Of a stretch of DNA of 64,000 bases, positions 1 to 64,000 are shown in pieces (position 1 is the stretch's first letter; each line of letters starts with the position of its first letter). This DNA comes from a bacterium (GTDB taxonomy: Bacteria; Desulfobacterota; Desulfocorpusculales; Desulfocorpusculum). The notes beneath the pieces were generated by a model. That model did not search any database and had not been told where the DNA came from. It was given only the letters and a program-made list of their open reading frames with translations. The stretch covers positions 1 to 64,000 of the forward strand of contig JBBFLE010000015.1 in assembly GCA_037481695.1 (NCBI GenBank), in the 5' to 3' direction. The position numbers were made by a program, and so were the translations under genes.

Positions 1-197
1 TCTCTGCGGCCTTGGCGATCTTGGCGCGAGGAGAGGGGGTGTGGGGGTACAAAAAAGCAAAACCATTTCTCGCGCAGAGACGCAGGGAGCGCAGAGGGAA
101 AACCCTTTTTTCCCGGGCTGCGGAGGCAGCCCCCCCCGCTTTGCGGGGGAAAAAAAGAATTTCTCTGCGAGCTTGGCGTCTTGGCGCGAGGAGAGGG
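1..197. repeat. Cluster of short intergenic repeats (two direct, one inverted copy)
   Basis: A 36-37 nt unit built on the phrase CTTGGCGCGAGGAGAGGG occurs at 1-37 and again at 162-197. A diverged copy in the opposite orientation lies at about 66-98. Two perfect hairpins sit between them: 115-121 with 126-132, and 133-139 with 143-149. The second is followed by an A-run on the plus strand and by no T-run on either strand, so neither looks like a terminator. The cluster abuts the 3' end of the deacetylase gene. Short CTCTGCG/CTTGGCG repeats of this kind are dispersed non-coding elements in many genomes; that comparison is from memory. Confidence 0.6.
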
Positions 198-198
198 T

Positions 199-1134
199 TC
201 ATGGGGTTGGACAGACATTTCTTTGCTTCCAGAAGGTGGCTACTTCCCTGGGGAGGGCGTGCCAGTAGGATCCTTCGTAGTCAGACCTCACATGCTCCAG
301 GAAGTCTTCGTAAAGGGTGGCCGGGTAAGTCAGGCCAGAGTTCTCACTGCTCCCGAAATCCATGTAATCCGGATGGGCGTTAAGTAGAGCCATGCCACCT
401 TGTTGGGCGATCCAGGCCAGCTTCTCTTTCCAGATGGCAATATCCTTCTCCCGCATCAGCACAAAGAGGGTGTGATCCTGGGGGAGGGTGTAGGGTAGCT
501 CGATGAAGGAGCTACTCGAGTCACCTGGGTTTGTGGAGTCGGGGACAAAGGGGAATATGCTCCTTACGCCTTGGGGTTGGGGTTCGAAGGGATCTGTGTC
601 GAAGCTTGAGGAATCATACAGGATGTCTAGCAGCTGGAGCAGTCCAAAGTCCCTGTTCATGCTGGGTGCGCGAAAGCCCACAGCGCCCCACTCCTTGAGG
701 TAATGGTTTATCCTTGGAGCCTCTTTGAGAAATCTGCCCGCTGGGGAAAAGAAGTTTCCGCTGTGGGTCAAGCCGTGAAGGCCGATCTCGAAACCGTTAT
801 CCAAAAGAAAACGATGTAGCTCCCGATCAGGCGCATAGTCCTCTGCAACAAAGTTGAAAGAGGAGCGAAAGCCCTTGCTCATCTCCAGCTCTGCCAACTG
901 CCTGCATTTTTTTTGGCCCCGGGCGGTTTCCACATCGTGGGTAAGAACCAGGGAGAATCTCTTTCCTTCAGGCCAGCCCGACCATCCAGGAGGTTGAGTG
1001 CCGGCCCTCTGGTCAATGGGCCAGACATCCCTGTGCTGCCTCAACTGATAGCGTACCACGATCCTTCGAAGGGCTATCTGGATGCGCCTGGGGATGGCGG
1101 GTTTGATGTGGTAATAAAGCCTGTGCAAAAACAT
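199..1134 (-). CDS. Polysaccharide deacetylase (NodB-like) family protein
   Basis: This 311-residue protein has hallmarks of the NodB/CE4 fold: THDVET near residue 68 (metal-binding Asp pair region) and GLHGLTHSG near residue 137 (the HxxxH-type zinc site). FRAPS follows near residue 175, the usual substrate-groove motif. Such enzymes remove N-acetyl groups from exported or cell-wall sugars. It ends the surface-polysaccharide gene group on this strand. An in-frame GTG two codons upstream (1140) is an alternative start; the ATG was chosen because an AAGGT stretch precedes it. No signal peptide is evident. The precise substrate is unknown. Confidence 0.8.
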   Translation of the reverse strand: MFLHRLYYHIKPAIPRRIQIALRRIVVRYQLRQHRDVWPIDQRAGTQPPGWSGWPEGKRFSLVLTHDVETARGQKKCRQLAELEMSKGFRSSFNFVAEDYAPDRELHRFLLDNGFEIGLHGLTHSGNFFSPAGRFLKEAPRINHYLKEWGAVGFRAPSMNRDFGLLQLLDILYDSSSFDTDPFEPQPQGVRSIFPFVPDSTNPGDSSSSFIELPYTLPQDHTLFVLMREKDIAIWKEKLAWIAQQGGMALLNAHPDYMDFGSSENSGLTYPATLYEDFLEHVRSDYEGSYWHALPREVATFWKQRNVCPTP

Positions 1135-1159
1135 TCGCACCTTGGTTGAGTTGGCGGGA

Positions 1160-1390
1160 TTACACGGGGTGCCCGCCTAAGCTGGCTGTGGAGCCTTGAT
1201 CAGTAAGTCGGGTAAGGTAAGTGCGTGAGCGGTACAACTCCTGGAGAAATGTGTCCATCTCCCCCTTCCAAGTGCCAAATAGATCCACAAGCGAATCTGC
1301 CGAAGGGCCGAGCCTTCCCCTGACTGCCCTCTTGATTCTCCAGAGACGCTCCTCGATATCGCTAATCTCTCGCAAGATATCAGACCCCAT
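1160..1390 (-). CDS. Small charged hypothetical protein (76 aa)
   Basis: I do not recognise the family. The start was set at the ATG at 1390 because an excellent ribosome binding site (GGGGGGAGGTAGCC) lies directly upstream; the frame is open further upstream but lacks such a site. The product is helical-looking and rich in Glu and Arg (DIEERLWRIKRAVRG), with no membrane segment or Cys pair. It lies between the FemAB-like gene and the deacetylase gene on the same strand, so it is probably co-transcribed with them. It could be a small regulator or antitoxin-like protein, but nothing in the sequence proves that. Confidence 0.5.
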   Translation of the reverse strand: MGSDILREISDIEERLWRIKRAVRGRLGPSADSLVDLFGTWKGEMDTFLQELYRSRTYLTRLTDQGSTASLGGHPV

Positions 1391-1536
1391 GGCTACCTCC
1401 CCCCTTTCTCGGAATATACCACTACTGGATGTCTGCGAGAATGGGTGGCTTAAGGTTTCAGTTACTTGAGTCACATGACTGGAGCCAATGGATTGAATCA
1501 GAAAGCTTGAAGGTGGAGAGATCCTCTCAATGGGAT

Positions 1537-2583
1537 TCATGCCATGTACGGATAAAGCACGGAGCCCAGAAGCCTCAGAACCGGAAGCGGGAAGCGAGAC
1601 AAGATAAAGCTGTGCCAGCCGGTCTCCCTGGAGCTAAGCCTGGTAAAGGCTTTGGTCTTGAGGTCATAGCGGTAATAGTCTATGGGCGCTTCCAGAGAGG
1701 CCCAACCTCTTTTGAACTGAAGAAGGCCTGTGTTGCCAGGATGGGTCCTTCCCAGAGACAAAGTGGAACAGCCCCTTCGCATGCACTCTCTCATGCCTTC
1801 CCACATCACCAGGTTGTTGGCCCTGAGGGGCTCTGCAGCCTGGGCCGAAGCCCCGTACTTGAAGATGGCCCTGGGGCCCAGGTGAAGGAACACGGCCCCC
1901 GAGACCACTGTCCCCCTGTGATAGGCCAGGACCAAAAAGCCCTTGTCCCTTGAGACAGCATGCTCCCAAAGCTTCAAAAAAAAGCCAAGAGGCTGTGGGG
2001 GAAGGCCGTGTTTTTTCCTAATCAGACATTGAAGACCGTAAAAGACCCTCATGGCCTGGCCGCTTTTTTCCACCCTGGCCTCAACACCCTCTCTTTGGGC
2101 CTTCTTAACATTTCTCCTTGTGCTATCCCGAAAAGAGCCCAAGAGCCTCTCTTCCCCTTGAGCCAGATCAACCCAATGTCCCAGGTACTTCAATGCTGGC
2201 ACAGCCCCCCCCAAGAGCCCCTGCCCGCCCCGCCATTCCACGCTTTTCCAACCCAGCCTGCGGCCAAGGCAGATCAAGCTTTCCATGAGGGCTTCCTTGT
2301 GCCTGGATTCATTCAAAAGGGGCATGCACTCATCTGTAAAGGGAAGACCCACCCCCTTGTTGCCTGTAAATGCGTTTCTCACATGCATCAAGGGCATGAG
2401 AAGCCCAAAATGGCCATCTTGCATTGTGGCCAGGTACCTGGGTCTGAAGCCGTAAGTTTCCCTCAGAACCGAAGCCCAGGCAGATGAATGGAAAAAGGAA
2501 GCCTCAGGAGTGGCACTCAGTAGCTCCTCGTATCCCGGGCATGAAAGAGGGTCAACGACATCAATGGGAAGAGAATTGAACAT
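1537..2583 (-). CDS. FemAB/GNAT-fold family protein of the exopolysaccharide locus
   Basis: The 348 residues have the layout of FemAB-like peptidyl- or acyltransferases with two GNAT-like halves. FFHSSAWASVLRETYGF near residue 30 is the typical entry to the first half. DSTRRNVKKAQREGVEAR near residue 155 precedes the second half, and FKYGASAQ..LRANNLVMWEGM near residue 245 matches the acetyl-transferase-like core. Relatives of this size are commonly encoded in exopolysaccharide loci, including those linked to exosortase/PEP-CTERM systems; no exosortase is in this window. The protein is probably cytoplasmic and modifies a cell-surface precursor with an acyl or aminoacyl group. The acceptor cannot be read from sequence. 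Confidence 0.75.
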   Translation of the reverse strand: MFNSLPIDVVDPLSCPGYEELLSATPEASFFHSSAWASVLRETYGFRPRYLATMQDGHFGLLMPLMHVRNAFTGNKGVGLPFTDECMPLLNESRHKEALMESLICLGRRLGWKSVEWRGGQGLLGGAVPALKYLGHWVDLAQGEERLLGSFRDSTRRNVKKAQREGVEARVEKSGQAMRVFYGLQCLIRKKHGLPPQPLGFFLKLWEHAVSRDKGFLVLAYHRGTVVSGAVFLHLGPRAIFKYGASAQAAEPLRANNLVMWEGMRECMRRGCSTLSLGRTHPGNTGLLQFKRGWASLEAPIDYYRYDLKTKAFTRLSSRETGWHSFILSRFPLPVLRLLGSVLYPYMA

Positions 2584-2815
2584 CCACCAGTTCAGGCTCT
2601 GGAACTTGAGGGGAAGGCTTGGCCCTTTTAGGGGTCCTGACTGCTCAGAGGTCTTGGCCTTCCCAGTTACTAATCAGCGTGTTCCTCAGGTTATCTACAG
2701 TCTCGATGACAGCACAGGCCGCCCCCAGAGAATCCTCGGCCTCGGCCTAACCAGTGCTGTCGAAATCTTCCGTAGTCCACATCAATACGCCTGGAAGGGA
2801 GAACAAAGTTGGCTT

Positions 2816-2929
2816 TCATTGCGGAAAGCACGCCAATCCTTTATCACAGGGGAGTTTGAGCTGGTTGCCCAACTTTTTCTTAAGCCTGGCAGCAATCAAT
2901 TCCAAGGCCTTTTTCTCGTGAATAAACAT
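2816..2929 (-). pseudogene. Possible remnant of a small nucleotidyltransferase-like gene
   Basis: In the 417-nt gap between the FemAB-like gene and the aminotransferase, the minus strand opens with an ATG. It reads KKALELIAARLKKKLGNQLK, which resembles the N-terminal helix of MNT-type nucleotidyltransferases (often followed by an FGSRARG motif). The frame stops after 37 codons and the expected motif does not appear. Further down in another frame there is a helical AEDSLGAACAVIETVDNLR segment, again without a start. I read this as a decayed gene, but the similarity is weak and rests on memory. The remainder of 2584-3000 shows no other convincing coding sequence. Confidence 0.3.
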
Positions 2930-3000
2930 GGGACTGGTTTTTGAACCGCTATATCTGGGACTCGAAGATTCAGTCCGAAACTTTATAGCGTAAAGCAGCC

Positions 3001-4170
3001 TCAGGGGCCCACAAACTCCCTGATACTCTGCGCTATGTAGCGGATCTGCTCCTCTTCCAGCTCCGGGAACATGGGAAGGGAGAGGATCTCCCTGGAGGCC
3101 TTGCTGGCCTGCGGAAAGTCTCCATTGGAGTAGTTCAAGTGCCTGTACGCCTTCAGGTTGGGAAGAGCCGTGGGGTAATGGATGCCCGTGCTCACACCCT
3201 TTTGCTGGAGATGGGCCTGGAGCTCTTCCCTCTGTGCCTTGCCCACCCTGACCACATAGAGGTGATAGACAGCCTTCACATGCTCTGCCTCCTTGGGTAG
3301 CACCAGGCCAGAGTCCTTAAGGTAGCTATTATAAAGGGAGGCGTTTTGCCTTCGGAGCTCTGTCCAGTGCTCCAGTCGGCGCAGCTTCACGTCCAGGATG
3401 GCTGCCTGGAGCCCATCCAAGCGGCTGTTGACACCTTCCAGCTCGTGGTCATACTTGTCCAGGCGGCCATGGTTGCCGAACATCCTTATTTTCTGGGCCA
3501 GGTTGCCGTCATTTGTGACCACGGCCCCCCCGTCTCCATATGCACCCAGGTTCTTGCCTGGATAGAAGCTGAAACAGCCCGCATCCCCCATGGAGCCCAC
3601 CTTCCTGCCCTTGTACAGGGCACCGTGGGCCTGGGCCGCATCCTCCACCACCAAAAGCCCGTACCTGCGGGCGATCCCCAGTATGGCATCCATGTCAGCC
3701 GGGTGGCCGTACAGGTGGACCGGGATGACGGCCTTGGGCACTGTACAGGAGGTGCAGGCTCTGGAAAAGCTGTTGCCGGGCCTGTTGCTCCTGTTGGAGC
3801 GCTGCTTCAAGAGGTCTTCCAGGCAGTTGGGATCCATGGTGTAGGTCACAGGATCGATGTCCACGAAAACCGGAAGCCCCCCTGCCATGCTCACGGCCTC
3901 GGATGTGGCAATGAAGCTGTTGGCAGGCACGAAGACCTCATCGCCTGGCCCCACACCCAGCATCTTCAGGGCCAAGAACAAAGCATCTGTGCCGTTGGCC
4001 ACCCCCACGCAGTGTTTCACTCCGCAAAAGGCTGCAAAGTTTTGCTCGAAGGCCGCCACGTACTTGCCCCCAATGAAGGCGCTTTCGGAGATGACCTGAG
4101 CCAGGCTCTGGTCTATCTCGGGCTTGATGGAAAGGTACTGGCGCTTTAGGTCAACGAGTGGGATATGCAT
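3001..4170 (-). CDS. DegT/DnrJ/EryC1/StrS-type sugar aminotransferase (WbpE-like)
   Basis: PLP-dependent enzyme (389 aa from the chosen ATG) that transfers an amino group to a keto-sugar nucleotide. Visible family features: VPLVDL-like start ([10 protein letters not shown]), the [13 protein letters not shown] phosphate-binding segment, [10 protein letters not shown] (the Asp contacting PLP) and [17 protein letters not shown] with the Schiff-base lysine. The start was placed at 4170, where GGAGAGCAAG precedes the ATG; the frame runs 42 codons further up into the acyltransferase gene. With the next two genes it forms an oxidoreductase, acetyltransferase and aminotransferase trio like WbpB/WbpD/WbpE, which builds 2,3-diamino uronic sugars such as UDP-GlcNAc3NAcA. 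Substrate assignment is by context. Confidence 0.85.
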
Positions 4171-4243
4171 CTTGCTCTCCGAAAAAGAGTTGGTGGAGCA
4201 AACCCTTGGGTCCACCAAAAAGCGTGGCCCGTGGCCAGGTTCC

Positions 4244-4708
4244 CTACAGCTTCCGCAAGAGCCGGGCTGGGTTGCCGCAGTAGATCCCCCTGACATTGAT
4301 ATCCTTGGAGACCACAGAGCCGGCCCCTATGACCGTGCCGTCACAGATCCTAACGGGCAAAATTGTGGCATTGGTTCCTATGGAGACCCTGTTGCCGATG
4401 ACCGTCTCATGCCATAGGGAGGGATCTTTGCCCGCAGGCCCACCCGAGCGGAAAAGATCATTCACAAACATGGCACCGTGGGAGATGAAACAGTCATCCC
4501 CTATGGTGACCAGTTCGCAGATGAAGGCATGGGATTGGATTCTACAGCGCTTGCCTATGCGCACCCCTCTTTGGATCTCCACAAAGGGGCCCACGAAGCT
4601 CTCGTCTCCTATCTGGCATTCATAGAGGTTCACGGGCTCCACCACGGTCACCCCGGAGCCGAAAACCACATCCCGAATCTGACTCTTGAGTAATCTGGGC
4701 TGGTTCAT
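4244..4708 (-). CDS. Hexapeptide-repeat sugar N-acetyltransferase (WbpD-like)
   Basis: A 154-residue left-handed beta-helix acyltransferase. The hexapeptide pattern is clear in [40 protein letters not shown] and [26 protein letters not shown] carries the likely catalytic His, and [10 protein letters not shown] is the common C-terminal ending. It is encoded between an oxidoreductase and a DegT aminotransferase, as in WbpB-WbpD-WbpE type clusters, so it probably acetylates the 3-amino group of a UDP-amino-uronic acid in the cytoplasm. Trimer assembly is usual for the family. Confidence 0.85.
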
Positions 4709-4730
4709 GGGATGGGGCTTTCCCCTGGCC

Positions 4731-5810
4731 TCAACCCAGCTTTGCAGCGGCCATTTCCACCCCGTTTATGGGATGGGCGGCCTTGTGGTTGGCCAGCCCC
4801 CTGTAAAGCACGGGCATGAAACGGCCCTGGGCCTTAATGGATCTCTGGGCTGCCTCCAGCACCGAGACCACCTTGAGGCCGCTGAAGCCGTCGCTTCTGG
4901 GAATCTTGTTGTACTTGATGCAGTCCACAAAGTGCTGAAGCTCCACCTTGAGGGGCTCATAGTCCTCGATGCGAGGGCTGAAGATGTCCCCGTAACGATA
5001 CGCAAAGTGGAACTCCCCGAAGGTTTCATAGTAGGGAGGGGCGTCCACTCCCTTGTCATAGATCTTTATCTTCTCCTGGGTTGAGATGTCGTCGTACACA
5101 AGCATTTTCTTGCTGCCCACGAAGGTGGTCCTTCTTATCTTGTTGGGATCTAGCCAGCTCACGTGCACGAAGGCGATCACGCCGTTGTCATAGTTCAAGG
5201 TGACCGTGGCCACATCCTCAATGCCTTTTTTGTAATGGGATGTGCCCTGGGCATTTACCCCCAAGGGGCTCTTGTCCAGCACATAGTTGATGATGGATAT
5301 GTCGTGGGGGGCCAGGTCCCAAACCACGTTTATATCCTGCTGGAAAAGCCCCAGGTTCACCCTGGTGCTGCTCACATACAAGATTTCTCCCAGCTCCCCG
5401 GAGGCTATGATTTCCTTGATCTTGTTCACAGCCGCTGTGTACTCAAAGGTGTGGCCCACCATGATGAGCCTGTTCATGTCCGAGGCCAGCTCTATGAGCT
5501 CCAGGCACTTCCTGGAGGAATTGGCCATGGGCTTCTCCACCATTAGGTGCTTGCCCCTCTTGAGGATCATCTCGCCCAAGACGTGGTGAGTATGCACAGG
5601 AGTGGCCACTGCCACTGCCTCTATCTTGGGATCCTCCAGGAGATCCTCCACCCTGGTGGTTAGCTCCACCGTGGGAAAAAGCCTGCCCACGCGCGCAAGC
5701 TTGGTCTCATCCGTGTCGCAGCAGGAAACTCCTTTTACATCAGGTAGCTGAAGAAAATTCCTTATGAGGTTGGGACCCCAATATCCACATCCTATGACCC
5801 CGACTTTCAT
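4731..5810 (-). CDS. Gfo/Idh/MocA-family NAD(P)-dependent sugar oxidoreductase (WbpB-like)
   Basis: The 359-aa protein starts with the Rossmann motif GVIGCGYWGPNLIRN, then AVAVATPVHTHH and the family signature MVEKPMA near residue 95. The C-terminal alpha/beta domain includes DLAPHDISI with the catalytic-site His. A strong GGAGGTCGCC ribosome binding site precedes the ATG. It is the first gene of the amino-sugar trio that runs toward the aminotransferase. WbpB oxidises the C3 hydroxyl of a UDP-GlcNAc-uronic acid to give the 3-keto substrate of the aminotransferase; by position this gene should do the same. MviM-like dehydrogenases with other substrates are the main alternative. Confidence 0.85.
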   Translation of the reverse strand: MKVGVIGCGYWGPNLIRNFLQLPDVKGVSCCDTDETKLARVGRLFPTVELTTRVEDLLEDPKIEAVAVATPVHTHHVLGEMILKRGKHLMVEKPMANSSRKCLELIELASDMNRLIMVGHTFEYTAAVNKIKEIIASGELGEILYVSSTRVNLGLFQQDINVVWDLAPHDISIINYVLDKSPLGVNAQGTSHYKKGIEDVATVTLNYDNGVIAFVHVSWLDPNKIRRTTFVGSKKMLVYDDISTQEKIKIYDKGVDAPPYYETFGEFHFAYRYGDIFSPRIEDYEPLKVELQHFVDCIKYNKIPRSDGFSGLKVVSVLEAAQRSIKAQGRFMPVLYRGLANHKAAHPINGVEMAAAKLG

Positions 5811-5932
5811 GGCGACCTCCTATGCCAATGGCTGGATGCCAGCTGCATACCCAAGGGTTTTTGCTTGATCCCCCAATCAAGGGCTCTTAGAGCCAGATGC
5901 GCTCATCTGTGAGCCTTGAGTTTCCTCTTTTA

Positions 5933-7300
5933 TCAACACGCGCCCCTGGTGGTGAAAACAGCCTTGAATGTCTTTAGAAGGATCCAAAGATCCAGCCACA
6001 AGCACTGTTTTTCCACATAGCGCAAATCCAGCCTCACCTGTTCCTCAAAGGTGGTGGTGGCCCTGCCGCAGACCTGCCACAGCCCCGTTATGCCCGGCCT
6101 GGCCTCCAGAAGCCTCCTTAGCTGCCAGCTCTTGTAATGCTCCACCTCGTAAGGAATGGGCGGTCTTGGGCCCACCAGACTCATCTCCCCCTTGAGAACA
6201 TTGAAGAGCTGGGGAAGTTCATCCAGGCTCGTGATGCGAAGGATCCTGCCCAGAGGAGTGACCCTGGGATCCCTGGCCAGTTTGAAGAAGGTCTTGCCCT
6301 TGAGATCATGGGTTTCGGCCCTGTTCTCTATGAGCCTCGTGACGTATTCCCTGTGGAGGCTCTGGTCGCAGTTGTGATACATGGTGCGAAATTTTAAGAA
6401 GGTGAAACTTTTGCCGTTTTGTCCCATCCTTGTCTGACGGAAAAGCACAGGACCTGGAGAGGTGAGCTTTATGCCAGCAGCTATGACCAACATCACAGGG
6501 CCCAGAAACACCAATGCTAAGGAGCCTCCCAACAGATCCAGGCATCTTCTTGCCAAACTGTCCATCCGGCCCCAAAAAGAAGACTTGACCCTGCCTGCAC
6601 AGGGGCTGGTGCACTCCAGAAAACCCCAATCCGCGCTGCAATCTTGAGCCCCAGAGTTTCCAAGGCCGCCCTGGCATTGGCATCCATCCGCAGCGGTCAC
6701 CTGGCCTGAGTCATTGCCCAGGAGGTTTTCCGTTAGGGTCTTGGGATATTCCAGAATACGGAAGGCCTGGCCCTGCTCAGCCAAGGCCCCAAGAGCGCAT
6801 CGCTCCATGCCCGCCAGAAACCCCCTCAGCCTCTCAAGAACCTTCTGGGCCTCTTGTTCCGTGGTATCTGGAAGCAACAAGCCCAGCTCCGCCTCCCCGT
6901 ACCAGCCCAGCACATCCGAGAGCCTTGTAGTGCGTGAGAAATTCCTCAGGGCCTGCACGAGAAAGCCCAACTCCACCCCTGAGCCCATGGCCTGCTCCAG
7001 TGAAATCAGAAGAAGAGAAAAGCAATGTCCATTGCGGTCACAGCGGCTCCTCTCCTCTCTCAGACGCTGAAGAAAGTTCTCCCTTCCGCAGACCGCCTTG
7101 GGGCTCTGGGTGTGCTGATGGCTATATGTTTTCCAGGGCAGCCGTCCCACAGCCGCCAGCCTTATGGATGAAGGAGTAGGTCTCCCAGGTCCTTCTGCGG
7201 GAGCCCGCACGCTTTCCCGGCCAAACGCATCCCCTTTTTCCGGCTCTACAAGAGGGGAGTGCACCCCGTGGGCTTTCTGGGTCATCTGGAAGCCTTCCAT
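5933..7300 (-). CDS. Degenerate GGDEF-like domain fused to an initiating sugar transferase
   Basis: The C-terminal part (about residues 245-455) is a bacterial sugar transferase that primes polysaccharide synthesis by moving a sugar-1-phosphate onto undecaprenyl phosphate. Signs are KRxxDLLG-like [10 protein letters not shown], one hydrophobic membrane segment (about 257-278), [43 protein letters not shown] and [14 protein letters not shown]. The N-terminal part (about residues 72-190) resembles a GGDEF domain but reads [19 protein letters not shown] where an active enzyme has RYGGDEF. The usual multi-helix CoA-binding-like N terminus of WbaP/WcaJ is missing. It could sense a nucleotide but should not make c-di-GMP. 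It is the upstream gene of the sugar-modifying genes that follow. Confidence 0.85.
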
Positions 7301-7479
7301 TTTCTCTTTCCTTTTGCCTACAAGACATTGCTCTCAGAGGCCTGAGCAAAGCCGCCCGTCTAAGCCCGGATCATCCATCAAGATGGGCAAGCTTGGGGCC
7401 GGGATGCATCCCCAAGCCGACTTCATGAGCTCTCACCCCTGGATCCACTGGCCCCAAGCAACACTCTTGTATGCTTTTT

Positions 7480-8130
7480 CTACACATGAATGATCCCTCT
7501 TCTTATGGCCTCCTTGGTCCATTGGGCCACGCTTCTCATATTGAGTTTCTCCATGATGTGGTACTTATGGGTCTCTACGGTCTTGGGGCTGATACAGAGG
7601 AAGTCGGCGGTTTTCTTGACAGAGTTGCCCTCTGCCAGAAGCTGGAAGACCTGCCTTTCCCTGGGGCTTAGCAGATCAAAGGGATCTGTCTGCTCCTTTC
7701 GCTCCAGTACCTCCTCCAGATGGCGGGCTATGAATTCAGGGGCGTTTTCGCTGAAGAAGGTGCCGTCTTTTTTGACCACCTGCACGGCCATATAAAGATC
7801 CGAGATGGGGCTACTTTTGAGCACGTACGCGGATATCCCGGCCTTGAGAAGATGGACCAGAAACTCCCTGTAAGAGTGCATGGTGTAGATTATGATCTTG
7901 GTCCTGGGGGACATCTTCTTGATCTGATAGGTGCATTCCACCCCGTTGAAATGGGGCATGGCCAGATCCAGTATCACTATGTCGGGATGGGTTTTCTCAA
8001 AGACCTTCAAGGCCTGGCGGGGCTCAGATACCATGCCCACGATCTCCACGTCTTCCTGCTTGCCCAGGCCTGTGGCTATTCCATGGAGAACAACCTCGTG
8101 GTCATCTATGAGCAGAACTCTTGTCTTCAT
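7480..8130 (-). CDS. NarL/FixJ-family response regulator
   Basis: A 216-aa two-domain regulator. The N-terminal receiver has the acidic pocket LLIDDHE, the phospho-acceptor Asp in DIVILDLAMP (near residue 55), the switch Thr/Ser region and LKSSP with the conserved Lys. The C-terminal LuxR-type helix-turn-helix reads LSPRERQVFQLLAEGNSVKKTADFL in two parts, followed by SPKTVETHKYHIMEKL. The sequence lies 104 nt downstream of a receiver-histidine kinase hybrid of the HisKA_3 type, which is the kinase class that pairs with NarL regulators. A role in controlling the adjacent polysaccharide genes is likely by position only. Confidence 0.88.
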   Translation of the reverse strand: MKTRVLLIDDHEVVLHGIATGLGKQEDVEIVGMVSEPRQALKVFEKTHPDIVILDLAMPHFNGVECTYQIKKMSPRTKIIIYTMHSYREFLVHLLKAGISAYVLKSSPISDLYMAVQVVKKDGTFFSENAPEFIARHLEEVLERKEQTDPFDLLSPRERQVFQLLAEGNSVKKTADFLCISPKTVETHKYHIMEKLNMRSVAQWTKEAIRRGIIHV

Positions 8131-8234
8131 TCACGCAAGCTTGCCCCCTCATTGCCGCAAACAGGCCATCTGGGAGGCCAAATCGCAAATGCTGCCGGAA
8201 TCCCTGACCTCATGCTTCCCAAAGCTCTCACTTT

Positions 8235-9359
8235 TCAAGTCCTGCCAGAAAAACCATGAGAATCATCCCCCATCCAGGCCAGGGGTAGCTCTGCCGAAAC
8301 GCACGTGCCAGAGCCCACCACAGACTCCACCCAGAGGCTCCCCCCCAAACTCTCGGCCCTCTCCCTCATGGTCAGAAGCCCCACTCCTGCTGAGGTAAGC
8401 TCCCCTGAGCTTAAAAAGCCTGCTCCATCATCTTCTATGGTGATGGATATGCTTTGGGGCCCCCGAATGACGTTTACCACAAGCTGGCCTGCCTGGGCGT
8501 GCTTCAAGACATTGGTGACCGCTTCCTGAACTATCCGGTACACCCCCAGTTCCAGCTCGGGAGAAAGCCTGCTTTCCAAGCCCCTGAAAAAGTACCTCAC
8601 ATTCATGCGGCCTTTGCCCTGGCATTCCTCCAGGAGTCTTGTGATGGCAGCCTCCAGCCCCAACTTGTCCAGTACAGGAGGCCTCAGCCCCTGGGCTATC
8701 TCACGAAGCTTCTCGATGGCCTCGGAGAGCCCCTGGGAGAAGCCCATGAGCTTCTGAGCCTGCTCCGGGGAGCCCTGGAACTCCTCCAGGAGCAGCTCGG
8801 CCTGGATCTTGAGGGTGGTCAGGGCCTGGCCTATCTCATCGTGAAGCTCGGCGCTCAAACGCTGCCTCTCCTTCTCCACTGCCAGGAGGATCTGCCTGGA
8901 GAAGGCCCTTTTTCGAAGCAGCTCCTCCCTGCTTCGACGCCTTAGCTCCCGCTCAGCCAGGGAGGAGTTGACCTTGTTCTCCAAAGCAGTGAGGGAGAAG
9001 GGCTTGGTCAGGTAGTCTGCTGCACCAAGGCGCATGGCCTCTGTGGCTGTGCTCACATCATCCCTTGCCACCCCTGTCATCATCACCACAGAGCAGAGCA
9101 TGGAGCGCTCCCCCAGCTCCTTCAAAAGCTGGGTTCCAACCCCGTCAGGAAGCTGGTAGTCTAAAAGAATAAGCTCGGGAAGACTCTGGGAGATCTGCTC
9201 CCTGGCTTCCCAAAGGCTCCTGCACTGTACCACCCGGAAACCCTTGCCCTCCAGAAAAGAGGAGAGAAGTCTCAAGATCCCCTCGTCGTCATCCACGATG
9301 AGGACCCTTGGATGTGATGTATCAGACTGGAATCTCTTCTCTAGAGAATCCTCGGTCAC
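8235..9359 (-). CDS. Receiver domain-histidine kinase hybrid (HisKA_3 type)
   Basis: Residues about 17-130 form a receiver domain (VLIVDDDEG, ILLDYQLPDG, MMTGVA, YLTKPFS). A linker helix follows, then a NarX/DegS-type dimerisation domain with the phospho-acceptor His in RLSAELHDEIGQALT. The ATPase domain has IVQEAVTNVLKHA (N box), IEDDGAGF (G1) and GVGLLTMRERAESLGG (G2). There is no membrane segment, so it is a soluble kinase that can itself receive phosphate. The start is a GTG at 9359 preceded by GAGGGGATCTCT; the frame stays open 23 codons further up to 9428. The NarL-type regulator just downstream is the probable partner. Confidence 0.85.
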   Translation of the reverse strand: MTEDSLEKRFQSDTSHPRVLIVDDDEGILRLLSSFLEGKGFRVVQCRSLWEAREQISQSLPELILLDYQLPDGVGTQLLKELGERSMLCSVVMMTGVARDDVSTATEAMRLGAADYLTKPFSLTALENKVNSSLAERELRRRSREELLRKRAFSRQILLAVEKERQRLSAELHDEIGQALTTLKIQAELLLEEFQGSPEQAQKLMGFSQGLSEAIEKLREIAQGLRPPVLDKLGLEAAITRLLEECQGKGRMNVRYFFRGLESRLSPELELGVYRIVQEAVTNVLKHAQAGQLVVNVIRGPQSISITIEDDGAGFLSSGELTSAGVGLLTMRERAESLGGSLWVESVVGSGTCVSAELPLAWMGDDSHGFSGRT

Positions 9360-9655
9360 AGAGATCCCCTCGGGTCTTCCCAAGCCCCTGGACCCGCCCC
9401 AGCCGGCCTCTTGTGCTGGTGCCCACACACGGCTCTACCACCAAGGAAAAAACATCTTTCAGATCCTGCAATCAAGAGCCTACTGCATCCCCCAGATCTC
9501 CCCAGGGGGCAAATCCAAACCCTCAGGCTCCAATTCTCCATCAGGATTTCCCAAGTTTGATGTTCTTGGCATCTTGCTGCAGCCACAGGATGCTGCCCTT
9601 TTTTGTCAGCCTGTTGACCTCAATTGTCACCCCAGGGGGGAGCTCTAGAAGAGCC

Positions 9656-9871
9656 CTATTCTTTTTCGTACACGTGCCCCAAAGCCGAGAAGCGAGGCCC
9701 GGATCCGGCTGATTGCTCTTCCAGATAATGCTCCAAAGCCTTTAGTCTCAAGCACTTAGAGAATCTGGCCCAGCAATTCTCCTTGCAGCAATGGCTAGAG
9801 GGTCTTCCGTCTTCTTCCAGCACCTGGTGGAATCTGCAGGGCAGACAGCTCTTTATGAGAAAGGAATTCAT
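9656..9871 (-). CDS. Small cysteine-rich protein (71 aa), possible metal or Fe-S binder
   Basis: The ATG at 9871 follows GGAGGAAAAGGT, a good ribosome binding site. The product reads CLPCRFHQV, then SSHCCKENCWARFSKCLRLKA in two adjoining stretches, then ALEHYLEEQ. The Cys arrangement CxxC...CCxxxC...C suggests a zinc or Fe-S site. I recall similar short unannotated proteins in other deltaproteobacteria but cannot name a family. It stands alone, with no gene within 290 nt on either side. The region 9429-9655 between it and the kinase shows only a short open stretch without a credible start. Confidence 0.55.
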   Translation of the reverse strand: MNSFLIKSCLPCRFHQVLEEDGRPSSHCCKENCWARFSKCLRLKALEHYLEEQSAGSGPRFSALGHVYEKE

Positions 9872-10387
9872 ACCTTTTCCTCCAAAGCTAGTTTTTCTAA
9901 GCCAGCAGCCTCAAGATCCCCAAAAGCGCCCAATTCAGGGTAGGCTCCGCCCGTTAAAGAACCCATCGGATCTTTTTAAATATCTGAATCTATTCATTTT
10001 TTCGTGGTTCCAGATCTTTGAGATCTTGGAACCCATTCTGCCTTCAATTGGCCTTCATCAAGAATCTCAACCCGGGCACTCCCTTCTGGTTGGCCCCAAG
10101 CCTTTGTACTGTTTGCCAGGATCGTGCCAAGAATCAGCCCCCTTTTACGGCCCTTCAAGAAACTCTTGGGCTCGAATCTTGGGCCAAGGCCTGGCCCAAG
10201 GACAAACAATAAGGATTCATCCTGACAAAAGCGAAGAGCAAACCAGTCTTCCATGACCGGAGACTCCAAGCTTGAGCCAAGAGGCCTTATATGGCAATAC
10301 TACATTTTCCTGATTTTAACCTAAGGAAATTCCTTATGCAGGCATTAAGGAGAGGAGGAGGGAAAAAAATTGACGGTGCTTCCTCCC
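9872..10387. other. Intergenic region with a 15-nt palindrome
   Basis: No supported gene lies in these 516 nt; short open frames here have no ribosome binding site or recognisable product. The region is more A+T-rich than its surroundings around 9960-10020 and 10300-10370. A perfect inverted repeat TAAGGAAATTCCTTA occupies 10322-10336 and could be an operator or a small hairpin. A T-rich stretch on the minus strand directly follows the gene ending at 10388, but I could not build a clean terminator stem. Confidence 0.4.
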
Positions 10388-11143
10388 TCAGCCCTTTTTT
10401 TTGGAGGTGCTCATCAAGCCCTCTCGGGCCAGGCTCTCGGCTTCACGATTCTTGGGCGGCTCCACTATGACCCATTCGAATTGGACAAATTGTGAGCGAA
10501 CCTCCTCCAAACGCTTTCTTATGGAGTCTTCTATGCCTGGCAAGTTCTGGGGACCCCTGCTGCCTTTGGGTCCCCCGATGGGGCTGGTAAAGACAACCAC
10601 CTTCTCTATGCCGCACTGCTTGACCTTGTAGAGGGCCTCTGTGACCCCCTGGTACATGGCGTTTCGGCGATCCAGCTTGCCTACCTTCTCTTGCAAGCGA
10701 GCCAGGACCTCCCCCCTGGAGTTCTTGACCACGGCCCCAAAACAAGCCGGACCCTGGGGTCCCTTGGAGAATCCCGCGGCCCAAACAAAGGCCCTTCCCC
10801 CATCTCTCTCCGGCACTGGAGCCGGGGCTTTGCTGCCCGCATCCCCCTCACTGCTGGATGAAGCAGAAAAAACCTGCATGGGTTTACCCCTTCTGAGATC
10901 CAGGATCTCTTCCTCTTGGCCAGCTGACTCCATGGGCCCTCCCCAGCTCCTGGACCTGTCCTGCCAGGAAACCAGATCCATGGCCTGCTGGCAAAGCCAC
11001 TTCACCTCCCCCATCTCGGCCCTGATATCTTTTACCCAACGGCGCTGTTCCATGAGCAGGACCAGAATCCAAACCAGCAAAGCCATACCCAAGAGAAGAG
11101 CCAACCAGGGCCACCACCCACCTTCCTGAATCCATTGGGCCAT
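10388..11143 (-). CDS. Membrane-anchored protein with a degenerate RNase H-like domain
   Basis: The 251-residue product has an N-terminal membrane helix (about residues 12-32), a charged linker to about residue 115, and a C-terminal domain with the order of RNase HI/RVT_3 proteins. ACFGAVVKNSRGEVLARL matches the first hairpin, LDRRNAMYQGVTEALYKVKQ the helix that normally contains NRAE, and VEPPKNREAESLAREGL the last helix that normally reads ADxLA. The catalytic acidic residues appear replaced (AGFSKG, NAMY, FTSP, AES), so nuclease activity is unlikely. GGAGGATTCCC precedes the ATG. Function is unknown; a nucleic-acid-binding or scaffold role is possible. Fold assignment is by motif reading and needs a profile search. 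Confidence 0.7.
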   Translation of the reverse strand: MAQWIQEGGWWPWLALLLGMALLVWILVLLMEQRRWVKDIRAEMGEVKWLCQQAMDLVSWQDRSRSWGGPMESAGQEEEILDLRRGKPMQVFSASSSSEGDAGSKAPAPVPERDGGRAFVWAAGFSKGPQGPACFGAVVKNSRGEVLARLQEKVGKLDRRNAMYQGVTEALYKVKQCGIEKVVVFTSPIGGPKGSRGPQNLPGIEDSIRKRLEEVRSQFVQFEWVIVEPPKNREAESLAREGLMSTSKKKG

Positions 11144-11393
11144 GGGAATCCTCCCCTTGCCTACCCCCTCGCATCCATCACTTGATAAACCATCCCATCT
11201 GCAGAGTCAATCAGAGTCACTGGAATTGCTTGGACTGCTCGGGTACAAGAAGAGAGGGAAACCCAGACCCCTCACGATCTGCGCCATACAGCAATCAACA
11301 ACTGGAGGCAGACAGGCCACGATTGCTTTCGGATCATGGCGGTGTCGGGTCATAAGAGCATGTCGGTTTTCAAGCGATACAACTATAGACACC

Positions 11394-11425
11394 AAAAAAT
11401 TTAGCCGCCCGGGAGGGACGGCTAA
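11394..11425 (-). terminator. Rho-independent terminator after tRNA-Arg
   Basis: On the minus strand, a perfect 7-bp stem TTAGCCG/CGGCTAA with an 11-nt GC-rich loop is followed at once by ATTTTTT. It lies 14 nt beyond the 3' CCA of the tRNA and in the same orientation, so it ends the tRNA transcript. Confidence 0.85.
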
Positions 11426-11438
11426 GCTGTTCATATTA

Positions 11439-11515
11439 TGGCGCGCCTGGGGGGATTCGAACCCTCGGCCTACGGATTAGAAGTCCGTTGCTCTATCCTG
11501 CTGAGCTACAGGCGC
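11439..11515 (-). tRNA. tRNA-Arg (anticodon TCT)
   Basis: Read on the minus strand, the sequence starts GCGCCTGTAGCTCAG and folds into a full cloverleaf. The acceptor stem is GCGCCTG with CAGGCGC, the anticodon loop is CTTCTAA with anticodon TCT, and the T arm contains GGTTCGAATCC. Discriminator G is followed by an encoded CCA at 11441-11439. It reads AGA codons. The gene has its own terminator downstream and no attached integrase or obvious att duplication. Confidence 0.95.
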
Positions 11516-11582
11516 GGTCTTTCAAGCTCACGGCAAGATAGTCTATCTCCTCAGAGAGACTCTGCGCAAGGGTGGTGAACTC

Positions 11583-11993
11583 TTACCTGCAGGGACCCAG
11601 CCTCTTGCCCGAGAGTTTCTGTTCCATCTGCATTCCAGCTTGGCTAAATTTACTCACACCGTTAAAGGTGTCTCCCTTGTAGGTTATGGTTCCGTCCATG
11701 ACGGCCTTGCCCTGATCGGTCTGGCATTCCACCTTCCAGGTCACGGTGTCGCCTTTTACCTTCTGACTCACGGTCTTGCACTTGGAGCCAGGTTCAGATG
11801 CCTGGGGGACCAGATTATCCTTGGTCAGACAGTAGGTGTGCTTCTGGGGTCCCATCTTCATGGCCATACCCGGAATCTGGGTCTCTACCGTGTACTCCCA
11901 GAGCCCCTCTTTCACATCAGGCCCGGCCAGAGCCTCTGCTGCCATGAAAACCAGAGACAAAAAGAACACACATGCAAGCGCCTTTCTAGCCAT
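11583..11993 (-). CDS. Secreted DUF3617-family protein
   Basis: The 136-aa protein begins with a clear signal peptide (MARKALACVFFLSLVFMA, cleavage probably after EALA). The mature part opens with GPDVKEGLWEYTVETQIPGM, which is typical of DUF3617 proteins (GLWE start, paired Cys, repeated beta strands). Four Cys residues in the mature region (YCL, KCK, ECQ, PCR) could form two disulfides in the periplasm. The function of the family is unknown. GGGGTGAGTC precedes the ATG. It lies alone upstream of the tRNA gene on the same strand. Confidence 0.8.
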   Translation of the reverse strand: MARKALACVFFLSLVFMAAEALAGPDVKEGLWEYTVETQIPGMAMKMGPQKHTYCLTKDNLVPQASEPGSKCKTVSQKVKGDTVTWKVECQTDQGKAVMDGTITYKGDTFNGVSKFSQAGMQMEQKLSGKRLGPCR

Positions 11994-12117
11994 GACTCAC
12001 CCCCTCCTTGTGGACATGCATGGAACCCATTGTCTCCATCACTGGACCCATGGAGGTACTGGCTGCAGCAGGGAACAGGGCACACGGTCTGGTGGTTCCC
12101 GAAGCTGCATCTTGATT

Positions 12118-12333
12118 TCAGTCCTCAAGTACGAAGATTACCTCCATTCTGACCCTGTATTCCTTGATCTGATCGGCTTCCACAGCCACCCTCTGTTCCA
12201 GGACCCTCAGGCCTGTGATGCCCCTTAGGGTCTTTGTGGCCCTCTTGAAGCCCACTTTTATGGCATCATCGAAGCTCTTGGGCGAGGAGGCAATTATTTC
12301 CGTAACGCGCGCAACGCGGTCTTGGCCTGCCAT
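12118..12333 (-). CDS. Dodecin family flavin-binding protein
   Basis: The start was set at 12333, where AGGAGGTGAAGCC precedes an ATG; the 71 residues that follow match the length of dodecin. The single strand-helix-strand-strand pattern is visible: ARVTEIIASSPKSFDDAIKVG, split here as ARVTEIIASSPKS then FDDAIKVGFKRA, followed by LRGITGLRVLEQRVAVE and YRVRMEVIFVLED. Dodecins form hollow 12-mers that store or sequester FMN, riboflavin or CoA. Its closeness to an FAD-dependent oxidoreductase gene may be coincidental. The family's usual flavin-stacking Trp is not obvious, so the bound ligand is uncertain. Confidence 0.85.
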   Translation of the reverse strand: MAGQDRVARVTEIIASSPKSFDDAIKVGFKRATKTLRGITGLRVLEQRVAVEADQIKEYRVRMEVIFVLED

Positions 12334-12435
12334 GGCTTCACCTCCTTGGGGATTTAAAAAAATCTTTTTTTGCCGTGTGCCCTTAAGTTCAAAATAGCAA
12401 AAAAACATGGCCTGCTCCATGGCCTGGGAAATCCA

Positions 12436-13605
12436 TCAGTCTCTTATGGCCGTGAGAGGCTCGTGAATCAGATCTCCCTCCCGGAATCTGGTGGGACGAA
12501 GGGGATATATGTCTATGCTGGTGGCCCGCCCCTCGGCTATGATCTCGGCCGCCACCATGCCTGCGGCCGGGCTGTGCTGGAAGCCATGGCCGCTGAATCC
12601 ATTGACGCACAGGAAACCTCTTAGCTCAGGAAACTCCCCTATGATGGCGTGATGGTCCGGGGATACCTCGTAAAGCCCTGCCCAGCCTCTGGCTATGCGA
12701 GCCTTCTCCAGGACCGGACAGCGATGCAATGATCTCTCCGCGGTCCACTCCTTGGAGTCAAAATCCACGTTTTCGTTGAAGGAACTCTGCTCGTCCTGGG
12801 GCCCTGAAAGCAAAAGACCCCTTCCCTCCCGCCTCATGTACCAACCCAGCCCCAAGTCTATTATGAGGGGAAACTGCCCGGGCAGATCATCGAAGGGATC
12901 AGTGAAAAACAGCTGCCTCCTGTAGGGCTTGACCGGCAGGTCCAAACCGGCCATGGAGGCCACCATGGCCGCCTGGGGACCTGCGGCATTCACCACCCAG
13001 GAGGTGGCCACAAAACACCCCTGGGAAGTCTGCACCCCCGATACCCTACCCCTGGAAACCCTTATGGATGTCACCTCCACGCCTTCCACCAGTTTCACGC
13101 CCAATCTCCTGGCCCCCCTGGCAAAGCCCTGGAGCACCTCGTAGGGGCCTGCATAGCCATCATCCGCGGAATAGGAGCCCCCCAGCAGGTCGGCCACTTC
13201 CAAAAAAGGCCACCTGCCTGCTATCTCACCTGGCTCCAGGAGTTCCAAAGCCACTTTGTGGCTCTCCAGAAGCCTCGCATTCCCCTTTAGTTGGGCCCAG
13301 TGGGCGGCCTGGGAGGCCAGAAAGAGATACCCCACCCTGTGAAACTCGGGGTCCACTCCGAAGCTTTCCTGGAAGGAGTCGAAAACAGATCTGCTCAAGA
13401 GGGAAAATCTCACATTGATGTCTGTGGAGAACTGGCTTCGGATTCCACCTGCACACTTTCCCGTGGAACCCTGGCCCATCATCCCCCTCTCCAGCAAGAG
13501 GACCTCCCCGACTCCTTTCATGCCCAGATAGTAGGCCACACTGACGCCTATGATTCCTCCTCCGATCACAACAACATCTGCTTTTTCCGGCAGATCCCGG
13601 CTCAC
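12436..13605 (-). CDS. FAD-dependent oxidoreductase (DAO / sarcosine-oxidase-like)
   Basis: A 389-aa flavoprotein with the dinucleotide-binding motif ADVVVIGGGIIGVSVAYYLG at residues 9-28, VLLLERG at the end of the second strand, and GQGSTGKCAGGIR typical of the D-amino-acid/sarcosine oxidase group. The C-terminal GWAGLYEVSPDHHAIIGE and GFSGHGFQHSPAAG are also family hallmarks. The GTG start at 13605 overlaps the TGA of the TRAP permease gene by 4 nt and has a GGAGGA site nine bases upstream, so translation is coupled. It probably oxidises an amine or hydroxy-acid brought in by the TAXI-TRAP system encoded upstream; the substrate is inferred from this context only. Confidence 0.85.
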   Translation of the reverse strand: MSRDLPEKADVVVIGGGIIGVSVAYYLGMKGVGEVLLLERGMMGQGSTGKCAGGIRSQFSTDINVRFSLLSRSVFDSFQESFGVDPEFHRVGYLFLASQAAHWAQLKGNARLLESHKVALELLEPGEIAGRWPFLEVADLLGGSYSADDGYAGPYEVLQGFARGARRLGVKLVEGVEVTSIRVSRGRVSGVQTSQGCFVATSWVVNAAGPQAAMVASMAGLDLPVKPYRRQLFFTDPFDDLPGQFPLIIDLGLGWYMRREGRGLLLSGPQDEQSSFNENVDFDSKEWTAERSLHRCPVLEKARIARGWAGLYEVSPDHHAIIGEFPELRGFLCVNGFSGHGFQHSPAAGMVAAEIIAEGRATSIDIYPLRPTRFREGDLIHEPLTAIRD

Positions 13606-15509
13606 TTTCTTTGGTCCTCCAAGATTTCTTCACCACTGAGAAATGCCTTGGCCCTCCTGCCTTTAGCCCAAGACCAAAGCCCCAGTATCAAAGCCCCCGC
13701 CACTCCTGCCACCTCCAGCCCCCTGGCAGGAAAAACCAGAAGAAATGCCGTCCCGATGAAAAGAATCCTCTCCACCCATCCCAAAGGAGAGGCCAGGTGC
13801 CCTATGGTAGCCGCGGCCAGGCACACTACCCCGAGGCCCGCCAACACAAAGCTCAGCAAAGTGGCCCCAAGATCTCCGGTCACCAGCAGGGCCGGCTGGT
13901 AAACGAACACAAAGGGCACCAGAAAGCCGGCAAAGCCCAGCCTGAAGGCCTCTATGCCCGTGGCCATCATCTCGGAGCCGGCCAAGTTGGCGGCTGCAAA
14001 GGCCGTGACCGCATCAGGAGGCGTCAGATCCGAAAGCACCGCATAGTAGAAAACGAACAAATGGGCAGTAAGAACCGCCACCCCAAGATTCCCCAGGGCC
14101 TGGGCGCCCACGGTGACCGATATGATGTAGGCAGCGGTGGTGGGGATTCCTGTGCCCAAAACGCTCACCACCAAAAAGATCAGCACCATGCAAAGCAAGA
14201 GGCTTCCCTGGGAAGCACTCATGATGAGGCTGCCGAAAGAAAGGGCAACCCCTGTGCGAGTAAGTATGCCCACCACCATGCCCGAGCCTGCCAGGGCCGC
14301 TGCTATGAGTCCGGTGTTCACCGATGCACGCACAAGGGCATCCACCAGCTTCCTGGGAGTCATCCAGGTCTTCCTGTCCAAAAAGCTCAGAAGAAAGGTG
14401 AACCACACCGTGTGAAAGGCCGCCTTGGATGGGGAGTATCCGTACGCCATGAGAAGCAGGATGAGAATGAAGGGGGTGAAAAAATAGCAATGGCGCCACA
14501 TGGCCCGGGCCGGTGGTCTCTCCTCTTTGGGCAAGGGAGCCAGCCCGCCTTTTAGGGCCAGGAGGTGCACCATGGAGAAGACCCCCAGATAGTACAGAAC
14601 CGCTGGCAGCACAGCCATCTGGATTATCTTGAAATAAGGTACTCCCGTCATCTCGGACATGATGAAGACCCCGGCCCCCATGATGGGAGGCATGATCTGG
14701 CCTCCTGTGCCCGAAATGGCCTCTATGGCTGCCGCCTGCTTGGGAGTGTACCCATGGCGCTTCATGAGCGGGATGGTGAAGCTGCCCGTGGCATAAACAT
14801 TGGCCACGGTGCTTCCGCTTACGCTCCCGTAAAGGGCGCTGGCTATGACCGCTATCTTGGCAGCACCCCCTCTGGCCCAGCCCGCTATCCACACGGCAAA
14901 ATCCACCAGAAAATCCCCTACGCCGGCAGCGGTCATGACCGTGGCGAACAAAATGTAGATGAAGAGAATTTCGGCCGAGATCCCGGTGAGAAAACCAAAG
15001 ATGCCGTCATCCCCCGACAGGTACAGGATCTCCACTGCCCTATCCAGGGTGAAGCCCTTGAAATGGAACAACCCGGGCCAGAACTGACATGTCATGAGGT
15101 AAACCAGGGCAAGGGAAATGGTCAGAGCCATCCACTTGGAAAGGGCCCTCCTGCAGGCCTCGATCACGGCCAGCACCATCAGGCCCCCCAGGATCACCTC
15201 CAGGGGCAAAACCTCGTGGAAGCCCAGAAATCTCCTGTTGAGCCTGTCTGCTTCCACAATGGTAAAGCCTGATGCCGCCATGCATAGCAAGGACGCCCCC
15301 ACATCCCATATGGATGGACGATCTTTGGGAGACTTGGATGTGGCAGGGAAAAACAGGTACACCAGAGGCAGGAGCATGAAAAGGTGAAGCCCCCTCATCT
15401 GCCTGGGCCCCGGGGTGCCGAGGCCCGATGTGTAGAAGTGGAAAAGGGCTGCCCCTATCCCCAGTATGAGCACAGGCAGCCTCCACCAACCCTTGAGATC
15501 ACGCATCAT
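13602..15509 (-). CDS. TRAP transporter fused permease (4TM + 12TM)
   Basis: A 635-aa very hydrophobic protein. The N-terminal ~180 residues correspond to the small DctQ-type subunit and the rest to the large DctM-type subunit, including SALYGSVSGSTVANVYATG, IEAISGTGGQIMPPIMGAG and VLGTGIPTTAAYI, all typical of fused TRAP permeases of the TAXI subclass. It uses an ion gradient to import substrate delivered by the periplasmic binding protein encoded 112 nt upstream. The start is uncertain: an in-frame TTG at 15551 would add 14 residues; the MM pair at 15509 was preferred. It is coupled by a GTGA overlap to the oxidoreductase gene. Confidence 0.88.
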   Translation of the reverse strand: MMRDLKGWWRLPVLILGIGAALFHFYTSGLGTPGPRQMRGLHLFMLLPLVYLFFPATSKSPKDRPSIWDVGASLLCMAASGFTIVEADRLNRRFLGFHEVLPLEVILGGLMVLAVIEACRRALSKWMALTISLALVYLMTCQFWPGLFHFKGFTLDRAVEILYLSGDDGIFGFLTGISAEILFIYILFATVMTAAGVGDFLVDFAVWIAGWARGGAAKIAVIASALYGSVSGSTVANVYATGSFTIPLMKRHGYTPKQAAAIEAISGTGGQIMPPIMGAGVFIMSEMTGVPYFKIIQMAVLPAVLYYLGVFSMVHLLALKGGLAPLPKEERPPARAMWRHCYFFTPFILILLLMAYGYSPSKAAFHTVWFTFLLSFLDRKTWMTPRKLVDALVRASVNTGLIAAALAGSGMVVGILTRTGVALSFGSLIMSASQGSLLLCMVLIFLVVSVLGTGIPTTAAYIISVTVGAQALGNLGVAVLTAHLFVFYYAVLSDLTPPDAVTAFAAANLAGSEMMATGIEAFRLGFAGFLVPFVFVYQPALLVTGDLGATLLSFVLAGLGVVCLAAATIGHLASPLGWVERILFIGTAFLLVFPARGLEVAGVAGALILGLWSWAKGRRAKAFLSGEEILEDQRK

Positions 15510-15621
15510 GAGCAAGAAGCCCTGGCAGGCAAAGAGCTCGGGCCAAGACAAGAGCCCGGCTCTTGCCAGGAAATCTCCGGCCCGCCCTTCCAGGGGCAGG
15601 CCGGTTCAAGATGCCTCTGTC

Positions 15622-16608
15622 TTACTTCAAGACGCCTTTTTCCTTGAAGTACTTCTCAGCAGCCGGATGCAAAGGTACACCTGTGCCAGTGGGGCCGTCG
15701 GAAAGCTTGTAGGGCTCCAGACTGCCGTGGATCTTTCTGACCTTGTCCAGGTTCTCGTGTATGGCCCTGGTAATGCGGTACGCCACATCATCAGGGAGAT
15801 CCTTGTGGGTTGTGATGACACTTCCGGCGCTGGCAGTGACTATGTCCTTGTCAGCATTGGCTGCCTTGGGATATGTGTTTGCAGGAATCTTGCCTTCCAC
15901 TATGCCGTACTTGGCCAGACTCTCAAGCAGAGGCTTGGGAAAGGCCAAAAGCCTCATCTTGCGGCCCACAGAGGCCTCGGTCACCGAGGCTCCGGGCAGG
16001 GCCAAAAAGGTAAAGACCGCATCCACGTTCTGGTCCTTGAACTGGCTGGCCTGCTGGGCGTAATTGCCGTGGAAGAAGGTGAAACCAGCTTTTTCCAGCT
16101 CCTTGTAGGAGGTCTTGTAATGCTCCAGCACCTTTTGGAAGACCCACTCCTCTGATGTTCCGGCAGGGGAGAGGGCCAAGCGGATGGGCTTCTTTTGCCC
16201 GAAGACCTCGTCCATGTTCTGGATGGGTGAGTCGGCAGCCACGAAAAAGTGGAAGTAGTTCATGCTCATCCCACCTGCTATGGCCCGCAGGTTGGTGAGT
16301 TTCTCCTTGAAGGGTTCCTCTCCGTTGAAGGCTGCTGCATTCATGAAAGGAAGCCCCCAACCCAGCTCACACTCCTTCTTGTTGACCAAAGCCGGATTCA
16401 CGGTGCCGCCCCCTGGTATCACCTTGATGACTATGTTGGGCTCGGCCCCGTGGATCACCTCGGCAAAGCCTCCTGCCATCCCGTACCAACCCCCGCCGAC
16501 TCCTCCGGCGGTCCAGGTCAGGGTGATCTGTTTATCCTGGGCCGCCCCCTGCCCTGCCAGAAACAAGATCCCCAATCCCAAAGCCAGCAACAAACTCATC
16601 TTCCTCAT
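15622..16608 (-). CDS. TAXI-family TRAP solute-binding protein
   Basis: The 328-aa periplasmic protein starts at 16608 after GGAGGTGGGGAC and has a signal peptide (MRKMSLLLALGLGILFLAG, cleavage near GAAQ). The mature part has TWTAGGVGGGWYGMAGGFAEV, read in two pieces as TWTAGGVGGGWYG and MAGGFAEVIH, which is the glycine-rich opening of the TRAP-associated extracytoplasmic (TAXI) family. VIPGGGTVNPALVNKKE and PAGTSEEWVFQKVL are further family segments. It hands a small organic solute, probably a carboxylate, to the fused permease. Position and orientation make it the first gene of the three-gene import-oxidation operon. Confidence 0.88.
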   Translation of the reverse strand: MRKMSLLLALGLGILFLAGQGAAQDKQITLTWTAGGVGGGWYGMAGGFAEVIHGAEPNIVIKVIPGGGTVNPALVNKKECELGWGLPFMNAAAFNGEEPFKEKLTNLRAIAGGMSMNYFHFFVAADSPIQNMDEVFGQKKPIRLALSPAGTSEEWVFQKVLEHYKTSYKELEKAGFTFFHGNYAQQASQFKDQNVDAVFTFLALPGASVTEASVGRKMRLLAFPKPLLESLAKYGIVEGKIPANTYPKAANADKDIVTASAGSVITTHKDLPDDVAYRITRAIHENLDKVRKIHGSLEPYKLSDGPTGTGVPLHPAAEKYFKEKGVLK

Positions 16609-17208
16609 GTCCCCACCTCCTTCTCTTTTCTGGAAGCCCAAGAGCTCCTGTGCTGGAAGCCCCATGGCCTCGAGGCAAAGCTCTCGGCTTCCTGAGTTCG
16701 GCCAGCATCTCTATCTAACACATCTATGATGCGAGCTCTCTGGACAAAAGCTAGGCCTGGAGCCTGGGCCCCAAAGGGCCTTTGGGAAAGCCCAGGCCCA
16801 GGCAGGAAACAAAAAAAGATCAGGATCAATCACCTTCCCAAAACCAATGCATGACAGAAATCTAATAAATTGGCACAGGAATCCAAATCTGCTTGATCCA
16901 AATATTGCAGGCTAGGAGACTACCAGATGCTGGCTAAAGGGGTCAAGGCTGCAACAAGAATTACTCGGCTTGCCCCAGTCACCAGTATTTTTCAAGAAGG
17001 GCTCCTGGCCCCTCACGGCTGGGGATAGGGGATCTGCCCTGGGCTCTTCTTGGGCCAGGGGCTCTGTATTGAAGCAAGGCTATCCATCGTATATCATCCC
17101 CGGTGAGGTGCTAAAGAGGCCCAGGAGGGAAAAAAGGATTTCCTCCAGAGCCTGACCCATGGCCCTTGGAAAGAAAGGCTGCTAGAGCCTGTGGCACAAG
17201 AGGAGCCC
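16609..17208. other. Divergent intergenic region between the TRAP operon and the UbiD operon
   Basis: About 600 nt separate the minus-strand TRAP operon from the plus-strand ubiD operon, so promoters for both should lie here. No gene with a supportable start was found. A GC-rich inverted segment near 16750-16805 (CCTGGGCCTGGGCTTTCC opposite GGCCCAGGC) could form a hairpin in the TRAP leader. A TGGCAC at 16872 lacks the GC element required for a sigma-54 promoter. I could not assign a sigma-70 promoter confidently. Confidence 0.4.
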
Positions 17209-18666
17209 ATGGCTTTTTCTAATCTCAGGGAATTCGTGGCCTGTCTTGAGAGCCGAGGAGAGCTTCTCAGGATAAAAGAGCAGGTCAGCCCTGTTTTTCA
17301 GATCACGGAGATAGCGGATCGGGTCATGAAAAGACAGGGCCCGGCCCTGATCTTTGAGAAGGTCAAGGGGGCCAACATGCCCCTGGCCATAAACCTCTTT
17401 GGCTCTCCAGGCCGCATGGCCCTGGCTTTGGGTTGCCAGAGCCTGGATGAGATAGCCGAGAGGATCCGAAGCCTCCTGAACCTCAAGATGGCACGGGGAT
17501 TCTGGGGCAAGCTCATGGCCGTGCTGCCCCGCCTCAAGGAGCTCTCGGCTTTCTCTCCCAAGCTTCTTAGTTCCGGAGCCTGCCAGGAGGTGGTATTGGA
17601 GGGCACCCAGGCTGATCTCTCCATTCTTCCTGTGTTGACCTGCTGGCCCCAGGATGCAGGCCCCTTCATAACCCTTCCCATGGTCATCACCAGGGATCCT
17701 GAAACCGGTCTACAAAACATGGGCATGTACAGGATGCAGGTCTTTGATTCCAGGACCACGGGCATGCACTGGCACCTGCACAAGAGCGGGGCCATGCACT
17801 TTGCCAAGAGAGCAGCCCGTGGGGAGCGCATCGAGGTGGCCGTGGCCCTGGGAGGTCCTCCCGCAGCCATGTACGCAGCCACGGCCCCCCTTCCTGAGAA
17901 TCTGGAGGAGTTCGCCTTTGCAGGTTTTCTTCAGGGCAGACCCCTGGAGTTGGTCAAGGCCAAGAGCGTGGATCTGGAGGTGCCGGCACAGGCAGAGATC
18001 GTGCTGGAGGGATATGTGGATCCATCGGAACCGCTTAGGACAGAAGGGCCTTTTGGCGACCACACGGGCTTCTATTCCCTTGCCGAGCCCTATCCCGTGT
18101 TCCACCTCCAGACCATGACCATGAGGCGGGAGCCCCTTTATCCCACCACCATAGTGGGCGTGCCGCCCAAGGAGGACTACTGGCTGGGCTATGCCACGGA
18201 AAGGATCTTCCTGCCCCTGATCCAGATGCTTCTTCCCGAGGTGGTGGATCTTCATATGCCCATGGAGGGAGTGTTCCACAATCTGGTTTTCGTATCCATT
18301 CGGAAGCAATATCCGGGGCACGCTTACAAGGTCATGCACGCCCTTTGGGGGCAGGGACAGATGATGTTGGCCAAGGTCATAGTGGTGGTGGACGAGGAGG
18401 TGGATGTCCAGAATCCTCAAGAGGCCTGGTGGGCGGCCCTCAACAACCTGGATCCTGGAAGGGATGTGATCATAACCAAGGGTCCCTTGGATGTGCTGGA
18501 TCATTCCTCTTCCCTTGCGGCTTTCGGCTCCAAGATGGGCCTGGACGGAACTCGCAAAGGCCCGGCAGAAGGAGCCTCGAGAAAGTGGCCCGAGAAGATT
18601 CAGATGAGTGAGGAGGTAAAGGCCCAGGTGGATGCGATCTGGAGCAGACTGGGCCTGGATTTCTGA
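17209..18666 (+). CDS. UbiD-family decarboxylase (menaquinone/ubiquinone type)
   Basis: A 485-aa prenylated-FMN-dependent decarboxylase. Family marks include LREFVACLESRGELLRIKE at the start, NMGMYRMQVFD, MHWHLHKSGAMHF, EGPFGDHTGFYSL with the catalytic acid region, and the late KVIVVVDEEVDVQN segment. AGAGGAG lies three bases before the chosen ATG; a GTG at 17191 would add six residues. It is followed two bases later by a UbiA-type prenyltransferase gene. Such pairs act on a prenylated aromatic acid in quinone synthesis; in deltaproteobacteria that usually means the futalosine route (MqnL with MqnP). No UbiX/MqnM gene is in the window. Confidence 0.88.
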   Translation: MAFSNLREFVACLESRGELLRIKEQVSPVFQITEIADRVMKRQGPALIFEKVKGANMPLAINLFGSPGRMALALGCQSLDEIAERIRSLLNLKMARGFWGKLMAVLPRLKELSAFSPKLLSSGACQEVVLEGTQADLSILPVLTCWPQDAGPFITLPMVITRDPETGLQNMGMYRMQVFDSRTTGMHWHLHKSGAMHFAKRAARGERIEVAVALGGPPAAMYAATAPLPENLEEFAFAGFLQGRPLELVKAKSVDLEVPAQAEIVLEGYVDPSEPLRTEGPFGDHTGFYSLAEPYPVFHLQTMTMRREPLYPTTIVGVPPKEDYWLGYATERIFLPLIQMLLPEVVDLHMPMEGVFHNLVFVSIRKQYPGHAYKVMHALWGQGQMMLAKVIVVVDEEVDVQNPQEAWWAALNNLDPGRDVIITKGPLDVLDHSSSLAAFGSKMGLDGTRKGPAEGASRKWPEKIQMSEEVKAQVDAIWSRLGLDF

Positions 18667-18668
18667 GG

Positions 18669-19547
18669 ATGCCCCAGGCAGCAGGCCACATGGTGGGAAA
18701 GCTTTGGGAGTATGGGAGGATGATAAGGTTCTCCCACTCCATCTTTCTGCTGCCCTTTGCCCTCTCGGCCCTGGTCCTGGCCCCCACAGAGGAGCTGGAG
18801 CTGGGCAAACTCTTTTGGATATTGGCCGCCCTTGTGTCAGCCAGGAGCGCGGCCATGGGCTTCAACAGGATAGCAGACAGAAGCCTGGATCTGGCCAATC
18901 CCAGAACCTCAGCCAGGGCCCTGCCAGCAGGCAGGATCACTCTGGGGGAGGCTTGGGCCTTTGTGCTCATATCAGGGGCGATCTTTTTGTTCTCAGCCCT
19001 GATGCTGAATCCCTTGGCAGCAATTCTCTCGCCCTTTGCCCTTGGATTCATTTTGGCTTACTCCTTTACCAAGAGGTTCACCCTTCTGTCTCACCTCTGG
19101 CTGGGCCTGGGCACTGCCATGGCACCAGCCGGGGTTTGGGTGGCCCTCACAGGATCTCTTGGCTGGGAAATACTCATCCTGGTGGGCTCTGTAGCTCTTT
19201 GGGTGGCAGGCTTTGACGTGCTTTACGCATGCCAGGACGTGGAGTTTGACAGGAAATGGGGGCTCTTTTCCATTCCGGCCAGGATGGGGGTTGGAAGGGC
19301 CCTTTGGATAGCCAGGGGTTTGCACGGCCTTTGCTTCCTGGGCTTCTTTTGGGTGGGGCAGATCTTCTCCCTGGGTGCCATATACCTGGCAGGCATGTGT
19401 TTGGTGGGGATCCTCTTTGTCCTGGAGCACCTGCTGGTCTCGGAAAAGGACCTCTCACGGATAAATGACGCCTTTTTCAAGGTAAATGGCCTGGTGAGCG
19501 TGGTATTCTTTTTGGCAGTTCTGGCCGACACCTGGTTCAAGAAATGA
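18669..19547 (+). CDS. UbiA-family prenyltransferase (MqnP/4-hydroxybenzoate type)
   Basis: A 292-aa integral membrane enzyme with about eight hydrophobic helices. The two Asp-rich motifs that bind the magnesium-prenyl diphosphate are visible as GFNRIADRSLDLANPRTS (near residue 70) and DVEFDRKWGLFSIPARMG (near residue 185). It attaches a polyprenyl chain to an aromatic acid. Location directly behind ubiD suggests the two consecutive quinone-synthesis steps. The start is either 18669 (TGAGG touching the ATG) or the ATG at 18690. Its last bases ATGA overlap the next gene. Confidence 0.88.
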   Translation: MPQAAGHMVGKLWEYGRMIRFSHSIFLLPFALSALVLAPTEELELGKLFWILAALVSARSAAMGFNRIADRSLDLANPRTSARALPAGRITLGEAWAFVLISGAIFLFSALMLNPLAAILSPFALGFILAYSFTKRFTLLSHLWLGLGTAMAPAGVWVALTGSLGWEILILVGSVALWVAGFDVLYACQDVEFDRKWGLFSIPARMGVGRALWIARGLHGLCFLGFFWVGQIFSLGAIYLAGMCLVGILFVLEHLLVSEKDLSRINDAFFKVNGLVSVVFFLAVLADTWFKK

Positions 19548-20311
19548 GCTTGGGGCCCAGCCAGGCTTGGGAGCAAGGGGATTGGAGCATCAGGTTCGTC
19601 CAGGGGGTCTCAACCCAGGAGAAGACAGAGATCACCCAGGCACTTCAAGGGGCTCTTACACCTGCCAACAGAATCCTGGAGGCTCACTCCAGGGTGAAAC
19701 GCTTCTACAAGGTCCCAAGCAAGGAAGCCTGTTTTTTCATCAAGCTCAGGCAGTTCCACTCCTGGCCCAGACGCCTGGGCAGGTCCTTCAGGCCCACCAA
19801 GGAAGAGAGGGAGCTGGCCAACTACCAGTTGCTGGGATCCATGGGCATTCCCTGTCCCAGGGTTTTGGCCTCGGCCAGGCTCAAGAAGGGGTCTTTGACC
19901 CGGGCCAGTGGGCTGGTGACTCTTTTCCTGGAAGAAACAAAGCCCCTCAAGGAAAGGCTTCTGGGGCCTGAGGGCCCTTTTCTGCTGGAGCCTTTGGCAG
20001 GCTTTCTGGGCCTGCTGAGAAATGCCGGCATAGTGCACAGGGACCTGCACTGGGGGAACATCCTGAGCGGAAGCTCGGGGCAAGGATTTCCCCTTTACCT
20101 TGTGGACCCACTTCATGTGAGGCTCATAGATGGCCCTCAAGACAGGGACTTTGCCATGAGCATGGCCTGGTTCCTGGGTTTCATGATCCGGGAGGGTGCA
20201 AAAAAAGAGCTGGTGGGCCTTGTGGCCCGAAAGATGGTTTCCCTTGGCCTTTGCAGCCCTTGGGGGGAGGAAGAACTGCTCTTGAGGGCCAGGCAGATGG
20301 GTGTGCCTTGA
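19544..20311 (+). CDS. WaaP/Kdo-kinase-like protein kinase-fold enzyme
   Basis: The 255-aa protein has the kinase-like catalytic loop IVHRDLHWGNIL near residue 165, followed by YLVDPLHVRL in the place of the metal-binding DFG region. LSKKRxxRN-like context (RNAGIVHRDLH) fits the lipopolysaccharide kinase (Kdo/WaaP) family, which phosphorylates inner-core sugars of LPS. The N terminus includes VKRFYKVPSKEACFFIK, with the likely ATP-binding Lys. It is translationally coupled (ATGA) to the prenyltransferase upstream and (TTGA) to the methyltransferase downstream. Other small-molecule kinases of this fold, such as UbiB/ABC1 relatives, are an alternative given the quinone context. Confidence 0.75.
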   Translation: MSLGPSQAWEQGDWSIRFVQGVSTQEKTEITQALQGALTPANRILEAHSRVKRFYKVPSKEACFFIKLRQFHSWPRRLGRSFRPTKEERELANYQLLGSMGIPCPRVLASARLKKGSLTRASGLVTLFLEETKPLKERLLGPEGPFLLEPLAGFLGLLRNAGIVHRDLHWGNILSGSSGQGFPLYLVDPLHVRLIDGPQDRDFAMSMAWFLGFMIREGAKKELVGLVARKMVSLGLCSPWGEEELLLRARQMGVP

Positions 20312-20988
20312 AAAGCGAGGAAAGCTACAGCCGCTTCAGGAGCATCTGGACAGACCCCCTTGAGGCCATAGCCTACAGGGAGGCCAGATTCAGCCGCTCC
20401 CGCAGATGGAGGTGGACCCACAGGAAAGAGATGCAAGCTGTGATCAGGTTTCTGGTTTCCACCCCAGAGACTGGCCCTGGCCTGGATGTGCCCTGCGGTG
20501 CAGGCAGGCTTCTACCCTGTTTTGAAAGAGTGGGGCGCAGGTGGCTGGGGGTGGATGTATCTTTGGCCATGGCCAGGCTGGCCAAGGCCACTGGCAAAGG
20601 GCCCTCTGTTGTGGCAGATGCAACGGCCTTACCCTTTCGCCAGGGGGTCTTTGCCTTTGCCGTGTGCATGAGGCTCTTACACCGTATCCGGCAGCGGACC
20701 ATCAGGTTGAAGATCCTAGGGGAGCTGGGCCGCCTGTGCACAGGCCCCATGCTTCTGAGCTATTACACCAGGTGGAACCTGCGGGGCATACAGAGGTGGA
20801 TCAGGGGCAAGTATCCTGGCCTGAGCCTCAAGGAGATCCGAGGGGAGCTCAAAGAGGCTGGGCTTGAGATAATTCAGGAGATGCCCCTCAGGCGCATCAC
20901 CCAGCAGCAGTGGCTCATTGTGGTAAAAGCCGCCAGTTCAGCCCCAAGACCCCCCTTGACAACACTTACCCAGGCTCAGAGGCCTTGA
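20308..20988 (+). CDS. Class I SAM-dependent methyltransferase
   Basis: About 226 aa from a TTG at 20308 that overlaps the preceding TGA (TTGA). The frame is open 19 codons further up, but that stretch lies inside the kinase gene. The SAM-binding glycine motif is GLDVPCGAGRLLPCF, followed by LGVDVSLAMARLAKA (motif I end) and VVADATALPFRQGVFAFAVCM (motifs II-III). It could be the quinone-ring methyltransferase of this operon or a modifier of the LPS core; the sequence does not decide. It converges on the Mrp-type gene with a 13-nt overlap of coding ends. Confidence 0.75.
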   Translation: MKSEESYSRFRSIWTDPLEAIAYREARFSRSRRWRWTHRKEMQAVIRFLVSTPETGPGLDVPCGAGRLLPCFERVGRRWLGVDVSLAMARLAKATGKGPSVVADATALPFRQGVFAFAVCMRLLHRIRQRTIRLKILGELGRLCTGPMLLSYYTRWNLRGIQRWIRGKYPGLSLKEIRGELKEAGLEIIQEMPLRRITQQQWLIVVKAASSAPRPPLTTLTQAQRP

Positions 20989-21860
20989 GCCCCTGGGAGC
21001 TGCTCCAGAATCTTTGTGGCCAGATCCAGGTATGCCCCCCTCACCGGGGAGTCCGGCCTGTTTAGGGCCAGGGGCTTGCCTTCATCGCAAAGCTCCACCA
21101 TTTCAGGATCAATGGGAATCCGACCCAGGAAGGGCACACCCAGTTCTCTGGCTGCTTTTTCCCCACCCCCTGTTCGGAAAAGATCTATGCGGCCCCCGCA
21201 GTGGGGACAGCTCATGCCGCTCATGTTCTCCACGATTCCCAGCACAGGGATCTTCAGCATCTGGCTGAAGACCACGGCCTTTCTGGAATCCAGGATCGCC
21301 ACTTCTTGAGGGGTGGTCACCACCACAGAACCATCCATCCTGCCCACAAGCCTGGCCACGCTCAGGGGTTCGTCCCCTGTGCCGGGCGGTAGATCCACCA
21401 AGAGGAAGTCCAGCTCTCCCCACTCCACCTTCTGGGCGAACTGACGTATGAGATTGTGCTTGGCAGGGCCTCTCCAGACAATGGGCCTGTCCGAATCTGA
21501 GGAAAGAAGCGCCATGGAGACCACCTTGAGGTTCTCCATGGCCTCCACGGGCTTGAGCCCCAGGGGGCCTGCCTCCAGATGCCTGTCTCCTATGCCCAGC
21601 ATCCTGGGTATGTTGGGACCATGGATGTCTGCATCCAGAATCCCCACCCTGGCCCCCCTTGAGGCCAAAACTGCACCCAGATTGGCCGAGAAGCTGCTCT
21701 TGCCCACACCTCCTTTGCCGCTCATGACCATGATCCCGTGGGCAATGGTGGAGCAAGGCAGCTTGGCCTCACAGGAGCCCTCCCCCAGAGACCTCTCCTT
21801 ACAGCCTGCCTTGATGGCACAGGTGTCACACCTGGAATCCTTCTTCTCCAAATCTTTCAT
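20976..21860 (-). CDS. Mrp/NBP35-type Fe-S cluster carrier ATPase
   Basis: A 294-aa P-loop protein. The N terminus has Cys residues (CDTCAIKAGCKERSLGEGSC) as in Nbp35-type scaffolds. The deviant Walker A is MSGKGGVGKSSFSANLG, with DADIHGPNIPRMLG, the ATPase switch LLVDLPPGTGDEPLS and the C-terminal cluster-binding MSCPHCGG. Such proteins load 4Fe-4S clusters onto apoproteins. The start was set at 21860 (AGGGGGCAGGCC before ATG); upstream codons in frame look non-coding. It stands alone on this strand, sharing a leader region with the divergent purC gene. Confidence 0.88.
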   Translation of the reverse strand: MKDLEKKDSRCDTCAIKAGCKERSLGEGSCEAKLPCSTIAHGIMVMSGKGGVGKSSFSANLGAVLASRGARVGILDADIHGPNIPRMLGIGDRHLEAGPLGLKPVEAMENLKVVSMALLSSDSDRPIVWRGPAKHNLIRQFAQKVEWGELDFLLVDLPPGTGDEPLSVARLVGRMDGSVVVTTPQEVAILDSRKAVVFSQMLKIPVLGIVENMSGMSCPHCGGRIDLFRTGGGEKAARELGVPFLGRIPIDPEMVELCDEGKPLALNRPDSPVRGAYLDLATKILEQLPGAQGL

Positions 21861-22071
21861 GGCCTGCCCCCTGTAATGTCCTGGCCCCCAACCAAGGGGC
21901 CTCATGTTACTTCCAGATGAAGGCCTGTGCTTCAGTTTCTCCCAGGTGCCATGGGCTGGCAAGCCCCAAGAAAAGCTGTTGAGACCCAGGTATAGTTGAC
22001 TAAGCAGAATCTTCCATGGTATCCAGATCACATTTGCCATACTCATATTTTCGGAGCAAAGAGGTTCAAAA

Positions 22072-22959
22072 ATGGAAGGAGTCAGACAGACCAACCTAAG
22101 CGGACTCAAGCTAAAGGCCCGGGGTAAGGTGAGAGACATATACGACCTGGGAGACTCGCTTCTCATCGTGGCCACAGATCGGATCTCGGCATTTGACGTG
22201 GTCATGGAGGAGCCCATTCCGGACAAGGGCAAGATCCTGACCCAGATTTCCACTTATTGGTTTGAGGCCACCAGGGACATAATCCCCAATCATCTCATCT
22301 CCACGGATGTGAAGGAGTTTCCTTCTGAGTGCTCTTCCCACAAAGCAGTGCTGGAAGGCAGGAGCATGTGGGTGCGCAAGGCCGAGTCCCTTCCCGTGGA
22401 GTGTATAGTGAGGGGATATCTGGCTGGCTCTGGCTGGAAGGATTATTTGCAAAGCGGAGTGGTTTGCGGCCATGTGCTGCCGCCAAATCTAGTAGAGTCC
22501 CAGCGTCTGCCCGAGCCTATTTTTACCCCTTCCACCAAGGCAGAGGCAGGAGCCCATGACCAGAACATAACCTACCAGGAGGTGGAGAAGCTCCTGGGGG
22601 TGGAGCTGGCCGGCCGCCTCAAGGAAATAAGCCTGGCCATATACCAAAGGGGTCAACAGATGGCAGAGGCCAGGGGCATCATAGTGGCTGACACCAAGCT
22701 GGAGTTCGGACTCCTGGGCAAAGAACTCATATTGATAGACGAGCTTCTGACCCCAGACTCCTCCCGCTTCTGGCCCATGGAGGGCTATAGACCTGGGGGA
22801 CCTCAGCCCAGCTTTGACAAGCAGTATCTCAGGGATTATCTGGATTCCCTGGGCTGGGATCACACACCTCCACCCCCTGCCCTTCCAAACCAAGTAATTG
22901 AAAAAACAAGGGAAAAGTATCTGGAGGCTCTCGTCAAGCTCACGGGCCAGCGCCTTTGA
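22072..22959 (+). CDS. purC: Phosphoribosylaminoimidazole-succinocarboxamide synthase
   Basis: SAICAR synthetase of purine synthesis, joining CAIR and aspartate with ATP. The 295-aa length matches the longer bacterial/yeast type. Signature segments are [51 protein letters not shown], and [15 protein letters not shown], which ends the nucleotide-binding site. AGAGGTTCAAAA precedes the ATG. It is a single-gene unit in this window, divergent from the Mrp-type gene, with 211 nt between them that probably hold its promoter; no PurR-like box could be assigned. Confidence 0.95.
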
Positions 22960-23015
22960 GCTGTTAAACCCAGGAACCTTTCCACCAGAGGTGGGCCTAA
23001 CTGGCATCCAAGGAT

Positions 23016-24020
23016 CTACCTGCTGGCCTTGTCCAGGATGGAGCGGGTGTCAAACCTCTTTATGAACAGGCCTTTTTTCTCCAGGCCCATCTGGAAGATC
23101 TCCCCTTCGGGGGAAATCCTGACCCGGCGGTGCATCTCGTGGGAAGTCTGGGGCCTGCACAACTCCAGCCTCCCCAGGGGCTTGCCCTGAGGATCCAAGA
23201 TCATGACCAGATCAAGAGGCCGGTCCTTTTCATCCAGGAGCCCCAAGACCAGGTAAATCCTGGATTGCCTGTCCTGGGCCACCTCCCGCACGCCCTCCAC
23301 GAACATCTCCACATGCACCGTGCTCTGGCTCCAAATGGAGAACTTCTCCTTCTGGGAGCTTTGCACCACCACCGTGACATCACCTATTTTCTCGGCCCTA
23401 AGGAGCCTGTCCCCATGGAAAGAGAGGATCCCAGGCACCGAGATCCTCTCGGGATCTGCACTTCCGTCCAGATGAGCCAGCCTGACGGATCTTGCTCCCA
23501 GATTTGCCCATATTCCAGCCAGCTTTCCCTGGGACTGAACGTATATGCCTGCCACCTCCTCTGCTGAGGTGATGCCTGCTCCTTTAAGGGGCAGTACAGA
23601 TAACAAGGATCCATCCTCTTTGAGGATGAAAAGGGCTTTCTTGGCCGAGTTATCCAGAAGTGCCAGTTGCCCTTCTGGAAGGAGGGCCATGTCCGAAAAG
23701 ACTCCTTCTGGGGGTAAGGGAATCCCCCTGATCCTGGAGCCATGCACAAAGACCTGTATTCTCCTGTTCACATGATCCAGGATATAGATCTCTTGCTTTT
23801 TCCCCAGATCGAAGCTCATGGGCCCCTCGGGGTTTGCCTCAGCAGGACTGGAGATCCCGATTTCATCCCTGGAGCTACCCAGCTTCACCCTGAGCAGATC
23901 CACTCCATGCTTACAACCCCAGCTCAATGATGGACCTGCCCATGCTCTCTCAAAGCTCCACCAACCCCAGGCGCCCAGAATCCAAAAGACCATGAAGCCC
24001 CAACAGATCCATGCTGCCAT
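23016..24020 (-). CDS. Exported beta-propeller-like protein (NHL-type repeats)
   Basis: The start was set at an ATG at 24020 with GGAGG nine bases upstream; a GTG at 24059 is possible. A long hydrophobic N-terminal segment (AAWICWGFMVFWILGAWGWW) serves as signal peptide or anchor, so the protein lies in the periplasm. The body repeats short strand patterns such as SFDLGKKQEIYILDHVNRRI, GVFSDMALLPEGQLALLDNS and ARSVRLAHLDGSADPERISV, which recall NHL or six-bladed propeller repeats. One Cys in GCKHG and one in LCRP may pair. I cannot assign a function. It is followed on the same strand by no partner within 1 kb. Confidence 0.6.
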   Translation of the reverse strand: MAAWICWGFMVFWILGAWGWWSFERAWAGPSLSWGCKHGVDLLRVKLGSSRDEIGISSPAEANPEGPMSFDLGKKQEIYILDHVNRRIQVFVHGSRIRGIPLPPEGVFSDMALLPEGQLALLDNSAKKALFILKEDGSLLSVLPLKGAGITSAEEVAGIYVQSQGKLAGIWANLGARSVRLAHLDGSADPERISVPGILSFHGDRLLRAEKIGDVTVVVQSSQKEKFSIWSQSTVHVEMFVEGVREVAQDRQSRIYLVLGLLDEKDRPLDLVMILDPQGKPLGRLELCRPQTSHEMHRRVRISPEGEIFQMGLEKKGLFIKRFDTRSILDKASR

Positions 24021-24157
24021 CTGGGTTTTCCTCCCCCCGTGCAAAATGAGCTCTGGCACGGCTCAAGAAGAGCTCCCCCATCCCCTTCAGCAGTGCAGGC
24101 CTCCATGGGCCTTGCCTGCCCGGCCATACATGAGATCCGGGTGAAAGGTTCTCCGGC

Positions 24158-25501
24158 TCACCTTGAGGATGCTATCTCTGAGGCCACCTCTTGGGTGGCC
24201 TGGATTATCTTTTGCACATCCTCATGGGTGTGGGCCGTTGATATGGCGCCTCCTCCATGCATCACAAAGACCCCATGGTTCATCATCCTTATCCTGAACT
24301 CCTGGTCCAGGAGCTCCACATCCGTGAAGCTCTGGATATCTCCCGGGTTTCTGATGGTCATGGATGGGGCTTTGGGGAAATAAAGCCCGCAGAGAGATCC
24401 CATGCCGCTTGCCTTGGCGCAAATTCCCCTTTCCTCCAGAGCCGCCACCATGGAAGCCCTCACCCTCTGGCCTTTTTGATCTATGGCCGGGTAAATGCTG
24501 TCCTGGTTTTCCTTGAGATGTTCCACCACCCTGTAGCCCACTATCATGCTCAAGGGTGAGCATGAAAAAGTGCCGCCTCCCACCACCACGGCCTGCCCTT
24601 TGGGACGGGCTATGGTGGGATCGCACAGGGCCATCACATCTGACCTGCCCGCTATGACCCCGAGGTTGGTGCCGCCTCCCACCACCTTTCCCAGGGTGGC
24701 CAGATCAGGAACTATTCCGTAAAATCCCTGGGCGCCCTTAAGAGAAAGCCTAAAACCCGTTATGATCTCGTCAAAAATCAGTATGGCACCTCTTTTGCGG
24801 GTCTCCTCCCTGAGCATCTCCAGGTAAGGCTTCTGGGCAGCCAGGAAACCTCCGGCCCCCACCAAAGGCTCAACTATTATGCCTGCCAGATCATCCCCCA
24901 CCTCATGAATGATCCTCAGGGTCCCTTCCAAATCATTGAAAGGCACCGCCCTTACGTAGCGCTCCATTCCAGGCACCAATCCAGCACTCTCCGGGTCTTG
25001 GTAAGGAGGCTTTACGGCCCAAAGCAGCTCGCTGTTGGCTCCATGCCAACCTCCCTCCATCTTCAGGATGGTATTCCTGCGGGTAAAACCCCTGGCCAGG
25101 CGCACAGCATACATGGTCACCTCTGTTCCCGAGACCCCGAAGACCACCTTCTCTGCGCAAGGAACGATCTGTTGAATGAGTTCTGCAAAGCGCACCTGGT
25201 GCTCATGAACTATTCCCCAGTGGATGCCTACCCTGGCTGCCTCCTCCAGAGCATCCTGGGCCACCTGGGACTTGTGTCCCAGGATCAGGGCAAAGTGCCC
25301 CATCCACAGATCCACGTATTCGTTGCCATCCACATCCCATATGCGGGATCCCCTGGCCTCCTCCACGAAAAAGGGATGTGGAGCTATGAAACGATACCTG
25401 TGGCTCACCCCCCCTGGCATGAGCCTCCTGGCCTTCTCGTAGAGCTCCCTGGAACGTCTGGTCCTCTCCAGGTACAACTCGATGTGGTCCTGCTTTGCCA
25501 T
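24158..25501 (-). CDS. Class III PLP-dependent aminotransferase (GSA-aminomutase-like)
   Basis: A 447-aa fold-type I enzyme. PGGVSHRYRF at the start, FGVSGTEVTMYAVRLARG (phosphate-binding), EPLVGAGGF, LIFDEIITGFRLSLKGAQGF and LATLGKVVGGGTNLG (with the PLP-binding Lys in LGK) follow the order of glutamate-1-semialdehyde aminomutase relatives. The last segment normally separates aminomutases from other class III aminotransferases, and here it does not settle the issue. GGAGAACTCAAGT precedes the ATG. The substrate is unknown. It is adjacent to the TraB-like gene on the same strand (41 nt between), so co-expression is possible. Confidence 0.8.
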   Translation of the reverse strand: MAKQDHIELYLERTRRSRELYEKARRLMPGGVSHRYRFIAPHPFFVEEARGSRIWDVDGNEYVDLWMGHFALILGHKSQVAQDALEEAARVGIHWGIVHEHQVRFAELIQQIVPCAEKVVFGVSGTEVTMYAVRLARGFTRRNTILKMEGGWHGANSELLWAVKPPYQDPESAGLVPGMERYVRAVPFNDLEGTLRIIHEVGDDLAGIIVEPLVGAGGFLAAQKPYLEMLREETRKRGAILIFDEIITGFRLSLKGAQGFYGIVPDLATLGKVVGGGTNLGVIAGRSDVMALCDPTIARPKGQAVVVGGGTFSCSPLSMIVGYRVVEHLKENQDSIYPAIDQKGQRVRASMVAALEERGICAKASGMGSLCGLYFPKAPSMTIRNPGDIQSFTDVELLDQEFRIRMMNHGVFVMHGGGAISTAHTHEDVQKIIQATQEVASEIASSR

Positions 25502-25542
25502 ACTTGAGTTCTCCTTTCACTTGTCTGGGCTTGAAGCTCTTT

Positions 25543-27588
25543 TCAAACTCCCAGGATATAGTCCTTGGCAATCAATCTCTTGTCCCGTCCTGAGAGCACG
25601 TGGAATCCCCTGAGCCTCTTGAGGGTTGCCGAGGAGAACTGCCCCAGGGGCAAATAGACTATCTTGAGCCCCATGCGGGCAGCCAGGGTGTGGAACCAAA
25701 AACGGGGGGGCCTGGCAGCCACATAAACCACATAAGGCTCCAGGGTATAATCCAGGGCAGCCATCAACAGGACCTCTGGTTTTGAGCCCAGCACCTGGTA
25801 CACTGGATCCTTCCAGATGTCGCCCATGCGCCTCGGGGGATAGCTCATCACAAACCCACCGTACTCGCATCGGCTTATTCCAGGCCCCACCATCTTGAGC
25901 CCCAGGGGCGTGGCGTAGAAGGCCATGTCCGACTCCTGTTCATGCTCGCCATACCATGTCATGCAGTAGGGGTACTTGCGGCCATCCTCGTCTGGGTCGA
26001 AAATCACCACCACTGCCCCCACGCCTCCTCTGACCCTCCTGGTTTCCCTCACATAGATCCTTCCTTCATGCCAGTTGCGAAGTGTCTCTCTGAGATCTAT
26101 GCCGTCCAGCAGGGAACTGGTAAAAGGCTCCACCCTGGATCTTTCCTCAGAAAGGAGCCTCACGCCCTTTTGCCTTAGGTACCCACCGAAACGCTCCACC
26201 AACAGGTCCTCGGGTGGATAGGAGCAGAGGGCCTCTCCGTCCAAGGCCTCGGCCCACTGCCCTGGATGTGTTTCCTTTTTTCTCTGCCTCACGGGAAAGG
26301 CCTGAGGTCTTTTTTTCCTGGGCACTCTGGGCCTGATGCGAAGGCGTCTCATGCCCAACCACAGATCCTCCCCCCTTATCCTGGTGGTGGGCAGATCAGT
26401 GGAATTTTCCCCCTGCCAGGGATATGTGCGTCCCAGCTCCCATACCTCGTACGCAAAGTCCTCGTCCACGCAAGCCTTGGCCGAGGCCACCCACTGGAAG
26501 AAATCCGGCAGGAGCCTTCCCTCCAAAAGAGCGTAGTTGCGAGAGAACCTCATCAGCCCATGCACCTGCCAGGGCTGAAGGCTCTCACCGGTTCTGTAAC
26601 GATACATCCTGGCCGCCCTCTGGAGCCATCTCCAAAGGAGCTTCTGACGATCCATGGGGAGCTTGTGGGCATGGGCAGGCGGCTGGGGCCCATCATCCTC
26701 CAGAAGCTCCCTCAAACCGGCCCCAGCAGCCGGGCTCTCTTGAAGATCTCTGTGGCATCGCCTGGCACACCACTGGGCAGCATTCCAGCAGGCCCTGGCC
26801 CTGTCCTGCATCATGGAGGCTCCCCCATGCAAGAGGCGCAGCCTGCCCTGGGCAGAGCTCGGTGGCTCAAGAGCGTTGTCCTGGGGTTCTGGAGGAAGCC
26901 CCTTTCGTCTCATCTCGTAAATGGTGTGAAACAGGGGAGGCTCGGTCATTATCTCCACCATGGAGTCCGGATGCAGGTGGAAAAGCTGGACTCCCTTTCT
27001 TTGCACCCTGTCCATGGGTTCGGGCAGTTTGCTCCTTAGATCCTCCAGGATCCTTTGGGCATGAGCCATTCCGCAGACAAAAAAAACCTGCCCTCCCTGC
27101 CCAAGAAGCCTTTGAAGCCTCAAGGCCATGCCCTGCTCGCGAAGCCTATCCCAAGGGTGAAGCTCTTGGAGGCCGTGGGCCACAACAGCCTGGTAAAATT
27201 CCCTGTGTCCGAGACGAAATGCCGCATAAGAATCAGGAAGTTTTTCATGCCAGAGCATGGGAGAGTCTATGTCCACGTCCACACAACATGCTGTGCAGCC
27301 ATGCTCCATGGCCCAGCGAAGGGCCTCCACCAGAGGATCAGCAGGACAAATGGGAAGATAAAGGGGCTCCCCCCTGGAGGACTCGTAAAGCAACACGCTC
27401 ACCTGGGGAAGGCGCTGCACTGCTCTTAGCACATGGGATTCCAGGGAGGCTGGCAGCTCCACTGCCACGATCTGGGGGCGGATCTCCTCCAGGGCCAGTC
27501 TCACTGCCTCGGCAAACTCCAGCCGCTCATGCAGCACTGGCATGATATGGAGCCTTTCGTGCTGGAGGGTAAACCAGAATCCATTCAT
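25543..27588 (-). CDS. Large protein with TraB/DUF5682-like N terminus and unknown C terminus
   Basis: A 681-aa protein. Residues 10-180 resemble the TraB/PrgY/DUF5682 group: HERLHIMPVLHERLEF, QIVAVELPASLESHVL and VFFVCGMAHAQRI in the spacing of EAN-like families, where Glu and His residues are conserved. Residues 280-684 match nothing I know; they include a Trp/Arg-rich basic stretch (IRPRVPRKKRPQ) and a late conserved-looking segment with FDPDEDGRKYPYC and YGEHEQESDMAFY. There is no signal peptide or membrane helix. It precedes no VWA protein, yet its upstream neighbour is a MoxR-type ATPase (55 nt away), as DUF5682 proteins often have. Start is the ATG at 27588; a GTG lies three codons upstream. 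Confidence 0.6.
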   Translation of the reverse strand: MNGFWFTLQHERLHIMPVLHERLEFAEAVRLALEEIRPQIVAVELPASLESHVLRAVQRLPQVSVLLYESSRGEPLYLPICPADPLVEALRWAMEHGCTACCVDVDIDSPMLWHEKLPDSYAAFRLGHREFYQAVVAHGLQELHPWDRLREQGMALRLQRLLGQGGQVFFVCGMAHAQRILEDLRSKLPEPMDRVQRKGVQLFHLHPDSMVEIMTEPPLFHTIYEMRRKGLPPEPQDNALEPPSSAQGRLRLLHGGASMMQDRARACWNAAQWCARRCHRDLQESPAAGAGLRELLEDDGPQPPAHAHKLPMDRQKLLWRWLQRAARMYRYRTGESLQPWQVHGLMRFSRNYALLEGRLLPDFFQWVASAKACVDEDFAYEVWELGRTYPWQGENSTDLPTTRIRGEDLWLGMRRLRIRPRVPRKKRPQAFPVRQRKKETHPGQWAEALDGEALCSYPPEDLLVERFGGYLRQKGVRLLSEERSRVEPFTSSLLDGIDLRETLRNWHEGRIYVRETRRVRGGVGAVVVIFDPDEDGRKYPYCMTWYGEHEQESDMAFYATPLGLKMVGPGISRCEYGGFVMSYPPRRMGDIWKDPVYQVLGSKPEVLLMAALDYTLEPYVVYVAARPPRFWFHTLAARMGLKIVYLPLGQFSSATLKRLRGFHVLSGRDKRLIAKDYILGV

Positions 27589-27643
27589 GGCGCACACTGC
27601 CGGGCTGGAGATCCCAGGAAAGCCCGGGCTTTTCTGATGAACC

Positions 27644-28489
27644 TTACAACTTCAAATACTGTGTGGCCTCATCCCCCAGGATCATGCGCATCCCCTCCAC
27701 CACTGCCGAGATAGCATCCACAGAGTTGCTCTGGCGCAACAACTTCACGGCATATCTGGCCACGTTTATGCCGTCTCGCACTGTATAGCGTTCCTCTGCC
27801 TCGTGGGCCTTCTGCAAGAAATCAACCACATATCGCAGGATCTCCTCCTGGCAAAAGGGCAGGTTCTCCCTGAGTATGCGAAGCTCCTCCTCCCTCTGGG
27901 GGAAGTCCACCATTATCTGGGGTTGGAGCCTGGAATGAATGTACTCTGGGAGCTCATAGGTGCTGGCATCCTCGTTGAGGGTCGCCACAAAACGAAAATC
28001 CTTGTGAGCCCTTATCTTGAGGCCCGTGACTATGGACTCGATGTATCTTCTGTGATCCAGAAGAGGAGCCAGGGAAGCCCAGGCCTTCTCGCTCATGCGA
28101 TTGCCTTCATCCAGTACGCAGACTCCGCCCCTTATCATGGCTGTCACCAGGGGACTGGCCACGTATCTGATCTTGGCCTCCGGGGATATGACAGGTGTTA
28201 TGAGCAGATCTTCGGGCCGGGTGTCCATGGTGGCCTGATATATGTAAACTTCCCTTCCCAGGGAGCGGCCCGCTGCATAGGCCAGGGTGGTCTTGCCCAC
28301 CCCAGGCTTTCCCACCAGCCTGGGGTTCATGGGTATGTCCTGGGGCTCCACCACGAGCCAGGCGGCCAGAAGCTGTTTCCAGCATTCTTGCTGCCCCACC
28401 CAAGCCATGGGAAGCTCGTCGGGATGCACCAGATAAAGCTCAACCCCCTCCATGAGGATCCTTCTGTCAGAGACCTGCTTGTAAGACAT
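27644..28489 (-). CDS. MoxR-like AAA+ ATPase
   Basis: A 281-aa ATPase with Walker A GKPGVGKTTLAYAAG near residue 62, Walker B GGVCVLDEGNRMS near residue 125, sensor 1 FRFVATLNEDA and the arginine-finger region IHSRLQPQIMVDFP. MoxR proteins act as chaperones that remodel or insert cofactors into partner complexes, usually with a von Willebrand-A protein. None is visible here; the partner is probably the TraB-like protein downstream. It sits 13 nt after the kinase-BON gene, giving a compact three-gene unit. Confidence 0.8.
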   Translation of the reverse strand: MSYKQVSDRRILMEGVELYLVHPDELPMAWVGQQECWKQLLAAWLVVEPQDIPMNPRLVGKPGVGKTTLAYAAGRSLGREVYIYQATMDTRPEDLLITPVISPEAKIRYVASPLVTAMIRGGVCVLDEGNRMSEKAWASLAPLLDHRRYIESIVTGLKIRAHKDFRFVATLNEDASTYELPEYIHSRLQPQIMVDFPQREEELRILRENLPFCQEEILRYVVDFLQKAHEAEERYTVRDGINVARYAVKLLRQSNSVDAISAVVEGMRMILGDEATQYLKL

Positions 28490-28502
28490 GCTGCCCTGCC
28501 CT

Positions 28503-29309
28503 TCAGGGTCTTAGCTTGTTTACGATCCTCTGAACACCCTTGACCCTTCTCACCACGTTCTCTATGAGGGGTTTGTCCTTGGGCTCAGGAAGCTTGCCGC
28601 TTAGGGTCACCACCCCCTCTTCGTCGCATCTGATATCCACACAGCTGGGACAGGAGATCTCCGGGTGCTTGATCAAGCTCTCCCGGATGGCCTTGACCAG
28701 GCGGTAACGCTGGAGCATCCCTCTGGCCCCCTGGGCCCGCTCGGCCCAGTTGATCTGGCGAAAAGCCTGAACCAGCATCTTGGCCGCCGTGGTTTTATCT
28801 ATGACTCCGGTATTTAGCACCAGGTGGTACTGAAGGGGATCGGCCCAGTCAACTCCGAAGGCCTGCTTCACGAAAAGAGCCCTTTCCTCATCCACCTCCT
28901 GGATCCGCCTTCGGGCCTTCCTTTCCGAGTCCCCAAAGCGCTCCATTACGGCCTTTACCCTGCTTTCCACTGGAGCATCTATTCTCACATGGAAAGCACT
29001 GGAGAGATCCCTCAGGATGGCCTGCCCCCCTCTGCCCACTATGACAACGTTGTCGGCCTCGGCCGCATCGCAGATGGCCTCACAAAGAAAACTCAAGAAC
29101 TCCTTGGGCCTGTCTCTGAAAAGCACGTCGAACAAGGACAGCCCCTTCTCATCCAGGACCTCCAGCTCGGCCCTCAAGTAATTCCTCTGCCTGGCCATCC
29201 TCAAGAGCTCCTCCCGATCGAAGAAACGATACTTCAACCTCCTGGCCGCCTCTTTTCCTATGGCAGCCCCGTTGCTCCCCAGGGTCCTGGATATGGTTAT
29301 TACGGCCAC
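28503..29309 (-). CDS. Cytidylate-kinase-like protein fused to a C-terminal BON domain
   Basis: The start is a GTG at 29309 directly after AGGAGGTGAGCCC; the frame is open another 27 codons but has no comparable site. Residues 1-195 resemble the cytidylate-kinase-like family: VITISRTLGSNGAAIGKEAA (variant P-loop), FDREEL, VVIVGRGGQAIL and RVKAVMERFGDSERKARRRI, with conserved DWADP. Residues 201-268 form a BON-like domain (LVKAIRESLIKHPEIS, GVVTLSGKLPEPKDK, VVRRVKGVQRIVNKL). BON domains usually bind lipids or proteins in the envelope, so the fusion to a cytoplasmic kinase is unusual. Two Cys in SCPSC may matter. It heads the unit with the MoxR ATPase. Confidence 0.75.
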   Translation of the reverse strand: MAVITISRTLGSNGAAIGKEAARRLKYRFFDREELLRMARQRNYLRAELEVLDEKGLSLFDVLFRDRPKEFLSFLCEAICDAAEADNVVIVGRGGQAILRDLSSAFHVRIDAPVESRVKAVMERFGDSERKARRRIQEVDEERALFVKQAFGVDWADPLQYHLVLNTGVIDKTTAAKMLVQAFRQINWAERAQGARGMLQRYRLVKAIRESLIKHPEISCPSCVDIRCDEEGVVTLSGKLPEPKDKPLIENVVRRVKGVQRIVNKLRP

Positions 29310-29483
29310 GGGCTCACCTCCTGGTTCTGGGTTGAGATCTTGAGGCTGGTCCTTGTAAGAAAAAGCCTCAACTTGCTCATTATAGCCCATGGAAGGCCAA
29401 AGCTCACCCTTGCAAATGTGTTGCCCCCAGGTGGCTTTTGGGTTACCATTCTTCCACCTCTGTTTAGGGATGGGGACAGGCTC

Positions 29484-30374
29484 ATGGCAGTGCGCACCTT
29501 AGTGGTTGATGATGAGGCCACCATATTGGAGTCCCTCTCCAGGATCGTGACCCACGCAGGCTATGAATGCCTTTTGGCCAGCAGCGCGCAGGAAGCCCTT
29601 GATCTTCTGGAGCTGCACCCAGTGGACGTGGTCATCTCGGACATGCGCATGCCTTGCATGGACGGCCTGGAGCTCTTGAGCCAGATAAGGGCAAGATACA
29701 AGGAAGTGGATGTGATACTCATGACTGGCTTCGATTCCAGGGACATATTCAGCCGCGTCATCGAGGCCGGTGCAGCGGATTTCATAGCCAAACCTTTTCA
29801 TCAGGACGAACTCTTGGCCAAGCTCAAGCGCATAGTCAGGGAAAGGGAACTCAAGGCCGAGCTGCTCTACCTTTCCATCCACGATGGGCTGACAGGGCTT
29901 TTCAACCGCAGGTACCTGTACCAGAAGCTCCAGGAAGAGGTGGAGAGAGCCAAGCGGCAGCGTAGGAATCTGGCTCTCATAATCCTGGATGTGGACCGTT
30001 TCAAAGACTACAACGACTCCCATGGTCATCTGGATGGGGATCAGGTCCTGGTGACCCTGGGCAGCATAATCAACTCCTCCATCAGGCAAAACGTGGACAC
30101 AGCCTATCGTTATGGAGGGGATGAGTTTGCTGTGATGCTCATAGAGACGAATCTGGAGCAGGCCTGCAAGGTGGCCGAGAGAATAAGGACTTCTTTTGAG
30201 TCCAGGCAAATAGACAACTGCACCCTGAGCCTGGGGTTGGCAGCTCTGAGTGTGGAGAAAGATAGCATGGAGGATCTCATAAGGAAGGCCGATGAGGCCA
30301 TGTACAGGGCCAAGCGGGGAGGTGGGAATCGTGTGGAAGTATTCCAGTGCGCAAAGGATCCTTCTTCCCCATGA
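29484..30374 (+). CDS. Response regulator with GGDEF output (diguanylate cyclase)
   Basis: A 296-aa protein. The receiver (1-120) has LVVDDEATILES, the phospho-Asp in VVISDMRMPCMDG, the Thr in MTGFDS and AKPF with the Lys. The GGDEF domain (130-290) has DGLTGLFNRRYL, ILDVDRFKDYNDSHGH and the intact catalytic loop YRYGGDEFAVML. The inhibitory RxxD site reads QNVD, so product feedback is probably absent. It makes c-di-GMP from GTP in response to phosphorylation, as in PleD/WspR-like regulators. No cognate kinase is adjacent. Its stop codon overlaps the start of the radical SAM gene (ATGA). Confidence 0.9.
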   Translation: MAVRTLVVDDEATILESLSRIVTHAGYECLLASSAQEALDLLELHPVDVVISDMRMPCMDGLELLSQIRARYKEVDVILMTGFDSRDIFSRVIEAGAADFIAKPFHQDELLAKLKRIVRERELKAELLYLSIHDGLTGLFNRRYLYQKLQEEVERAKRQRRNLALIILDVDRFKDYNDSHGHLDGDQVLVTLGSIINSSIRQNVDTAYRYGGDEFAVMLIETNLEQACKVAERIRTSFESRQIDNCTLSLGLAALSVEKDSMEDLIRKADEAMYRAKRGGGNRVEVFQCAKDPSSP

Positions 30375-31246
30375 GGTATGAGGGCCTGATAATCAGGCCG
30401 CCCAGCGAGGCGCAAAGCCTAATCCTTCAGGTCACCGTGGGCTGCTCCCACAACCGCTGCACCTTTTGCCCCACGTACAAGAACACCAGGTTCCGCATCC
30501 GGGATATGGCAGAGGTGCGGGCCATGGTGGAGGAGGCCAGGCAATGGGCAGCGCATGCCCGCAGGATCTTTCTTTGCGACGGGGATGCCCTGGTGATTCC
30601 CCAAAGAAGGTTGCTTGCCCTCCTGGAGCTTCTCAATGAGAGTTTTCCACGCCTGGAAAGGATCGGGATCTATGCCAATGCCAGGAGTATCCTGAACAAG
30701 TCCGTGCAGGATCTCCAAGAGCTCAGGCAAAGAAAACTGGGAATCCTTTACCTGGGGGTCGAATCAGGAGACGACCAGGTTCTAAGCCGTGTGCGCAAGG
30801 GAGCGGATCGTCAGAAACTGCTCAGGGCTGCCCTCAGGGCAAAGGAAGCGGGCTTCATATTGTCCGTTACAGTGCTTTTGGGTTTGGGGGGTGTAGAGGA
30901 AAGCCGTCGCCATGCTTTGGAGACAGCCTCCCTCTTGAGTGAAATGGATCCCCATTATGTGGGGGCCCTCACCTTGATGGTGGTGGAGTCCACTCCTCTT
31001 TATTTGGAGATGTGCAGAGGCACCTTCAGACTCCCGGACACCTTCCAGCTCATCCAGGAGCTGGAAATCATGATCCGGCATTCGGATTTCACAGATTGCT
31101 ACTTCACCTCCAACCACGCCTCCAACTACTTGCCCATCAAGGTGAGGCTTCCAACACAGAAACAACAGGCCCTGAAGCTGATCCAGGAGGTGCTGGCCAT
31201 GAGGGACAGAAGCCTGCTTAGGCCCGAGTTCTTAAGAGGCCTCTAG
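30371..31246 (+). CDS. Radical SAM protein
   Basis: A 291-aa radical SAM enzyme with the cluster motif CSHNRCTFCPTYKN (CxxxxCxxC; the usual spacing is CxxxCxxC) near residue 30. LGVESGDDQVLSRVRKG follows in the TIM-barrel region that binds SAM. Its short length and the YKNTRFRIRDMAEV segment place it near the HemN/Elp3-like group of unknown function, common in anaerobes. Start at 30371 gives a 4-nt overlap with the cyclase gene; an upstream start at 30347 would overlap more. The substrate is unknown. Confidence 0.8.
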   Translation: MRYEGLIIRPPSEAQSLILQVTVGCSHNRCTFCPTYKNTRFRIRDMAEVRAMVEEARQWAAHARRIFLCDGDALVIPQRRLLALLELLNESFPRLERIGIYANARSILNKSVQDLQELRQRKLGILYLGVESGDDQVLSRVRKGADRQKLLRAALRAKEAGFILSVTVLLGLGGVEESRRHALETASLLSEMDPHYVGALTLMVVESTPLYLEMCRGTFRLPDTFQLIQELEIMIRHSDFTDCYFTSNHASNYLPIKVRLPTQKQQALKLIQEVLAMRDRSLLRPEFLRGL

Positions 31247-31363
31247 CCCCTTTTTTGACCCATGGGCCAATGATGGGCACTGCAGCATATCCTGGGATGA
31301 AATTCTTCATGCCAAGATGCAGCCTGGTTTTCTCCGTGGGCTGATGAAATGGCTTGGTGAAGG

Positions 31364-32317
31364 ATGATTAGTTTGAAGCCCAAGAGTTTCTTCTTGATGA
31401 TCCTGGTGGACGGCATAGGGCTTGCCCCTAGAGGCTCTGGAGATCCTGTGAAAAGTTGTGTGCCCTGGCTTGAGGATCTGGGGCAGGAGGCAGTGGCACC
31501 TTTGCCTGCCGGAGGCTGGGCAGCCTCCACCTCGGCCCATCTGGGTGTGCAGGGGCTACCCCAAAGTGCCACGGGCCATACCACCCTCTTGACAGGGATC
31601 AACGCAGCAAGAGTCATGGGCAGACACGTGCCTGGGTTCCCAACCCCTACCCTCAGGCGCATCATCCAGGCACACAATCTCCTGGGAGAATTGGAGGAGC
31701 GAGGCTTCAGGGCAGAATACTTAAACGCCTTTGCTCCCATGCATCCGGCAGTTCTCAAAAGAGGGCTCAAGAGCGCTGCCTCCTTAGCCACTCTGGCCAC
31801 AGGCAAGCCCCTCAGATCTGTACAGGACATCTGTGATGGAAAGGCACTCCATCACGAATTCACCAACAGGATCCTTGTCCTTAGAGGCATGAACCTACCC
31901 AGGTGGACTCCCAAGCAGGCAGGGCGTATCCTGGCCCGCACAGCCATGGAGTCAGACATGGCCTTTTTTGAGTACTTTCTGACAGACCTGGCCGGTCATG
32001 CCAGAGACCTGCAAGAAGCCTGCTTCCAGATGAGAAGGATCAGATCTTTCCTGGAGGGAGTCCTGGAGGAGGCCCATCTGGATTCAGGACACGTGCTGGT
32101 TTGCAGCGACCACGGAAACCTGGAGGACCTCTCCGTGCGCACCCACACAAGGAATCCTGTGCCCACCATGGTGTGGGGCCCTCAGGCCCAAAGGCTGGCC
32201 CTGGAAGTAAAGAGCATAGAACAAATTGCGCCCCTTGTGATGGAGACCCTGGCAGGCAGGCAAGAGGGGGTGCCCCCAAGAGAAAGCAAAGAAAAAAAAC
32301 TGGAGGCCGCAAATTGA
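31364..32317 (+). CDS. Alkaline-phosphatase-superfamily metalloenzyme (phosphoglyceromutase-like)
   Basis: A 317-aa protein with the core metal-binding segments of the phosphopentomutase/2,3-bisphosphoglycerate-independent mutase group: LMILVDGIGLAP near residue 12, QSATGHTTLLTGINAAR with the catalytic Thr/Ser position, and VCSDHGNLED near residue 245. It is shorter than true phosphoglycerate mutases and lacks their large inserted domain. It may be a phosphatase or phosphotransferase acting on a small molecule. The TGA overlaps the TTG start of lnt (TTGA). Confidence 0.75.
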   Translation: MISLKPKSFFLMILVDGIGLAPRGSGDPVKSCVPWLEDLGQEAVAPLPAGGWAASTSAHLGVQGLPQSATGHTTLLTGINAARVMGRHVPGFPTPTLRRIIQAHNLLGELEERGFRAEYLNAFAPMHPAVLKRGLKSAASLATLATGKPLRSVQDICDGKALHHEFTNRILVLRGMNLPRWTPKQAGRILARTAMESDMAFFEYFLTDLAGHARDLQEACFQMRRIRSFLEGVLEEAHLDSGHVLVCSDHGNLEDLSVRTHTRNPVPTMVWGPQAQRLALEVKSIEQIAPLVMETLAGRQEGVPPRESKEKKLEAAN

Positions 32318-33870
32318 GGCCTGTATGTGTAGTGGTCAGCCTGCTTTCAGGGCTTCTTGCGGCCCTGGCCTTTCCAGACTGGGAACTCTGGCCTCTGGCC
32401 TGGGTAGCTCTGGTGCCTCTTTTTTGGGCCCTTGAAGCACTGGGGCCCAGACAGGCGGCCACTTTGGGCTGGATGGCCGGTGCGCTCCACTACGGAATAC
32501 TTCTTTACTGGCTGGTGGGCACCATGCAGACATACGGCAGGCTGCCACTGGTCTTGGCCGTGGCAGTTATGGTGCTCCTGGTGCTTTATCTGGCCGGGTT
32601 CTGGGCTCTCTTTTGCGGCCTGATGAGCTTTCTGGGAAAGAGCCTGGGGTTTCCGGCCATGGTCATGGCCCCTGCCCTTTGGGTGTCTCTGGAGGTTCTG
32701 AGGTCCATTTTCCTCTCTGGATTTCCCTGGGCTCTTCTGGGCTACTCCCAGTGGAATCTCAAACCCCTTGTGCAGGTGGCTGATCTAAGTGGCATATACG
32801 GGGTGAGTTTCCTGCTGGTGAGTGTTAATGTGGGGGGTTATCTTTTGCTGAGAGATCTGGCAAAGGGGCGAAGGCCTGGGCTGGGGTGCATCCTAGGCCT
32901 GGTTTTCTGCGGGGCCCTGAGCGCAGGGGCCTGGCTTTACGGGGAGCAAAGGATTTCTCTCATATCAGGGCTTTCCACCCAGGCCCAGGGCCTGAGGGTA
33001 GGGGTGGCCCAGGGCAACATGGAGCAGTCCATCAAGTGGGAGCCGGCTTTCCAGGAGGCCACCCTTTCCAGGTATGAAGGGCTTAGCCGGCTTGTGGTGG
33101 AAAAGGGTGGGGCAGAACTGGTGGTATGGCCCGAGACAGCAGCGCCTTTTTTCTTCCAAAGGGAGGGACCCTTGAGGGAAAGGCTTCTGGGGCTGGCCTC
33201 CCAGCTCAAGGCGGACATTCTTTTCGGCTCCCCGGCCTATGGGTGGGTGGAGGAAAAAAGAGTATTTTACAACAGGGCCTATCTGTTGGGGTCTGAGGGT
33301 GGAGTGAGGGGCTGGTATGACAAGATACACCTGGTGCCATTCGGTGAATATGTGCCCTTGCAGCAGATGCTGCCATTTGTGAGAAAGATGGTAGCAGCCA
33401 TAGGGGATTTCCATCCTGGGCAGGCACCGCTTCCCCTTGTAACATCAGGAGGGGCAGCCGTGGGGGTCAGCATCTGTTTCGAAAGCATATTCCCGGACAT
33501 CTTCCGGGAGCAGGTCAGAAAAGGAGCAGACCTTCTGGCCAACTTGACCAATGACGCCTGGTTCGGGAAGACCGCCGCACCTTACCAACATCTCTCCATG
33601 CTGGCCATGAGAGCCGTGGAGACAAGGCGCTGGATAGTTAGGGCTGCCAACACCGGCATAAGCGCATTCATAGATCCCTGCGGCAGGATCACCTCACAGA
33701 CCAAGCTTTTTGAGACGGATTCCCTCGTTGACAGGGTGTCCAGACTTCAGGTACACTCTTTTTACGTGCTCCACGGTGATCTCTTTGCCTGGGCCTGTGC
33801 ACTTTGGAGCGCGATGCTTTTGTGTCTTGCCCTTTTCAGGGCCCACCGGAGAAAAGATGTTGTCGCCTGA
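32314..33870 (+). CDS. lnt: Apolipoprotein N-acyltransferase
   Basis: A 518-aa inner-membrane enzyme that adds the third acyl chain to lipoproteins. The first ~200 residues carry several membrane helices (LLSGLLAALAFPDW, VMVLLVLYLAGFWALF and others). The nitrilase domain holds the catalytic triad: Glu in VVWPETAAPFF, Lys in WYDKIHLVPFGEYVP and Cys in VSICFESIFPD. The start is a TTG at 32314 with TGGAGG seven bases upstream; it overlaps the previous stop as TTGA. Frame is open about 70 codons more, but those read as basic low-complexity antisense of the previous gene. It overlaps the prfB start by 14 nt. Confidence 0.92.
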   Translation: MRPVCVVVSLLSGLLAALAFPDWELWPLAWVALVPLFWALEALGPRQAATLGWMAGALHYGILLYWLVGTMQTYGRLPLVLAVAVMVLLVLYLAGFWALFCGLMSFLGKSLGFPAMVMAPALWVSLEVLRSIFLSGFPWALLGYSQWNLKPLVQVADLSGIYGVSFLLVSVNVGGYLLLRDLAKGRRPGLGCILGLVFCGALSAGAWLYGEQRISLISGLSTQAQGLRVGVAQGNMEQSIKWEPAFQEATLSRYEGLSRLVVEKGGAELVVWPETAAPFFFQREGPLRERLLGLASQLKADILFGSPAYGWVEEKRVFYNRAYLLGSEGGVRGWYDKIHLVPFGEYVPLQQMLPFVRKMVAAIGDFHPGQAPLPLVTSGGAAVGVSICFESIFPDIFREQVRKGADLLANLTNDAWFGKTAAPYQHLSMLAMRAVETRRWIVRAANTGISAFIDPCGRITSQTKLFETDSLVDRVSRLQVHSFYVLHGDLFAWACALWSAMLLCLALFRAHRRKDVVA

Positions 33871-34955
33871 GTGGAAAGAAAAACTCCACCGCATCCGCGA
33901 AAAACTGGAACTCTTCCGAGGTCATCTTTGATCTGGAAGGCAAAGAGCGCACCCTTTCAGATCTGGACAGACAAATAGCAGACCCTCACTTCTGGGACGA
34001 CCAGAACAAGGCTCGAGAGGTCAATCGCACCCGCTCCAAGATCCTCAGTGTTTTGGAGCCTTGGAAGAGGCTTAATCAGGAAGCCGAGGAAATATCCCTG
34101 CTCATAGAGCTGGTGGAGGAACAAAGCGACGCAGAGACAGAGGCTGAGATAGCCAGAAGGCTCAAGAATCTGGGCCGGGATCTTCAGGAATTGGAGTTCC
34201 GCCAGGCCATGAGTGGGGAGTATGATTCAGGCAATGCCATAGTGAGCATCCATCCGGGGGCCGGCGGCACAGAGGCCCAGGACTGGGCTGAGATGCTTCT
34301 GAGAATGTACCTGCGTTGGGCCGAGAGGAAGAATTACCAGACCGAGATATTGGATTATCTGGAGGGGGATGAGGCGGGTCTCAAGAGTGTCACCTTCATG
34401 CTGAGGGGGGATTACGCGTACGGTTACATGCGCTGTGAGGTGGGAATACACAGACTGGTGCGCATCTCTCCCTTTGATGCCAGCAAGAGGCGTCACACAT
34501 CTTTTGCCTCGGTTTTCGTGTACCCTGAGGTGGAGGATGTGGAGGTGGAAGTGGATGAGAAGGACCTAAGGGTGGACACGTACAGATCCTCTGGGGCTGG
34601 CGGTCAACATGTGAACAAGACAGACTCTGCGGTTCGCATAACCCACATTCCCACAGGCATCGTGGTCCAGTGTCAAAATGAGCGCTCCCAACAGCGAAAC
34701 AGAGCCATGGCCATGACCATTCTTAGGGCTCGTCTCTACGAACTCTACAGGCAAGAGCAGGCCCAAAAAATGGAAACTCTCCACCAAGGGAAAAAGGAGA
34801 TAGGCTGGGGAAGCCAGATACGCTCTTATGTGCTGCAGCCTTACCGTTTGGTCAAAGACCACCGCACAGGAGTGGAAGTGGGAAACGTGGATGCTGTCTT
34901 GGACGGAGACATAGACATCTTCATAGAGCACTATCTTCTTCAGCGAGCATCCTGA
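33857..34955 (+). CDS. prfB: Peptide chain release factor 2, made by programmed +1 frameshift
   Basis: An ATG at 33857 (after GGAGAAAAG) opens a 24-codon frame ending in CTT TGA at 33926-33931. Skipping the T at 33929 joins it to the long frame that runs to 34955, giving a 365-aa product, the usual RF2 length. The long frame carries the tRNA-like SPF motif (RISPFDASKRRHTSF) and the GGQ loop (SSGAGGQHVNKTDSAVR). RF2 releases peptides at UGA and UAA codons. A GAGGT element three bases before CTT is the SD-like stimulator. The frameshift makes RF2 autoregulate its own synthesis. Some tools would report only the second frame with a false start near 33804. Confidence 0.93.
33918..33931 (+). promoter_or_regulatory. 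prfB: prfB programmed frameshift site
   Basis: The stretch GAGGTCATCTTTGA contains an SD-like GAGGT, a 3-nt spacer, the slippery CTT and the in-frame UGA at 33929-33931. This is the RF2 autoregulation element known from many bacteria: low RF2 causes a pause at UGA and a shift of one base forward into the long frame. The usual U-C after the UGA is here T. Confidence 0.88.
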
Positions 34956-35144
34956 TGGTTCTTTTCAAGAAGGGCACCCAGGCATCCCTTCTTCTGGGCT
35001 TAGGTGTCAGAATGAGGCCTTGAATTCTATATCCGCCGGTGAAGGACTCCAGCATTGATTGCGAACTACGTTTCCGTTGCAAAAGAAGCCTGAGAGGTTT
35101 TGAAGTAAGCCTTTTGCAACGTGTTAGTGGAAGTTGTGGGCAAA
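34956..35144. other. Start of A+T-rich island downstream of prfB
   Basis: No gene is supported in these 189 nt. Eight-base arms AAGAAGGG (34967-34974) and CCCTTCTT (34986-34993) can pair just behind the prfB stop; no T-run follows, so termination is uncertain. Base composition becomes A+T-rich from about 35030 onward, in contrast to the GC-rich genes on both sides. Confidence 0.4.
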
Positions 35145-35371
35145 TTATAAATCCTCCATAAATTCCTCTAAAGTCATTTTTACCTGTTTTAAAATACCAC
35201 GCAATGTGCCGATTGCTAATTCTTTGTGCAACGGGACAACACAACCAATTTCTTCATCAGTGCTCTGCTTCTTTAGAACAACCGGCTACCCCGCTGACGG
35301 ACCTGTTTGAATCCGAGCCTCTCCAATCTTCTAATTGCCTCTTCCCCAGAGATTCTCTTTAGTTTAGACAT
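35145..35371 (-). pseudogene. hicA: Frameshifted HicA-type toxin gene
   Basis: The frame opens at ATG 35371, overlapping the hicB stop by 8 nt. The first part reads SGEEAIRRLERLGFKQVRQ then RGS, exactly where HicA has its RGSH motif. The codon for the catalytic His (35284-35283) is one base short, and the frame hits a stop at 35275-35273. Shifted by one base, the sequence continues VVLKKQSTDEEIGCVVPLHK, then ELAIGTLRGILKQVKMTLEEF, ending at 35145, which is typical HicA (GTLRGILKQ). The total of 227 nt is one base short of 76 codons. HicA is a small mRNA interferase; this copy should be inactive unless the deletion is a sequencing error. Confidence 0.8.
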
Positions 35372-35576
35372 TAACAGTTGCCTCAAATATAGTCATAAGT
35401 GGCTTCGAAATTTCCTCTAACGGAAACTCCTCAAGATATAGCTCAGTTGCTTCCTTAAGATTTGAGATGGCCTCTTCAATTGTATATCCCTGACTCACTG
35501 TGCCAACCTCTAGACACTCTGCAACATAAAGGTCGTCTTCTTTATGAAGAATAGCAGTAAAGGTTCGTATAGATAT
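35364..35576 (-). pseudogene. hicB: HicB-type antitoxin gene without a canonical start codon
   Basis: The minus strand reads FTAILHKEDDLYVAECLEVG then TVSQGYTIEEAISNLKEATE and LYLEEFPLEE, a near-textbook HicB (RNase H-fold antitoxin). GGAGGT is perfectly placed six bases upstream of an ATA at 35576, where an ATG would be expected; GTA and AAG lie in between, and no ATG, GTG or TTG is available in frame until late in the gene. So the start codon appears lost, or a rare AUA start is used. The 3' end overlaps hicA as in intact hicBA operons. Base use is A+T-rich, unlike neighbouring genes, suggesting transfer. Confidence 0.75.
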
Positions 35577-35709
35577 CTTTACACCTCCTCATTAATTATG
35601 ATTCAATTTTAAAAGATTTTTAACACTTCTAAGTTGCTTTGAACTTGCCTATGGGTGAATTTTTCTTCCAAATGTTTCCCACAACACCCTACCAATGAAT
35701 CTTGCTATC

Positions 35710-35910
35710 TCATATTCCAAAAGCTTGACCGTTGTGCAACCATTTCTTGTTTTTCAACTTTCCCTCACAAGGAATCCACTCATGAGCTATCAGGGGAAGA
35801 TTATTTGATAGCTCCCAAACTTTAATGTTTTCTATATCTGTTACCACTTCATAAAAATTCCAAACAGGTGCTGCTATTGATACTGAAACTATATCCGTGT
35901 ACTTATTCAT
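35710..35910 (-). CDS. Small hypothetical protein (66 aa), possibly truncated
   Basis: An ATG-started A+T-rich frame on the same strand as hicBA. The product (NKYTDIVSVSIAAPVWNFYE and onwards to KKWLHNGQAFGI) has no recognisable motif, Cys pair or membrane segment and ends abruptly. No clear ribosome binding site precedes it. It lies between ybeY and the hicBA remnants inside the A+T-rich island, so it may be a transferred or decaying gene. The gap 35577-35709 holds only A+T-rich sequence, including the hicB ribosome binding site. Confidence 0.35.
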   Translation of the reverse strand: MNKYTDIVSVSIAAPVWNFYEVVTDIENIKVWELSNNLPLIAHEWIPCEGKLKNKKWLHNGQAFGI

Positions 35911-35949
35911 TCACTATTGGGTCAATTTATGTTTGCCTTCAATTTCCGT

Positions 35950-36390
35950 TTACTGGTGCATAATGCGGGCCAGAATTCTTTGTGCCTCGGATTCCATCAA
36001 AGCAGCCCCTTGGGGGTCATCCTCATGCTCATGGCCCAGCAGGTGCAAGATTCCATGCACCAGAAGCTCCATGAACCGCTCTTGAAATTCCATGCCTGCC
36101 TCCTGGGCCTCCCTTTGACACGTCTCTAGGGATATGACCACATCCCCCAACAGCACAGAGGGGCCTCTGGGCCCTTGCCCTTCGAGCTGGGAGAAGGCAA
36201 TGACATTGGTGGGGCCCTTCCTGCCCAAAAATTTCAGGTTGAGCTTTGCCATCTCTGGGTCATCCACAAGAAGCAAGGAGAGTTCTGGCTCCTCCAGGTC
36301 CAACTCTCTCAAGACCATTGATGCCTTCTCCTGAACCTGCTCAGGAGTCATCCCTGCCCTGGTGCTTCTCAAATCCACCCAGATCTTCAA
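35950..36390 (-). CDS. ybeY: rRNA maturation endoribonuclease YbeY
   Basis: A 146-aa zinc endoribonuclease that matures the 3' end of 16S rRNA and takes part in ribosome quality control. The metal site [13 protein letters not shown] near residue 112 and the upstream [10 protein letters not shown] and TNVIAFSQ segments are diagnostic. The ATG overlaps the phoH stop by 4 nt, the normal ybeZ-ybeY arrangement. It is the last gene of the long minus-strand run before the A+T-rich island. Confidence 0.93.
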
Positions 36391-37451
36391 AGCCCATTGC
36401 CCCCATGCAATCTTGAGTCCGCCTTGTCCTGGGCGCCCCCAGAAGACTCTTCCCCTGCCTTGGTCCCTTTCCAGCTCTTTTCCGAGGAAGACCTGGCAGA
36501 CCTTTCTGCCCTTTCATATGCCAGGATTATCTCCTGCACCAGGGGGTGGCGCACCACATCCTTCTCTGTGAAAAACACAAAGCGTATGCCTTCAACCCCC
36601 TTTAGTATCTGGGAGATCTCCACCAGGCCAGAGCGGCTTCCCGAGGGCAGATCGATCTGAGTCACATCCCCAGTGATGACCGCCTTGGAGCCAAAGCCAA
36701 GCCTGGTGAGAAACATCTTCATCTGCTCGGAGGTGGTGTTTTGTGCCTCGTCCAGGATCACGAAGGCATCATTTAGGGTCCGGCCTCTCATGAAGGCCAG
36801 GGGAGCCACCTCCACATCCCCCCTCTGCATGAGAGAGGCTGCTTTCTCGAAATCCATCATGTCATGGAGGGCGTCGTAAAGGGGGCGAAGATAGGGGTTG
36901 ACCTTCTCTGCCAGATCCCCAGGCAAGAAGCCCAGCTTCTCTCCTGCCTCCACCGCAGGGCGCGTCAAGACTATGCGATGCACCTCTTTTTTGAGAAGGA
37001 AGGACACGGCCATGGCCATGGCCAAGTAGGTCTTGCCTGTGCCGGCTGGACCGATCCCCACCACCATGTCATGGGTTCTGATGGCATCTATATAAGCTTT
37101 CTGGTTGGGACTCTTGGGGGTTATGAGCTTGTTCTTGGCCGAGACGAATATGGTGTCCAGAAAGATCTCCTCCAGTTTGATGTTACGGTCCTGGGCCAGA
37201 GTCCTGGCAGCATAGCTCACATCCGTCTCATAGATGGGATGCCCTTTTTGGAGGATTCCGTAGAGCTGCCTGAGCAGGTCTTGGGCCAGGGCCACCTGGG
37301 CTTCCTCTCCCTGAAGTCTCACCACATTGCCCCTGGCGTTCAGACGCACATCCAACTGCCTGGATATTATTCTCAGGTGTTCGTTGTTTCTCCCGAACAG
37401 GAGATTGGCCAGCTGATTGTCTGGAAATTCCATCTGCAAGTCTGCGCCCAT
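36387..37451 (-). CDS. ybeZ: PhoH-like ATPase (YbeZ)
   Basis: A 354-aa P-loop NTPase. An N-terminal KH-like segment ([20 protein letters not shown]) is followed by the ATPase core with [55 protein letters not shown] and [13 protein letters not shown]. YbeZ partners YbeY in ribosome maturation, and the genes overlap here. The C-terminal tail after about residue 325 is Ser/Lys/Glu-rich and probably disordered. The gene follows pilC by only four bases, tying rRNA maturation genes to the pilus operon's transcript. Confidence 0.92.
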
Positions 37452-37455
37452 CGGC

Positions 37456-38676
37456 CTACCTGATGGCTTTGCCCAGAGTGAACACAGGCAAGTACATGGC
37501 GAAGAGGATCCCGCCTATGACACCACCCAAAAACAGTATCATCACAGGCTCCAGAAGAGACATGAACCCCTTCACAGAGCTCTCCAATTGTTGATCATAG
37601 AAGTCCGCTGCCTTCATGAGCATGGGATGAAGCCCCCCCACTTCTTCCCCTGAGGCCAACATGGACAAAAGCATCCTTGGGAAAAACCCAGTCTCCTGGA
37701 ATGCTCCGGCAATGGGCCTTCCCCCTTCTATGGCCACAGCCGCCTGCACAAGGGCCTTCCTGGCCACTCTGTGGTCTGTGGCCTGGGTGGCCAGGTCAAG
37801 GGCCTCCCAAAAGGGTATGCCGCTTCCCACCAGTACTGCCAGGGTCCTGCACAGGCGAGCCAAGATGGACCTGAGTAACAGGGGACCCAAAACAGGCATC
37901 CTGAGCAAGACCCAGTCCTTGAAATACATTCCCCTTTCCGTGCGCATGAAAAGCCACCAGCCCAGGCCCACACACACCACCACCACGCATATCTCCAGCA
38001 TGTGGGCCCTGAGCACCTGGCTTATATCCATGAGCACAAGGGTGGGCCCAGGGATCCTGGCCTTGAACTTGTCGTAAACCTTGGAGAAGGCAGGAATGAG
38101 CCAGATCACCAGCACCAGGAGCACCAGGAGCGAGAAGCTAAGGAGAAAAGCAGGATAAGTTAGGGCCGAGCGGACTCTTCTTCGCAGGTCTTCCACTCGC
38201 TCCAGGTAACTGGCCAGTTGTTTTAGGGTCTCGCCTAGCTTTCCGCTGGCCTCCCCGGCCCTGGCCAGGCTCACGAATAGGTTACCGAACACAGGGTGTG
38301 CTGCAAGGGCCTGAGACAATGAGCTTCCGGCCTCAACCCTGAGGCACACATCGGCCAGGATGCGACGCAGCCTCAGATTTTCTGTTTCCTGGGCCAAGAC
38401 CTGGAGGGACCTCAGCAGAGGCAGGCCCGCATCCACCATGGCACTGAGCTGGGTGGCCAAGACCGCCAGCTCCCCTTGCCTGACCCTGGGTTCCACCAGC
38501 CTGAGGGCCACTTCCCCTGTTGTCCGACCCCGGCGGGGTTCCCTCTTCTCCAGCCCCAGGATCACCTTCCCCTGGCCGTGGAGCAATCCTATGAGGGATT
38601 CCTCGCTCTCAGCCTCCAGCCATCCGGTGGACTCCCTTCCATCAGGTTCCCTCACCCGGTAAACGAATACGGGCAC
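37456..38676 (-). CDS. pilC: Type IV pilus inner-membrane platform protein PilC
   Basis: A 406-aa member of the GspF/PilC family. The two repeated T2SSF domains are visible: [20 protein letters not shown] with [21 protein letters not shown], and [20 protein letters not shown] with [19 protein letters not shown]. Three hydrophobic helices lie near residues 165-190, 215-240 and 375-400. It couples the PilB ATPase to pilin extraction from the membrane. The start is a GTG at 38676. It follows pilB on the same strand by 88 nt. Confidence 0.92.
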
Positions 38677-38764
38677 TTACTCTCAACCCCCTGCTTTCTT
38701 GAGGCCAGATCCGGCCTGAGCCCCCAGAAACCCCTCATCAACCCCTTTTCATGAAAAACCCGGC

Positions 38765-40516
38765 TCACTCTTCCTCTATACACACCCGCAGGACTTCAGA
38801 AAAGGTGGTAATGCCCGAGAGGACCTTTCTGACAGCGCACTGTCTCAAAGTCACCATTCCCTGCTCTATGGCCATGCGGTGAATAGTCTCGGGCAGGGCT
38901 CCTTGGAGCACAAGATCCTTTATGCGCTGGTTTACCTCCAGTATCTCGAACACTCCTGTTCTTCCATAATAACCGGTGCCCTTGCATTTGGGGCACCCCT
39001 TGCCCTGATAAAACCTTACGCTGGAGTCCCTGGGATCCAATCCCAAGCCAGCCAACATGTCCGCGCTGGGCTGTACGACCTCCTTGCAATCAGGACAGAT
39101 CTTGCGCACCAGACGTTGGGCCACTGACATGGTCAAGGCTGAACACACCAGAAAGGGCTCTATGCCCATGTTGAGGAGTCGCACTATGGTGCCCACAGCA
39201 TCATTGGTATGCAGAGTGCTGAAAACCAGGTGGCCGGTCAGGGCAGCCCTCACGGCCATTTCCGCGGTCTCGTAGTCCCTGATCTCTCCCACCATTATGA
39301 CGTCTGGATCCTGTCTCAGGATGGCCCTGAGACCCACTGCAAAGCTCAGCCCTATGGCCGGGTTGGCCTGCATCTGGTAGATCCCCTTGAGTTGATATTC
39401 CACAGGGTCCTCCACGGTGACTATGTTTTTTTCCGAGGAGGCTATCTGGCTCAAGGCAGCATAAAGGGTGGTGGTCTTTCCGCTGCCCGTAGGGCCTGTG
39501 AGCAAGATCAAGCCGTAAGGCCTGTGGATGTACTTCTTGAAGATCGATATGGAATCCCATTCGAACCCCAGATCTTCCAGATTCAAGGAAAGAGGCCCCT
39601 TGCGCAAGAGCCTTATGACAATCTTCTCTCCATGGGAGGTGGGAAGAGTGGAGACCCTCAGATCCACTTCCCTGAAATCCAGCCGGATGGTGAAACGGCC
39701 GTCTTGGGGCAGACGTCTTTCGGCTATGTCCATGTCGGCCAGGATCTTGATGCGGGAGATTATGGCATTTTGCAGGTTGCTGGGCGGAGAGATCACGTGG
39801 TGGAGTATGCCGTCTATCCTGTAGCGAATGTCCAGACGATCCTCCCTGGGCTCTATGTGGATGTCGCTGGCTCTTTCCTTCACGGCATTGACTATGACGT
39901 AATCCACAAGCCTAACCACAGGGGCCTCCTCCACCTGAGCCCTTATGCGCTCCAGGTCCAGAACCTCCTCCTCTTTCTTCTGGAGCTCCACCTGGGACTG
40001 CAGAATGTCCCTCAACAGCTCCTGGCTGAGCACCCCTGTTTGATCTTCTTCTGACCTCCTGTAGAAGAGTTCTATGGCCTCTTGTATTTCCTTTTCCGAG
40101 GCTATCAGCGGCTGAATATGAAAACCCGTGGCCACCCTCAGGTTGTCCAAAGCAGGAATGTCAAAGGGATCCACCATGGCCACCTGCAGGACCCGCCCAT
40201 GCAGGGCCAGTGGCACCATCTTGTGCTTCATGGCCATGGACTCGGGAACCTTGCTGAGTATCTCCTGGCTGGGAATAATGCCATGAGATATCTGGGCCCT
40301 TGGCACCCCCAGTTGTCTGGCCACCCCTTTTAGAAGCTCCTCCTCATCTATGGCCTTCATCTCCACCAGGATCTGACCCAGCCTGCCTCCCCTTTGCTCC
40401 TGGCGGCGAAGAGCCTCCTGAAGTTGTGTCTCGGTTATGAGCCCTTCCTGGAGAAGAAGGCTCCCCAGCCTGTTGTACCCAGCCAGGTAGCCCTTTCCCG
40501 AATGCGTTGCGCTCAT
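38765..40516 (-). CDS. pilB: Type IV pilus assembly ATPase PilB with N-terminal MshEN-like domain
   Basis: A 583-aa hexameric motor ATPase. The N terminus has tandem repeats like the c-di-GMP-binding MshEN motif: NRLGSLLLQEGLITETQLQE followed by ALRRQ, then GGRLGQILVEMKAIDEEELL. The core has Walker A GPTGSGKTTTLY, the Asp box TVEDPVEYQLKG, Walker B IMVGEIRDYETAEMA, the His box STLHTNDAVGTIVRL and a zinc tetracysteine site (CPDC with CPKC about 40 residues apart). It powers pilin polymerisation. GGAGGGGGC precedes the ATG, which overlaps the pilQ stop by 4 nt. Confidence 0.93.
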   Translation of the reverse strand: MSATHSGKGYLAGYNRLGSLLLQEGLITETQLQEALRRQEQRGGRLGQILVEMKAIDEEELLKGVARQLGVPRAQISHGIIPSQEILSKVPESMAMKHKMVPLALHGRVLQVAMVDPFDIPALDNLRVATGFHIQPLIASEKEIQEAIELFYRRSEEDQTGVLSQELLRDILQSQVELQKKEEEVLDLERIRAQVEEAPVVRLVDYVIVNAVKERASDIHIEPREDRLDIRYRIDGILHHVISPPSNLQNAIISRIKILADMDIAERRLPQDGRFTIRLDFREVDLRVSTLPTSHGEKIVIRLLRKGPLSLNLEDLGFEWDSISIFKKYIHRPYGLILLTGPTGSGKTTTLYAALSQIASSEKNIVTVEDPVEYQLKGIYQMQANPAIGLSFAVGLRAILRQDPDVIMVGEIRDYETAEMAVRAALTGHLVFSTLHTNDAVGTIVRLLNMGIEPFLVCSALTMSVAQRLVRKICPDCKEVVQPSADMLAGLGLDPRDSSVRFYQGKGCPKCKGTGYYGRTGVFEILEVNQRIKDLVLQGALPETIHRMAIEQGMVTLRQCAVRKVLSGITTFSEVLRVCIEEE

Positions 40517-41940
40517 GCCCCCTCCTGGTTTATGACCCTGGGGGTTATGAAAATAAGCAGTTCCCTGGACTCCTGGCTCTGAAAATCGCTCCTGAAAAGC
40601 CAGCTCAGCAAGGGCACATCCTGCAGAAAAGGCACCCCTCTTTCCCTCTTTCTCTTCTCCTGCCGAATTATTCCTCCCAGAACCATGGTGTCGCCGTCTT
40701 TCATCAGGGCCCTAGTCTGGGCCTCCTGCCTTGCAATGATGGGAAAAACAGAGCCCTCGGCCACCACCACGTCTCCGGTGCGTGCATCATTGTTTATGGA
40801 AACCTCCACTGCTATTCTTTCTTCCCCTATGAGGTGGGGCCGCACCTTGAGCTGCAACTTGGCTTCCTTGAATTGCACATCTGGGACTTCGTTGGACTGC
40901 CGCCTCAAAACATATGGGATGTCTTCCCCCCTCTTTATGACTGCCTCCTGGTTATCCATGGTGACTATTTTGGGCCTTGAAAGTATCTGGGCCTTGCCCT
41001 GGCTCTCCAGAGCCGTCAGTTGCACATCCAACACCAGCCCCTCCAGGAGCTTGCCAAAGGTCATTCCCAATCCCAATACAGGGTTTGCGGCTGGCAGGTT
41101 CACCGCAAAGGCCCTGCCTGCGATCTCGGTTATGTTGGTGGCAGATGTGGAGCTTGGGGAGAATCCCCTGGCCCCTCCTATGGCATTGGTATCCCCTCCT
41201 GAGGTGGAGCTGTACTGCCCGCCCCATTGAATACCCAAGTCTTTGACAGCCTCGCTGTTTACCTCCACGATCCTGGCCTCTATGAGAATCTGAGGTATGG
41301 GCCTGTCCAGACGGCTCATCAAGGAGGAGATTTCATCCAGAACCTCGGGCAGATCCCTCACCACCAGCATGTTGGCAAACTCGTTCACCTCTATGCTGCC
41401 CCTTGGCTGGCCCTTGCTGTCACGGCTGAGGTGCGGAAGAAGATTCTTTTGGAGCTCGGCTGCCTTGGCGTACCTGACCCCAAAGGTGCGGGTCTCAAGG
41501 GGCCTGGCCATCTCCTCCTCTTCTCGCATCCTGCTCATTATTTCCCTGGCCTTTTGTCTGGCCTCCAGTTCCCGCCTCTCTTCCAACCGAAGCAGTTCCC
41601 TTCGATCCAGCTCCCGCTTCAGCCCCTCTGTGGTAAAGACATGAAGCACATTGCCCACCTGACGCTTAACCAGGTCCCTGCTTCTGAGGATCTCGTCCAA
41701 GGCCTGGTCCCAAGGCACATTGACCAGGTGGACGTCCACCTTTCCCCTCACGTCATCACCCACCACCAGGTTGAGCCCTGCTTCCTCTGCCAGCACATGA
41801 AGCACGGTCACCACATCCGCCTCCCTGAGATTGAGGGACACGGGAAAGCCCTTGTATTCCTGGTGCTGAGCAAAGCTCACCCCGCTGTGGCCTCCAAGGG
41901 CCAGGAGCACGGCCGTCACCAAAGCCAGCTTCGTTTTCAT
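40513..41940 (-). CDS. pilQ: Type IV pilus secretin PilQ
   Basis: A 476-aa outer-membrane secretin. The signal peptide (KTKLALVTAVLLALGG) is followed by an STN-type domain (NLREADVVTVLHVLAEEAGL), a charged helix-rich linker rich in Arg and Glu near residues 105-140, an N1-like domain (RTFGVRYAKAAELQKNLLP, VRDLPEVLDEISSLMSRLD) and the secretin core (AKIQILSRPKIV-like AQILSRPKIVTMDNQEAVI, ALMKDGDTMVLGGII, PLLSWLFRS). AMIN domains seen in many PilQ proteins are absent. Start at 41940 was chosen from GGAGAAAAAC; an ATG four codons earlier is possible. It follows the pilO-pilP gene. Confidence 0.9.
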   Translation of the reverse strand: MKTKLALVTAVLLALGGHSGVSFAQHQEYKGFPVSLNLREADVVTVLHVLAEEAGLNLVVGDDVRGKVDVHLVNVPWDQALDEILRSRDLVKRQVGNVLHVFTTEGLKRELDRRELLRLEERRELEARQKAREIMSRMREEEEMARPLETRTFGVRYAKAAELQKNLLPHLSRDSKGQPRGSIEVNEFANMLVVRDLPEVLDEISSLMSRLDRPIPQILIEARIVEVNSEAVKDLGIQWGGQYSSTSGGDTNAIGGARGFSPSSTSATNITEIAGRAFAVNLPAANPVLGLGMTFGKLLEGLVLDVQLTALESQGKAQILSRPKIVTMDNQEAVIKRGEDIPYVLRRQSNEVPDVQFKEAKLQLKVRPHLIGEERIAVEVSINNDARTGDVVVAEGSVFPIIARQEAQTRALMKDGDTMVLGGIIRQEKRKRERGVPFLQDVPLLSWLFRSDFQSQESRELLIFITPRVINQEGA

Positions 41941-42071
41941 GTTTTTCTCCATGGGGCCTGAGGCTTGGCAGAGGCCCAGGGATCCTCTGAGATCACAACT
42001 TCCCATTCTTATTTCTGGAAATTAGCCCTTTGCAACTCACCATACCCAGGAGCAAGAATCATGCATGAGTT

Positions 42072-42908
42072 CTAACCTGGTCCCACTTTCTTAAGTGGTC
42101 TTGTTATCCTCAGGGGTTTTGGATCCCCTTCCAGGAAGACCTCTTCCTGGGAGATGGAGAGGATCCTTTTGCCTGCCACCACATCCCCTGCAGAATACGC
42201 CTTACCGTCTATGATGGCCTTGGCCTTGCCGCCCACCATGAGAATGCCTGTGAGCACCAGCTCTCGGCCCCTGGGACGCTCCCCTTGAGCCCCTGAGCCT
42301 GATGGAACAAAAGGATCCCTCTCCAGGGAGAAAGACATAAGCCTTTTTTCATCCTTTGACCCGGCTCTTGGAACAAGCTTTTGTCCCAGCCACTCGTGGG
42401 CGTTGAGCCTCAAAGATGCCCGAAGGCCCTCGGCCCCTTTGGCAGAGGCCTCGATGGTGAAAAGGCTTGGAACCAGTGACAACTCCCTCTCCACCCCCTG
42501 CAAGAAAGCACATATCTGCTGGAAACCCCCTCTGACCTCCACCAGGAAAGGATAAGCCGCAAAGGGCCCTCTTTGCTCAGCAGGCTGGGGCTCCAAGCGG
42601 GCCAGACTGACTCCGCTGGAGCGCACCAGACGGTCCACCCCGGCTATGATCTCTCGGGTTTGTTCCTTGAATCCGTCAGCAGAGCGAGGATAAACAAAGA
42701 GGCCTGTCTCGAAGGCCTCCTCCAAGGCATGCCTCAGGGTCTCGACTTCCCTCTGCAAGAGACTGTTGGCCTCTTGCAGTTCCCTGGTCTCTCTCATCAA
42801 GGCAGTGCTCTTCTTGGATTTCTGGGGCTGGATCACCAGGGCGTAAACCACCACCATCAAGCCTGCTGCCACAACCCCAGCCAGAAGTATGAGACGGTTG
42901 CTACTCAT
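42072..42908 (-). CDS. Fused PilO-PilP type IV pilus alignment protein
   Basis: A 278-aa protein. Residues 7-27 form a membrane helix, followed by a coiled-coil stretch (RETRELQEANSLLQREVETL) and a ferredoxin-like PilO-type domain (YPFLVEVRGGFQQICAFLQG). After a linker, the last ~60 residues resemble PilP/GspC homology regions: LVLTGILMVGGKAKAIIDGK, YSAGDVVAGKRILSISQEEV. Usually pilO and pilP are separate genes between pilN and pilQ; here one gene fills both positions. It therefore probably spans from inner-membrane PilM/N to the PilQ secretin. PilP's lipoprotein signal is lost through the fusion. Confidence 0.75.
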   Translation of the reverse strand: MSSNRLILLAGVVAAGLMVVVYALVIQPQKSKKSTALMRETRELQEANSLLQREVETLRHALEEAFETGLFVYPRSADGFKEQTREIIAGVDRLVRSSGVSLARLEPQPAEQRGPFAAYPFLVEVRGGFQQICAFLQGVERELSLVPSLFTIEASAKGAEGLRASLRLNAHEWLGQKLVPRAGSKDEKRLMSFSLERDPFVPSGSGAQGERPRGRELVLTGILMVGGKAKAIIDGKAYSAGDVVAGKRILSISQEEVFLEGDPKPLRITRPLKKVGPG

Positions 42909-42966
42909 GAGCCTTGCTCTTTTTCCTTTTAGGGCTTCATCACCCCGCCCAAGAAGACCTGGCTCC

Positions 42967-43716
42967 TCATGGAGCCTTCCCCCCGACCCCCATATTCTTG
43001 GGTGAAGAGGCCCCTGAGAGGATCTGCCGGAGTCTGTCCTCGGGCTTGCCTTTAAGAGTCTCTGGAGTCCAGATCCCTTTTAGCTCGAAGCTGACCCAAG
43101 AGGGGTCTTCCTTGCTCACCTGGGTTGAGGCTAGCTCCAGATGGGACACAACCGAGCCAAAACCTGGCTCTGCCTTCAGTTCCCTCAACATCATGGAAAT
43201 GGGCTCCAGGGCCGAGGAGAACCTGCGAACATCAACCTTTCCCTCCACCACCACCCATAATCTGGACTCCTTGGCCTGGGTTTGGCCTGGGGTGGATCCT
43301 TTACGCCCCTTGGAGGTCTTGTCCTCTTCCAGAGAAACCCTGGAGAGCCACACACCATCGGGCGTCCTTCGGGCCAAAACCCCAAGCACTGCAGCCCACC
43401 CAGGGCTTTCAGCCTCCAATGAGGCCAGGGCCCTGGCCTCCTGGAGCAAGAGTTCCTTTTCTTGGGCCAAGGCCGTCTGTTGCTGCCTGAGGGCCTTGAG
43501 ATGCTCGCGCTGAGCCGATTCGCTCTTGAAAAGGGGTTGGGCCACCATCAAATACCCGGCTGCCAAAAGTACAAGCAGTGAAAGCCCGGCCAGCAGGTAC
43601 GTGGATGTGAGGATTTCCAATATGCTGGGATAAAAATTTGACCAGTTCCTCCCTGCAGAGACTCCTTCCCTGAGGTCAACCCCAAACCAGTTCCTCCTGC
43701 CTCCAGAGCCTTTCAT
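42967..43716 (-). CDS. pilN: Type IV pilus assembly protein PilN
   Basis: A 249-aa bitopic protein. The N-terminal cytoplasmic tail ends before a membrane helix (LLAGLSLLVLLAAGYLMVAQ), followed by a coiled coil (HLKALRQQQTALAQEKELLL) and a PilN-type ferredoxin-like fold (WAAVLGVLARRTPDGVWLSR). The short INLLP motif that binds PilM is not obvious; the tail reads NWFGVDLREG in that place. GAGGGC precedes the ATG. It lies between pilM and the pilO-pilP fusion, the standard order. Confidence 0.85.
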   Translation of the reverse strand: MKGSGGRRNWFGVDLREGVSAGRNWSNFYPSILEILTSTYLLAGLSLLVLLAAGYLMVAQPLFKSESAQREHLKALRQQQTALAQEKELLLQEARALASLEAESPGWAAVLGVLARRTPDGVWLSRVSLEEDKTSKGRKGSTPGQTQAKESRLWVVVEGKVDVRRFSSALEPISMMLRELKAEPGFGSVVSHLELASTQVSKEDPSWVSFELKGIWTPETLKGKPEDRLRQILSGASSPKNMGVGGKAP

Positions 43717-43755
43717 GCCCTCAAGTCCCTTGGGAAAACTTTGCCCATGAGTCCT

Positions 43756-44862
43756 TCAATGGCCCAGGGTTGAACCCAGAGCCAGTGCCCAGAGGGGAGC
43801 GCTTTGAACCACCCAATGCTGGGAAGACCCGGCTTGCTGCCAATGAAGGCCAGGCATGGGGTTCAAGGGTTCCACCGGAAGACCCAGTTTCTCCTGTAGC
43901 AAAGGACCCACACCTGGCACCATGGCACCGCCTCCTGCCAACATCACCCTGGAAAAACCCATTCTGCCCGTCACATTGTCATAGTAGGCAAGGGAACGGC
44001 GGATCTCCACCAGCAATTCCTCCAGGCTGGCCTCTTCTATTTTTTGGTCCTCTCTGCCCTGTGGCCCCAGGCTAAGGGGTATGTATCTGGAAAAAAACAT
44101 GCCCTCATTTCGGTGCACTGTGATGAGGGTTTCACAGGTGCCCATGTCCATCACCACCTTGGTCTCCTGGGGCTGCTGGGAGGCCAAAAGCGAAGCATTG
44201 GCAAGGGCCAGGGGAGCCACCTCTATGGCGTGGGGCTCCAGTCCCAGGCGTTTCAGCAAGGCCTGGTGCTCTCTTAGGGCCTCTCTGGCCACTGCCACCA
44301 ACAATATCTGGAATGTGGAGTTCTTCTTGTCCTCTGAGAGCACCTGATGGCGCAACAGCATCTTGCCCGGATCATAGGGCATGTGTTTTCGAGCCTCGAA
44401 CTCCATGGCCTGGGCCAGCTGGCGAGGAGGCATCCTGGGGAAACTTATCTGTCTCACGAGCGTGTCCGCATCCCCAAGACATGTCACCACAGGGCTGCCC
44501 TTTAGGTCCTTGAGCAAGGCGGCCGCTGCCTCCACCCGTTCCGAGCTGTCCCCGCTGGAGGATTTCACACAGGCCATTCCAACCTGAAGCAGGCGCACGC
44601 TTCTGGGAGTGCGCTCCAGCCTGACCATCTTGACCAGACTGCGGCCTATGTCCAGACCCACCCTGATTCCAGTTCGGAACTTGGAGCGGGAAGGCTCAAG
44701 GGAACTAAGGAGAACCTCCCCTGGTTCCAAAACCCCAGAGCCTTGCTCCTGCATTGATTCAGGAGGGCTTTGGCCCTGGGCAGAATTGTACGGGGACACG
44801 GGTTTCCCGCGAATCACCTCCAGAAGCCTTTGAGTGGCTAGGGGTTCAGGATCCTTTCTCAA
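43756..44862 (-). CDS. pilM: Type IV pilus actin-like protein PilM
   Basis: A 368-aa actin-fold protein; RVGLDIGRSLVKMVRLE is the phosphate-1 motif, VVMDMGTCETLITVHRN phosphate-2, and VMLAGGGAMVPGVGPLLQEK the adenosine motif. Before them is an unusual 65-residue extension rich in Pro, Gln and Ser. The start is a TTG overlapping the previous stop as TTGA, with GTGGAGCC just upstream. PilM binds the PilN tail in the cytoplasm and links the alignment complex to the motor. Confidence 0.88.
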   Translation of the reverse strand: MRKDPEPLATQRLLEVIRGKPVSPYNSAQGQSPPESMQEQGSGVLEPGEVLLSSLEPSRSKFRTGIRVGLDIGRSLVKMVRLERTPRSVRLLQVGMACVKSSSGDSSERVEAAAALLKDLKGSPVVTCLGDADTLVRQISFPRMPPRQLAQAMEFEARKHMPYDPGKMLLRHQVLSEDKKNSTFQILLVAVAREALREHQALLKRLGLEPHAIEVAPLALANASLLASQQPQETKVVMDMGTCETLITVHRNEGMFFSRYIPLSLGPQGREDQKIEEASLEELLVEIRRSLAYYDNVTGRMGFSRVMLAGGGAMVPGVGPLLQEKLGLPVEPLNPMPGLHWQQAGSSQHWVVQSAPLWALALGSTLGH

Positions 44863-46508
44863 GGCTCCACTCTTTCTGCCTGAGAACTCATGGTCAACAC
44901 CTGCAGGATCTCCCCAATTCCTATTTTACCAGGCGAAATCCCCTCCAGGTCGCTCCCATGGCCTGCCGTAGATCTGAATATGCCGTAGCCCCAGAAACCT
45001 TCTCTTTGCTCCCTGGCCAAGATCAAGGTCCCCTCCCCCAGCCTCTGCAGCTCCTGGCGCGCCCATGCCTCTGCCTTTTCCCTCCAGGGAAACCAGGCCA
45101 GCAATTGGGCCTGTACCTCTTGTGCAGGCTCCCTTTGAACAGGTAAGATCAAGCTGTCCCCGGGTTGTAGGCGGTCCGGGTTGGCTATTGCTGGGTTGGC
45201 CCTCCTGAACCTGCGCATCCACTCGGATTCAGGATCCAGAACCATGCCCAGGTTCCTCTCTACCAGGGCAGAGAGGGTGTCGCCTTTTCTTACCACGACT
45301 CTGACACCCGAATCAAGCCGGCCTGAGTCTCCAAGCTTTTCCAGCCATTGCTGAGGGGAGAGTACCAGAGGTTGCGGCTGTAAAACCGCTTTTTCGGGCT
45401 GGGGGGGCTCGGTGGGGACAGAGGATTCCTGGGTTTCAAAAGAGCCTCTAAGCCCCTCCTGTACCATCTCATGCTCTTGGATACGGGCAACAAAGCCCTG
45501 GGAAGCAGCCTCCGGCTGGGGTTCAGGCAGAGGACTTGGGGGCCCAGACATGAGGCCCGCAGCCCCCAGAAGGGCCAGGAGAATGGCTCCGGCCGCAAGG
45601 CTAGAGCCCAGGGCCAAATCCCGGACCCGGATTCTTTTGCTGGTCTTGCCTTCTGGTTTTCTTATTAGGATCCCCTTTATTTCCGAGTAAGCGCCCTTGA
45701 CCGAGTCCACATCCACCTGCTGTGCCTGGGCCATCATGGCTTTTAGCATTGAATGATGGCACAGGTTTATGATCTTTCTAGGATGGCCCTGAGAGAGCTT
45801 GTGGATCAGGCCAACCGCCCTGGGGGTGAAGAGCTGTTTGTGGGGAGCCATACCGCATTGGCTCAGCCTGTGGTGCACCATGGCCCTGGTTTCGTGAAGA
45901 TTCATGGGCTTGAGCCAAACCATCAGGTTCACCCGATCCAAGAGATTGGGCATTTCCTGCAAACGCTCCCAAAGCTCTTTCTGAGCAAACACAACCATCT
46001 GGAGGAGCTTACAGTTGTTGCTTTCGAAATTGAGCAGCTCCCTCAGTGTCTCCAGGCTGGAACAAGAGAGCTTCTGCCCCTCGTCTATGAACAAGACCAC
46101 CACCCTATTCTTCTCCAGGGTCTCCCTCAGCAATATGTGCTGAAGGTTATCCATGAGAGCCATCCGACTTTCCTTGCCAGAAGGCTCTCCCCCTAGAAGT
46201 CTCAGGAGGTGGGCCAGCATTTCCTGGTCAGAGGGGAAGCCCGGATCCAACAAAAGGTGAACGCTGAAGCGCTCCCTTTCTGCCTCGAAACACCTGAGCA
46301 GCACCCTGCTCATGGTGGTCTTGCCTGTGCCCACCTCCCCCAGCACCAGGTTGAGGCCACGGCGCAACCTTATGGCTATTTCCAGCTTCTGGAGTGCCTG
46401 AAGGTAATCCTTGGTGGGATAGAAAAGCTCCGGGTCCGGAGAGTTGGAGAAAGGCTCACGAGTCAGCTTGAGAAGCTCGAAGTACTCCATCTCAGGGTTC
46501 CAGTTCAT
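44859..46508 (-). CDS. ExeA/GspA-like AAA ATPase with LysM-like and C-terminal periplasmic domains
   Basis: The N-terminal ~270 residues are an ExeA-like ATPase: LTREPFSNSPDPELFYPT, Walker A GEVGTGKTTMS, Walker B VVLFIDEGQKLS and GHPRKIINLCHHS. A membrane helix follows (LALGSSLAAGAILLALLGAA), then a Pro-rich spacer, a LysM-like motif (VRKGDTLSALVERNLG ... LQPGDSLILPVQ) and a final SPOR-like domain. ExeA-type proteins help secretin assembly through the peptidoglycan, which fits its place next to pilM-pilQ. Start is uncertain between 46508 and 46490. Confidence 0.8.
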   Translation of the reverse strand: MNWNPEMEYFELLKLTREPFSNSPDPELFYPTKDYLQALQKLEIAIRLRRGLNLVLGEVGTGKTTMSRVLLRCFEAERERFSVHLLLDPGFPSDQEMLAHLLRLLGGEPSGKESRMALMDNLQHILLRETLEKNRVVVLFIDEGQKLSCSSLETLRELLNFESNNCKLLQMVVFAQKELWERLQEMPNLLDRVNLMVWLKPMNLHETRAMVHHRLSQCGMAPHKQLFTPRAVGLIHKLSQGHPRKIINLCHHSMLKAMMAQAQQVDVDSVKGAYSEIKGILIRKPEGKTSKRIRVRDLALGSSLAAGAILLALLGAAGLMSGPPSPLPEPQPEAASQGFVARIQEHEMVQEGLRGSFETQESSVPTEPPQPEKAVLQPQPLVLSPQQWLEKLGDSGRLDSGVRVVVRKGDTLSALVERNLGMVLDPESEWMRRFRRANPAIANPDRLQPGDSLILPVQREPAQEVQAQLLAWFPWREKAEAWARQELQRLGEGTLILAREQREGFWGYGIFRSTAGHGSDLEGISPGKIGIGEILQVLTMSSQAERVEP

Positions 46509-48753
46509 CCTCTGCCAGTTCTCGCCAGAACCTGGGCTCCAGGCAAAAGGCAGCGCTGAGTCCATGGTTCATCATGGTGGCCCCTGGCAGCTCCAGACGG
46601 TCCAGGCGTATGGTGAGGCCCAGATCAGCCTCCTGCAGGGGTTCCACCTCCCAGCAATCACCAGAGGCCACACAGGGCACATCCATGCTCTGCCCAGAAG
46701 AGGGGTCGTCCCAGCGAACAATGCCTCCAGGCCCCAAGAATGTGGGTGAAGGCTCCATGGGGCCTGGCCCGTCAGGGTCGAAAATCACTCTATTGCCAGA
46801 GACCCTAAGCTCCCTCTGGGAGCTGCCAGCGCCATCCCAATGCACCCAGGTGATTTTCCAATCCTCCAGTCTAAGGGCCAACTCACGCAGCCTCTGGAAG
46901 TCAAAACCTGCCTTGTCCCCATCCATGGAAGAGAAGCTTATTCTCAGGCGTTTCCATTGGGGAAGAACCCCCTGTTGGTAATCATCCAGGGCCGGATCTG
47001 GATCCGAAACATCTGAGCCTTCCAATTTGTACCCCCTTTTACCCCACATGTCAGAGAGGTACCTGTCTGATTCTGCCAAGTCCTCCTGGTTCAATCCATA
47101 GGATAGCTCCCTGGCCTCTGAGTCCCTCAAGAAAAGTCTGAATCTGGCCTCCCGCTGGGTGGTGAGGGTGACACCCTCGGAGATCTGCTGGATCTTCTTG
47201 TAGTTATCCATTGCCATGAACAGATCCAGGTGAGTATATGACCTCCAGTCCTGAACACAACCAGCGCATCTGTCCAGGGCCAGCCTGGCTTCCAGGCCGA
47301 GGTTTGCATCAGCCACCTGGGGTCTCAGGCTGTACCTGAGCACATGGGCCAGCCCTTGGTGCCCAGTGTCCCCGGAGTCCCCGGCTCTGTGAGCTATCTC
47401 GTCAGCAAGATAGACTCCCTGGGCCAGCTCACCTCCTGTGTTGTCCCACCATTGCCCCAGGCCATCCTGTTCAAAGCGATCCAGCAGAACCGGTGGAGGG
47501 CTCCAGCCCATGATGCCGTTTAGCACCATGGGATCAAAGACCAGGGCCCACCCCTGGGAGAGAAGCTTTAGATCCCCTCCTGTCACAATACTTCCCAGCA
47601 TGTATTTGGCGGAGCAGGGCGTGCTTCCCGAGCAGTCCACCCCGGCGGGTGTGCCCAGGGAGCCCAGGACCACCTGCGTGCTGGCCACAAAAATGCCATT
47701 TAGCCACTCGCCGGTTCTACCCATTACTTCTATTTCCCTTGCCAGGCCCACAAGCCTCCCACCCCATCCACAGTGGACTCCATGCAGGCTCAGCTTACCA
47801 GATGCCACCAGGATCAGATCTTTCTTGAGCCAGTCTCTCTCCAGATCCACATCCTCGATGAGTATGTCCCCCTGGACCCATATCACCCCACCTTGGGGCA
47901 GATCCAAGGTGGGATCAGAGCCCTTTGTGAATATTTGGGAAGCTTCAAACTCCTTGAGGGGAATTCCCTGGAAATAGCTTTTCATGGGTGTACCCTGAGA
48001 ATCGAAGAGTTCTCCAGGTAACACGGGCGAGCCCAGGCTCACCTGCCCCACCATCAGGGTATTGAAAGAGGTGGGGCCCGAAGCTACATCATAAAGAAAT
48101 CCCTGGGATCTTATTGCCTTTGCCAAGAGCAAAGAGCCCGATCCTGCCTGAAGGCTGATCTCATCTCCGCCAGAGCCCGCAACCCGCCTGGCGGCCAGAA
48201 CAAGGTCCTCTCCCAAGGAGCCAGGCAGTCCCAGATAGGTCTCCAAGAAGTAATTGCTGTCTGCAGGGTCTGCATCCTGGAGATCCGGGTACCCGTCATT
48301 GTCCTTGTCCGAGAGGCCCGCCCAGCCGTTTCCGTTCAAGTCCACGGACCCCAGAACCCTGAGCCTCACCTTGGTGTTTGACCCTCGCACGTCCCCCAGA
48401 AGGTAGTAAGGCCTGCCAGGGCCGGGTGAAAAAGGCTGCGCAGGGCCCTGGGTGGCCAGCTGAAGGAAATCAACGTCCTTGGAAGGATACCCGGGAGATC
48501 CGTACCACTTCCAGTGGAAGGGATTGGGGCTAGTGCTCACCCCGAGGCAAGCAAGCCTTCGCAAGAGCCAGGCCGCCCTGCTCACCCCTGCCTGGGCTGC
48601 CTGACGGGCCTGTTCCTGCCTCAGGGCCTCTTGACTCAGGTGTGTTTCCAGCTCTTTGAGTTTCAGAAACTCAAGGCCTACCAGGGAGATTATTAAGACC
48701 AAAATCAAGACCGCCAGATATGCAGCGCCATGACTTGGGCGGTCTGTAATCAC
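46492..48753 (-). CDS. Large PilX-like pilus-assembly/minor-pilin protein with Ca-binding-like loops
   Basis: A 753-aa protein with an N-terminal membrane helix (AAYLAVLILVLIISLVGLEF) and a PilX-like start (EQARQAAQAGVSRAAWLLRR). The rest is a large periplasmic or surface region without known domains, apart from acidic loops: DLNGNGWAGLSDKDNDGYPD and LQDADPADSN, of the EF-hand/thrombospondin-3 kind. A Cys-rich patch (CAGC; CSGSTPC) may form disulfides. The start is a GTG at 48753 directly behind the previous stop, with GAGAGG six bases upstream. By position it replaces PilX/PilY-type components and could be a pilus-tip adhesin. Confidence 0.65.
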   Translation of the reverse strand: MITDRPSHGAAYLAVLILVLIISLVGLEFLKLKELETHLSQEALRQEQARQAAQAGVSRAAWLLRRLACLGVSTSPNPFHWKWYGSPGYPSKDVDFLQLATQGPAQPFSPGPGRPYYLLGDVRGSNTKVRLRVLGSVDLNGNGWAGLSDKDNDGYPDLQDADPADSNYFLETYLGLPGSLGEDLVLAARRVAGSGGDEISLQAGSGSLLLAKAIRSQGFLYDVASGPTSFNTLMVGQVSLGSPVLPGELFDSQGTPMKSYFQGIPLKEFEASQIFTKGSDPTLDLPQGGVIWVQGDILIEDVDLERDWLKKDLILVASGKLSLHGVHCGWGGRLVGLAREIEVMGRTGEWLNGIFVASTQVVLGSLGTPAGVDCSGSTPCSAKYMLGSIVTGGDLKLLSQGWALVFDPMVLNGIMGWSPPPVLLDRFEQDGLGQWWDNTGGELAQGVYLADEIAHRAGDSGDTGHQGLAHVLRYSLRPQVADANLGLEARLALDRCAGCVQDWRSYTHLDLFMAMDNYKKIQQISEGVTLTTQREARFRLFLRDSEARELSYGLNQEDLAESDRYLSDMWGKRGYKLEGSDVSDPDPALDDYQQGVLPQWKRLRISFSSMDGDKAGFDFQRLRELALRLEDWKITWVHWDGAGSSQRELRVSGNRVIFDPDGPGPMEPSPTFLGPGGIVRWDDPSSGQSMDVPCVASGDCWEVEPLQEADLGLTIRLDRLELPGATMMNHGLSAAFCLEPRFWRELAEDELEP

Positions 48754-48754
48754 A

Positions 48755-49438
48755 TCAGCCTCTCTGTCTGACCAGTATCTCAAAACTTCTTCTCAGATGC
48801 TTGGCAGATTCAGTGGGAGTTCCCAGGTCGTCTTTAATCACCGCTCTCATGAGCCAAAGTTTGGGATCAGAGCTCTGGGGCCGGATGATCTGAAATCTCT
48901 CCACTTTGACGCTGGATAGGCCCGGCTGCCCGTACCTGTTCTCCAGAAACTCCCTCCACTCTCCCTCACCCTCTCGCACCTCCAGCACCTCTGCCCTGAG
49001 CCTGAAGGACACGGCAGGATATGGATCCGCATCCCAGGTGTTGTTCCTGTTAAGATCCTGGAAACACTCCCTGGGTGCACAGGGGCCGGTGGCACCGCTG
49101 GAGTCCCAAAGCCCGTTTCGGTTTTCATCTTGGAAAGGCTCGGGAGGGAAAAGGGCCGTGAAACTGCTTTCCCCTTCAGACTCCCCCAGGGCAGGAACCC
49201 TTATCTCCCCCGCGGCTTCCACTGTCCTGCGAAGGGCTTCTGACAGCAGCCACACGTTTCTTTGGAGCTCTGCCCTGGCCTCTGCCTCAGCGCTTCGCTC
49301 CACGGCAAAGACCAGAAACATTCCCATGGCCAAGGCCACTAGGCCCAAGACCATCCCTGCTGCCAGGAGCTCCACAAGGGTAAAGCCTCTGGCGTGCATG
49401 ACCGGCGACTTGGGCCCCAATTCCAGCCTTTTTCCCAT
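48755..49438 (-). CDS. PilW-like minor prepilin
   Basis: About 227 aa. The prepilin peptidase site is MHARGFTLVELLAAGMVLG (Gly before Phe, Glu at +5), followed by the hydrophobic helix. Two acidic loops (DENRNGLWDS and DLNRNNTWDADP) look like Ca-binding EF-hand or dockerin loops. Cys residues in GPCAPRECF probably form a disulfide. Start is ambiguous: 49438 (GGGAAGACCGC before ATG) leaves an 18-residue leader; ATG 49501 overlaps the preceding stop (TGATG) but gives an unusually long leader. Confidence 0.75.
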   Translation of the reverse strand: MGKRLELGPKSPVMHARGFTLVELLAAGMVLGLVALAMGMFLVFAVERSAEAEARAELQRNVWLLSEALRRTVEAAGEIRVPALGESEGESSFTALFPPEPFQDENRNGLWDSSGATGPCAPRECFQDLNRNNTWDADPYPAVSFRLRAEVLEVREGEGEWREFLENRYGQPGLSSVKVERFQIIRPQSSDPKLWLMRAVIKDDLGTPTESAKHLRRSFEILVRQRG

Positions 49439-49500
49439 GCGGTCTTCCCAAAACCAGAGAGAGTCTTGGGGCGCCCAGGCCCTGGCCTCAGAAGACCCCA

Positions 49501-50136
49501 TCAACGGGCAAGAAAAGTCTCCAATGCCACATGGGGAGATGAGGGTGAGAAATCAGAATCCTGGCTGACCTCCACCCTCACCAAGAGATAATCCTCCCCC
49601 GGTCCGTTTATGGGATCATCCACCAAAATCACATTCCATCTCAGATAACCCTTCAGGTCGTCCGAGGGCTCAGCCGTAGCCCTTTGCTCCAGGATCACGG
49701 GATTGGAGGAATCCAAATGTTCTTTTCCAGGCTCAGGCTCCCCCAACAGGGAAGCATGTGTCAGAGGCAGGCTCCTTAGCTCCTCCAGCTTCTGTTGAGC
49801 CTTCTGGAGGGCTGCCCTCAGCCATTCCTCCTGTTCCATCCCGCTTTGGCCAGCCACGAACAAATAGCCTGTTGCTATGACCGCCACGGCCAGGAGGGTT
49901 GCAGCCACAAGCACCTCCAAGAGGCTGAATCCCTTGGGATCCCTCCTTTTTTTTCTTTGGAAAGAGTTTGACTCAAGGCAGCCGGCCCGCTCTGCCTGGG
50001 CATGCTCGGGCCTGGCTCCATTGCCAAGATCCAAGCTCCTGGGGCCCCAAGCCCCAAAGATTTCAAGAAGGCTCAATAAAAAGCCTCCCAACACAAACCC
50101 GTACTTTTCCCGAACACCTGTTTCCTTGGGGGCCAC
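49501..50136 (-). CDS. PilV-like minor prepilin
   Basis: The cleavage site and helix read RDPKGFSLLEVLVAATLLAV; Glu at +5 is present. As annotated from a GTG at 50136, the leader would be about 69 residues and contain a separate hydrophobic stretch (FVLGGFLLSLLEIFGAWG), which is abnormal for prepilins. No in-frame ATG lies nearer, although AGGAGG occurs just before the cleavage-site codons. The true start could be a non-standard codon. The mature part is soluble-looking with no motif beyond the pilin fold. Confidence 0.65.
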   Translation of the reverse strand: MAPKETGVREKYGFVLGGFLLSLLEIFGAWGPRSLDLGNGARPEHAQAERAGCLESNSFQRKKRRDPKGFSLLEVLVAATLLAVAVIATGYLFVAGQSGMEQEEWLRAALQKAQQKLEELRSLPLTHASLLGEPEPGKEHLDSSNPVILEQRATAEPSDDLKGYLRWNVILVDDPINGPGEDYLLVRVEVSQDSDFSPSSPHVALETFLAR

Positions 50137-50264
50137 ACCCCCAGGGCATACCTACTCATTTCCACTGCCAAAGGGAAGATGAGGCTCCATCCCGGCATGA
50201 ATGGGCTTGTCCCTGGATATGCTTGAGTCAGCCAGCCTTATCCACCCATGGTTTATGATGGAGG

Positions 50265-50699
50265 CTAATCCAGTTGCTCTTCCCATCTTCCCCTGGGAGT
50301 TGAGTTGATGTTATAGACGTACCTGAGGAATCCCGAGGCCGGAAGTCCCTCTTTCACACCCTGGGAATTCACCCAGGCCGTAACCGTGAAGCTCTCCTTT
50401 CCGGAGACCATGGAAACCTCGTAATCAAAAAGCTCCGACTCCTTGACATCCACCCTAAGTCTTTCCAAGAAATCCTGATAACTGTTCCTGGAGACAGCCA
50501 GAAAAACTCCGTTTCTCTCTGCATAGGCCTTCTCGGCTGCCACTATGGCCCCGATCATGGAGCGGGCTTCAGAGGCCTTGGTCTGTTTGATATATCTCTG
50601 GTATATGGGCATTGCTATGACAGCCAGGACCCCCACCAGCAAGATTACCACCATCATCTCTGTGAGAGTAAAGCCCCGGCCCGTGCTTCTCCAAAGCAT
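50265..50699 (-). CDS. Type IV minor pilin (PilE/PilA-like)
   Basis: A 144-aa prepilin with a short leader and site MLWRSTGRGFTLTEMMVVIL, Glu at +5, then a membrane helix and the N-terminal stalk (YQRYIKQTKASEARSMIGAI). Start at 50699 was chosen because it gives a 9-residue leader; the frame extends to a GTG at 50774. Lacks the C-terminal disulfide pair of major pilins. It resembles the major pilin encoded next upstream and may have arisen by duplication. Confidence 0.8.
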   Translation of the reverse strand: MLWRSTGRGFTLTEMMVVILLVGVLAVIAMPIYQRYIKQTKASEARSMIGAIVAAEKAYAERNGVFLAVSRNSYQDFLERLRVDVKESELFDYEVSMVSGKESFTVTAWVNSQGVKEGLPASGFLRYVYNINSTPRGRWEEQLD

Positions 50700-51040
50700 C
50701 TCAGGGCAACTCCGCCATGGGCCGGGGGGTTTTGAAGGGCAAAAAAACAAGACACGGATCATATAAAAGGACACCAGGCTTCTCCGGATCCTGCCTGTTT
50801 CCAGGACCGGCCTTTACCAACATCTCTCATGGGCTTGCCTCTGTGGCCCAAGAAATTCTTCCCAGCCCCGGTCAAGCCTTAAGGTACACGGGCTAGGGGC
50901 TAAAAAGTCAAATCCTGCTTTGGCTCAATCCCCTGCACTATCTCCAATGTAAAACTCTAAAGGTATGTGCTCGTCTACCGGCTTACCCAAGTATCTGCTG
51001 AACCCTTAAAGCATTGTCCGGCTTTGCCAAACAGTGTCTC
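50700..51040. other. Intergenic region between pilin genes
   Basis: About 340 nt between the major pilin gene (ending 51041) and the start of the next pilin gene. No gene is supported. The region holds no clean stem with T-run, so readthrough from the pilin gene to the minor pilins is possible. No second sigma-54 site was seen. Confidence 0.4.
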
Positions 51041-51523
51041 TTAGCTTCCTGATGCCGGGATCATGTCATCCGTTATGCATTCCTTGTCACTGCTCCATTT
51101 TCCCACAGGAGTGGTTGCTGGGTCATAGGTGTACTTTATCCAGCACTTGGAGTAGTCACTTCTGTATTGGGCGGTGGCAGTGGCTGTGACCTCGAATTTG
51201 GTGTTGGGAGGTCCTCCTGAGGCCGTGACAGAGTAAGTGAAATACTTGGTATCCGATAGGTCTAAGCCTTTGGCCTTGAAGTCCTCGGGCTTATCTGCAC
51301 TGTAAAACCCCTGGGCCGGCACTCTTTGCATCTCCAGTTTCTCAGAGGTGATGATGGCGCCGATTATGCTTGTGGCCTCTGTGATCTTGGATTTCTCCAC
51401 ATATCCTGTGTAAAGAGGCACCGCCACCGCAGCCAATATTCCAACTATGATGATGACCACCATCATCTCCACCAGAGTAAAACCCCGTTGCTTCTCTTTT
51501 TCCTTGTCTTTGTTGCCTCTCAT
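51041..51523 (-). CDS. pilA: Major type IV pilin PilA
   Basis: A 160-aa prepilin. The 14-residue basic leader ends at the site KQRGFTLVEMMVVIIIVG (Gly before Phe; Glu at +5), then the hydrophobic stalk and SKITEATSIIGAIITSEKLE. Two Cys (SKCWIKY and KECITDD) near the C terminus form the usual disulfide-bounded D-region. The ATG at 51523 follows GAGAGGGGAT. A perfect sigma-54 promoter lies about 50 bases upstream. Its own promoter, disulfide pair and location next to pilR-pilS suggest it is the major pilin. Confidence 0.88.
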   Translation of the reverse strand: MRGNKDKEKEKQRGFTLVEMMVVIIIVGILAAVAVPLYTGYVEKSKITEATSIIGAIITSEKLEMQRVPAQGFYSADKPEDFKAKGLDLSDTKYFTYSVTASGGPPNTKFEVTATATAQYRSDYSKCWIKYTYDPATTPVGKWSSDKECITDDMIPASGS

Positions 51524-51570
51524 ATCCCCTCTCCGCAAGAATGCTTGAATGAACTCCTGCCAGGCCTAGT

Positions 51571-51586
51571 AGCAATCCCCGTGCCA
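51571..51586 (-). promoter_or_regulatory. Sigma-54 (-24/-12) promoter of pilA
   Basis: The minus strand reads TGGCACGGGGATTGCT, a perfect fit to the RpoN consensus TGGCACG-N4-TTGC(A/T). The -12 element ends about 48 bases before the pilA ATG. PilR, a sigma-54 activator, is encoded just upstream (51749-53134), so its activation of this promoter is the expected circuit. The A+T-rich stretch 51600-51745 probably contains PilR-binding sites; I did not identify repeats for them. Confidence 0.9.
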
Positions 51587-51748
51587 GGTTGCATGCTAAA
51601 CGAGATCAAATTTTTTAGATCTATAACTAGTTGAATCTTTTCGAATTTTCTGGATCAGGCCGAGAGCTTCCATCATCGGGGCACAAAGTGGGGGCAATTC
51701 CTTGGGCCATCTAGTAAATCTTTCTTGACGTCATATGTAAAAATATAT

Positions 51749-53134
51749 TTACGAGGAGTTCTCAGATGCCAGGCCATAGCGCATCATCTTGTTGTGCAAG
51801 GTCTGGCGCGTGATACCCAGTAGCTGTGCTGTTTCCTGCCTCCTCCAGCCTGTCTTGGCCAGGGCCTGGGATATGAGTTCCCTCTCTAGCCTCTCCATCT
51901 GCGAATTCAAATCCAGGCCCGGCTCCAGGTTAACATTGTACTTGGGCTCCAGCTCGGCTTGTCCCCTCATGGACTCAGGGAGCAGCTCCGGGGTGATGAC
52001 CCCCTTCTTGCACAGCACCACGGCCCTCTGGAGGGTGTTCTCCAGTTCTCTTACGTTTCCAGGCCATCTGTAATTCAGGAGCACCTCCATGGCTTCCTTG
52101 GAAAGGCTCACCTCCTTGTTGAAGGCACGATTGTACATGTCCAGAAAATGCTCGGCCAGGAGGGGAATGTCCTGGGTTCTCTCCCTGAGGGGGGGCACCC
52201 TGAGGCTCACCACATTGAGCCTGTAGTAAAGATCTTCCCTGAATCTGCCCTGCCTGACCAGCTCAGGCAGGTCCTGGTTTGTGGCAGCCATCACCCGCAC
52301 GTCCACAGGAATGCTGGAGACACCTCCCAGTCTCTCCAGGGCATGTTCCTGGAGAAAACGAAGCAGCTTGGCCTGAATGGCCAGTCCCATATCCCCTATC
52401 TCATCCAGTAGCACACTGCCGCCATTGGCCCTTTCAAACCTGCCCAGTTTTCTCTCAGTGGCACCCGTGAAAGCCCCCTTCTCATGGCCGAAAAGCTCGC
52501 TTTCCAGCAGTGTGTCTGGGATGGCCACGCAGTTTATCTTTACAAAGGGCTTTTCCCTCCTTGGCCCCAGGAAGTGGATGGCTTCGGCCACCAGCTCTTT
52601 GCCTGTGCCGCTTTCCCCTGTGATGAGAACCGTCACAGGTACATCCAAAATCATCTCCAACTGCTCGTAAAGAGCCTGCATGGCCGCAGATTGCCCAATG
52701 AGTCCCCCGAAGCGCTGCCTGAGCTGTCTTTGGGCTTTGAGCCTCAGGTTTTCTTCTTCCAGGGCCTTGTACATGGCGGCCCTCTTCACCACTATGCGCA
52801 CCTCGTCCTTGTCCAAGGGTTTGGGAAAATAATCAAAGGCGCCCAGCCGTATGGCTTCCACGCCTATTTCACGGCTGTCAAAGGCGGTTATCACTATGAA
52901 CTGGGTCCTCAAGCCCTCTCCCCTGGCACGCCTGAGCACCTCCAGGCCGTCCAGCCCCGGCATCTTCACATCCAAAAGAGCCACATCCGGAGCCTCCCTG
53001 AGGGCCATCTCAAGAGCCTGGAGGCCGTCATAGGCGCAAAGCACCTGGTGCCCTTCGGATTTCATCAGTTCACTGAGGAAAAAAGACATGGAATGGTCGT
53101 CGTCGGCCACAAGAACCCTGAGCTGAGATTTCAT
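51749..53134 (-). CDS. pilR: Sigma-54-dependent response regulator PilR
   Basis: A 461-aa NtrC-type activator. Receiver: VLVADDDHSMSF, phospho-Asp in VALLDVKMPGLDG, FPKPLDKDE. Central AAA+ domain: Walker A GESGTGKELVAEAIH, the sigma-54 contact loop EKGAFTGATE, Walker B GGSVLLDEIGDM, and YRWPGNVRELENTLQRAV. C-terminal Fis-type helix-turn-helix: RRQETAQLLGITRQTLHNKM. It activates the adjacent pilA promoter when phosphorylated. Its ATG overlaps the pilS stop by 4 nt. Confidence 0.92.
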   Translation of the reverse strand: MKSQLRVLVADDDHSMSFFLSELMKSEGHQVLCAYDGLQALEMALREAPDVALLDVKMPGLDGLEVLRRARGEGLRTQFIVITAFDSREIGVEAIRLGAFDYFPKPLDKDEVRIVVKRAAMYKALEEENLRLKAQRQLRQRFGGLIGQSAAMQALYEQLEMILDVPVTVLITGESGTGKELVAEAIHFLGPRREKPFVKINCVAIPDTLLESELFGHEKGAFTGATERKLGRFERANGGSVLLDEIGDMGLAIQAKLLRFLQEHALERLGGVSSIPVDVRVMAATNQDLPELVRQGRFREDLYYRLNVVSLRVPPLRERTQDIPLLAEHFLDMYNRAFNKEVSLSKEAMEVLLNYRWPGNVRELENTLQRAVVLCKKGVITPELLPESMRGQAELEPKYNVNLEPGLDLNSQMERLERELISQALAKTGWRRQETAQLLGITRQTLHNKMMRYGLASENSS

Positions 53135-54612
53135 GGCTGGGCCCTTCTTCCTTTGCTTACTCCTGGAGGCTGCACATCCATCTGCAGGAGGGGCTTTTCC
53201 CCTCTGTGGACCGGGAATCTCATCCTGACCAGGATCCGACCCTCTAGAGGCCCCTCCAGCTCCAATCTGCCTCCATGATACTGCAGGATCTGCTCTGTTA
53301 TGAGTAGTCCAAGGCCGCTGCCCTTGACCCTCGCGGCCGAACTCACCGTAGCTTCCCTCTCCAGATTCTCATGCGAGGGCTCAGGGGCCGGATTGTCCAC
53401 CCAGATGACAGCCCAGGAAGATTCTCTTTTGACCCCGTACCTCACAAGACCCCCCCTTGGAGTGGCTTGTAATGCGTTTTTCATGACATTTATGAGAGCC
53501 TGTCTGAGCCTCTCTGGATCCCCCATGACCTGCAGCCCCCCTTGGCACTCGACCCTTTGCAGGCCGATCCCCCTGTGGGAAGCCTCCCCTTCCATGAGGA
53601 TGCCCACCTCCGTGCACAGGGACTCCAACTCCACGGGCTGCCTCTGCCACCTTGTGGGGGAGGATATGTCCAGCAACCTCCTCATGATTGTATCCAGTCG
53701 GGCCACCTCCTCCAGAATGGTCTCCACGTACTTTCTTTTCTGGTGGCCCTGGGGGAACTCCTCTTCAAGCAATTGCAGAAGGCCCTTTATGGAGCCAAGA
53801 GGGTTCTTGATCTCGTGGGCCAGGCCGCTTACCAGCAGTCCCAGATTGGAGAGCTTCTCCGCCCTCTCGAACTCAGCACGTATCCTCACCCACTCTCCTT
53901 CATCAAAGACCCCGGCCACGATTCCCATGAGATGATCCTGCTCAGCCCCCAGCTCGAAGACTCCCATTCTCACAGGGATCCAATCTCCTGTCTTGGTCAG
54001 AACCGCTCCCAAAGAAGGCTTGCGGGAAACCTGGGTCTCCTCCTTTGCGATAAGCCATCTATAAAGATCCTTGTTCTCCCCGTGTTCTGGAAAAAGCAGC
54101 CGTATGGATTTTCCCTTTACTTCCTCGGAGCGGTAGCCTACGAGCAGCTCCGCCTTGCTGTTGAGGCTGTGAATACGCAGATCATCTTCAAACAGTATTA
54201 TGGCATCGGTAACACTGCTATGGAAAAATTTCCCCACGGACTCTGCCAGTTCCCGGATGGCCTTGTTCAGGGGCACGAACTCCTGGCTGAGGTCCTCTGG
54301 AAGAGCCGGGGCCACCACTCCTTGGGAGATGCGCTGCACCTGCTCCACTGCGCTTTTGAGCTCCCGCCTGAGGGTAAGGGTGAGGGCCAGCCCGGAAAGA
54401 AATGCCACCAGTGCCACAACCAGGACCTCGGTTCTTATGTTCAACAGCACCATCTTGATCTGATACGGGGTTACGGGCCTTGGGGAAAGGGTAAGCTCCC
54501 TCAGGTTCCTCTCTATTACGAAATAGCCCACAACCAAGATCAGCAAAGTAGTAAAGACCTGGATGGCTATTCCCAGGCGCACCCCGGCTATTCTTTTGAG
54601 GGCTTTGGTCAT
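53131..54612 (-). CDS. pilS: Sensor histidine kinase PilS
   Basis: A 493-aa membrane kinase: two N-terminal helices (about residues 15-40 and 60-80), a short periplasmic loop, a PAS domain (LRIHSLNSKAELLVGYRSEE), then HisKA with the phospho-His in LVSGLAHEIKNPLGSIKG and an ATPase domain (VMKNALQATPRGG, GSGLGLLITEQILQYHGGRL). It partners PilR. The ATG at 54612 follows GAGGTCAAAGC; an earlier TTG (54636) is less likely. Six-helix PilS proteins differ, so this is a two-helix variant. Confidence 0.88.
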   Translation of the reverse strand: MTKALKRIAGVRLGIAIQVFTTLLILVVGYFVIERNLRELTLSPRPVTPYQIKMVLLNIRTEVLVVALVAFLSGLALTLTLRRELKSAVEQVQRISQGVVAPALPEDLSQEFVPLNKAIRELAESVGKFFHSSVTDAIILFEDDLRIHSLNSKAELLVGYRSEEVKGKSIRLLFPEHGENKDLYRWLIAKEETQVSRKPSLGAVLTKTGDWIPVRMGVFELGAEQDHLMGIVAGVFDEGEWVRIRAEFERAEKLSNLGLLVSGLAHEIKNPLGSIKGLLQLLEEEFPQGHQKRKYVETILEEVARLDTIMRRLLDISSPTRWQRQPVELESLCTEVGILMEGEASHRGIGLQRVECQGGLQVMGDPERLRQALINVMKNALQATPRGGLVRYGVKRESSWAVIWVDNPAPEPSHENLEREATVSSAARVKGSGLGLLITEQILQYHGGRLELEGPLEGRILVRMRFPVHRGEKPLLQMDVQPPGVSKGRRAQP

Positions 54613-54949
54613 GCTTTGACCTCGCAATATCCCCAAGGGCCCATGTCAGGAGGCCTCCGGGATTTCTCAAGGACCCCCCAAGCTAAACCCCTAGAGGAAG
54701 CTGCCTGCCCCACAGAAGACTCAGGCTCCATGGAGCAAACCAAAACAGCTCCCTGAAGTCAAGAGATGATCTGCTTCAAGGCTGGAAAATATGGACTCAT
54801 GGAGCTTGCCAAGCCATTACAGCCATTCCCACAAGAAGCTCAGGCAAGCTTGGGCCAGTGGTCATGGAGATGTTAGAATAAAAGAGCTTTTCAGAGGAAG
54901 GATTTCCCGCGATTCTCAGCCCCCCAATGGAAAGGAAGCCTGATCTTCC
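54613..54949. other. Divergent intergenic region between pilS and the MFS gene
   Basis: About 337 nt with promoters expected in both directions. No gene, hairpin with T-run or sigma-54 motif was found. An A+T-rich patch at 54870-54890 (TGTTAGAATAAAA) may be the -10 region for the transporter gene, but a matching -35 element is not clear. Confidence 0.35.
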
Positions 54950-56197
54950 ATGACATACAATCAACAGCCCTCTTCCAGAAACAGGTGGCTTCTTCTGGGA
55001 AGCGCCTTTTGCGTCATGATGGTCATAAGCATTTACCAGTATTCCTGGTTTCTCTTTGCAGACAGGATCCAGAAGGAACTTAACTGGAGCATGGCTTCTC
55101 TGGGACTGGTTTACACCATCTTTCACTATACCTCCACCTTGATACTGCCCTTCTCTGGGTTCATAGCGGATACCTACGGGCCTGTGCGAGTTGCCTTGGC
55201 AGCATCTTCTATGGTAGGGGCCGGCTTCATTCTTTGCGCCTTTTTCCCTGATCCTTGGAGCTTTCGCATCTTTTACGGCTTGGGGGGAATAGGCGGAGGG
55301 ATTCTGTACGGTCTTTCCACAGCCACTGCCATCAAGTGGTTCCCGGATAGGAGGGGCTTTGCCTCAGGCCTCGTTGTGTTCGGCTTCGGGGCAGGCACGG
55401 CCATCTTCAACCTGGTGATAGAATGGCTTCTGGAACACCGGGGGTTGTCCCTCACCATGCTTTGGCTTGGCATGGGCATGCTGGCCACACTCATACCTCT
55501 TTCAGTTCTGTACCGATATCCCAAGTCTTCTCCTCGAGTCGTTTCCCCTCAGGAGGCAGCCCCGGCTTTGCCTAGAAGCTACAGACCACTGGAGATGCTC
55601 AAGACCTACCAGTGGTATGTGATCTATTTCTCCTTCAGCCTCACGGTCTCTGTGGTGCTCATGTTCGGGGCACAGCTGAAGACCATGGCCCGGGATTACC
55701 AACTGCCTGATTCTTATTTCCACGCCCTCTTGGTGCTCTTTCCTTTGGCCAATGGCCTGAGCAGAGTCCTGGCCGGAGCGGTTTCGGACAGGCTTGGCAG
55801 GGAAAAAAGCATGGCTTTGTTCTACCTTCTCTTGGGAGGAAGCGTATGGGCCCTGCTGGGCTTGGGGAACATTCCACCGCTGTTTGTGACCTTTGTATTG
55901 CTGGCTTCCCTGATGGGAGGAGCTCCCTTTGCCCTTTATCCGGCCACCATAGGAGACTATTATGGGACCAAATATGCCACTGCCAACTACGGCCTCACCT
56001 ATACTGCCAAGGCCTGGGCCGGGCTCATCTCAGGGTGGCTAAGTGGATACCTCTTCAGCAGGTTGGGCTCCTATGAAGTGCCTCTTCTGACAGTGGCAGC
56101 AGGCAGCTTCCTGGCCGCCTTGCTCTCCAGTCCCCTCATACTCAAGCCTCCGAGCAGAAAGGTTTGCTCCAGCCCCCGCGGCGAAGAAGTGGGCTGA
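54950..56197 (+). CDS. MFS transporter (oxalate/formate antiporter-like)
   Basis: A 415-aa protein with twelve hydrophobic helices. QYSWFLFADRIQKELNWSMA in helix 1-2, GGIGGGILYGLSTATAIKWF with PDRRGFASGLVVFGFGAGT, and RVLAGAVSDRLGREKS between helices 8-9 mark the oxalate/formate antiporter group, which exchanges or imports small carboxylates. The substrate is unknown. The coding end overlaps that of leuD on the opposite strand by 56 nt. Confidence 0.85.
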   Translation: MTYNQQPSSRNRWLLLGSAFCVMMVISIYQYSWFLFADRIQKELNWSMASLGLVYTIFHYTSTLILPFSGFIADTYGPVRVALAASSMVGAGFILCAFFPDPWSFRIFYGLGGIGGGILYGLSTATAIKWFPDRRGFASGLVVFGFGAGTAIFNLVIEWLLEHRGLSLTMLWLGMGMLATLIPLSVLYRYPKSSPRVVSPQEAAPALPRSYRPLEMLKTYQWYVIYFSFSLTVSVVLMFGAQLKTMARDYQLPDSYFHALLVLFPLANGLSRVLAGAVSDRLGREKSMALFYLLLGGSVWALLGLGNIPPLFVTFVLLASLMGGAPFALYPATIGDYYGTKYATANYGLTYTAKAWAGLISGWLSGYLFSRLGSYEVPLLTVAAGSFLAALLSSPLILKPPSRKVCSSPRGEEVG

Positions 56198-56657
56198 GGC
56201 CTCCTGCCTCCACCAGCTCCATCATGAACCTGGGAAGGGGCTTGAAATTGTACGCTTCGCCTGTGCGCAGGTTTAACAAGAAACCCCGATCCAGCTCCAG
56301 ACGAACTGGATCTCCCCTCTGAATTCTCTGGGCAGCTTCTGGGCATTCCAAGAGGGGAAGCCCCAGGTTGAAGCCGTTTCTGTAAAATATCCTGGCAAAG
56401 CTCTGGGCCACCACAGCTGCTACCCCGAGGGCCTTGAGCACCCCGGGGGCATGTTCCCTGGATGAACCACAGCCAAAGTTCCTGCCTGCCACCACCAGAT
56501 CCCCAGGCCTCACAGATCTGGCGAATTCAGGATCCAGGTCCTCCAGACAGTGAGGCGCCAGGAGACTCAAGTCTGCAGTGGTGAGATATCTGGCAGGTAT
56601 GATCTGATCTGTGTCCACATCGTCTCCAAAGACCCAAGCCTTTCCTTCGTATTTCAC
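56142..56657 (-). CDS. leuD: 3-Isopropylmalate dehydratase small subunit
   Basis: A 171-aa swivel-domain subunit of isopropylmalate isomerase in leucine synthesis. [17 protein letters not shown] and [20 protein letters not shown] are diagnostic; the latter holds the substrate-binding SSRE. It is the last gene of the leu operon, 38 nt after leuC. The C terminus extends past the usual end and overlaps the MFS gene on the other strand. Confidence 0.93.
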
Positions 56658-56695
56658 CTTTTCACCTCCAAGGGCTGTTATGTTCCTTGCTCTGC

Positions 56696-57973
56696 TCAGG
56701 AGACCACCTCACCAGGGTGGGCTATTCTGCCTGCCACGGCAGATGCGGCTGCCACAGCCGGGCTGGCCAGATACACCTCACTGTCAGGGTGACCCATTCT
56801 GCCCAAGAAGTTCCTGTTGGTGGTGGAAACACATCTCTCCCCCTTGGCCAGTATGCCCAGGTGCCCTCCCAGACAAGGACCGCAGGAAGGAGGACATACC
56901 ACAGCGCCTGCCTCCAGGAAGACCTGCAGAAGACCCTCCTTGAGGGCCTGGGCATAGATTCCCCTTGTGGCCGGGATCACAAGGAGCCTGGTGGTTTCTG
57001 CCACCTTCTTGCCCGCCAGGACATGGGCGGCTGTCCTGAGGTCCTCCATGCGGCCGTTGGTGCAGGAGCCTATGACAACCTGCTGGATCTCCACCCTGTG
57101 GAATTCCTCAACGGGCCTCACATGGGAAGGAGAGTGAGGAGCTGCCACAACAGGTACCATGCCTGAGGTGTCATATTCCCTCACCTGTGTGTATTCAGCC
57201 CCGGGGTCAGCAGATAAGATCTCCCACTTGCCTGCCACGGCGTTGCCCAGGTAATCCAGGGTGATACGGTCCACATGGAAAAGACCTGCCTTTGCCCCTG
57301 CCTCTATGGCCATGTTGGCCATGGTGAAGCGGGCCTCCATGGAAAGGCTCTCCAAGGCCTCCCCATGGAACTCCAGGGCCATGTAATTGGCCCCGTCCAC
57401 CCCCAGATCAGCTATGGTATTCAAGATGATATCCTTTCCTGTGACCCAGGGGCCCGGTTTCCCATGGTATTGCAGCCTTATGGTGCCAGGCACCCTCAGC
57501 CAGGCCATGCCCGAGATCCAGGCAGCTGCTATGTCCGTGCTTCCCACCCCAGAGGCAAAGGCTCCCAAGGCCCCGTACGTGCAGGTGTGGCTGTCGGCTC
57601 CCAGCACCAGTTGACCGGGGCCCACCAAGGCCCTCTCGGGCAGCAAAGCATGGGCTATGCCGTCGGTCTCGAAATAGAGCTTGATGCCTTGCTCTCTGGC
57701 AAAATCACGGCTTTCTCTCACCTGCTCTGCAGAGGCGATGTCTTTATTGGGTGTGAAATGGTCCATCACAAGGGCTATTCTCTCGGGCCTGCAGACTCTG
57801 GTACCACCGGCCTCTTTGAATGCTCTTATGGCAAGGGGAGCGGTGATGTCGTTAGCCATGGTCAGATCCACTTGGGCTAGGATCAGCTCCCCAGGCTCCA
57901 GCTTCTGATCCCCTGCGTGGCGGGAAAGAATTTTTTCCGCCAGGGTCATTCCCGTTGGTTTTCTCCTGTGCAT
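56696..57973 (-). CDS. leuC: 3-Isopropylmalate dehydratase large subunit
   Basis: A 425-aa aconitase-type subunit. The Fe-S ligands lie in VIGSCTNGR and CPPSCGPCLGG; LGADSHTCTYGALGAFASGV and MTLAEKILSRHAG are family segments. It isomerises 2- to 3-isopropylmalate together with LeuD. The ATG at 57973 follows AAAGGGGAAGTTGGA; the frame continues to a GTG at 57991, which would overlap leuA. Confidence 0.93.
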   Translation of the reverse strand: MHRRKPTGMTLAEKILSRHAGDQKLEPGELILAQVDLTMANDITAPLAIRAFKEAGGTRVCRPERIALVMDHFTPNKDIASAEQVRESRDFAREQGIKLYFETDGIAHALLPERALVGPGQLVLGADSHTCTYGALGAFASGVGSTDIAAAWISGMAWLRVPGTIRLQYHGKPGPWVTGKDIILNTIADLGVDGANYMALEFHGEALESLSMEARFTMANMAIEAGAKAGLFHVDRITLDYLGNAVAGKWEILSADPGAEYTQVREYDTSGMVPVVAAPHSPSHVRPVEEFHRVEIQQVVIGSCTNGRMEDLRTAAHVLAGKKVAETTRLLVIPATRGIYAQALKEGLLQVFLEAGAVVCPPSCGPCLGGHLGILAKGERCVSTTNRNFLGRMGHPDSEVYLASPAVAAASAVAGRIAHPGEVVS

Positions 57974-57987
57974 TCCAACTTCCCCTT

Positions 57988-59526
57988 TCACATGTCTTCC
58001 TTTATCTTCACCGGGTAACGCTTCCTGTACTCCAGGCGGTTGAGAGCATTGACGTATGCTCTGGCACTGGCCACGATCACGTCAGGATGGGTGCCTTGGC
58101 CCACCACCTCATGACCATTGGCCTCCAGCCTCACGGTCACCTCACCCTGGGCATCAGATCCCCCGGTTATGGCGTTTATGGCAAAACGCTTCAGCCTCGC
58201 CTTTGCCCCAGCTATGCGCGCTATGGTCTGGAAGGTGGCATCCACCGGGCCAATGCCGAAGCCTGCCCCGGCGTGCTCCACTCCGTCTATCTCCAGCTTG
58301 ACGCTGGCGGTGGGCACGGTGACGCTTCCGCTTGTGACATGGAGATAGTTCAATTTGTACCTGGCCGGCATTCTCAAGACCTCGTCTTCCACCAGGGCTT
58401 CCAGGTCCTCGTCGTAAACATCCTTGTTTCGGTCAGCCAGGGCCTTGAAACGTTGGAAAACCCGGTCCAGGTCTTCGGGGGTGAGTTCATAACCCAGCTT
58501 TTCCAGCCTGTCCTTGAGGGCATGGCGGCCAGAGTGCTTTCCCAAGACCAGAGAGGTCTGGCCCCATCCCACGCTCTCGGGTCTCATGATCTCGTACGTG
58601 CTCTTTTCTTTGAGGATTCCGTCCTGATGGATTCCCGATTCATGGGAGAAGGCATTGGCCCCTACTATGGCCTTGTTGGGCTGGACCGGTATGCCGGTGA
58701 TGCGCGAGACCATGCGGCTTGTGGGATAAAGGTATTCTGTACGCACCCTGCTTTGCACTCCAAAGTGGTCAGACCTGGTCTTAAGGGCCATTACCACCTC
58801 TTCCAGAGCTGCATTTCCCGCCCTTTCCCCTATTCCGTTGATGGTGCACTCCACCTGTCTTGCTCCTGCCCTAACTGCTGCCAGGGAATTGGCCACAGCC
58901 AGCCCCAGGTCATTGTGGCAATGCACGCTCAATACCACCCGATCTATACCCCTTACCCTGGAGCGTATCTGGCGGATGAGTCCTGCGAACTCATCCGGCG
59001 TGGCATACCCCACTGTGTCTGGTATGTTCACGGTGGTGGCTCCGGCCTCAATGGCAGCCTCCAGAACCAGGAAAAGGAATTCCGGTTCAGTTCTAGAAGC
59101 ATCCATGGGAGAAAATTCCACATCAGAACACATGCTTCTGGCCAGGCGCACCATCTCAGTGGCCCATTGAAGCACTTCCTGCCTTTCTTTCTTGAGCTGG
59201 TGACGAAGGTGTATGTCCGAGGTGGAAAGAAATACGTGAAGCCCTGGCCGTCTGGCCTTCTTCACAGCCTCCCAGGCCCTTTCTATGTCTGCCCTTTCAC
59301 AGCGGGCCAGGGCCACCACCTTGGCTTCCTGAAGCCTTTCGGCTATTCTTCGCACAGCCTCAAAATCCCCTTCTGAGGCTATGGGAAAGCCGGCCTCCAC
59401 AGAATCCACTCCCAGCTTTTCCAGCTGCAGGGCCACCTGAATCTTTTCCTCGATGTTCATGGTGGCACCCGGAGATTGCTCTCCGTCCCTGAGAGTCGTG
59501 TCGAATATGCGTACATGCTCTTCCAT
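57988..59526 (-). CDS. leuA: 2-Isopropylmalate synthase
   Basis: A 512-aa DRE-TIM enzyme condensing acetyl-CoA with 2-ketoisovalerate, the first committed step to leucine. The motif FDTTLRDGEQSPGATMN opens the barrel, VLSVHCHNDLGLAVANSLAA carries the metal-binding HxH, and the C-terminal LeuA-dimer domain (VTVPTASVKLEIDGVEHAG) is the leucine-feedback site. It follows leuB by 11 nt. GGAGGGTGGGGC precedes the ATG. Confidence 0.93.
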   Translation of the reverse strand: MEEHVRIFDTTLRDGEQSPGATMNIEEKIQVALQLEKLGVDSVEAGFPIASEGDFEAVRRIAERLQEAKVVALARCERADIERAWEAVKKARRPGLHVFLSTSDIHLRHQLKKERQEVLQWATEMVRLARSMCSDVEFSPMDASRTEPEFLFLVLEAAIEAGATTVNIPDTVGYATPDEFAGLIRQIRSRVRGIDRVVLSVHCHNDLGLAVANSLAAVRAGARQVECTINGIGERAGNAALEEVVMALKTRSDHFGVQSRVRTEYLYPTSRMVSRITGIPVQPNKAIVGANAFSHESGIHQDGILKEKSTYEIMRPESVGWGQTSLVLGKHSGRHALKDRLEKLGYELTPEDLDRVFQRFKALADRNKDVYDEDLEALVEDEVLRMPARYKLNYLHVTSGSVTVPTASVKLEIDGVEHAGAGFGIGPVDATFQTIARIAGAKARLKRFAINAITGGSDAQGEVTVRLEANGHEVVGQGTHPDVIVASARAYVNALNRLEYRKRYPVKIKEDM

Positions 59527-59537
59527 GCCCCACCCTC

Positions 59538-60611
59538 CTATCCTCGATCAACTTTTTCCAGCAGCTCACAGACTCGGCTGCCCACCTCAGAGGTGGACAT
59601 CCCCATCTGTCCTGCACCCATTCCCTTGAGTTCTTTGACAACTGCCCTTACTGCTGCCTGGATTCTTCGGGCTGCGGCCTGCTCCCCCAGCTCTTCCAAC
59701 ATCATGGCCGCTGCCTGGATGGCAGCCAGGGGATTTATGACGCCCTTCCCAGCGTGTCTTGGGGAAGAGCCGTGAATAGGCTCGAACATGGAAACACCGC
59801 CCGGGTGTATGTTGCCAGAGGCTGCTATTCCGAGCCCTCCCTGTATGGCTGCACCCAGATCAGTGATGATGTCCCCAAACATGTTGTCTGTGACGATCAC
59901 GTCAAACTGCTCAGGGTTCTTGACCATCCACATGCAGGTGGCATCCACGTGGGCGTACTCGGTCTCCACGTCTGGATACTCGCTGGCCAGCTGATGAAAC
60001 ACCCGGTCCCAGAGATCAAAGGTATAGGTGAGCACGTTCTTCTTGCCGCAGAGGGTAAGCTTTTTTTTCTTGTTGCGCTTCCTGCTCAGTTCAAAAGCAT
60101 AGCGCAAACAGCGCTCCACGCCCCTTCTGGTCTGGATGGACTCCTGTATCGCCACTTCAAAAGGAGTCCCTCTTGCCATCACCCCACCGGCCCCGGTGTA
60201 AAGGCCCTCGGTGTTTTCCCTCACAACCACGAAATCGATGTCTTGAGGTGTCTTGTCCTTGAGGGGAGTCTCCACCCCAGGCAGCAGTTCCACAGGACGC
60301 AGGTTTATGTAAAGATCCAACTCAAATCTGATCCTAAGTAGAATCTCCTTCTCCAGAAGACCTGGTTTCACATCCGGGTGCCCTATGGCTCCCAGGTAGA
60401 TGGCATGCATCTCTTTCATCTTTTCCAGAGCCTCCCCGGCAAGGGTGACACCGGTGCGAAGGTAATGCTCCCCCCCAAAAGGAAACTCCGTTGTAAAGAG
60501 TCTAAAACCCTCCAGCCTCGATACTCTGGCCAGGACCTTCAGGCCCTCCTGCACCACCTCTGGTCCCACACCATCTCCTGGAATCACAGCCACTTTATAG
60601 GATCTTTCCAT
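59538..60611 (-). CDS. leuB: 3-Isopropylmalate dehydrogenase (LeuB-type decarboxylating dehydrogenase)
   Basis: A 357-aa member of the isocitrate/isopropylmalate dehydrogenase family. [17 protein letters not shown] is the N-terminal motif, [12 protein letters not shown] the substrate loop, [20 protein letters not shown] the metal site, and [20 protein letters not shown] the NAD-binding C-terminal part. Operon position directly behind the leucine leader strongly favours LeuB. Tartrate or homoisocitrate dehydrogenases of the same family are less likely. It is the first structural gene of leuBACD. Confidence 0.9.
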
Positions 60612-60654
60612 CTCTTTCCCCCAGCCCTTCGTTTTTTAAGGCTTCATCTTCCCC

Positions 60655-60685
60655 AAAAATCAAAAGCCGTCGGTTGCCCGACGGC
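60655..60685 (-). terminator. Second intrinsic terminator hairpin in the leu leader
   Basis: A perfect 8-bp stem GCCGTCGG/CCGACGGC with a 4-nt loop occupies 60666-60685, followed on the minus strand by TTTTGATTTTT (60665-60655). It lies about 20 nt beyond the first terminator and 45-55 nt before the leuB ATG. Two consecutive terminators within one leader would tighten attenuation, or the second could be a backup. Confidence 0.75.
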
Positions 60686-60691
60686 TCTTTC

Positions 60692-60729
60692 CCAAAAGAA
60701 AAGCCGCGGGCAAGCCCTTTGCCCGCGGC
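60692..60729 (-). terminator. leu operon attenuator terminator
   Basis: An 11-bp perfect stem GCCGCGGGCAA/TTGCCCGCGGC with a 5-nt loop occupies 60703-60729 and is followed on the minus strand by TTTTCTTTT. Its 5' arm (GGGCCGCGGGC, 60731-60721) is complementary at 10 of 11 positions to GCCCGCAGCCC (60778-60768) near the end of the leader-peptide coding sequence, which can act as antiterminator. Ribosome stalling at the Leu codons should favour that alternative pairing and allow transcription of leuBACD. Confidence 0.85.
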
Positions 60730-60752
60730 CCTGATTTTTTTTAGCTATTTTC

Positions 60753-60857
60753 TTACTTCACACCATGGGGCTGCGGGCTGTTGGTAAGGCTAAGGCCCAA
60801 AAGGAGCCCAAGCTCCTGTCCCAAAATGAGTCCCAACAACCTTTGGCCCTTTTTCAT
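60753..60857 (-). CDS. leuL: Leucine operon leader peptide
   Basis: A 34-codon frame starting at ATG 60857 with GGAAGG five bases upstream and ending TAA at 60755-60753. Ten codons are Leu, packed in RLLGLILGQELGLLLGLSL, using CTT, CTC and TTG. The frame has no other role visible and is followed by the attenuator hairpins and leuB. Leader peptides of this sort make operon expression depend on charged tRNA-Leu. I checked the frame codon by codon on the minus strand. Confidence 0.9.
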   Translation of the reverse strand: MKKGQRLLGLILGQELGLLLGLSLTNSPQPHGVK

Positions 60858-60886
60858 TTCTTCCTTCCAATACCCAGCCTGAGAAC

Positions 60887-60916
60887 ATCATAAGAGATGG
60901 CACGGCCCCGAGTCAA
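60887..60916 (-). promoter_or_regulatory. Sigma-70 promoter of the leu operon
   Basis: On the minus strand, TTGACT (60916-60911) and TATGAT (60892-60887) are separated by 18 bp; each differs from the consensus at one position. Transcription should start near 60880, about 23 nt before the leader-peptide ATG. The promoter lies immediately behind the mtaB stop codon, so the leu operon can be expressed independently. Confidence 0.8.
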
Positions 60917-60927
60917 GCCAGGAAATT

Positions 60928-62229
60928 TTACTTTGCAACCACCCCTGTCAGAAGACCCTCCCATGTGCCGGTGACCCGCACCTTCTGAATAGTATTACGA
61001 AGCTCTCCACCTCCTTGAACCACCACTCTGAAATAGTTATGACTCAGGCCCTCCATCCACCCGGGCCTGCCTTTGGAAGGTCTTTCCAGGAGAACAGAGA
61101 TGCTCTTGCCTACCCATGAAACCATGGCCTGGTGCCTCCTTGCCCTGGATAGGTCTCTGAGCACTGCTGCCCTTGTTTTCATCTCCCCTGGGGCCAGCTT
61201 GGGACCCATGGCATGGGCTGGTGTCCCAGGACGGGGGGAAAAGGGAAAGACATGGAGATACGTCCATGGCATGGATTCCAAGAAATTCAAGGTTTCCTGG
61301 AAGTGTTCCTCCTTCTCGCCTGGAAAACCTACCATCACGTCTGCACCCAGGCTCAGATGGGGCACTGTCTCCACAGCCTCCAGGATCCTGGATTCATAAT
61401 GGGCCTTTGTGTAAGGCCTTTTCATGAGTTTCAGCACCTCCCCGGAGCCGCTTTGGAGGGGCACATGGAGATGAGGACATACCCTCTTGTTCTGGGCCAT
61501 GAGCTGCAATAGCCCCTTTTCCAACTCCTGGGGCTCTATGGAACTCAGTCTTATGCGGGGGATGGTGCACTCCTGGAGAACCTGCTCCAGCAGTCTCAGC
61601 AAAGAGGTGGGAGGCTCAAGATCTCTACCATAGGAGCCCAGATGGATCCCTGTGAGCACCACTTCCTGGATGCCTGCTTTTTCCATGAGCTTGAGGGCCC
61701 TGGAGATGGAAGCCGGGGATCTGGAGCGGCTGCGCCCCCTGGCCTTGGGCACTATGCAGTAAGAACAGGCTCCATTGCATCCATCCTGCACCTTGAGAAA
61801 TGCTCTTGTTCTGCCTGGAATCCCTGCCAGCCTCTCCCCCCAGAGCAGCTCCTCCCGGCAGACTCCAGTTCCCTCCATGCCCAATCTGGCCAGTATTTGA
61901 TCCACCAGGGAGTCCTTGTTTTGGTTTCCCCAAACCAGATCCACCTCAGGCATGGCCTCCAGGCTCTGTGCGAAGACCTCTGCCTGGCAGCCTGTGGCAA
62001 CGATTAGAGCCTGGGGGTGCCTGGCCTTGAGGCTTCGGATCAACTGCCTGTTTTGCTTGTCCGTGGCAGATGTGACTGTGCAGGTCTGCACCAGGATCAA
62101 AGAAGGATTCAGGCCCTCTTTTGTCCTCTCCAGGCCTGAGTCCTCCAAGGCTCGGGCCAGAGATGCTGCATCGAACTGATTCACCTTGCAGCCAAGGGTC
62201 TTGATCAGAAATCCGGGCCTTTGTCCCAC
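60928..62229 (-). CDS. mtaB: tRNA (t6A37) methylthiotransferase MtaB
   Basis: A 433-aa radical SAM enzyme that adds a methylthio group to t6A37 of ANN-decoding tRNAs. The N-terminal UPF0004 domain has IKTLGCKVNQFDAASLAR and VATGCQAEVF (Cys ligands); QTCTVT supplies the third. The SAM cluster motif is GCNGACSYCIVPKARG, followed by VMVGFPGEKEEHFQETLNFL and a C-terminal TRAM-like region. TLGCKVNQ distinguishes MtaB from MiaB and RimO. The GTG start at 62229 follows GGAGGGGCT; a TTG at 62250 is an alternative. Confidence 0.9.
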   Translation of the reverse strand: MGQRPGFLIKTLGCKVNQFDAASLARALEDSGLERTKEGLNPSLILVQTCTVTSATDKQNRQLIRSLKARHPQALIVATGCQAEVFAQSLEAMPEVDLVWGNQNKDSLVDQILARLGMEGTGVCREELLWGERLAGIPGRTRAFLKVQDGCNGACSYCIVPKARGRSRSRSPASISRALKLMEKAGIQEVVLTGIHLGSYGRDLEPPTSLLRLLEQVLQECTIPRIRLSSIEPQELEKGLLQLMAQNKRVCPHLHVPLQSGSGEVLKLMKRPYTKAHYESRILEAVETVPHLSLGADVMVGFPGEKEEHFQETLNFLESMPWTYLHVFPFSPRPGTPAHAMGPKLAPGEMKTRAAVLRDLSRARRHQAMVSWVGKSISVLLERPSKGRPGWMEGLSHNYFRVVVQGGGELRNTIQKVRVTGTWEGLLTGVVAK

Positions 62230-62300
62230 AGCCCCTCCGGATTTGTGCAAAAACTTTTCACCTCTGCTCCACCTGACTCCAAAAGCCCCACCGAGTCATC

Positions 62301-63401
62301 TCAGTCTCTAAGCACTTCCTCTATCCAGCCTCCGCCCAGGACCTCCTCTCCCTCATAAAGCACAGCCGCCTGCCCGGGGGTGATGGAGGATTGAGGTCTG
62401 AAAAATGTGACCCGGAAACGGTTTTTTCCAAGGGGATCAACTCGAGCTTCAGCTGCCTTGTGCCGGTAGCGGATCTGAACCTGGCAGTAAAACTCTCTGG
62501 CAGGCGCAACACCTCCTACCCAGGTTGCCTGTCCTGCCACCAGCCCTCTGGAAAGGGTGCTTTTCCTCGGTCCCACCACTATCCTGGCCTCCTGGGGCAG
62601 AACTCTTAGAACATAGAGGGGTTCTCGCCAGGGAATTCCCAGCCCCCTTCTCTGCCCCACTGTAAATCTGGATACCCCTTGGTGAGTGCCCAACTCTACA
62701 CCTTTTTCGTCTGTTATTTTTCCAGGAGAGTCCTCGGCAGAGCCCAGATAATCTTTGAGGAACTCTCTATAGTCTCCCCCTGCCAGAAAACAGACTTCCT
62801 GGCTCTCCCTTTTTCGGGCCACTGGAAGCCCCCAGTTGGAAGCAAGTTCTCTGACCTGGGCCTTGCTCATCTCCCCCAGAGGCCAAATGACCCTCTTTAG
62901 CTGTTCCTGGCCCAAAGGGAACAGGAAATAACTTTGATCCTTGGATTTGTCTGAGCCCCGCAACAACCTCAAAGGTTCGCCGGCAGCACCCCTCAGGAGC
63001 CTGGCATAATGGCCTGTGGCCAGTCCTTGAGCCCCGTTTTGGACAGCCATCTCCAAGAGCGCCCCATATTTTATCCATTGATTGCAACGGATGCAGGGGT
63101 TGGGGGTCCTGCCTGTCAAGTAAGAGCCCACAAATTCCCCTATTACCTTTTCCCGGAAGGCCTCTCTCAGGTTCACGGTCCTGAAGGCCACTCCCAGATG
63201 CTCAGCCACGCGCCGGGCATCGGCCATGTCCCCAGGAGAACAGCAGGTAGCCCTCTGACCGCGTGGGACAAGCCCGCAATCCCAAAGCTCCATGAACACG
63301 GCTTCGACCCGCAGGCCTTGGCGCACCAACAAAGCGGCGGCCGTAGCACTGTCAACGCCGCCGCTCAAGGCCGCCCATACAGCTTTGCCCCAAGAGCCCA
63401 T
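62301..63401 (-). CDS. mnmA: tRNA-specific 2-thiouridylase MnmA
   Basis: A 366-aa enzyme that thiolates U34 of tRNA Lys, Glu and Gln. The PP-loop is ALSGGVDSATAAAL; the two catalytic Cys lie in RTPNPCIRCNQWIKYG and RESQEVCFLAGGDYREF. FTVGQRRGLGIP and the C-terminal beta-barrel complete the family layout. Start at ATG 63401; a GTG four codons earlier is possible. It lies 18 nt behind the NIL-ferredoxin gene and 71 nt before mtaB, so three sulfur-related genes are together. Confidence 0.92.
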   Translation of the reverse strand: MGSWGKAVWAALSGGVDSATAAALLVRQGLRVEAVFMELWDCGLVPRGQRATCCSPGDMADARRVAEHLGVAFRTVNLREAFREKVIGEFVGSYLTGRTPNPCIRCNQWIKYGALLEMAVQNGAQGLATGHYARLLRGAAGEPLRLLRGSDKSKDQSYFLFPLGQEQLKRVIWPLGEMSKAQVRELASNWGLPVARKRESQEVCFLAGGDYREFLKDYLGSAEDSPGKITDEKGVELGTHQGVSRFTVGQRRGLGIPWREPLYVLRVLPQEARIVVGPRKSTLSRGLVAGQATWVGGVAPAREFYCQVQIRYRHKAAEARVDPLGKNRFRVTFFRPQSSITPGQAAVLYEGEEVLGGGWIEEVLRD

Positions 63402-63419
63402 GAACCAAGCCACCGCAAG

Positions 63420-63839
63420 TCAAAGCATGGCGGTTTGCATGGCACGGCTGGGGCATACAGGCATGCAAAGACCGCAGCCGCTGCAAAGTTTGTTGTCGAA
63501 ACGAACTTCCATGCTAGGAGGATCCATATGAAGGGCATTGGTGGGGCAAATGGCCGTGCAAGCCCCACAGTGATAGCACAGCTCTTCGTCCCTCTGAACA
63601 TCCCTTTCCACGGGCTTGACCGTGATCCCGCAATCTTTGAGGTACTTGACCCCCCGGCGGTAATTGGCCTGCGGACCTCTCAACTCCATGACCATGTAGC
63701 TTTCCTGCCTGGGCAACACCTCTGCCTTCAGGATGTTGAAGACCAGGTCATAGTCTTTCACCAGCCTGTAAACAATGGGTTTATCCCAGGTGGACTTGGA
63801 AAAATAGAGGACGATTTTCTTGGAAACTTCCTTGGTCAT
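63420..63839 (-). CDS. NIL-domain ferredoxin with two 4Fe-4S clusters
   Basis: A 139-aa protein. Residues 1-75 form a NIL domain (IVLYFSKSTWDKPIVYRLVK, YMVMELRGPQANYRRGVKYL). Two bacterial ferredoxin motifs follow: CYHCGACTAICPTNAL and CSGCGLCMPVCPSRAM. NIL ferredoxins occur in methanogens and anaerobes and are linked to sulfur assimilation or methionine/cysteine metabolism. Here it precedes two tRNA sulfur-insertion enzymes, suggesting it supplies electrons or persulfide sulfur to MnmA; that link is inference. Start at 63839 after GGGGGCAAGCC. Confidence 0.85.
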   Translation of the reverse strand: MTKEVSKKIVLYFSKSTWDKPIVYRLVKDYDLVFNILKAEVLPRQESYMVMELRGPQANYRRGVKYLKDCGITVKPVERDVQRDEELCYHCGACTAICPTNALHMDPPSMEVRFDNKLCSGCGLCMPVCPSRAMQTAML

Positions 63840-63886
63840 GGCTTGCCCCCGAGTATCATGAGTGGATGATACACTACCTGTCTTGT

Positions 63887-63916
63887 ATGATAAGCCCAAT
63901 CCCTGGAGGCTTTCAA
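63887..63916 (-). promoter_or_regulatory. Predicted sigma-70 promoter of the ferredoxin-mnmA-mtaB unit
   Basis: On the minus strand, TTGAAA (63916-63911) and TATCAT (63892-63887) are spaced 18 bp, each one mismatch from consensus. The site lies about 50 nt before the ferredoxin start. The remaining bases to 64000 show no gene. Confidence 0.5.
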
Positions 63917-64000
63917 GCTGGCCTTGCTCTGGGAAACACTATGTGATATCAAGATATATGATCTTGTGGAAGGAAGCAGGGGCTGCCTCAGGGCAGCTTC

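Follow-up and report, generated by a model that had tools for sequence, protein, structure and literature searches.

A MoxR-type ATPase and a large conserved protein: an obligate gene pair and probable remodelling machine with no CoxE-type VWA gene on its contig

The locus and its genes

The window, a 64,000-nucleotide stretch of contig JBBFLE010000015.1, carries three adjacent minus-strand genes (Table 1), and open reading frames were found where an earlier sequence-only reading had placed them. Pfam searches agreed with the labels given there, with matches to DUF5682 (residues 32-108 only), AAA_5, and Cytidylate_kin2 plus BON. The first two genes, termed DUF and MOX, are 46 nt apart (counted from the GTG), and MOX and the kinase-BON gene 13 nt apart. 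In aligned relatives, identity to the window proteins was 33-67% for DUF and 58-85% for MOX; both are therefore real genes and not chance open reading frames.

Table 1. Genes and protein features of the locus (domain residues in 684-aa numbering)
Feature	Position	Strand	Remarks
DUF	25543..27588	-	681 aa from ATG; 684 aa from GTG at 27597
MOX, MoxR-type AAA+ ATPase	27644..28489	-	281 aa
Cytidylate-kinase-like + BON gene	28503..29390	-	295 aa; neighbour, outside the conserved system
DUF N-terminal TraB/TIKI-like domain	26905..27558	-	residues 14-231
DUF basic segment	26263..26370	-	residues 410-445
DUF C-terminal conserved domain, fold not assigned	25546..26235	-	residues 455-684

MOX matched AAA_5 with an E of 6.7e-20 in Pfam, and AAA_3 was also above cut-off. 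The AAA core was present, with motif residues invariant in eight aligned sequences: GxPGxGKTT and DE (127-128), which we take to be Walker A and Walker B, as well as N172 and R238. The closest solved chains were Midasin, NorQ and CbbQ, the latter two matching at E 1e-7 to 5e-7 in profile comparison. In the 14 DUF genomes searched, MOX was always single copy.

MoxR proteins are described as having chaperone-like roles in maturation (PMC3893208) and VWA proteins as their usual partners (PMC3893208, PMC13036017), and NorQ remodels NorD, making metal insertion possible (PMC13036017). The lack of a VWA gene beside MOX had been pointed out from the sequence, and this contig carries no CoxE-type VWA gene, the two in this genome being on other contigs. 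The pair can do without a CoxE-type VWA partner, as another genome (G029, 100% complete, one contig) carries it with no VWA_CoxE match. DUF itself gave no VWA match in Pfam, and the MIDAS-like DxSxS, absent from the window DUF, occurred anywhere in 4 of 130 DUF rows; docking as in NorQD is therefore not simply transferable.

Linkage and distribution of the pair

A DUF relative is encoded in 552 of 569 pattern-matched stretches in genome_contigs, a species-level genome collection. Gene neighbourhoods were compared at 80 of these 552, several genomes being counted twice through two collections (for example L024/L037 and L025/L038). MOX lay upstream of DUF on the same strand in 74 of the 80 loci, the two genes often being 2-4 nt apart or overlapping by 4 nt; at four loci with an internal DUF gene and no adjacent MOX, MOX was found elsewhere in the genome. 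DUF was carried by 62 of 395 genomes of the phylum and MOX by all 62, the two being directly linked in 52. MOX scored at least 332 bits in the paired genomes and at most 172 bits in every DUF-lacking genome, with no strong and two weak MOX among the 333 of the latter (Fisher p < 1e-69, a statistic that ignores shared ancestry). Acidobacteriota gave MOX in 8/8 DUF genomes, and no strong and one weak MOX in the other 191. Both searches (395 and 199 genomes) scored only a few top candidates in each genome. Distance matrices of MOX and DUF were correlated (r 0.92, 113 pairs, 0/999 permutations), species history also contributing. MOX and DUF are an obligate pair, and conserved linkage, which the sequence-only reading had put forward as a check, is present for these two genes.

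That reading had proposed all three genes as one system. The MOX-DUF part stood, but the kinase-BON gene fell away: of the 80 loci, one (L037) had a homologue close to the pair. L037 and L024 are one genome, which belongs to the window's own family; at L025, that family's third member, no homologue was found. The trio was rejected as a functional unit, the kinase-BON gene being a local neighbour only.

No gene outside the pair was common to more than 22 of 81 neighbourhoods (the 80 loci plus the window), the larger neighbour clusters being overlapping frames of the pair, alone or mixed with others. A ferrochelatase-like cluster (recognized by eye) upstream in 19 loci was interpreted as synteny common to related Geomonas-type genomes. 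XdhC adjoins MOX in two genomes of one genus (G011 and, by eye, G083), and a RACo-like gene does so in G024. Among 59 relatives, 14 with the pair and 45 without, XdhC was found in 10/14 versus 18/45 (Fisher p 0.065), AFOR_N in 14/14 versus 35/45 (p 0.098) and VWA_CoxE in 11/14 versus 31/45 (p 0.74), values uncorrected for three tests or for phylogeny; there is no convincing link of the pair with any of them.

The pair occurs in records labelled as Desulfobacterota-type lineages, Acidobacteria, Armatimonadetes, Nitrospirota and Chlamydiota. A Neochlamydia plasmid holds it intact (genes 5 nt apart, MOX 62% identical) and was the sole match to either gene among 72,556 plasmid records at the limits used.

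Two contrasting regions of DUF

The DUF5682 profile (PF18934) matched the window DUF at 31.3 bits against a cut-off of 26, over profile positions 1-80 of 727, and 6 of 14 DUF family members matched it at E 0.01. The predicted N-terminal model aligned with a ciliate complex IV chain (Z 10.4, rmsd 5.1, 172 aligned), ChaN (Z 8.4, rmsd 4.6, 143 aligned), HopBA1 (Z 8.2, rmsd 3.4, 142 aligned) and EreC (Z 7.1, rmsd 4.9, 163 aligned), although Z 7-10 is, according to the tool, a range where chance is possible. In hhalign the domain matched YehM residues 8-211 with E 6e-5 and 65% probability. These matches, in keeping with the TraB-like N terminus already recognized in the 681-aa protein, suggest a predicted TraB/TIKI-like domain with a distant relationship to the beginning of YehM (DUF5682) from E. 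coli. H23, E47 and H179 were present in 122, 124 and 123 of 130 DUF rows, respectively; the site was changed in six rows, with all three residues changed in four. RRSP, a TIKI enzyme, works with two His and two Glu residues (PMC6254334); the DUF residues were paired with those of RRSP by order only, the fourth perhaps being E27.

The C-terminal region, about 370 residues, had been called unrecognised and stayed so, with no match among the families or solved folds tried and no Pfam match in the window DUF from about residue 310 onward. Judged by the alignment, the C-terminal domain is the most constrained part of DUF: 24 of 60 tabulated positions were identical in 130/130 distinct sequences, including C458, S459, E463, D464, E468, R507, W548, E551, E555, S556, D557, R590, E608 and Y617. 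Residues 410-445 contain 12-17 Lys/Arg versus 2-4 Asp/Glu per 36-37 residues in 14/14 aligned proteins, and pLDDT is mostly low there in the models. The full-length model had a mean pLDDT of 76.4 and a pTM of 0.66, and the C-terminal model 76.9 and 0.58 (the other four models, 59-65); neither matched a PDB fold at a Foldseek E of 0.001. The top VIA-align row for the C-terminal model was a short helical stretch (Z 4.8, rmsd 2.3, 54 aligned). Argonaute, reverse transcriptase and the creatinase N domain, which have RNase H-like topology in common, were among the weak structural rows for its strand module, all at Z ≤2.9 (RNase H-like rows, 2.2-2.9 only). These models are too weak for calling the fold new. 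A PD-(D/E)xK assignment was considered because EcoT38I topped the Foldseek list for the C-terminal model (E 0.63), but no invariant lysine of the kind was seen.

Interpretation and comparison with known systems

Like NorQ-NorD and CbbQ-CbbO of the MoxR CGN subfamily, the pair combines a MoxR-type ATPase, predicted to form a ring, with one dedicated larger partner. In contrast to those systems, no VWA domain could be detected in DUF, the C-terminal domain of DUF resembles none that is known, and the pair shows no linkage to any recognised target enzyme. In E. coli YehL-YehM-YehP-YehQ, too, a MoxR gene immediately precedes that of YehM, whose N-terminal domain is related to that of DUF. However, YehL shares only 25% identity with MOX over 159 residues, no YehP-like VWA gene lies beside MOX-DUF, and of the YehLMPQ-type operon (MoxR, DUF5682, CoxE-type VWA, SWIM) only MOX recurs widely beside DUF. 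YehM covers PF18934 positions 1-695, and the rest of its length shows no kinship with the C terminus of DUF (hhalign probability 0.1%); orthology with DUF5682/YehM was thus rejected beyond the N-terminal domain. In the 59 relatives, PF18934 matched nothing but the DUF proteins of three genomes, all from the family of the window; a full YehM-type protein was therefore not seen in that set. The TIKI/TraB/ChaN/erythromycin esterase superfamily may resemble the DUF N terminus in predicted fold and His/Glu order, but DUF is fused to a large C-terminal domain, paired with an ATPase, and altered at the site in some lineages.

We put at about even (0.5) the probability that MOX and DUF, as its two subunits, make up a single ATP-driven machine for remodelling or activating proteins, with DUF in the place of the VWA partner. 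MOX would form an AAA+ ring on which DUF may dock, and the C-terminal domain would bind a client protein and remodel or activate it through ATP-driven conformational change, by analogy with NorD acting on nitric oxide reductase under force from NorQ. The TIKI-like domain would be accessory and dispensable as a catalyst, though in most lineages it may have something to recognise or hydrolyse. What is observed is that the two genes co-occur obligately, are linked, diverge in parallel and are conserved; a remodelling role, called chaperone-like remodelling in the sequence-only reading, would follow from membership in the MoxR class. Against such a machine, no client is suggested by the neighbours, and the C-terminal conservation is of active-site grade, needless for a plain adaptor.

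That conservation leads to the main rival, a real though clearly less probable one, in which the C-terminal domain is a new enzyme that the MOX ring powers, loads or gates. The charged and polar residues invariant in 130/130 sequences, the basic segment before the domain and the Argonaute-type rows favour it, but the Z values of those rows are far below meaning, and no invariant acidic residue was seen to close the fourth strand, as one does in RNase H-like nucleases. Nor were recurrent defence-type or nucleic-acid neighbours seen in the loci. MOX lacks what we take to be the McrB signature, and the Pfam search gave no McrC-like match. McrB and the McrC nuclease offer a parallel: McrB is described as a ring ATPase close in structure to NorQ/CbbQ, with a single partner, McrC, unrelated to VWA proteins (PMC9976466). 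That DUF holds a new enzyme family of unseen fold, gated by a dedicated MoxR ring in a two-component machine that is powered by ATP and lacks a VWA partner, seems to us rather doubtful. It is unlikely that the TIKI-like domain is instead a peptidase or esterase supplied by the ring: its His/Glu residues recall RRSP, but the site is changed in 6/130 rows while the C-terminal domain keeps its 24 invariant positions, so a TIKI-like activity is not the common activity. Still less likely is an anti-phage or conflict system resembling the MoxR-VWA ternary systems, although MoxR conflict systems are described (PMC7159879), the Neochlamydia pair is on a plasmid, and in two IMG/VR contigs the pair adjoins phage genes. 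PADLOC gave no specific match, 50,697 phage records gave no match to the pair, there is a single copy per genome, and all 14 families sampled at least twice among the 59 relatives were all-or-none for the pair, although one family (f33) was mixed in the larger genome set.

Open-access literature yielded no description of the MOX-DUF pair, nothing on DUF5682, and nothing naming the Neochlamydia pair proteins (by accessions and locus tag). MOX and DUF are probably the two parts of a protein-remodelling machine not described before, and the earlier proposal of a new MoxR system without an adjacent VWA partner carries over to the pair, not to the trio. If true, an obligate pair in which the VWA partner is swapped for an unrelated, extremely conserved protein would show that the MoxR principle does not depend on the VWA domain, and would offer a small two-gene system for studying how the ring acts on its partner. 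In the annotated record examined, that of the Neochlamydia plasmid, DUF is labelled only 'hypothetical protein', yet relatives are encoded in 552 stretches of the species-level collection.

Conserved pairing of MOX and DUF

The sequence-only reading had described three minus-strand genes, DUF, MOX and KIN, as what looks like a chaperone-remodelling system of unknown purpose, and the ORF list bore out all three at the positions given in that reading. They are spaced by 46 nt (DUF/MOX) and 13 nt (MOX/KIN). The nearest relatives fit the ATG start of DUF in that reading better than the upstream GTG of the ORF list; DUF residues are numbered here in the 684-aa frame, with GTG at 27597. A class III aminotransferase gene lies 41 nt downstream of DUF, with a likeness, judged by eye, to glutamate-1-semialdehyde aminotransferases. 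Tandem UbiD-like and UbiA-like genes elsewhere in the window, also judged by eye from their translations, perhaps represent a quinone pathway.

Coordinates of the genes in the window and of neighbour genes at other loci (L-numbers)
Feature	Stretch	Positions	Strand	Description
DUF	window	25543-27588	minus	681 aa from ATG
MOX	window	27644-28489	minus	MoxR-class AAA+ protein, by sequence
KIN	window	28503-29390	minus	cytidylate-kinase-like protein with C-terminal BON domain fused
Aminotransferase	window	24158-25501	minus	class III
UbiD-like + UbiA-like	window	17191-19547		tandem genes
TtcA-family	L168	5413-6159		tRNA thiolation
Phage integrase after pair and, further on, gene with sub-threshold portal match	L122	3429-4583 and 6237-8423		
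XdhC-type	L120	10728-11780		molybdoenzyme maturation
XdhC-type	L159	1297-2412		molybdoenzyme maturation
Sigma-54 activator	L036	11312-12325		Pfam
Sigma-54 activator	L154	7879-8865		by eye
Sigma-54 activator	L155	7646-8635		by eye

Fourteen of 59 relatives (window genome counted) carry DUF, and the identical 14 each carry a single MOX gene at E 1e-30. In a draw of 395 genomes from the phylum, DUF was found in 62 and MOX in 64; all 62 DUF genomes have MOX, at 332-541 bits, and the MOX-only genomes G130 and G353 scored 171 and 141 bits. In Acidobacteriota (199 genomes), 8 have the C-terminal part of DUF and 9 have MOX, comprising all 8 DUF genomes (at least 424 bits) and the MOX-only genome G464 (161 bits). 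G130, G353 and G464 score far below the pairs and probably carry other MoxR proteins. With these weak MOX-only genomes counted against the association, Fisher p values were < 1e-69 (395 genomes) and < 1e-12 (Acidobacteriota), although both overstate it since related genomes are not independent. Counted by genus in the 395-genome set, MOX was present in 39/39 with DUF versus 2/207 without.

A pattern scan of genome_contigs gave 569 matches, 552 of them encoding DUF relatives, and the best 80 were used as loci. MOX lies upstream of DUF on the same strand in 74 of these best 80 of 552, and within 300 nt in 64. In two of the six loci without MOX (L066 and L114), the contig edge with which the locus begins falls within or at DUF; for the remaining four, MOX was found elsewhere in the genome. 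Within the phylum, the genes are directly adjacent in 52 of 62 pair genomes, 6-10 kb apart in 3 and on different contigs in 7. Conserved linkage, and with it the proposal of a real, undescribed system, holds for MOX and DUF, but not for KIN as a member: its homologue occurs in 1 of the best 80 loci, where a single related genome (L037/L024) has it close to the pair. Gene clusters outside the pair footprint reach at most 22 of 81 loci (80 plus the window), and inspection by eye of 35 additional stretches, from more remote relatives, showed no constant third gene among the matches listed. MOX-DUF is a real MoxR system, a pair and not a trio, with a new type of partner; no description of it was found in the open-access literature searched.

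Domains of MOX and DUF

Sequence comparisons place MOX in the MoxR class of AAA+ proteins. It matches AAA_5 (E 6.7e-20) and, also above cut-off, AAA_3 in Pfam; its best NCBIfam match, GvpN, falls far below cut-off. Among solved chains, profile comparison puts it closest to Midasin (a score summed over several AAA modules), NorQ and CbbQ. Nucleotide-binding residues are invariant in an alignment of eight sequences, seven of them relatives with 58-85% identity to the window protein.

DUF consists of two parts, an N-terminal one of ~230 residues and a remainder from about residue 310. The N-terminal part has a marginal Pfam match to DUF5682 (residues 32-108, 31.3 bits versus a cut-off of 26) and aligns by profile comparison to E. 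coli YehM residues 8-211 (E 6e-5). Structural matches to its model were a ciliate complex IV chain (Z 10.4), ChaN (8.4), HopBA1 (8.2), Pasteurella toxin (7.3) and EreC (7.1); one account of the TIKI superfamily takes in ChaN, HopBA1, Pasteurella toxin and an Ere-family protein (PMC6254334). Among 130 distinct DUF sequences, H23 is kept in 122, E47 in 124 and H179 in 123. Site residues deviate in six (L036, L122, L154, L155, L157 and L162), four of which are altered at all three positions. Because the deviant sequences retain the invariant C-terminal positions, TIKI-like activity, if any, is not the common denominator.

From ~residue 310 the window protein matched no Pfam family. Fourteen relatives gave three weak single-member Pfam matches (best E 0.0041) and one PHROG match in one member (E 0.053); no PDB sequence scored better than E 0.14, and no PDB fold was found at Foldseek E 0.001. 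All 130 distinct sequences are nevertheless identical at 24 of 60 tabulated C-terminal positions, which had been preselected for conservation in smaller alignments; these include C458, S459, E463, D464, E468, R507, W548, E551, E555, S556, D557, R590, E608 and Y617. By this conservation pattern the C-terminal domain is the likely core, and there is a real chance that the domain is something new. A strongly basic segment precedes it in 14/14 proteins examined.

Possible mode of action

MoxR proteins have been described as chaperone-like in maturation, with a co-occurring VWA cofactor (PMC3893208). DUF has no VWA match, and the MIDAS-like DxSxS is absent from the window protein. CoxE-type VWA genes occur in 11 of 14 pair genomes, with none at E 0.001 in G029 (100% complete, one contig), G048 (98%) and G005 (84%); a CoxE-type partner is therefore not required for the pair. 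An unlinked VWA protein of non-CoxE type in pair genomes is possible. In a search for a client, XdhC, AFOR and CoxE-type VWA families did not track with the pair in the 59 relatives.

In NorQD, as reported, a NorD finger inserts into the ring pore, and ring activity remodels a NorD linker required for metal insertion (PMC13036017). By analogy, DUF most likely takes NorD's role: it would dock on the MOX ring, be remodelled by ATP hydrolysis there and act on a client via its C-terminal domain. The main rival is that this domain has an enzyme activity of its own, which the ring gates. McrBC offers a known analogy (PMC9976466), and the conservation pattern of DUF makes such a gated enzyme quite possible. 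Structural hints of RNase H-like topology (Z no higher than 2.9) are too weak for use.

Distribution and neighbouring genes

The pair also occurs in Neochlamydia sp. S13 (Chlamydiota), on its plasmid pS13. The two genes are separated there by 5 nt and carry the annotations 'AAA family ATPase' (MOX, 62% identical to that of the window) and 'hypothetical protein' (DUF, 37%). Together with the linkage data, this plasmid pair suggests that MOX-DUF can move between genomes and be retained as one unit. Of the families among the 59 relatives, 14 are represented by two or more genomes, and each of these is all-or-none for DUF; in the larger set, family f33 is mixed (G034 without DUF; G207, G251, G292 and G348 with it). 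Inheritance of the pair appears to be largely vertical, with its presence on the Neochlamydia plasmid suggestive of transfer. When seven Neochlamydia neighbour genes were compared with 167 sequences, QueG alone matched, once and weakly, in L095. The TtcA-family gene just upstream of the plasmid pair (L168) had no match near other MOX-DUF pairs.

On the IMG/VR contig L122 a phage integrase directly follows the pair and, further on, a gene has a sub-threshold portal match; this pair is probably host DNA flanking a prophage that inserted next to DUF. The situation may be similar in L123, where DUF at the contig edge adjoins opposite-strand genes. In L120 and L159, from genomes of one genus with MOX unlinked from DUF, an XdhC-type gene lies directly downstream of MOX. 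A sigma-54 activator gene follows the pair in L036, L154 and L155, three small genomes of one family.

Follow-up and report, generated by a model that had tools for sequence, protein, structure and literature searches.

Does the leuBACD operon of this bacterium answer to leucine through a translated leader, and does its control region stand alone? Upstream of leuB in the window (the whole stretch of 64,000 nucleotides analysed here), the initial annotation had described a sigma-70 promoter, a leader of 34 codons (ten of them for Leu), an antiterminator strand at 60778-60768 and an 11-bp terminator with a T-run, and had read them as a classical attenuator, possibly in a deltaproteobacterium. 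The host genome does belong to Thermodesulfobacteriota, formerly Deltaproteobacteria. Both promoter hexamers with their 18-nt spacer lie on the minus strand where they had been placed, the leader ORF is preceded by a GGAAGGA site, 10 of the 11 positions of the antiterminator strand GCCCGCAGCCC pair with the 5′ arm of the terminator, and NCBIfam models identify leuB, leuA, leuC and leuD downstream (Table 1). The translated leader of 34 residues is MKKGQRLLGLILGQELGLLLGLSLTNSPQPHGVK.

The description of the terminator had to be amended. Terminator T1 and its T-run are real, with a stem of 12-14 bp, and a second terminator, T2 (60689-60662), which can pair with T1, had been overlooked. T2 lies between T1 and leuB and resembles T1, with one additional base in its 5′ arm. 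We therefore describe the region as segments 1 to 6, namely the Leu codons (1), the antiterminator strand (2), the arms of T1 (3 and 4) and the arms of T2 (5 and 6). The sequence allows the mutually exclusive pairings 2:3, 3:4, 4:5 and 5:6.

Table 1. Parts of the leader region and the genes downstream, in window coordinates.
Feature	Coordinates	Strand	Basis and remarks
Promoter, sigma-70-like, TTGACT-18-TATGAT	60887..60916	minus	Sequence; -35 TTGACT kept in the G002 orthologue
-35 TTGACT	60916-60911	minus	
-10 TATGAT	60892-60887	minus	Spacer 18 nt
Leader ribosome-binding site GGAAGGA	60862..60868	minus	Sequence
Leader peptide ORF	ATG 60857 to TAA 60753	minus	34 codons, 10 Leu; homologues in G002 and G001
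Segment 1, Leu control codons 7-24	60786..60839	minus	
Segment 1 core LGLLLGLSL, codons 16-24	60812-60786	minus	LLLGLSL unchanged in G002
Segment 2, antiterminator strand in the 3′ end of the leader ORF	60768..60778	minus	Sequence GCCCGCAGCCC
Segment 3, 5′ arm of T1, used by both 2:3 and 3:4	60720..60731	minus	
Terminator T1 (3:4)	60700..60732	minus	Stem 12-14 bp, then TTTTCTTTT; -25.5 kcal/mol
Segment 4, 3′ arm of T1, able to pair with segment 5	60700..60713	minus	
Segment 5, 5′ arm of T2	60676..60690	minus	
Terminator T2 (5:6)	60662..60689	minus	Stem 12 bp, then GATTTTT (tail TTTTGATTTTT); -21.8 kcal/mol
leuB, 3-isopropylmalate dehydrogenase	59538..60611	minus	NCBIfam NF002898
leuA, 2-isopropylmalate synthase	57988..59526	minus	NCBIfam TIGR00973
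leuC, 3-isopropylmalate dehydratase large subunit	56696..57991	minus	NCBIfam TIGR02083
leuD, 3-isopropylmalate dehydratase small subunit	56142..56657	minus	NCBIfam, LEUD family

The computational signature of an attenuator is thus present: an ORF with a ribosome-binding site, a codon run that matches the operon, an intrinsic terminator, and an antiterminator that excludes it. Judging from these elements and from the folding models described below, the region upstream of leuBACD is very probably a ribosome-mediated attenuator that senses charged Leu-tRNA and belongs to a Thermodesulfobacteriota family in which the sensor codons are swapped. Its response would presumably be to leucine.

Among the 706 window ORFs of 25-60 aa, two have at least 6 Leu per 10 residues, and the leader is the only one in which a dense Leu run is followed by a terminator. 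CTG is absent from its ten Leu codons, compared with a share of 43% in 7 window genes (P=0.004). The duplex of segment 2 with the T1 arm in the window leader alone gives p=0.023 against dinucleotide shuffles.

The class comparison comprised three genomes, namely the window's own (G000), G001 and G002. Both other genomes of the family carry a leader with T1 and T2, before leuB in G002 and before leuA in G001. In G002, the promoter, the leader MSMGPRGLRKMVERETILLLGLSLLQSPLSHWVMA, segment 2, T1 and T2 are all kept; the LLLGLSL core has CTC in place of TTG, a synonymous change, and one pair of the T2 stem is altered on both sides. In G001, ilvB directly follows leuA, and the leader MNQAVMSLQVTLILLLVVEVLLVLILRRDPPPG contains Leu, Val and Ile codons. 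Two further attenuators with T1 and T2 are found in the window's own genome: one before ilvB with the codons VISLVLIVV (L267, G000:C13:95265-96325), and one before a DAHP synthase gene with the aromatic leader GYFWGFYFYYWF (L365, G000:C3 near 224586). The DAHP synthase leader is also present in G001 and G002. In total, 6 of the 7 attenuators of this family have tandem terminators. At the DAHP synthase attenuator of G002 (L364), T2 has lost its 3′ arm, while the 4:5 complementarity is retained.

Upstream of leuB in the other relatives (L003-L110) no leader was found. Since leuB is apparently not the first gene of these operons, the search was shifted to leuA and ilvB. Scanning upstream of leuA revealed Leu leaders with T1 in all 5 genomes of family f30 and in single genomes of four other families (G128 in f32, G038 in f37, G283 in f67 and G177 in f74); G245 offers a weaker example. 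Many Thermodesulfobacteriota genomes have no such leader before leuA, perhaps because leuA is often not first in its operon. In most attenuators, segment 2 starts 26-30 nt upstream of the point where the leader ends.

In an alignment of 13 leu/ilv attenuators, 3:4 is paired in 100% and 2:3 in 86% of cells, the 2:3 counts given here being biased upward by the best-match choice of segment 2; the selection of leader ORFs by codon run likewise inflates the apparent pairing. Three pairs of 2:3 are altered on both sides, and its covariation score exceeds those of all 500 shuffles and all slides. Two comparisons had been proposed as checks on the attenuator reading, and both came out in its favour: the Leu codons are conserved in relatives with a variable flanking peptide, and the alternative pairings 2:3 and 3:4 both covary. 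Leader-peptide attenuation is well supported in silico. At one position, the 2:3 pairing is mismatched in 13 of 13 attenuators (segment-2 base 8 against T1-arm base 4, alignment A1 columns 8 and 19, near 60771 in the window). Possibly, this fixed mismatch keeps the antiterminator weaker than T1.

To follow the competition between these pairings, we modelled the position of the ribosome as a mask in partition-function folding. The isolated energies in the window are -22.5 kcal/mol for 2:3, -25.5 for T1, -23.9 for 4:5 and -21.8 for T2. A ribosome placed on any of the Leu codons except the last, with the polymerase just beyond segment 5, gives a predicted ensemble of 2:3 together with 4:5; placing it at the stop codon instead, with the polymerase at the same point, gives T1. 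Stalling leads mainly to 2:3 and 4:5 in 7/7 attenuators of the family once segment 5 has emerged, and a ribosome at the stop codon leads to 3:4 at that length in 6/7 and, in the seventh (G001 leuA), after T2 is complete. Without a ribosome, 2:3 forms in the window before segment 4 is out, and folding showed no stable 1:2 protector hairpin. At equilibrium with T2 fully transcribed, T1 and T2 are favoured in the window whatever the position of the ribosome, so the switch must be kinetic.

These models suggest the following scheme. When leucine is ample, the ribosome would reach the stop codon and, judging from the position of segment 2, would hide much of it; T1 would then form and stop RNA polymerase, and T2 would catch those polymerases that read through T1. 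When leucine is short, the ribosome would stall on the Leu codons and leave segment 2 free to pair with segment 3. Segment 4, thus released, would pair with segment 5, and both terminators would be disabled. The 4:5 pairing is a required part of the scheme, because otherwise T2 would stop transcription at any leucine level.

A simpler switch would have T1 alone regulated, with T2 acting as a back-up or pseudo-terminator and no coupled 4:5 pairing. T1 by itself has every part that is needed, and the Leu attenuators of f30, f32, f67 and f74 are recorded with one terminator each. Against this, an unregulated T2, with its 12-bp stem and U-run, would always block the operon. In addition, the 4:5 duplex of the window is matched by none of 500 shuffles of arm 5, and all 8 attenuators tested, including the one without a T2 3′ arm, retain 4:5 complementarity (-19 to -27 kcal/mol), which is significant against shuffled arm 5 in 7/8; this complementarity is partly a consequence of the resemblance between T2 and T1. 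At the DAHP synthase gene of G001, T1 lacks a U-run and only T2 has one, so that regulation there would need the 2:3/4:5 domino. We thus regard regulation by T1 alone as unlikely and favour the coupled pair of terminators for the window. The terminator arms of the window's family were set by hand. An automatic count gave tandem terminators in 22 of 83 attenuators; this figure is neither complete nor exact, since the hairpin finder often chose 4:5 over T1.

In order to survey the phylum, a covariance model (R1) built from 12 leu/ilv attenuators was searched in 297 Thermodesulfobacteriota genomes. Inspection of 79 new loci revealed a leader ORF with a sensor-codon run just 5′ of the terminator in 67, while about 12 have no convincing leader; some of the listed matches are the opposite strand of a genuine attenuator. 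A fixed codon-run criterion is satisfied by 61 of the 67, compared with 0.65% of random anchors. The first ~24 columns of R1 contain Leu codons, which would bias the model toward Leu leaders, yet most matches are aromatic. Where T1 is clean (60 attenuators), the duplex formed by segment 2 reaches significance in 51 cases (Fisher p ~1e-51 over all 60 against mononucleotide shuffles), the distance from stop codon to T1 is centred on 22 nt, and 56 leaders have TTGAC[AT] no more than 130 nt upstream, with 4.2 expected from shuffling.

Leader ORFs were chosen by codon run, blind to the downstream gene, and the downstream genes were clustered, with one representative annotated per cluster. The sensor codons agree with the downstream pathway, and no mismatched sensor was found among the genes of known pathway. 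Phe/Tyr/Trp runs precede 19 DAHP synthases, 13 ADH synthases (TIGR01949), 3 shikimate kinases and 2 aminotransferases; Trp runs precede 5 trpE genes and 1 trpD gene, and Ile/Val/Leu runs precede ilvB. A cobalamin riboswitch lies close to one aromatic attenuator locus (L348, 1493-1658).

Other targets are unexpected. Leu runs are found before a gene for the gamma subunit of a 2-oxoacid:ferredoxin oxidoreductase (PorC/KorC family; L301, perhaps also L286 and L293) and before four genes encoding a FabK-like or nitronate monooxygenase-like flavoprotein (L280, L281, L287 and L297), for which we know of no part in leucine synthesis. The Leu leader at L301 suggests that this 2-oxoacid oxidoreductase is tied to branched-chain amino acids. 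Aromatic runs precede three indolepyruvate ferredoxin oxidoreductase genes and three genes of unassigned role encoding an MBL-fold hydrolase (for example YLYYYYYY; L324, L329 and L341).

Common to these attenuators is a scaffold with the T1 core GGCCRYGGGC, a segment 2 that is nearly fixed in the end of the leader, and the constant 2:3 mismatch. We consider it probable that they form a modular, phylum-wide family in which one scaffold of segments 2, 3 and 4 carries differing sensor codons, with the tandem domino in a subset that includes the window. On the same reading, the targets are probably genes for leucine, isoleucine/valine, tryptophan and common aromatic synthesis, as well as the unexpected genes above. 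The initial annotation was right in kind; the attenuator that it took as an isolated case probably belongs to this phylum-wide family, whose sensor codons are interchangeable.

Could another kind of leucine-responsive RNA, either a T-box or a protein-bound or pseudoknotted LEU element as in Actinobacteria, account for the window element? In G026, which belongs to another Thermodesulfobacteriota family, a T-box does sit immediately before leuA (L361, G026:C12:288977-289198). T-boxes were found in 3 of 118 Thermodesulfobacteriota genomes and in none of G000, G001 and G002, the window's family. Rfam gave no match to Leu_leader (RF00512) or T-box (RF00230) in the window, nor in 60500-61100 (601 bases, E up to 10), and none of the related leaders matches Rfam. 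Moreover, a pathway-matched codon run plays no part in a T-box, and the intrinsic terminators speak against a pseudoknot of the LEU type. This explanation is therefore very improbable. An sX11 sRNA match in the Rfam search (24.4 bits, gathering threshold 70) was set aside as chance. Hardly credible is a third account, that the 3′ terminator region of mtaB, which ends at 60928 directly upstream of the leader region with no other strong terminator found before the leader, adjoins a chance Leu-rich ORF of the kind seen twice among the 706 ORFs: G002 retains the promoter, the ribosome-binding site and the leader, and the recurrence of the arrangement before leuA, ilvB and DAHP synthase elsewhere, with pathway-matched codons, contradicts it.

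A leader-peptide attenuator thus remains our reading of the leuBACD region. In the literature searched, leader-peptide attenuation of amino-acid operons was not found linked to Thermodesulfobacteriota; single delta-proteobacterial predictions may pre-date this analysis. Priority for some of them may rest with the comparative study by Lopatovskaya et al. (2010, Mol Biol 44:128), the one likeliest to have covered delta-proteobacteria. Leader-peptide attenuation has been described, on the basis of that study, as frequent across Proteobacteria (PMC4833913), and a 2013 Rfam-based survey proposed that gamma-proteobacteria may be where amino-acid attenuators arose and that transfers were very few (PMC3766115). 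The attenuators reported here occur in many families of a phylum distant from gamma-proteobacteria, have no Rfam match, and have leaders below the length of routine gene calling. They provide a predicted amino-acid-synthesis regulon for mostly uncultured anaerobes. As the codon run reports the amino acid that is answered to, it links poorly understood genes, namely those of the MBL-fold hydrolase, the FabK-like enzyme and the 2-oxoacid oxidoreductases, to aromatic or branched-chain metabolism.

Among known systems, the trp leader (trpL) shares with the window element the choice between 2:3 and 3:4 according to ribosome position, but the window element has no predicted stable 1:2 protector hairpin and has tandem terminators. 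The his operon attenuator follows a six-segment A-F scheme, with 1:2, 3:4 and 5:6 as one set of pairings and 2:3 and 4:5 as the other, and its sole terminator is the last hairpin. The window element resembles it in its predicted domino of alternative pairings across several segments: 2:3, 3:4, 4:5 and 5:6 are all present, and no stable 1:2 was found. In the his attenuator, an additional hairpin stands ahead of the terminator (PMC1183508), whereas the corresponding middle hairpin of the window type, T1, mostly has a U-run of its own, giving two terminators in series; the sensor codons are Leu in the window and His there. The enteric leuL (RF00512) likewise has a Leu-codon leader and a competing antiterminator and terminator with the leu operon downstream. 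It differs in that the window element has its segment 2 within the final codons of the leader as well as tandem terminators, and the control codons are TTG, CTT and CTC in the window element compared with the rare CUA of the Salmonella leu leader (cited in PMC1183508).

In the actinobacterial LEU element, too, a leader ORF containing a Leu run precedes a leu gene, leuA. That element is a candidate pseudoknot which pairs with the leuA ribosome-binding site, and classical attenuation is not believed to be its mode of action (PMC1262725), whereas the window element has intrinsic terminators and covarying 2:3 and 3:4 pairings. The leuA T-box of G026 controls the same gene at the RNA level and is presumably tied to tRNA-Leu charging, but reads uncharged tRNA directly, without a leader peptide. 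As leuA is thus preceded by a T-box in one family and by a leader peptide in others, replacement of the sensor becomes testable. Taken together, the mechanism is of the enteric leu, trp and his kind, and what is new is the common scaffold, in which the sensor codons are exchanged, together with the predicted linkage of terminators in tandem.
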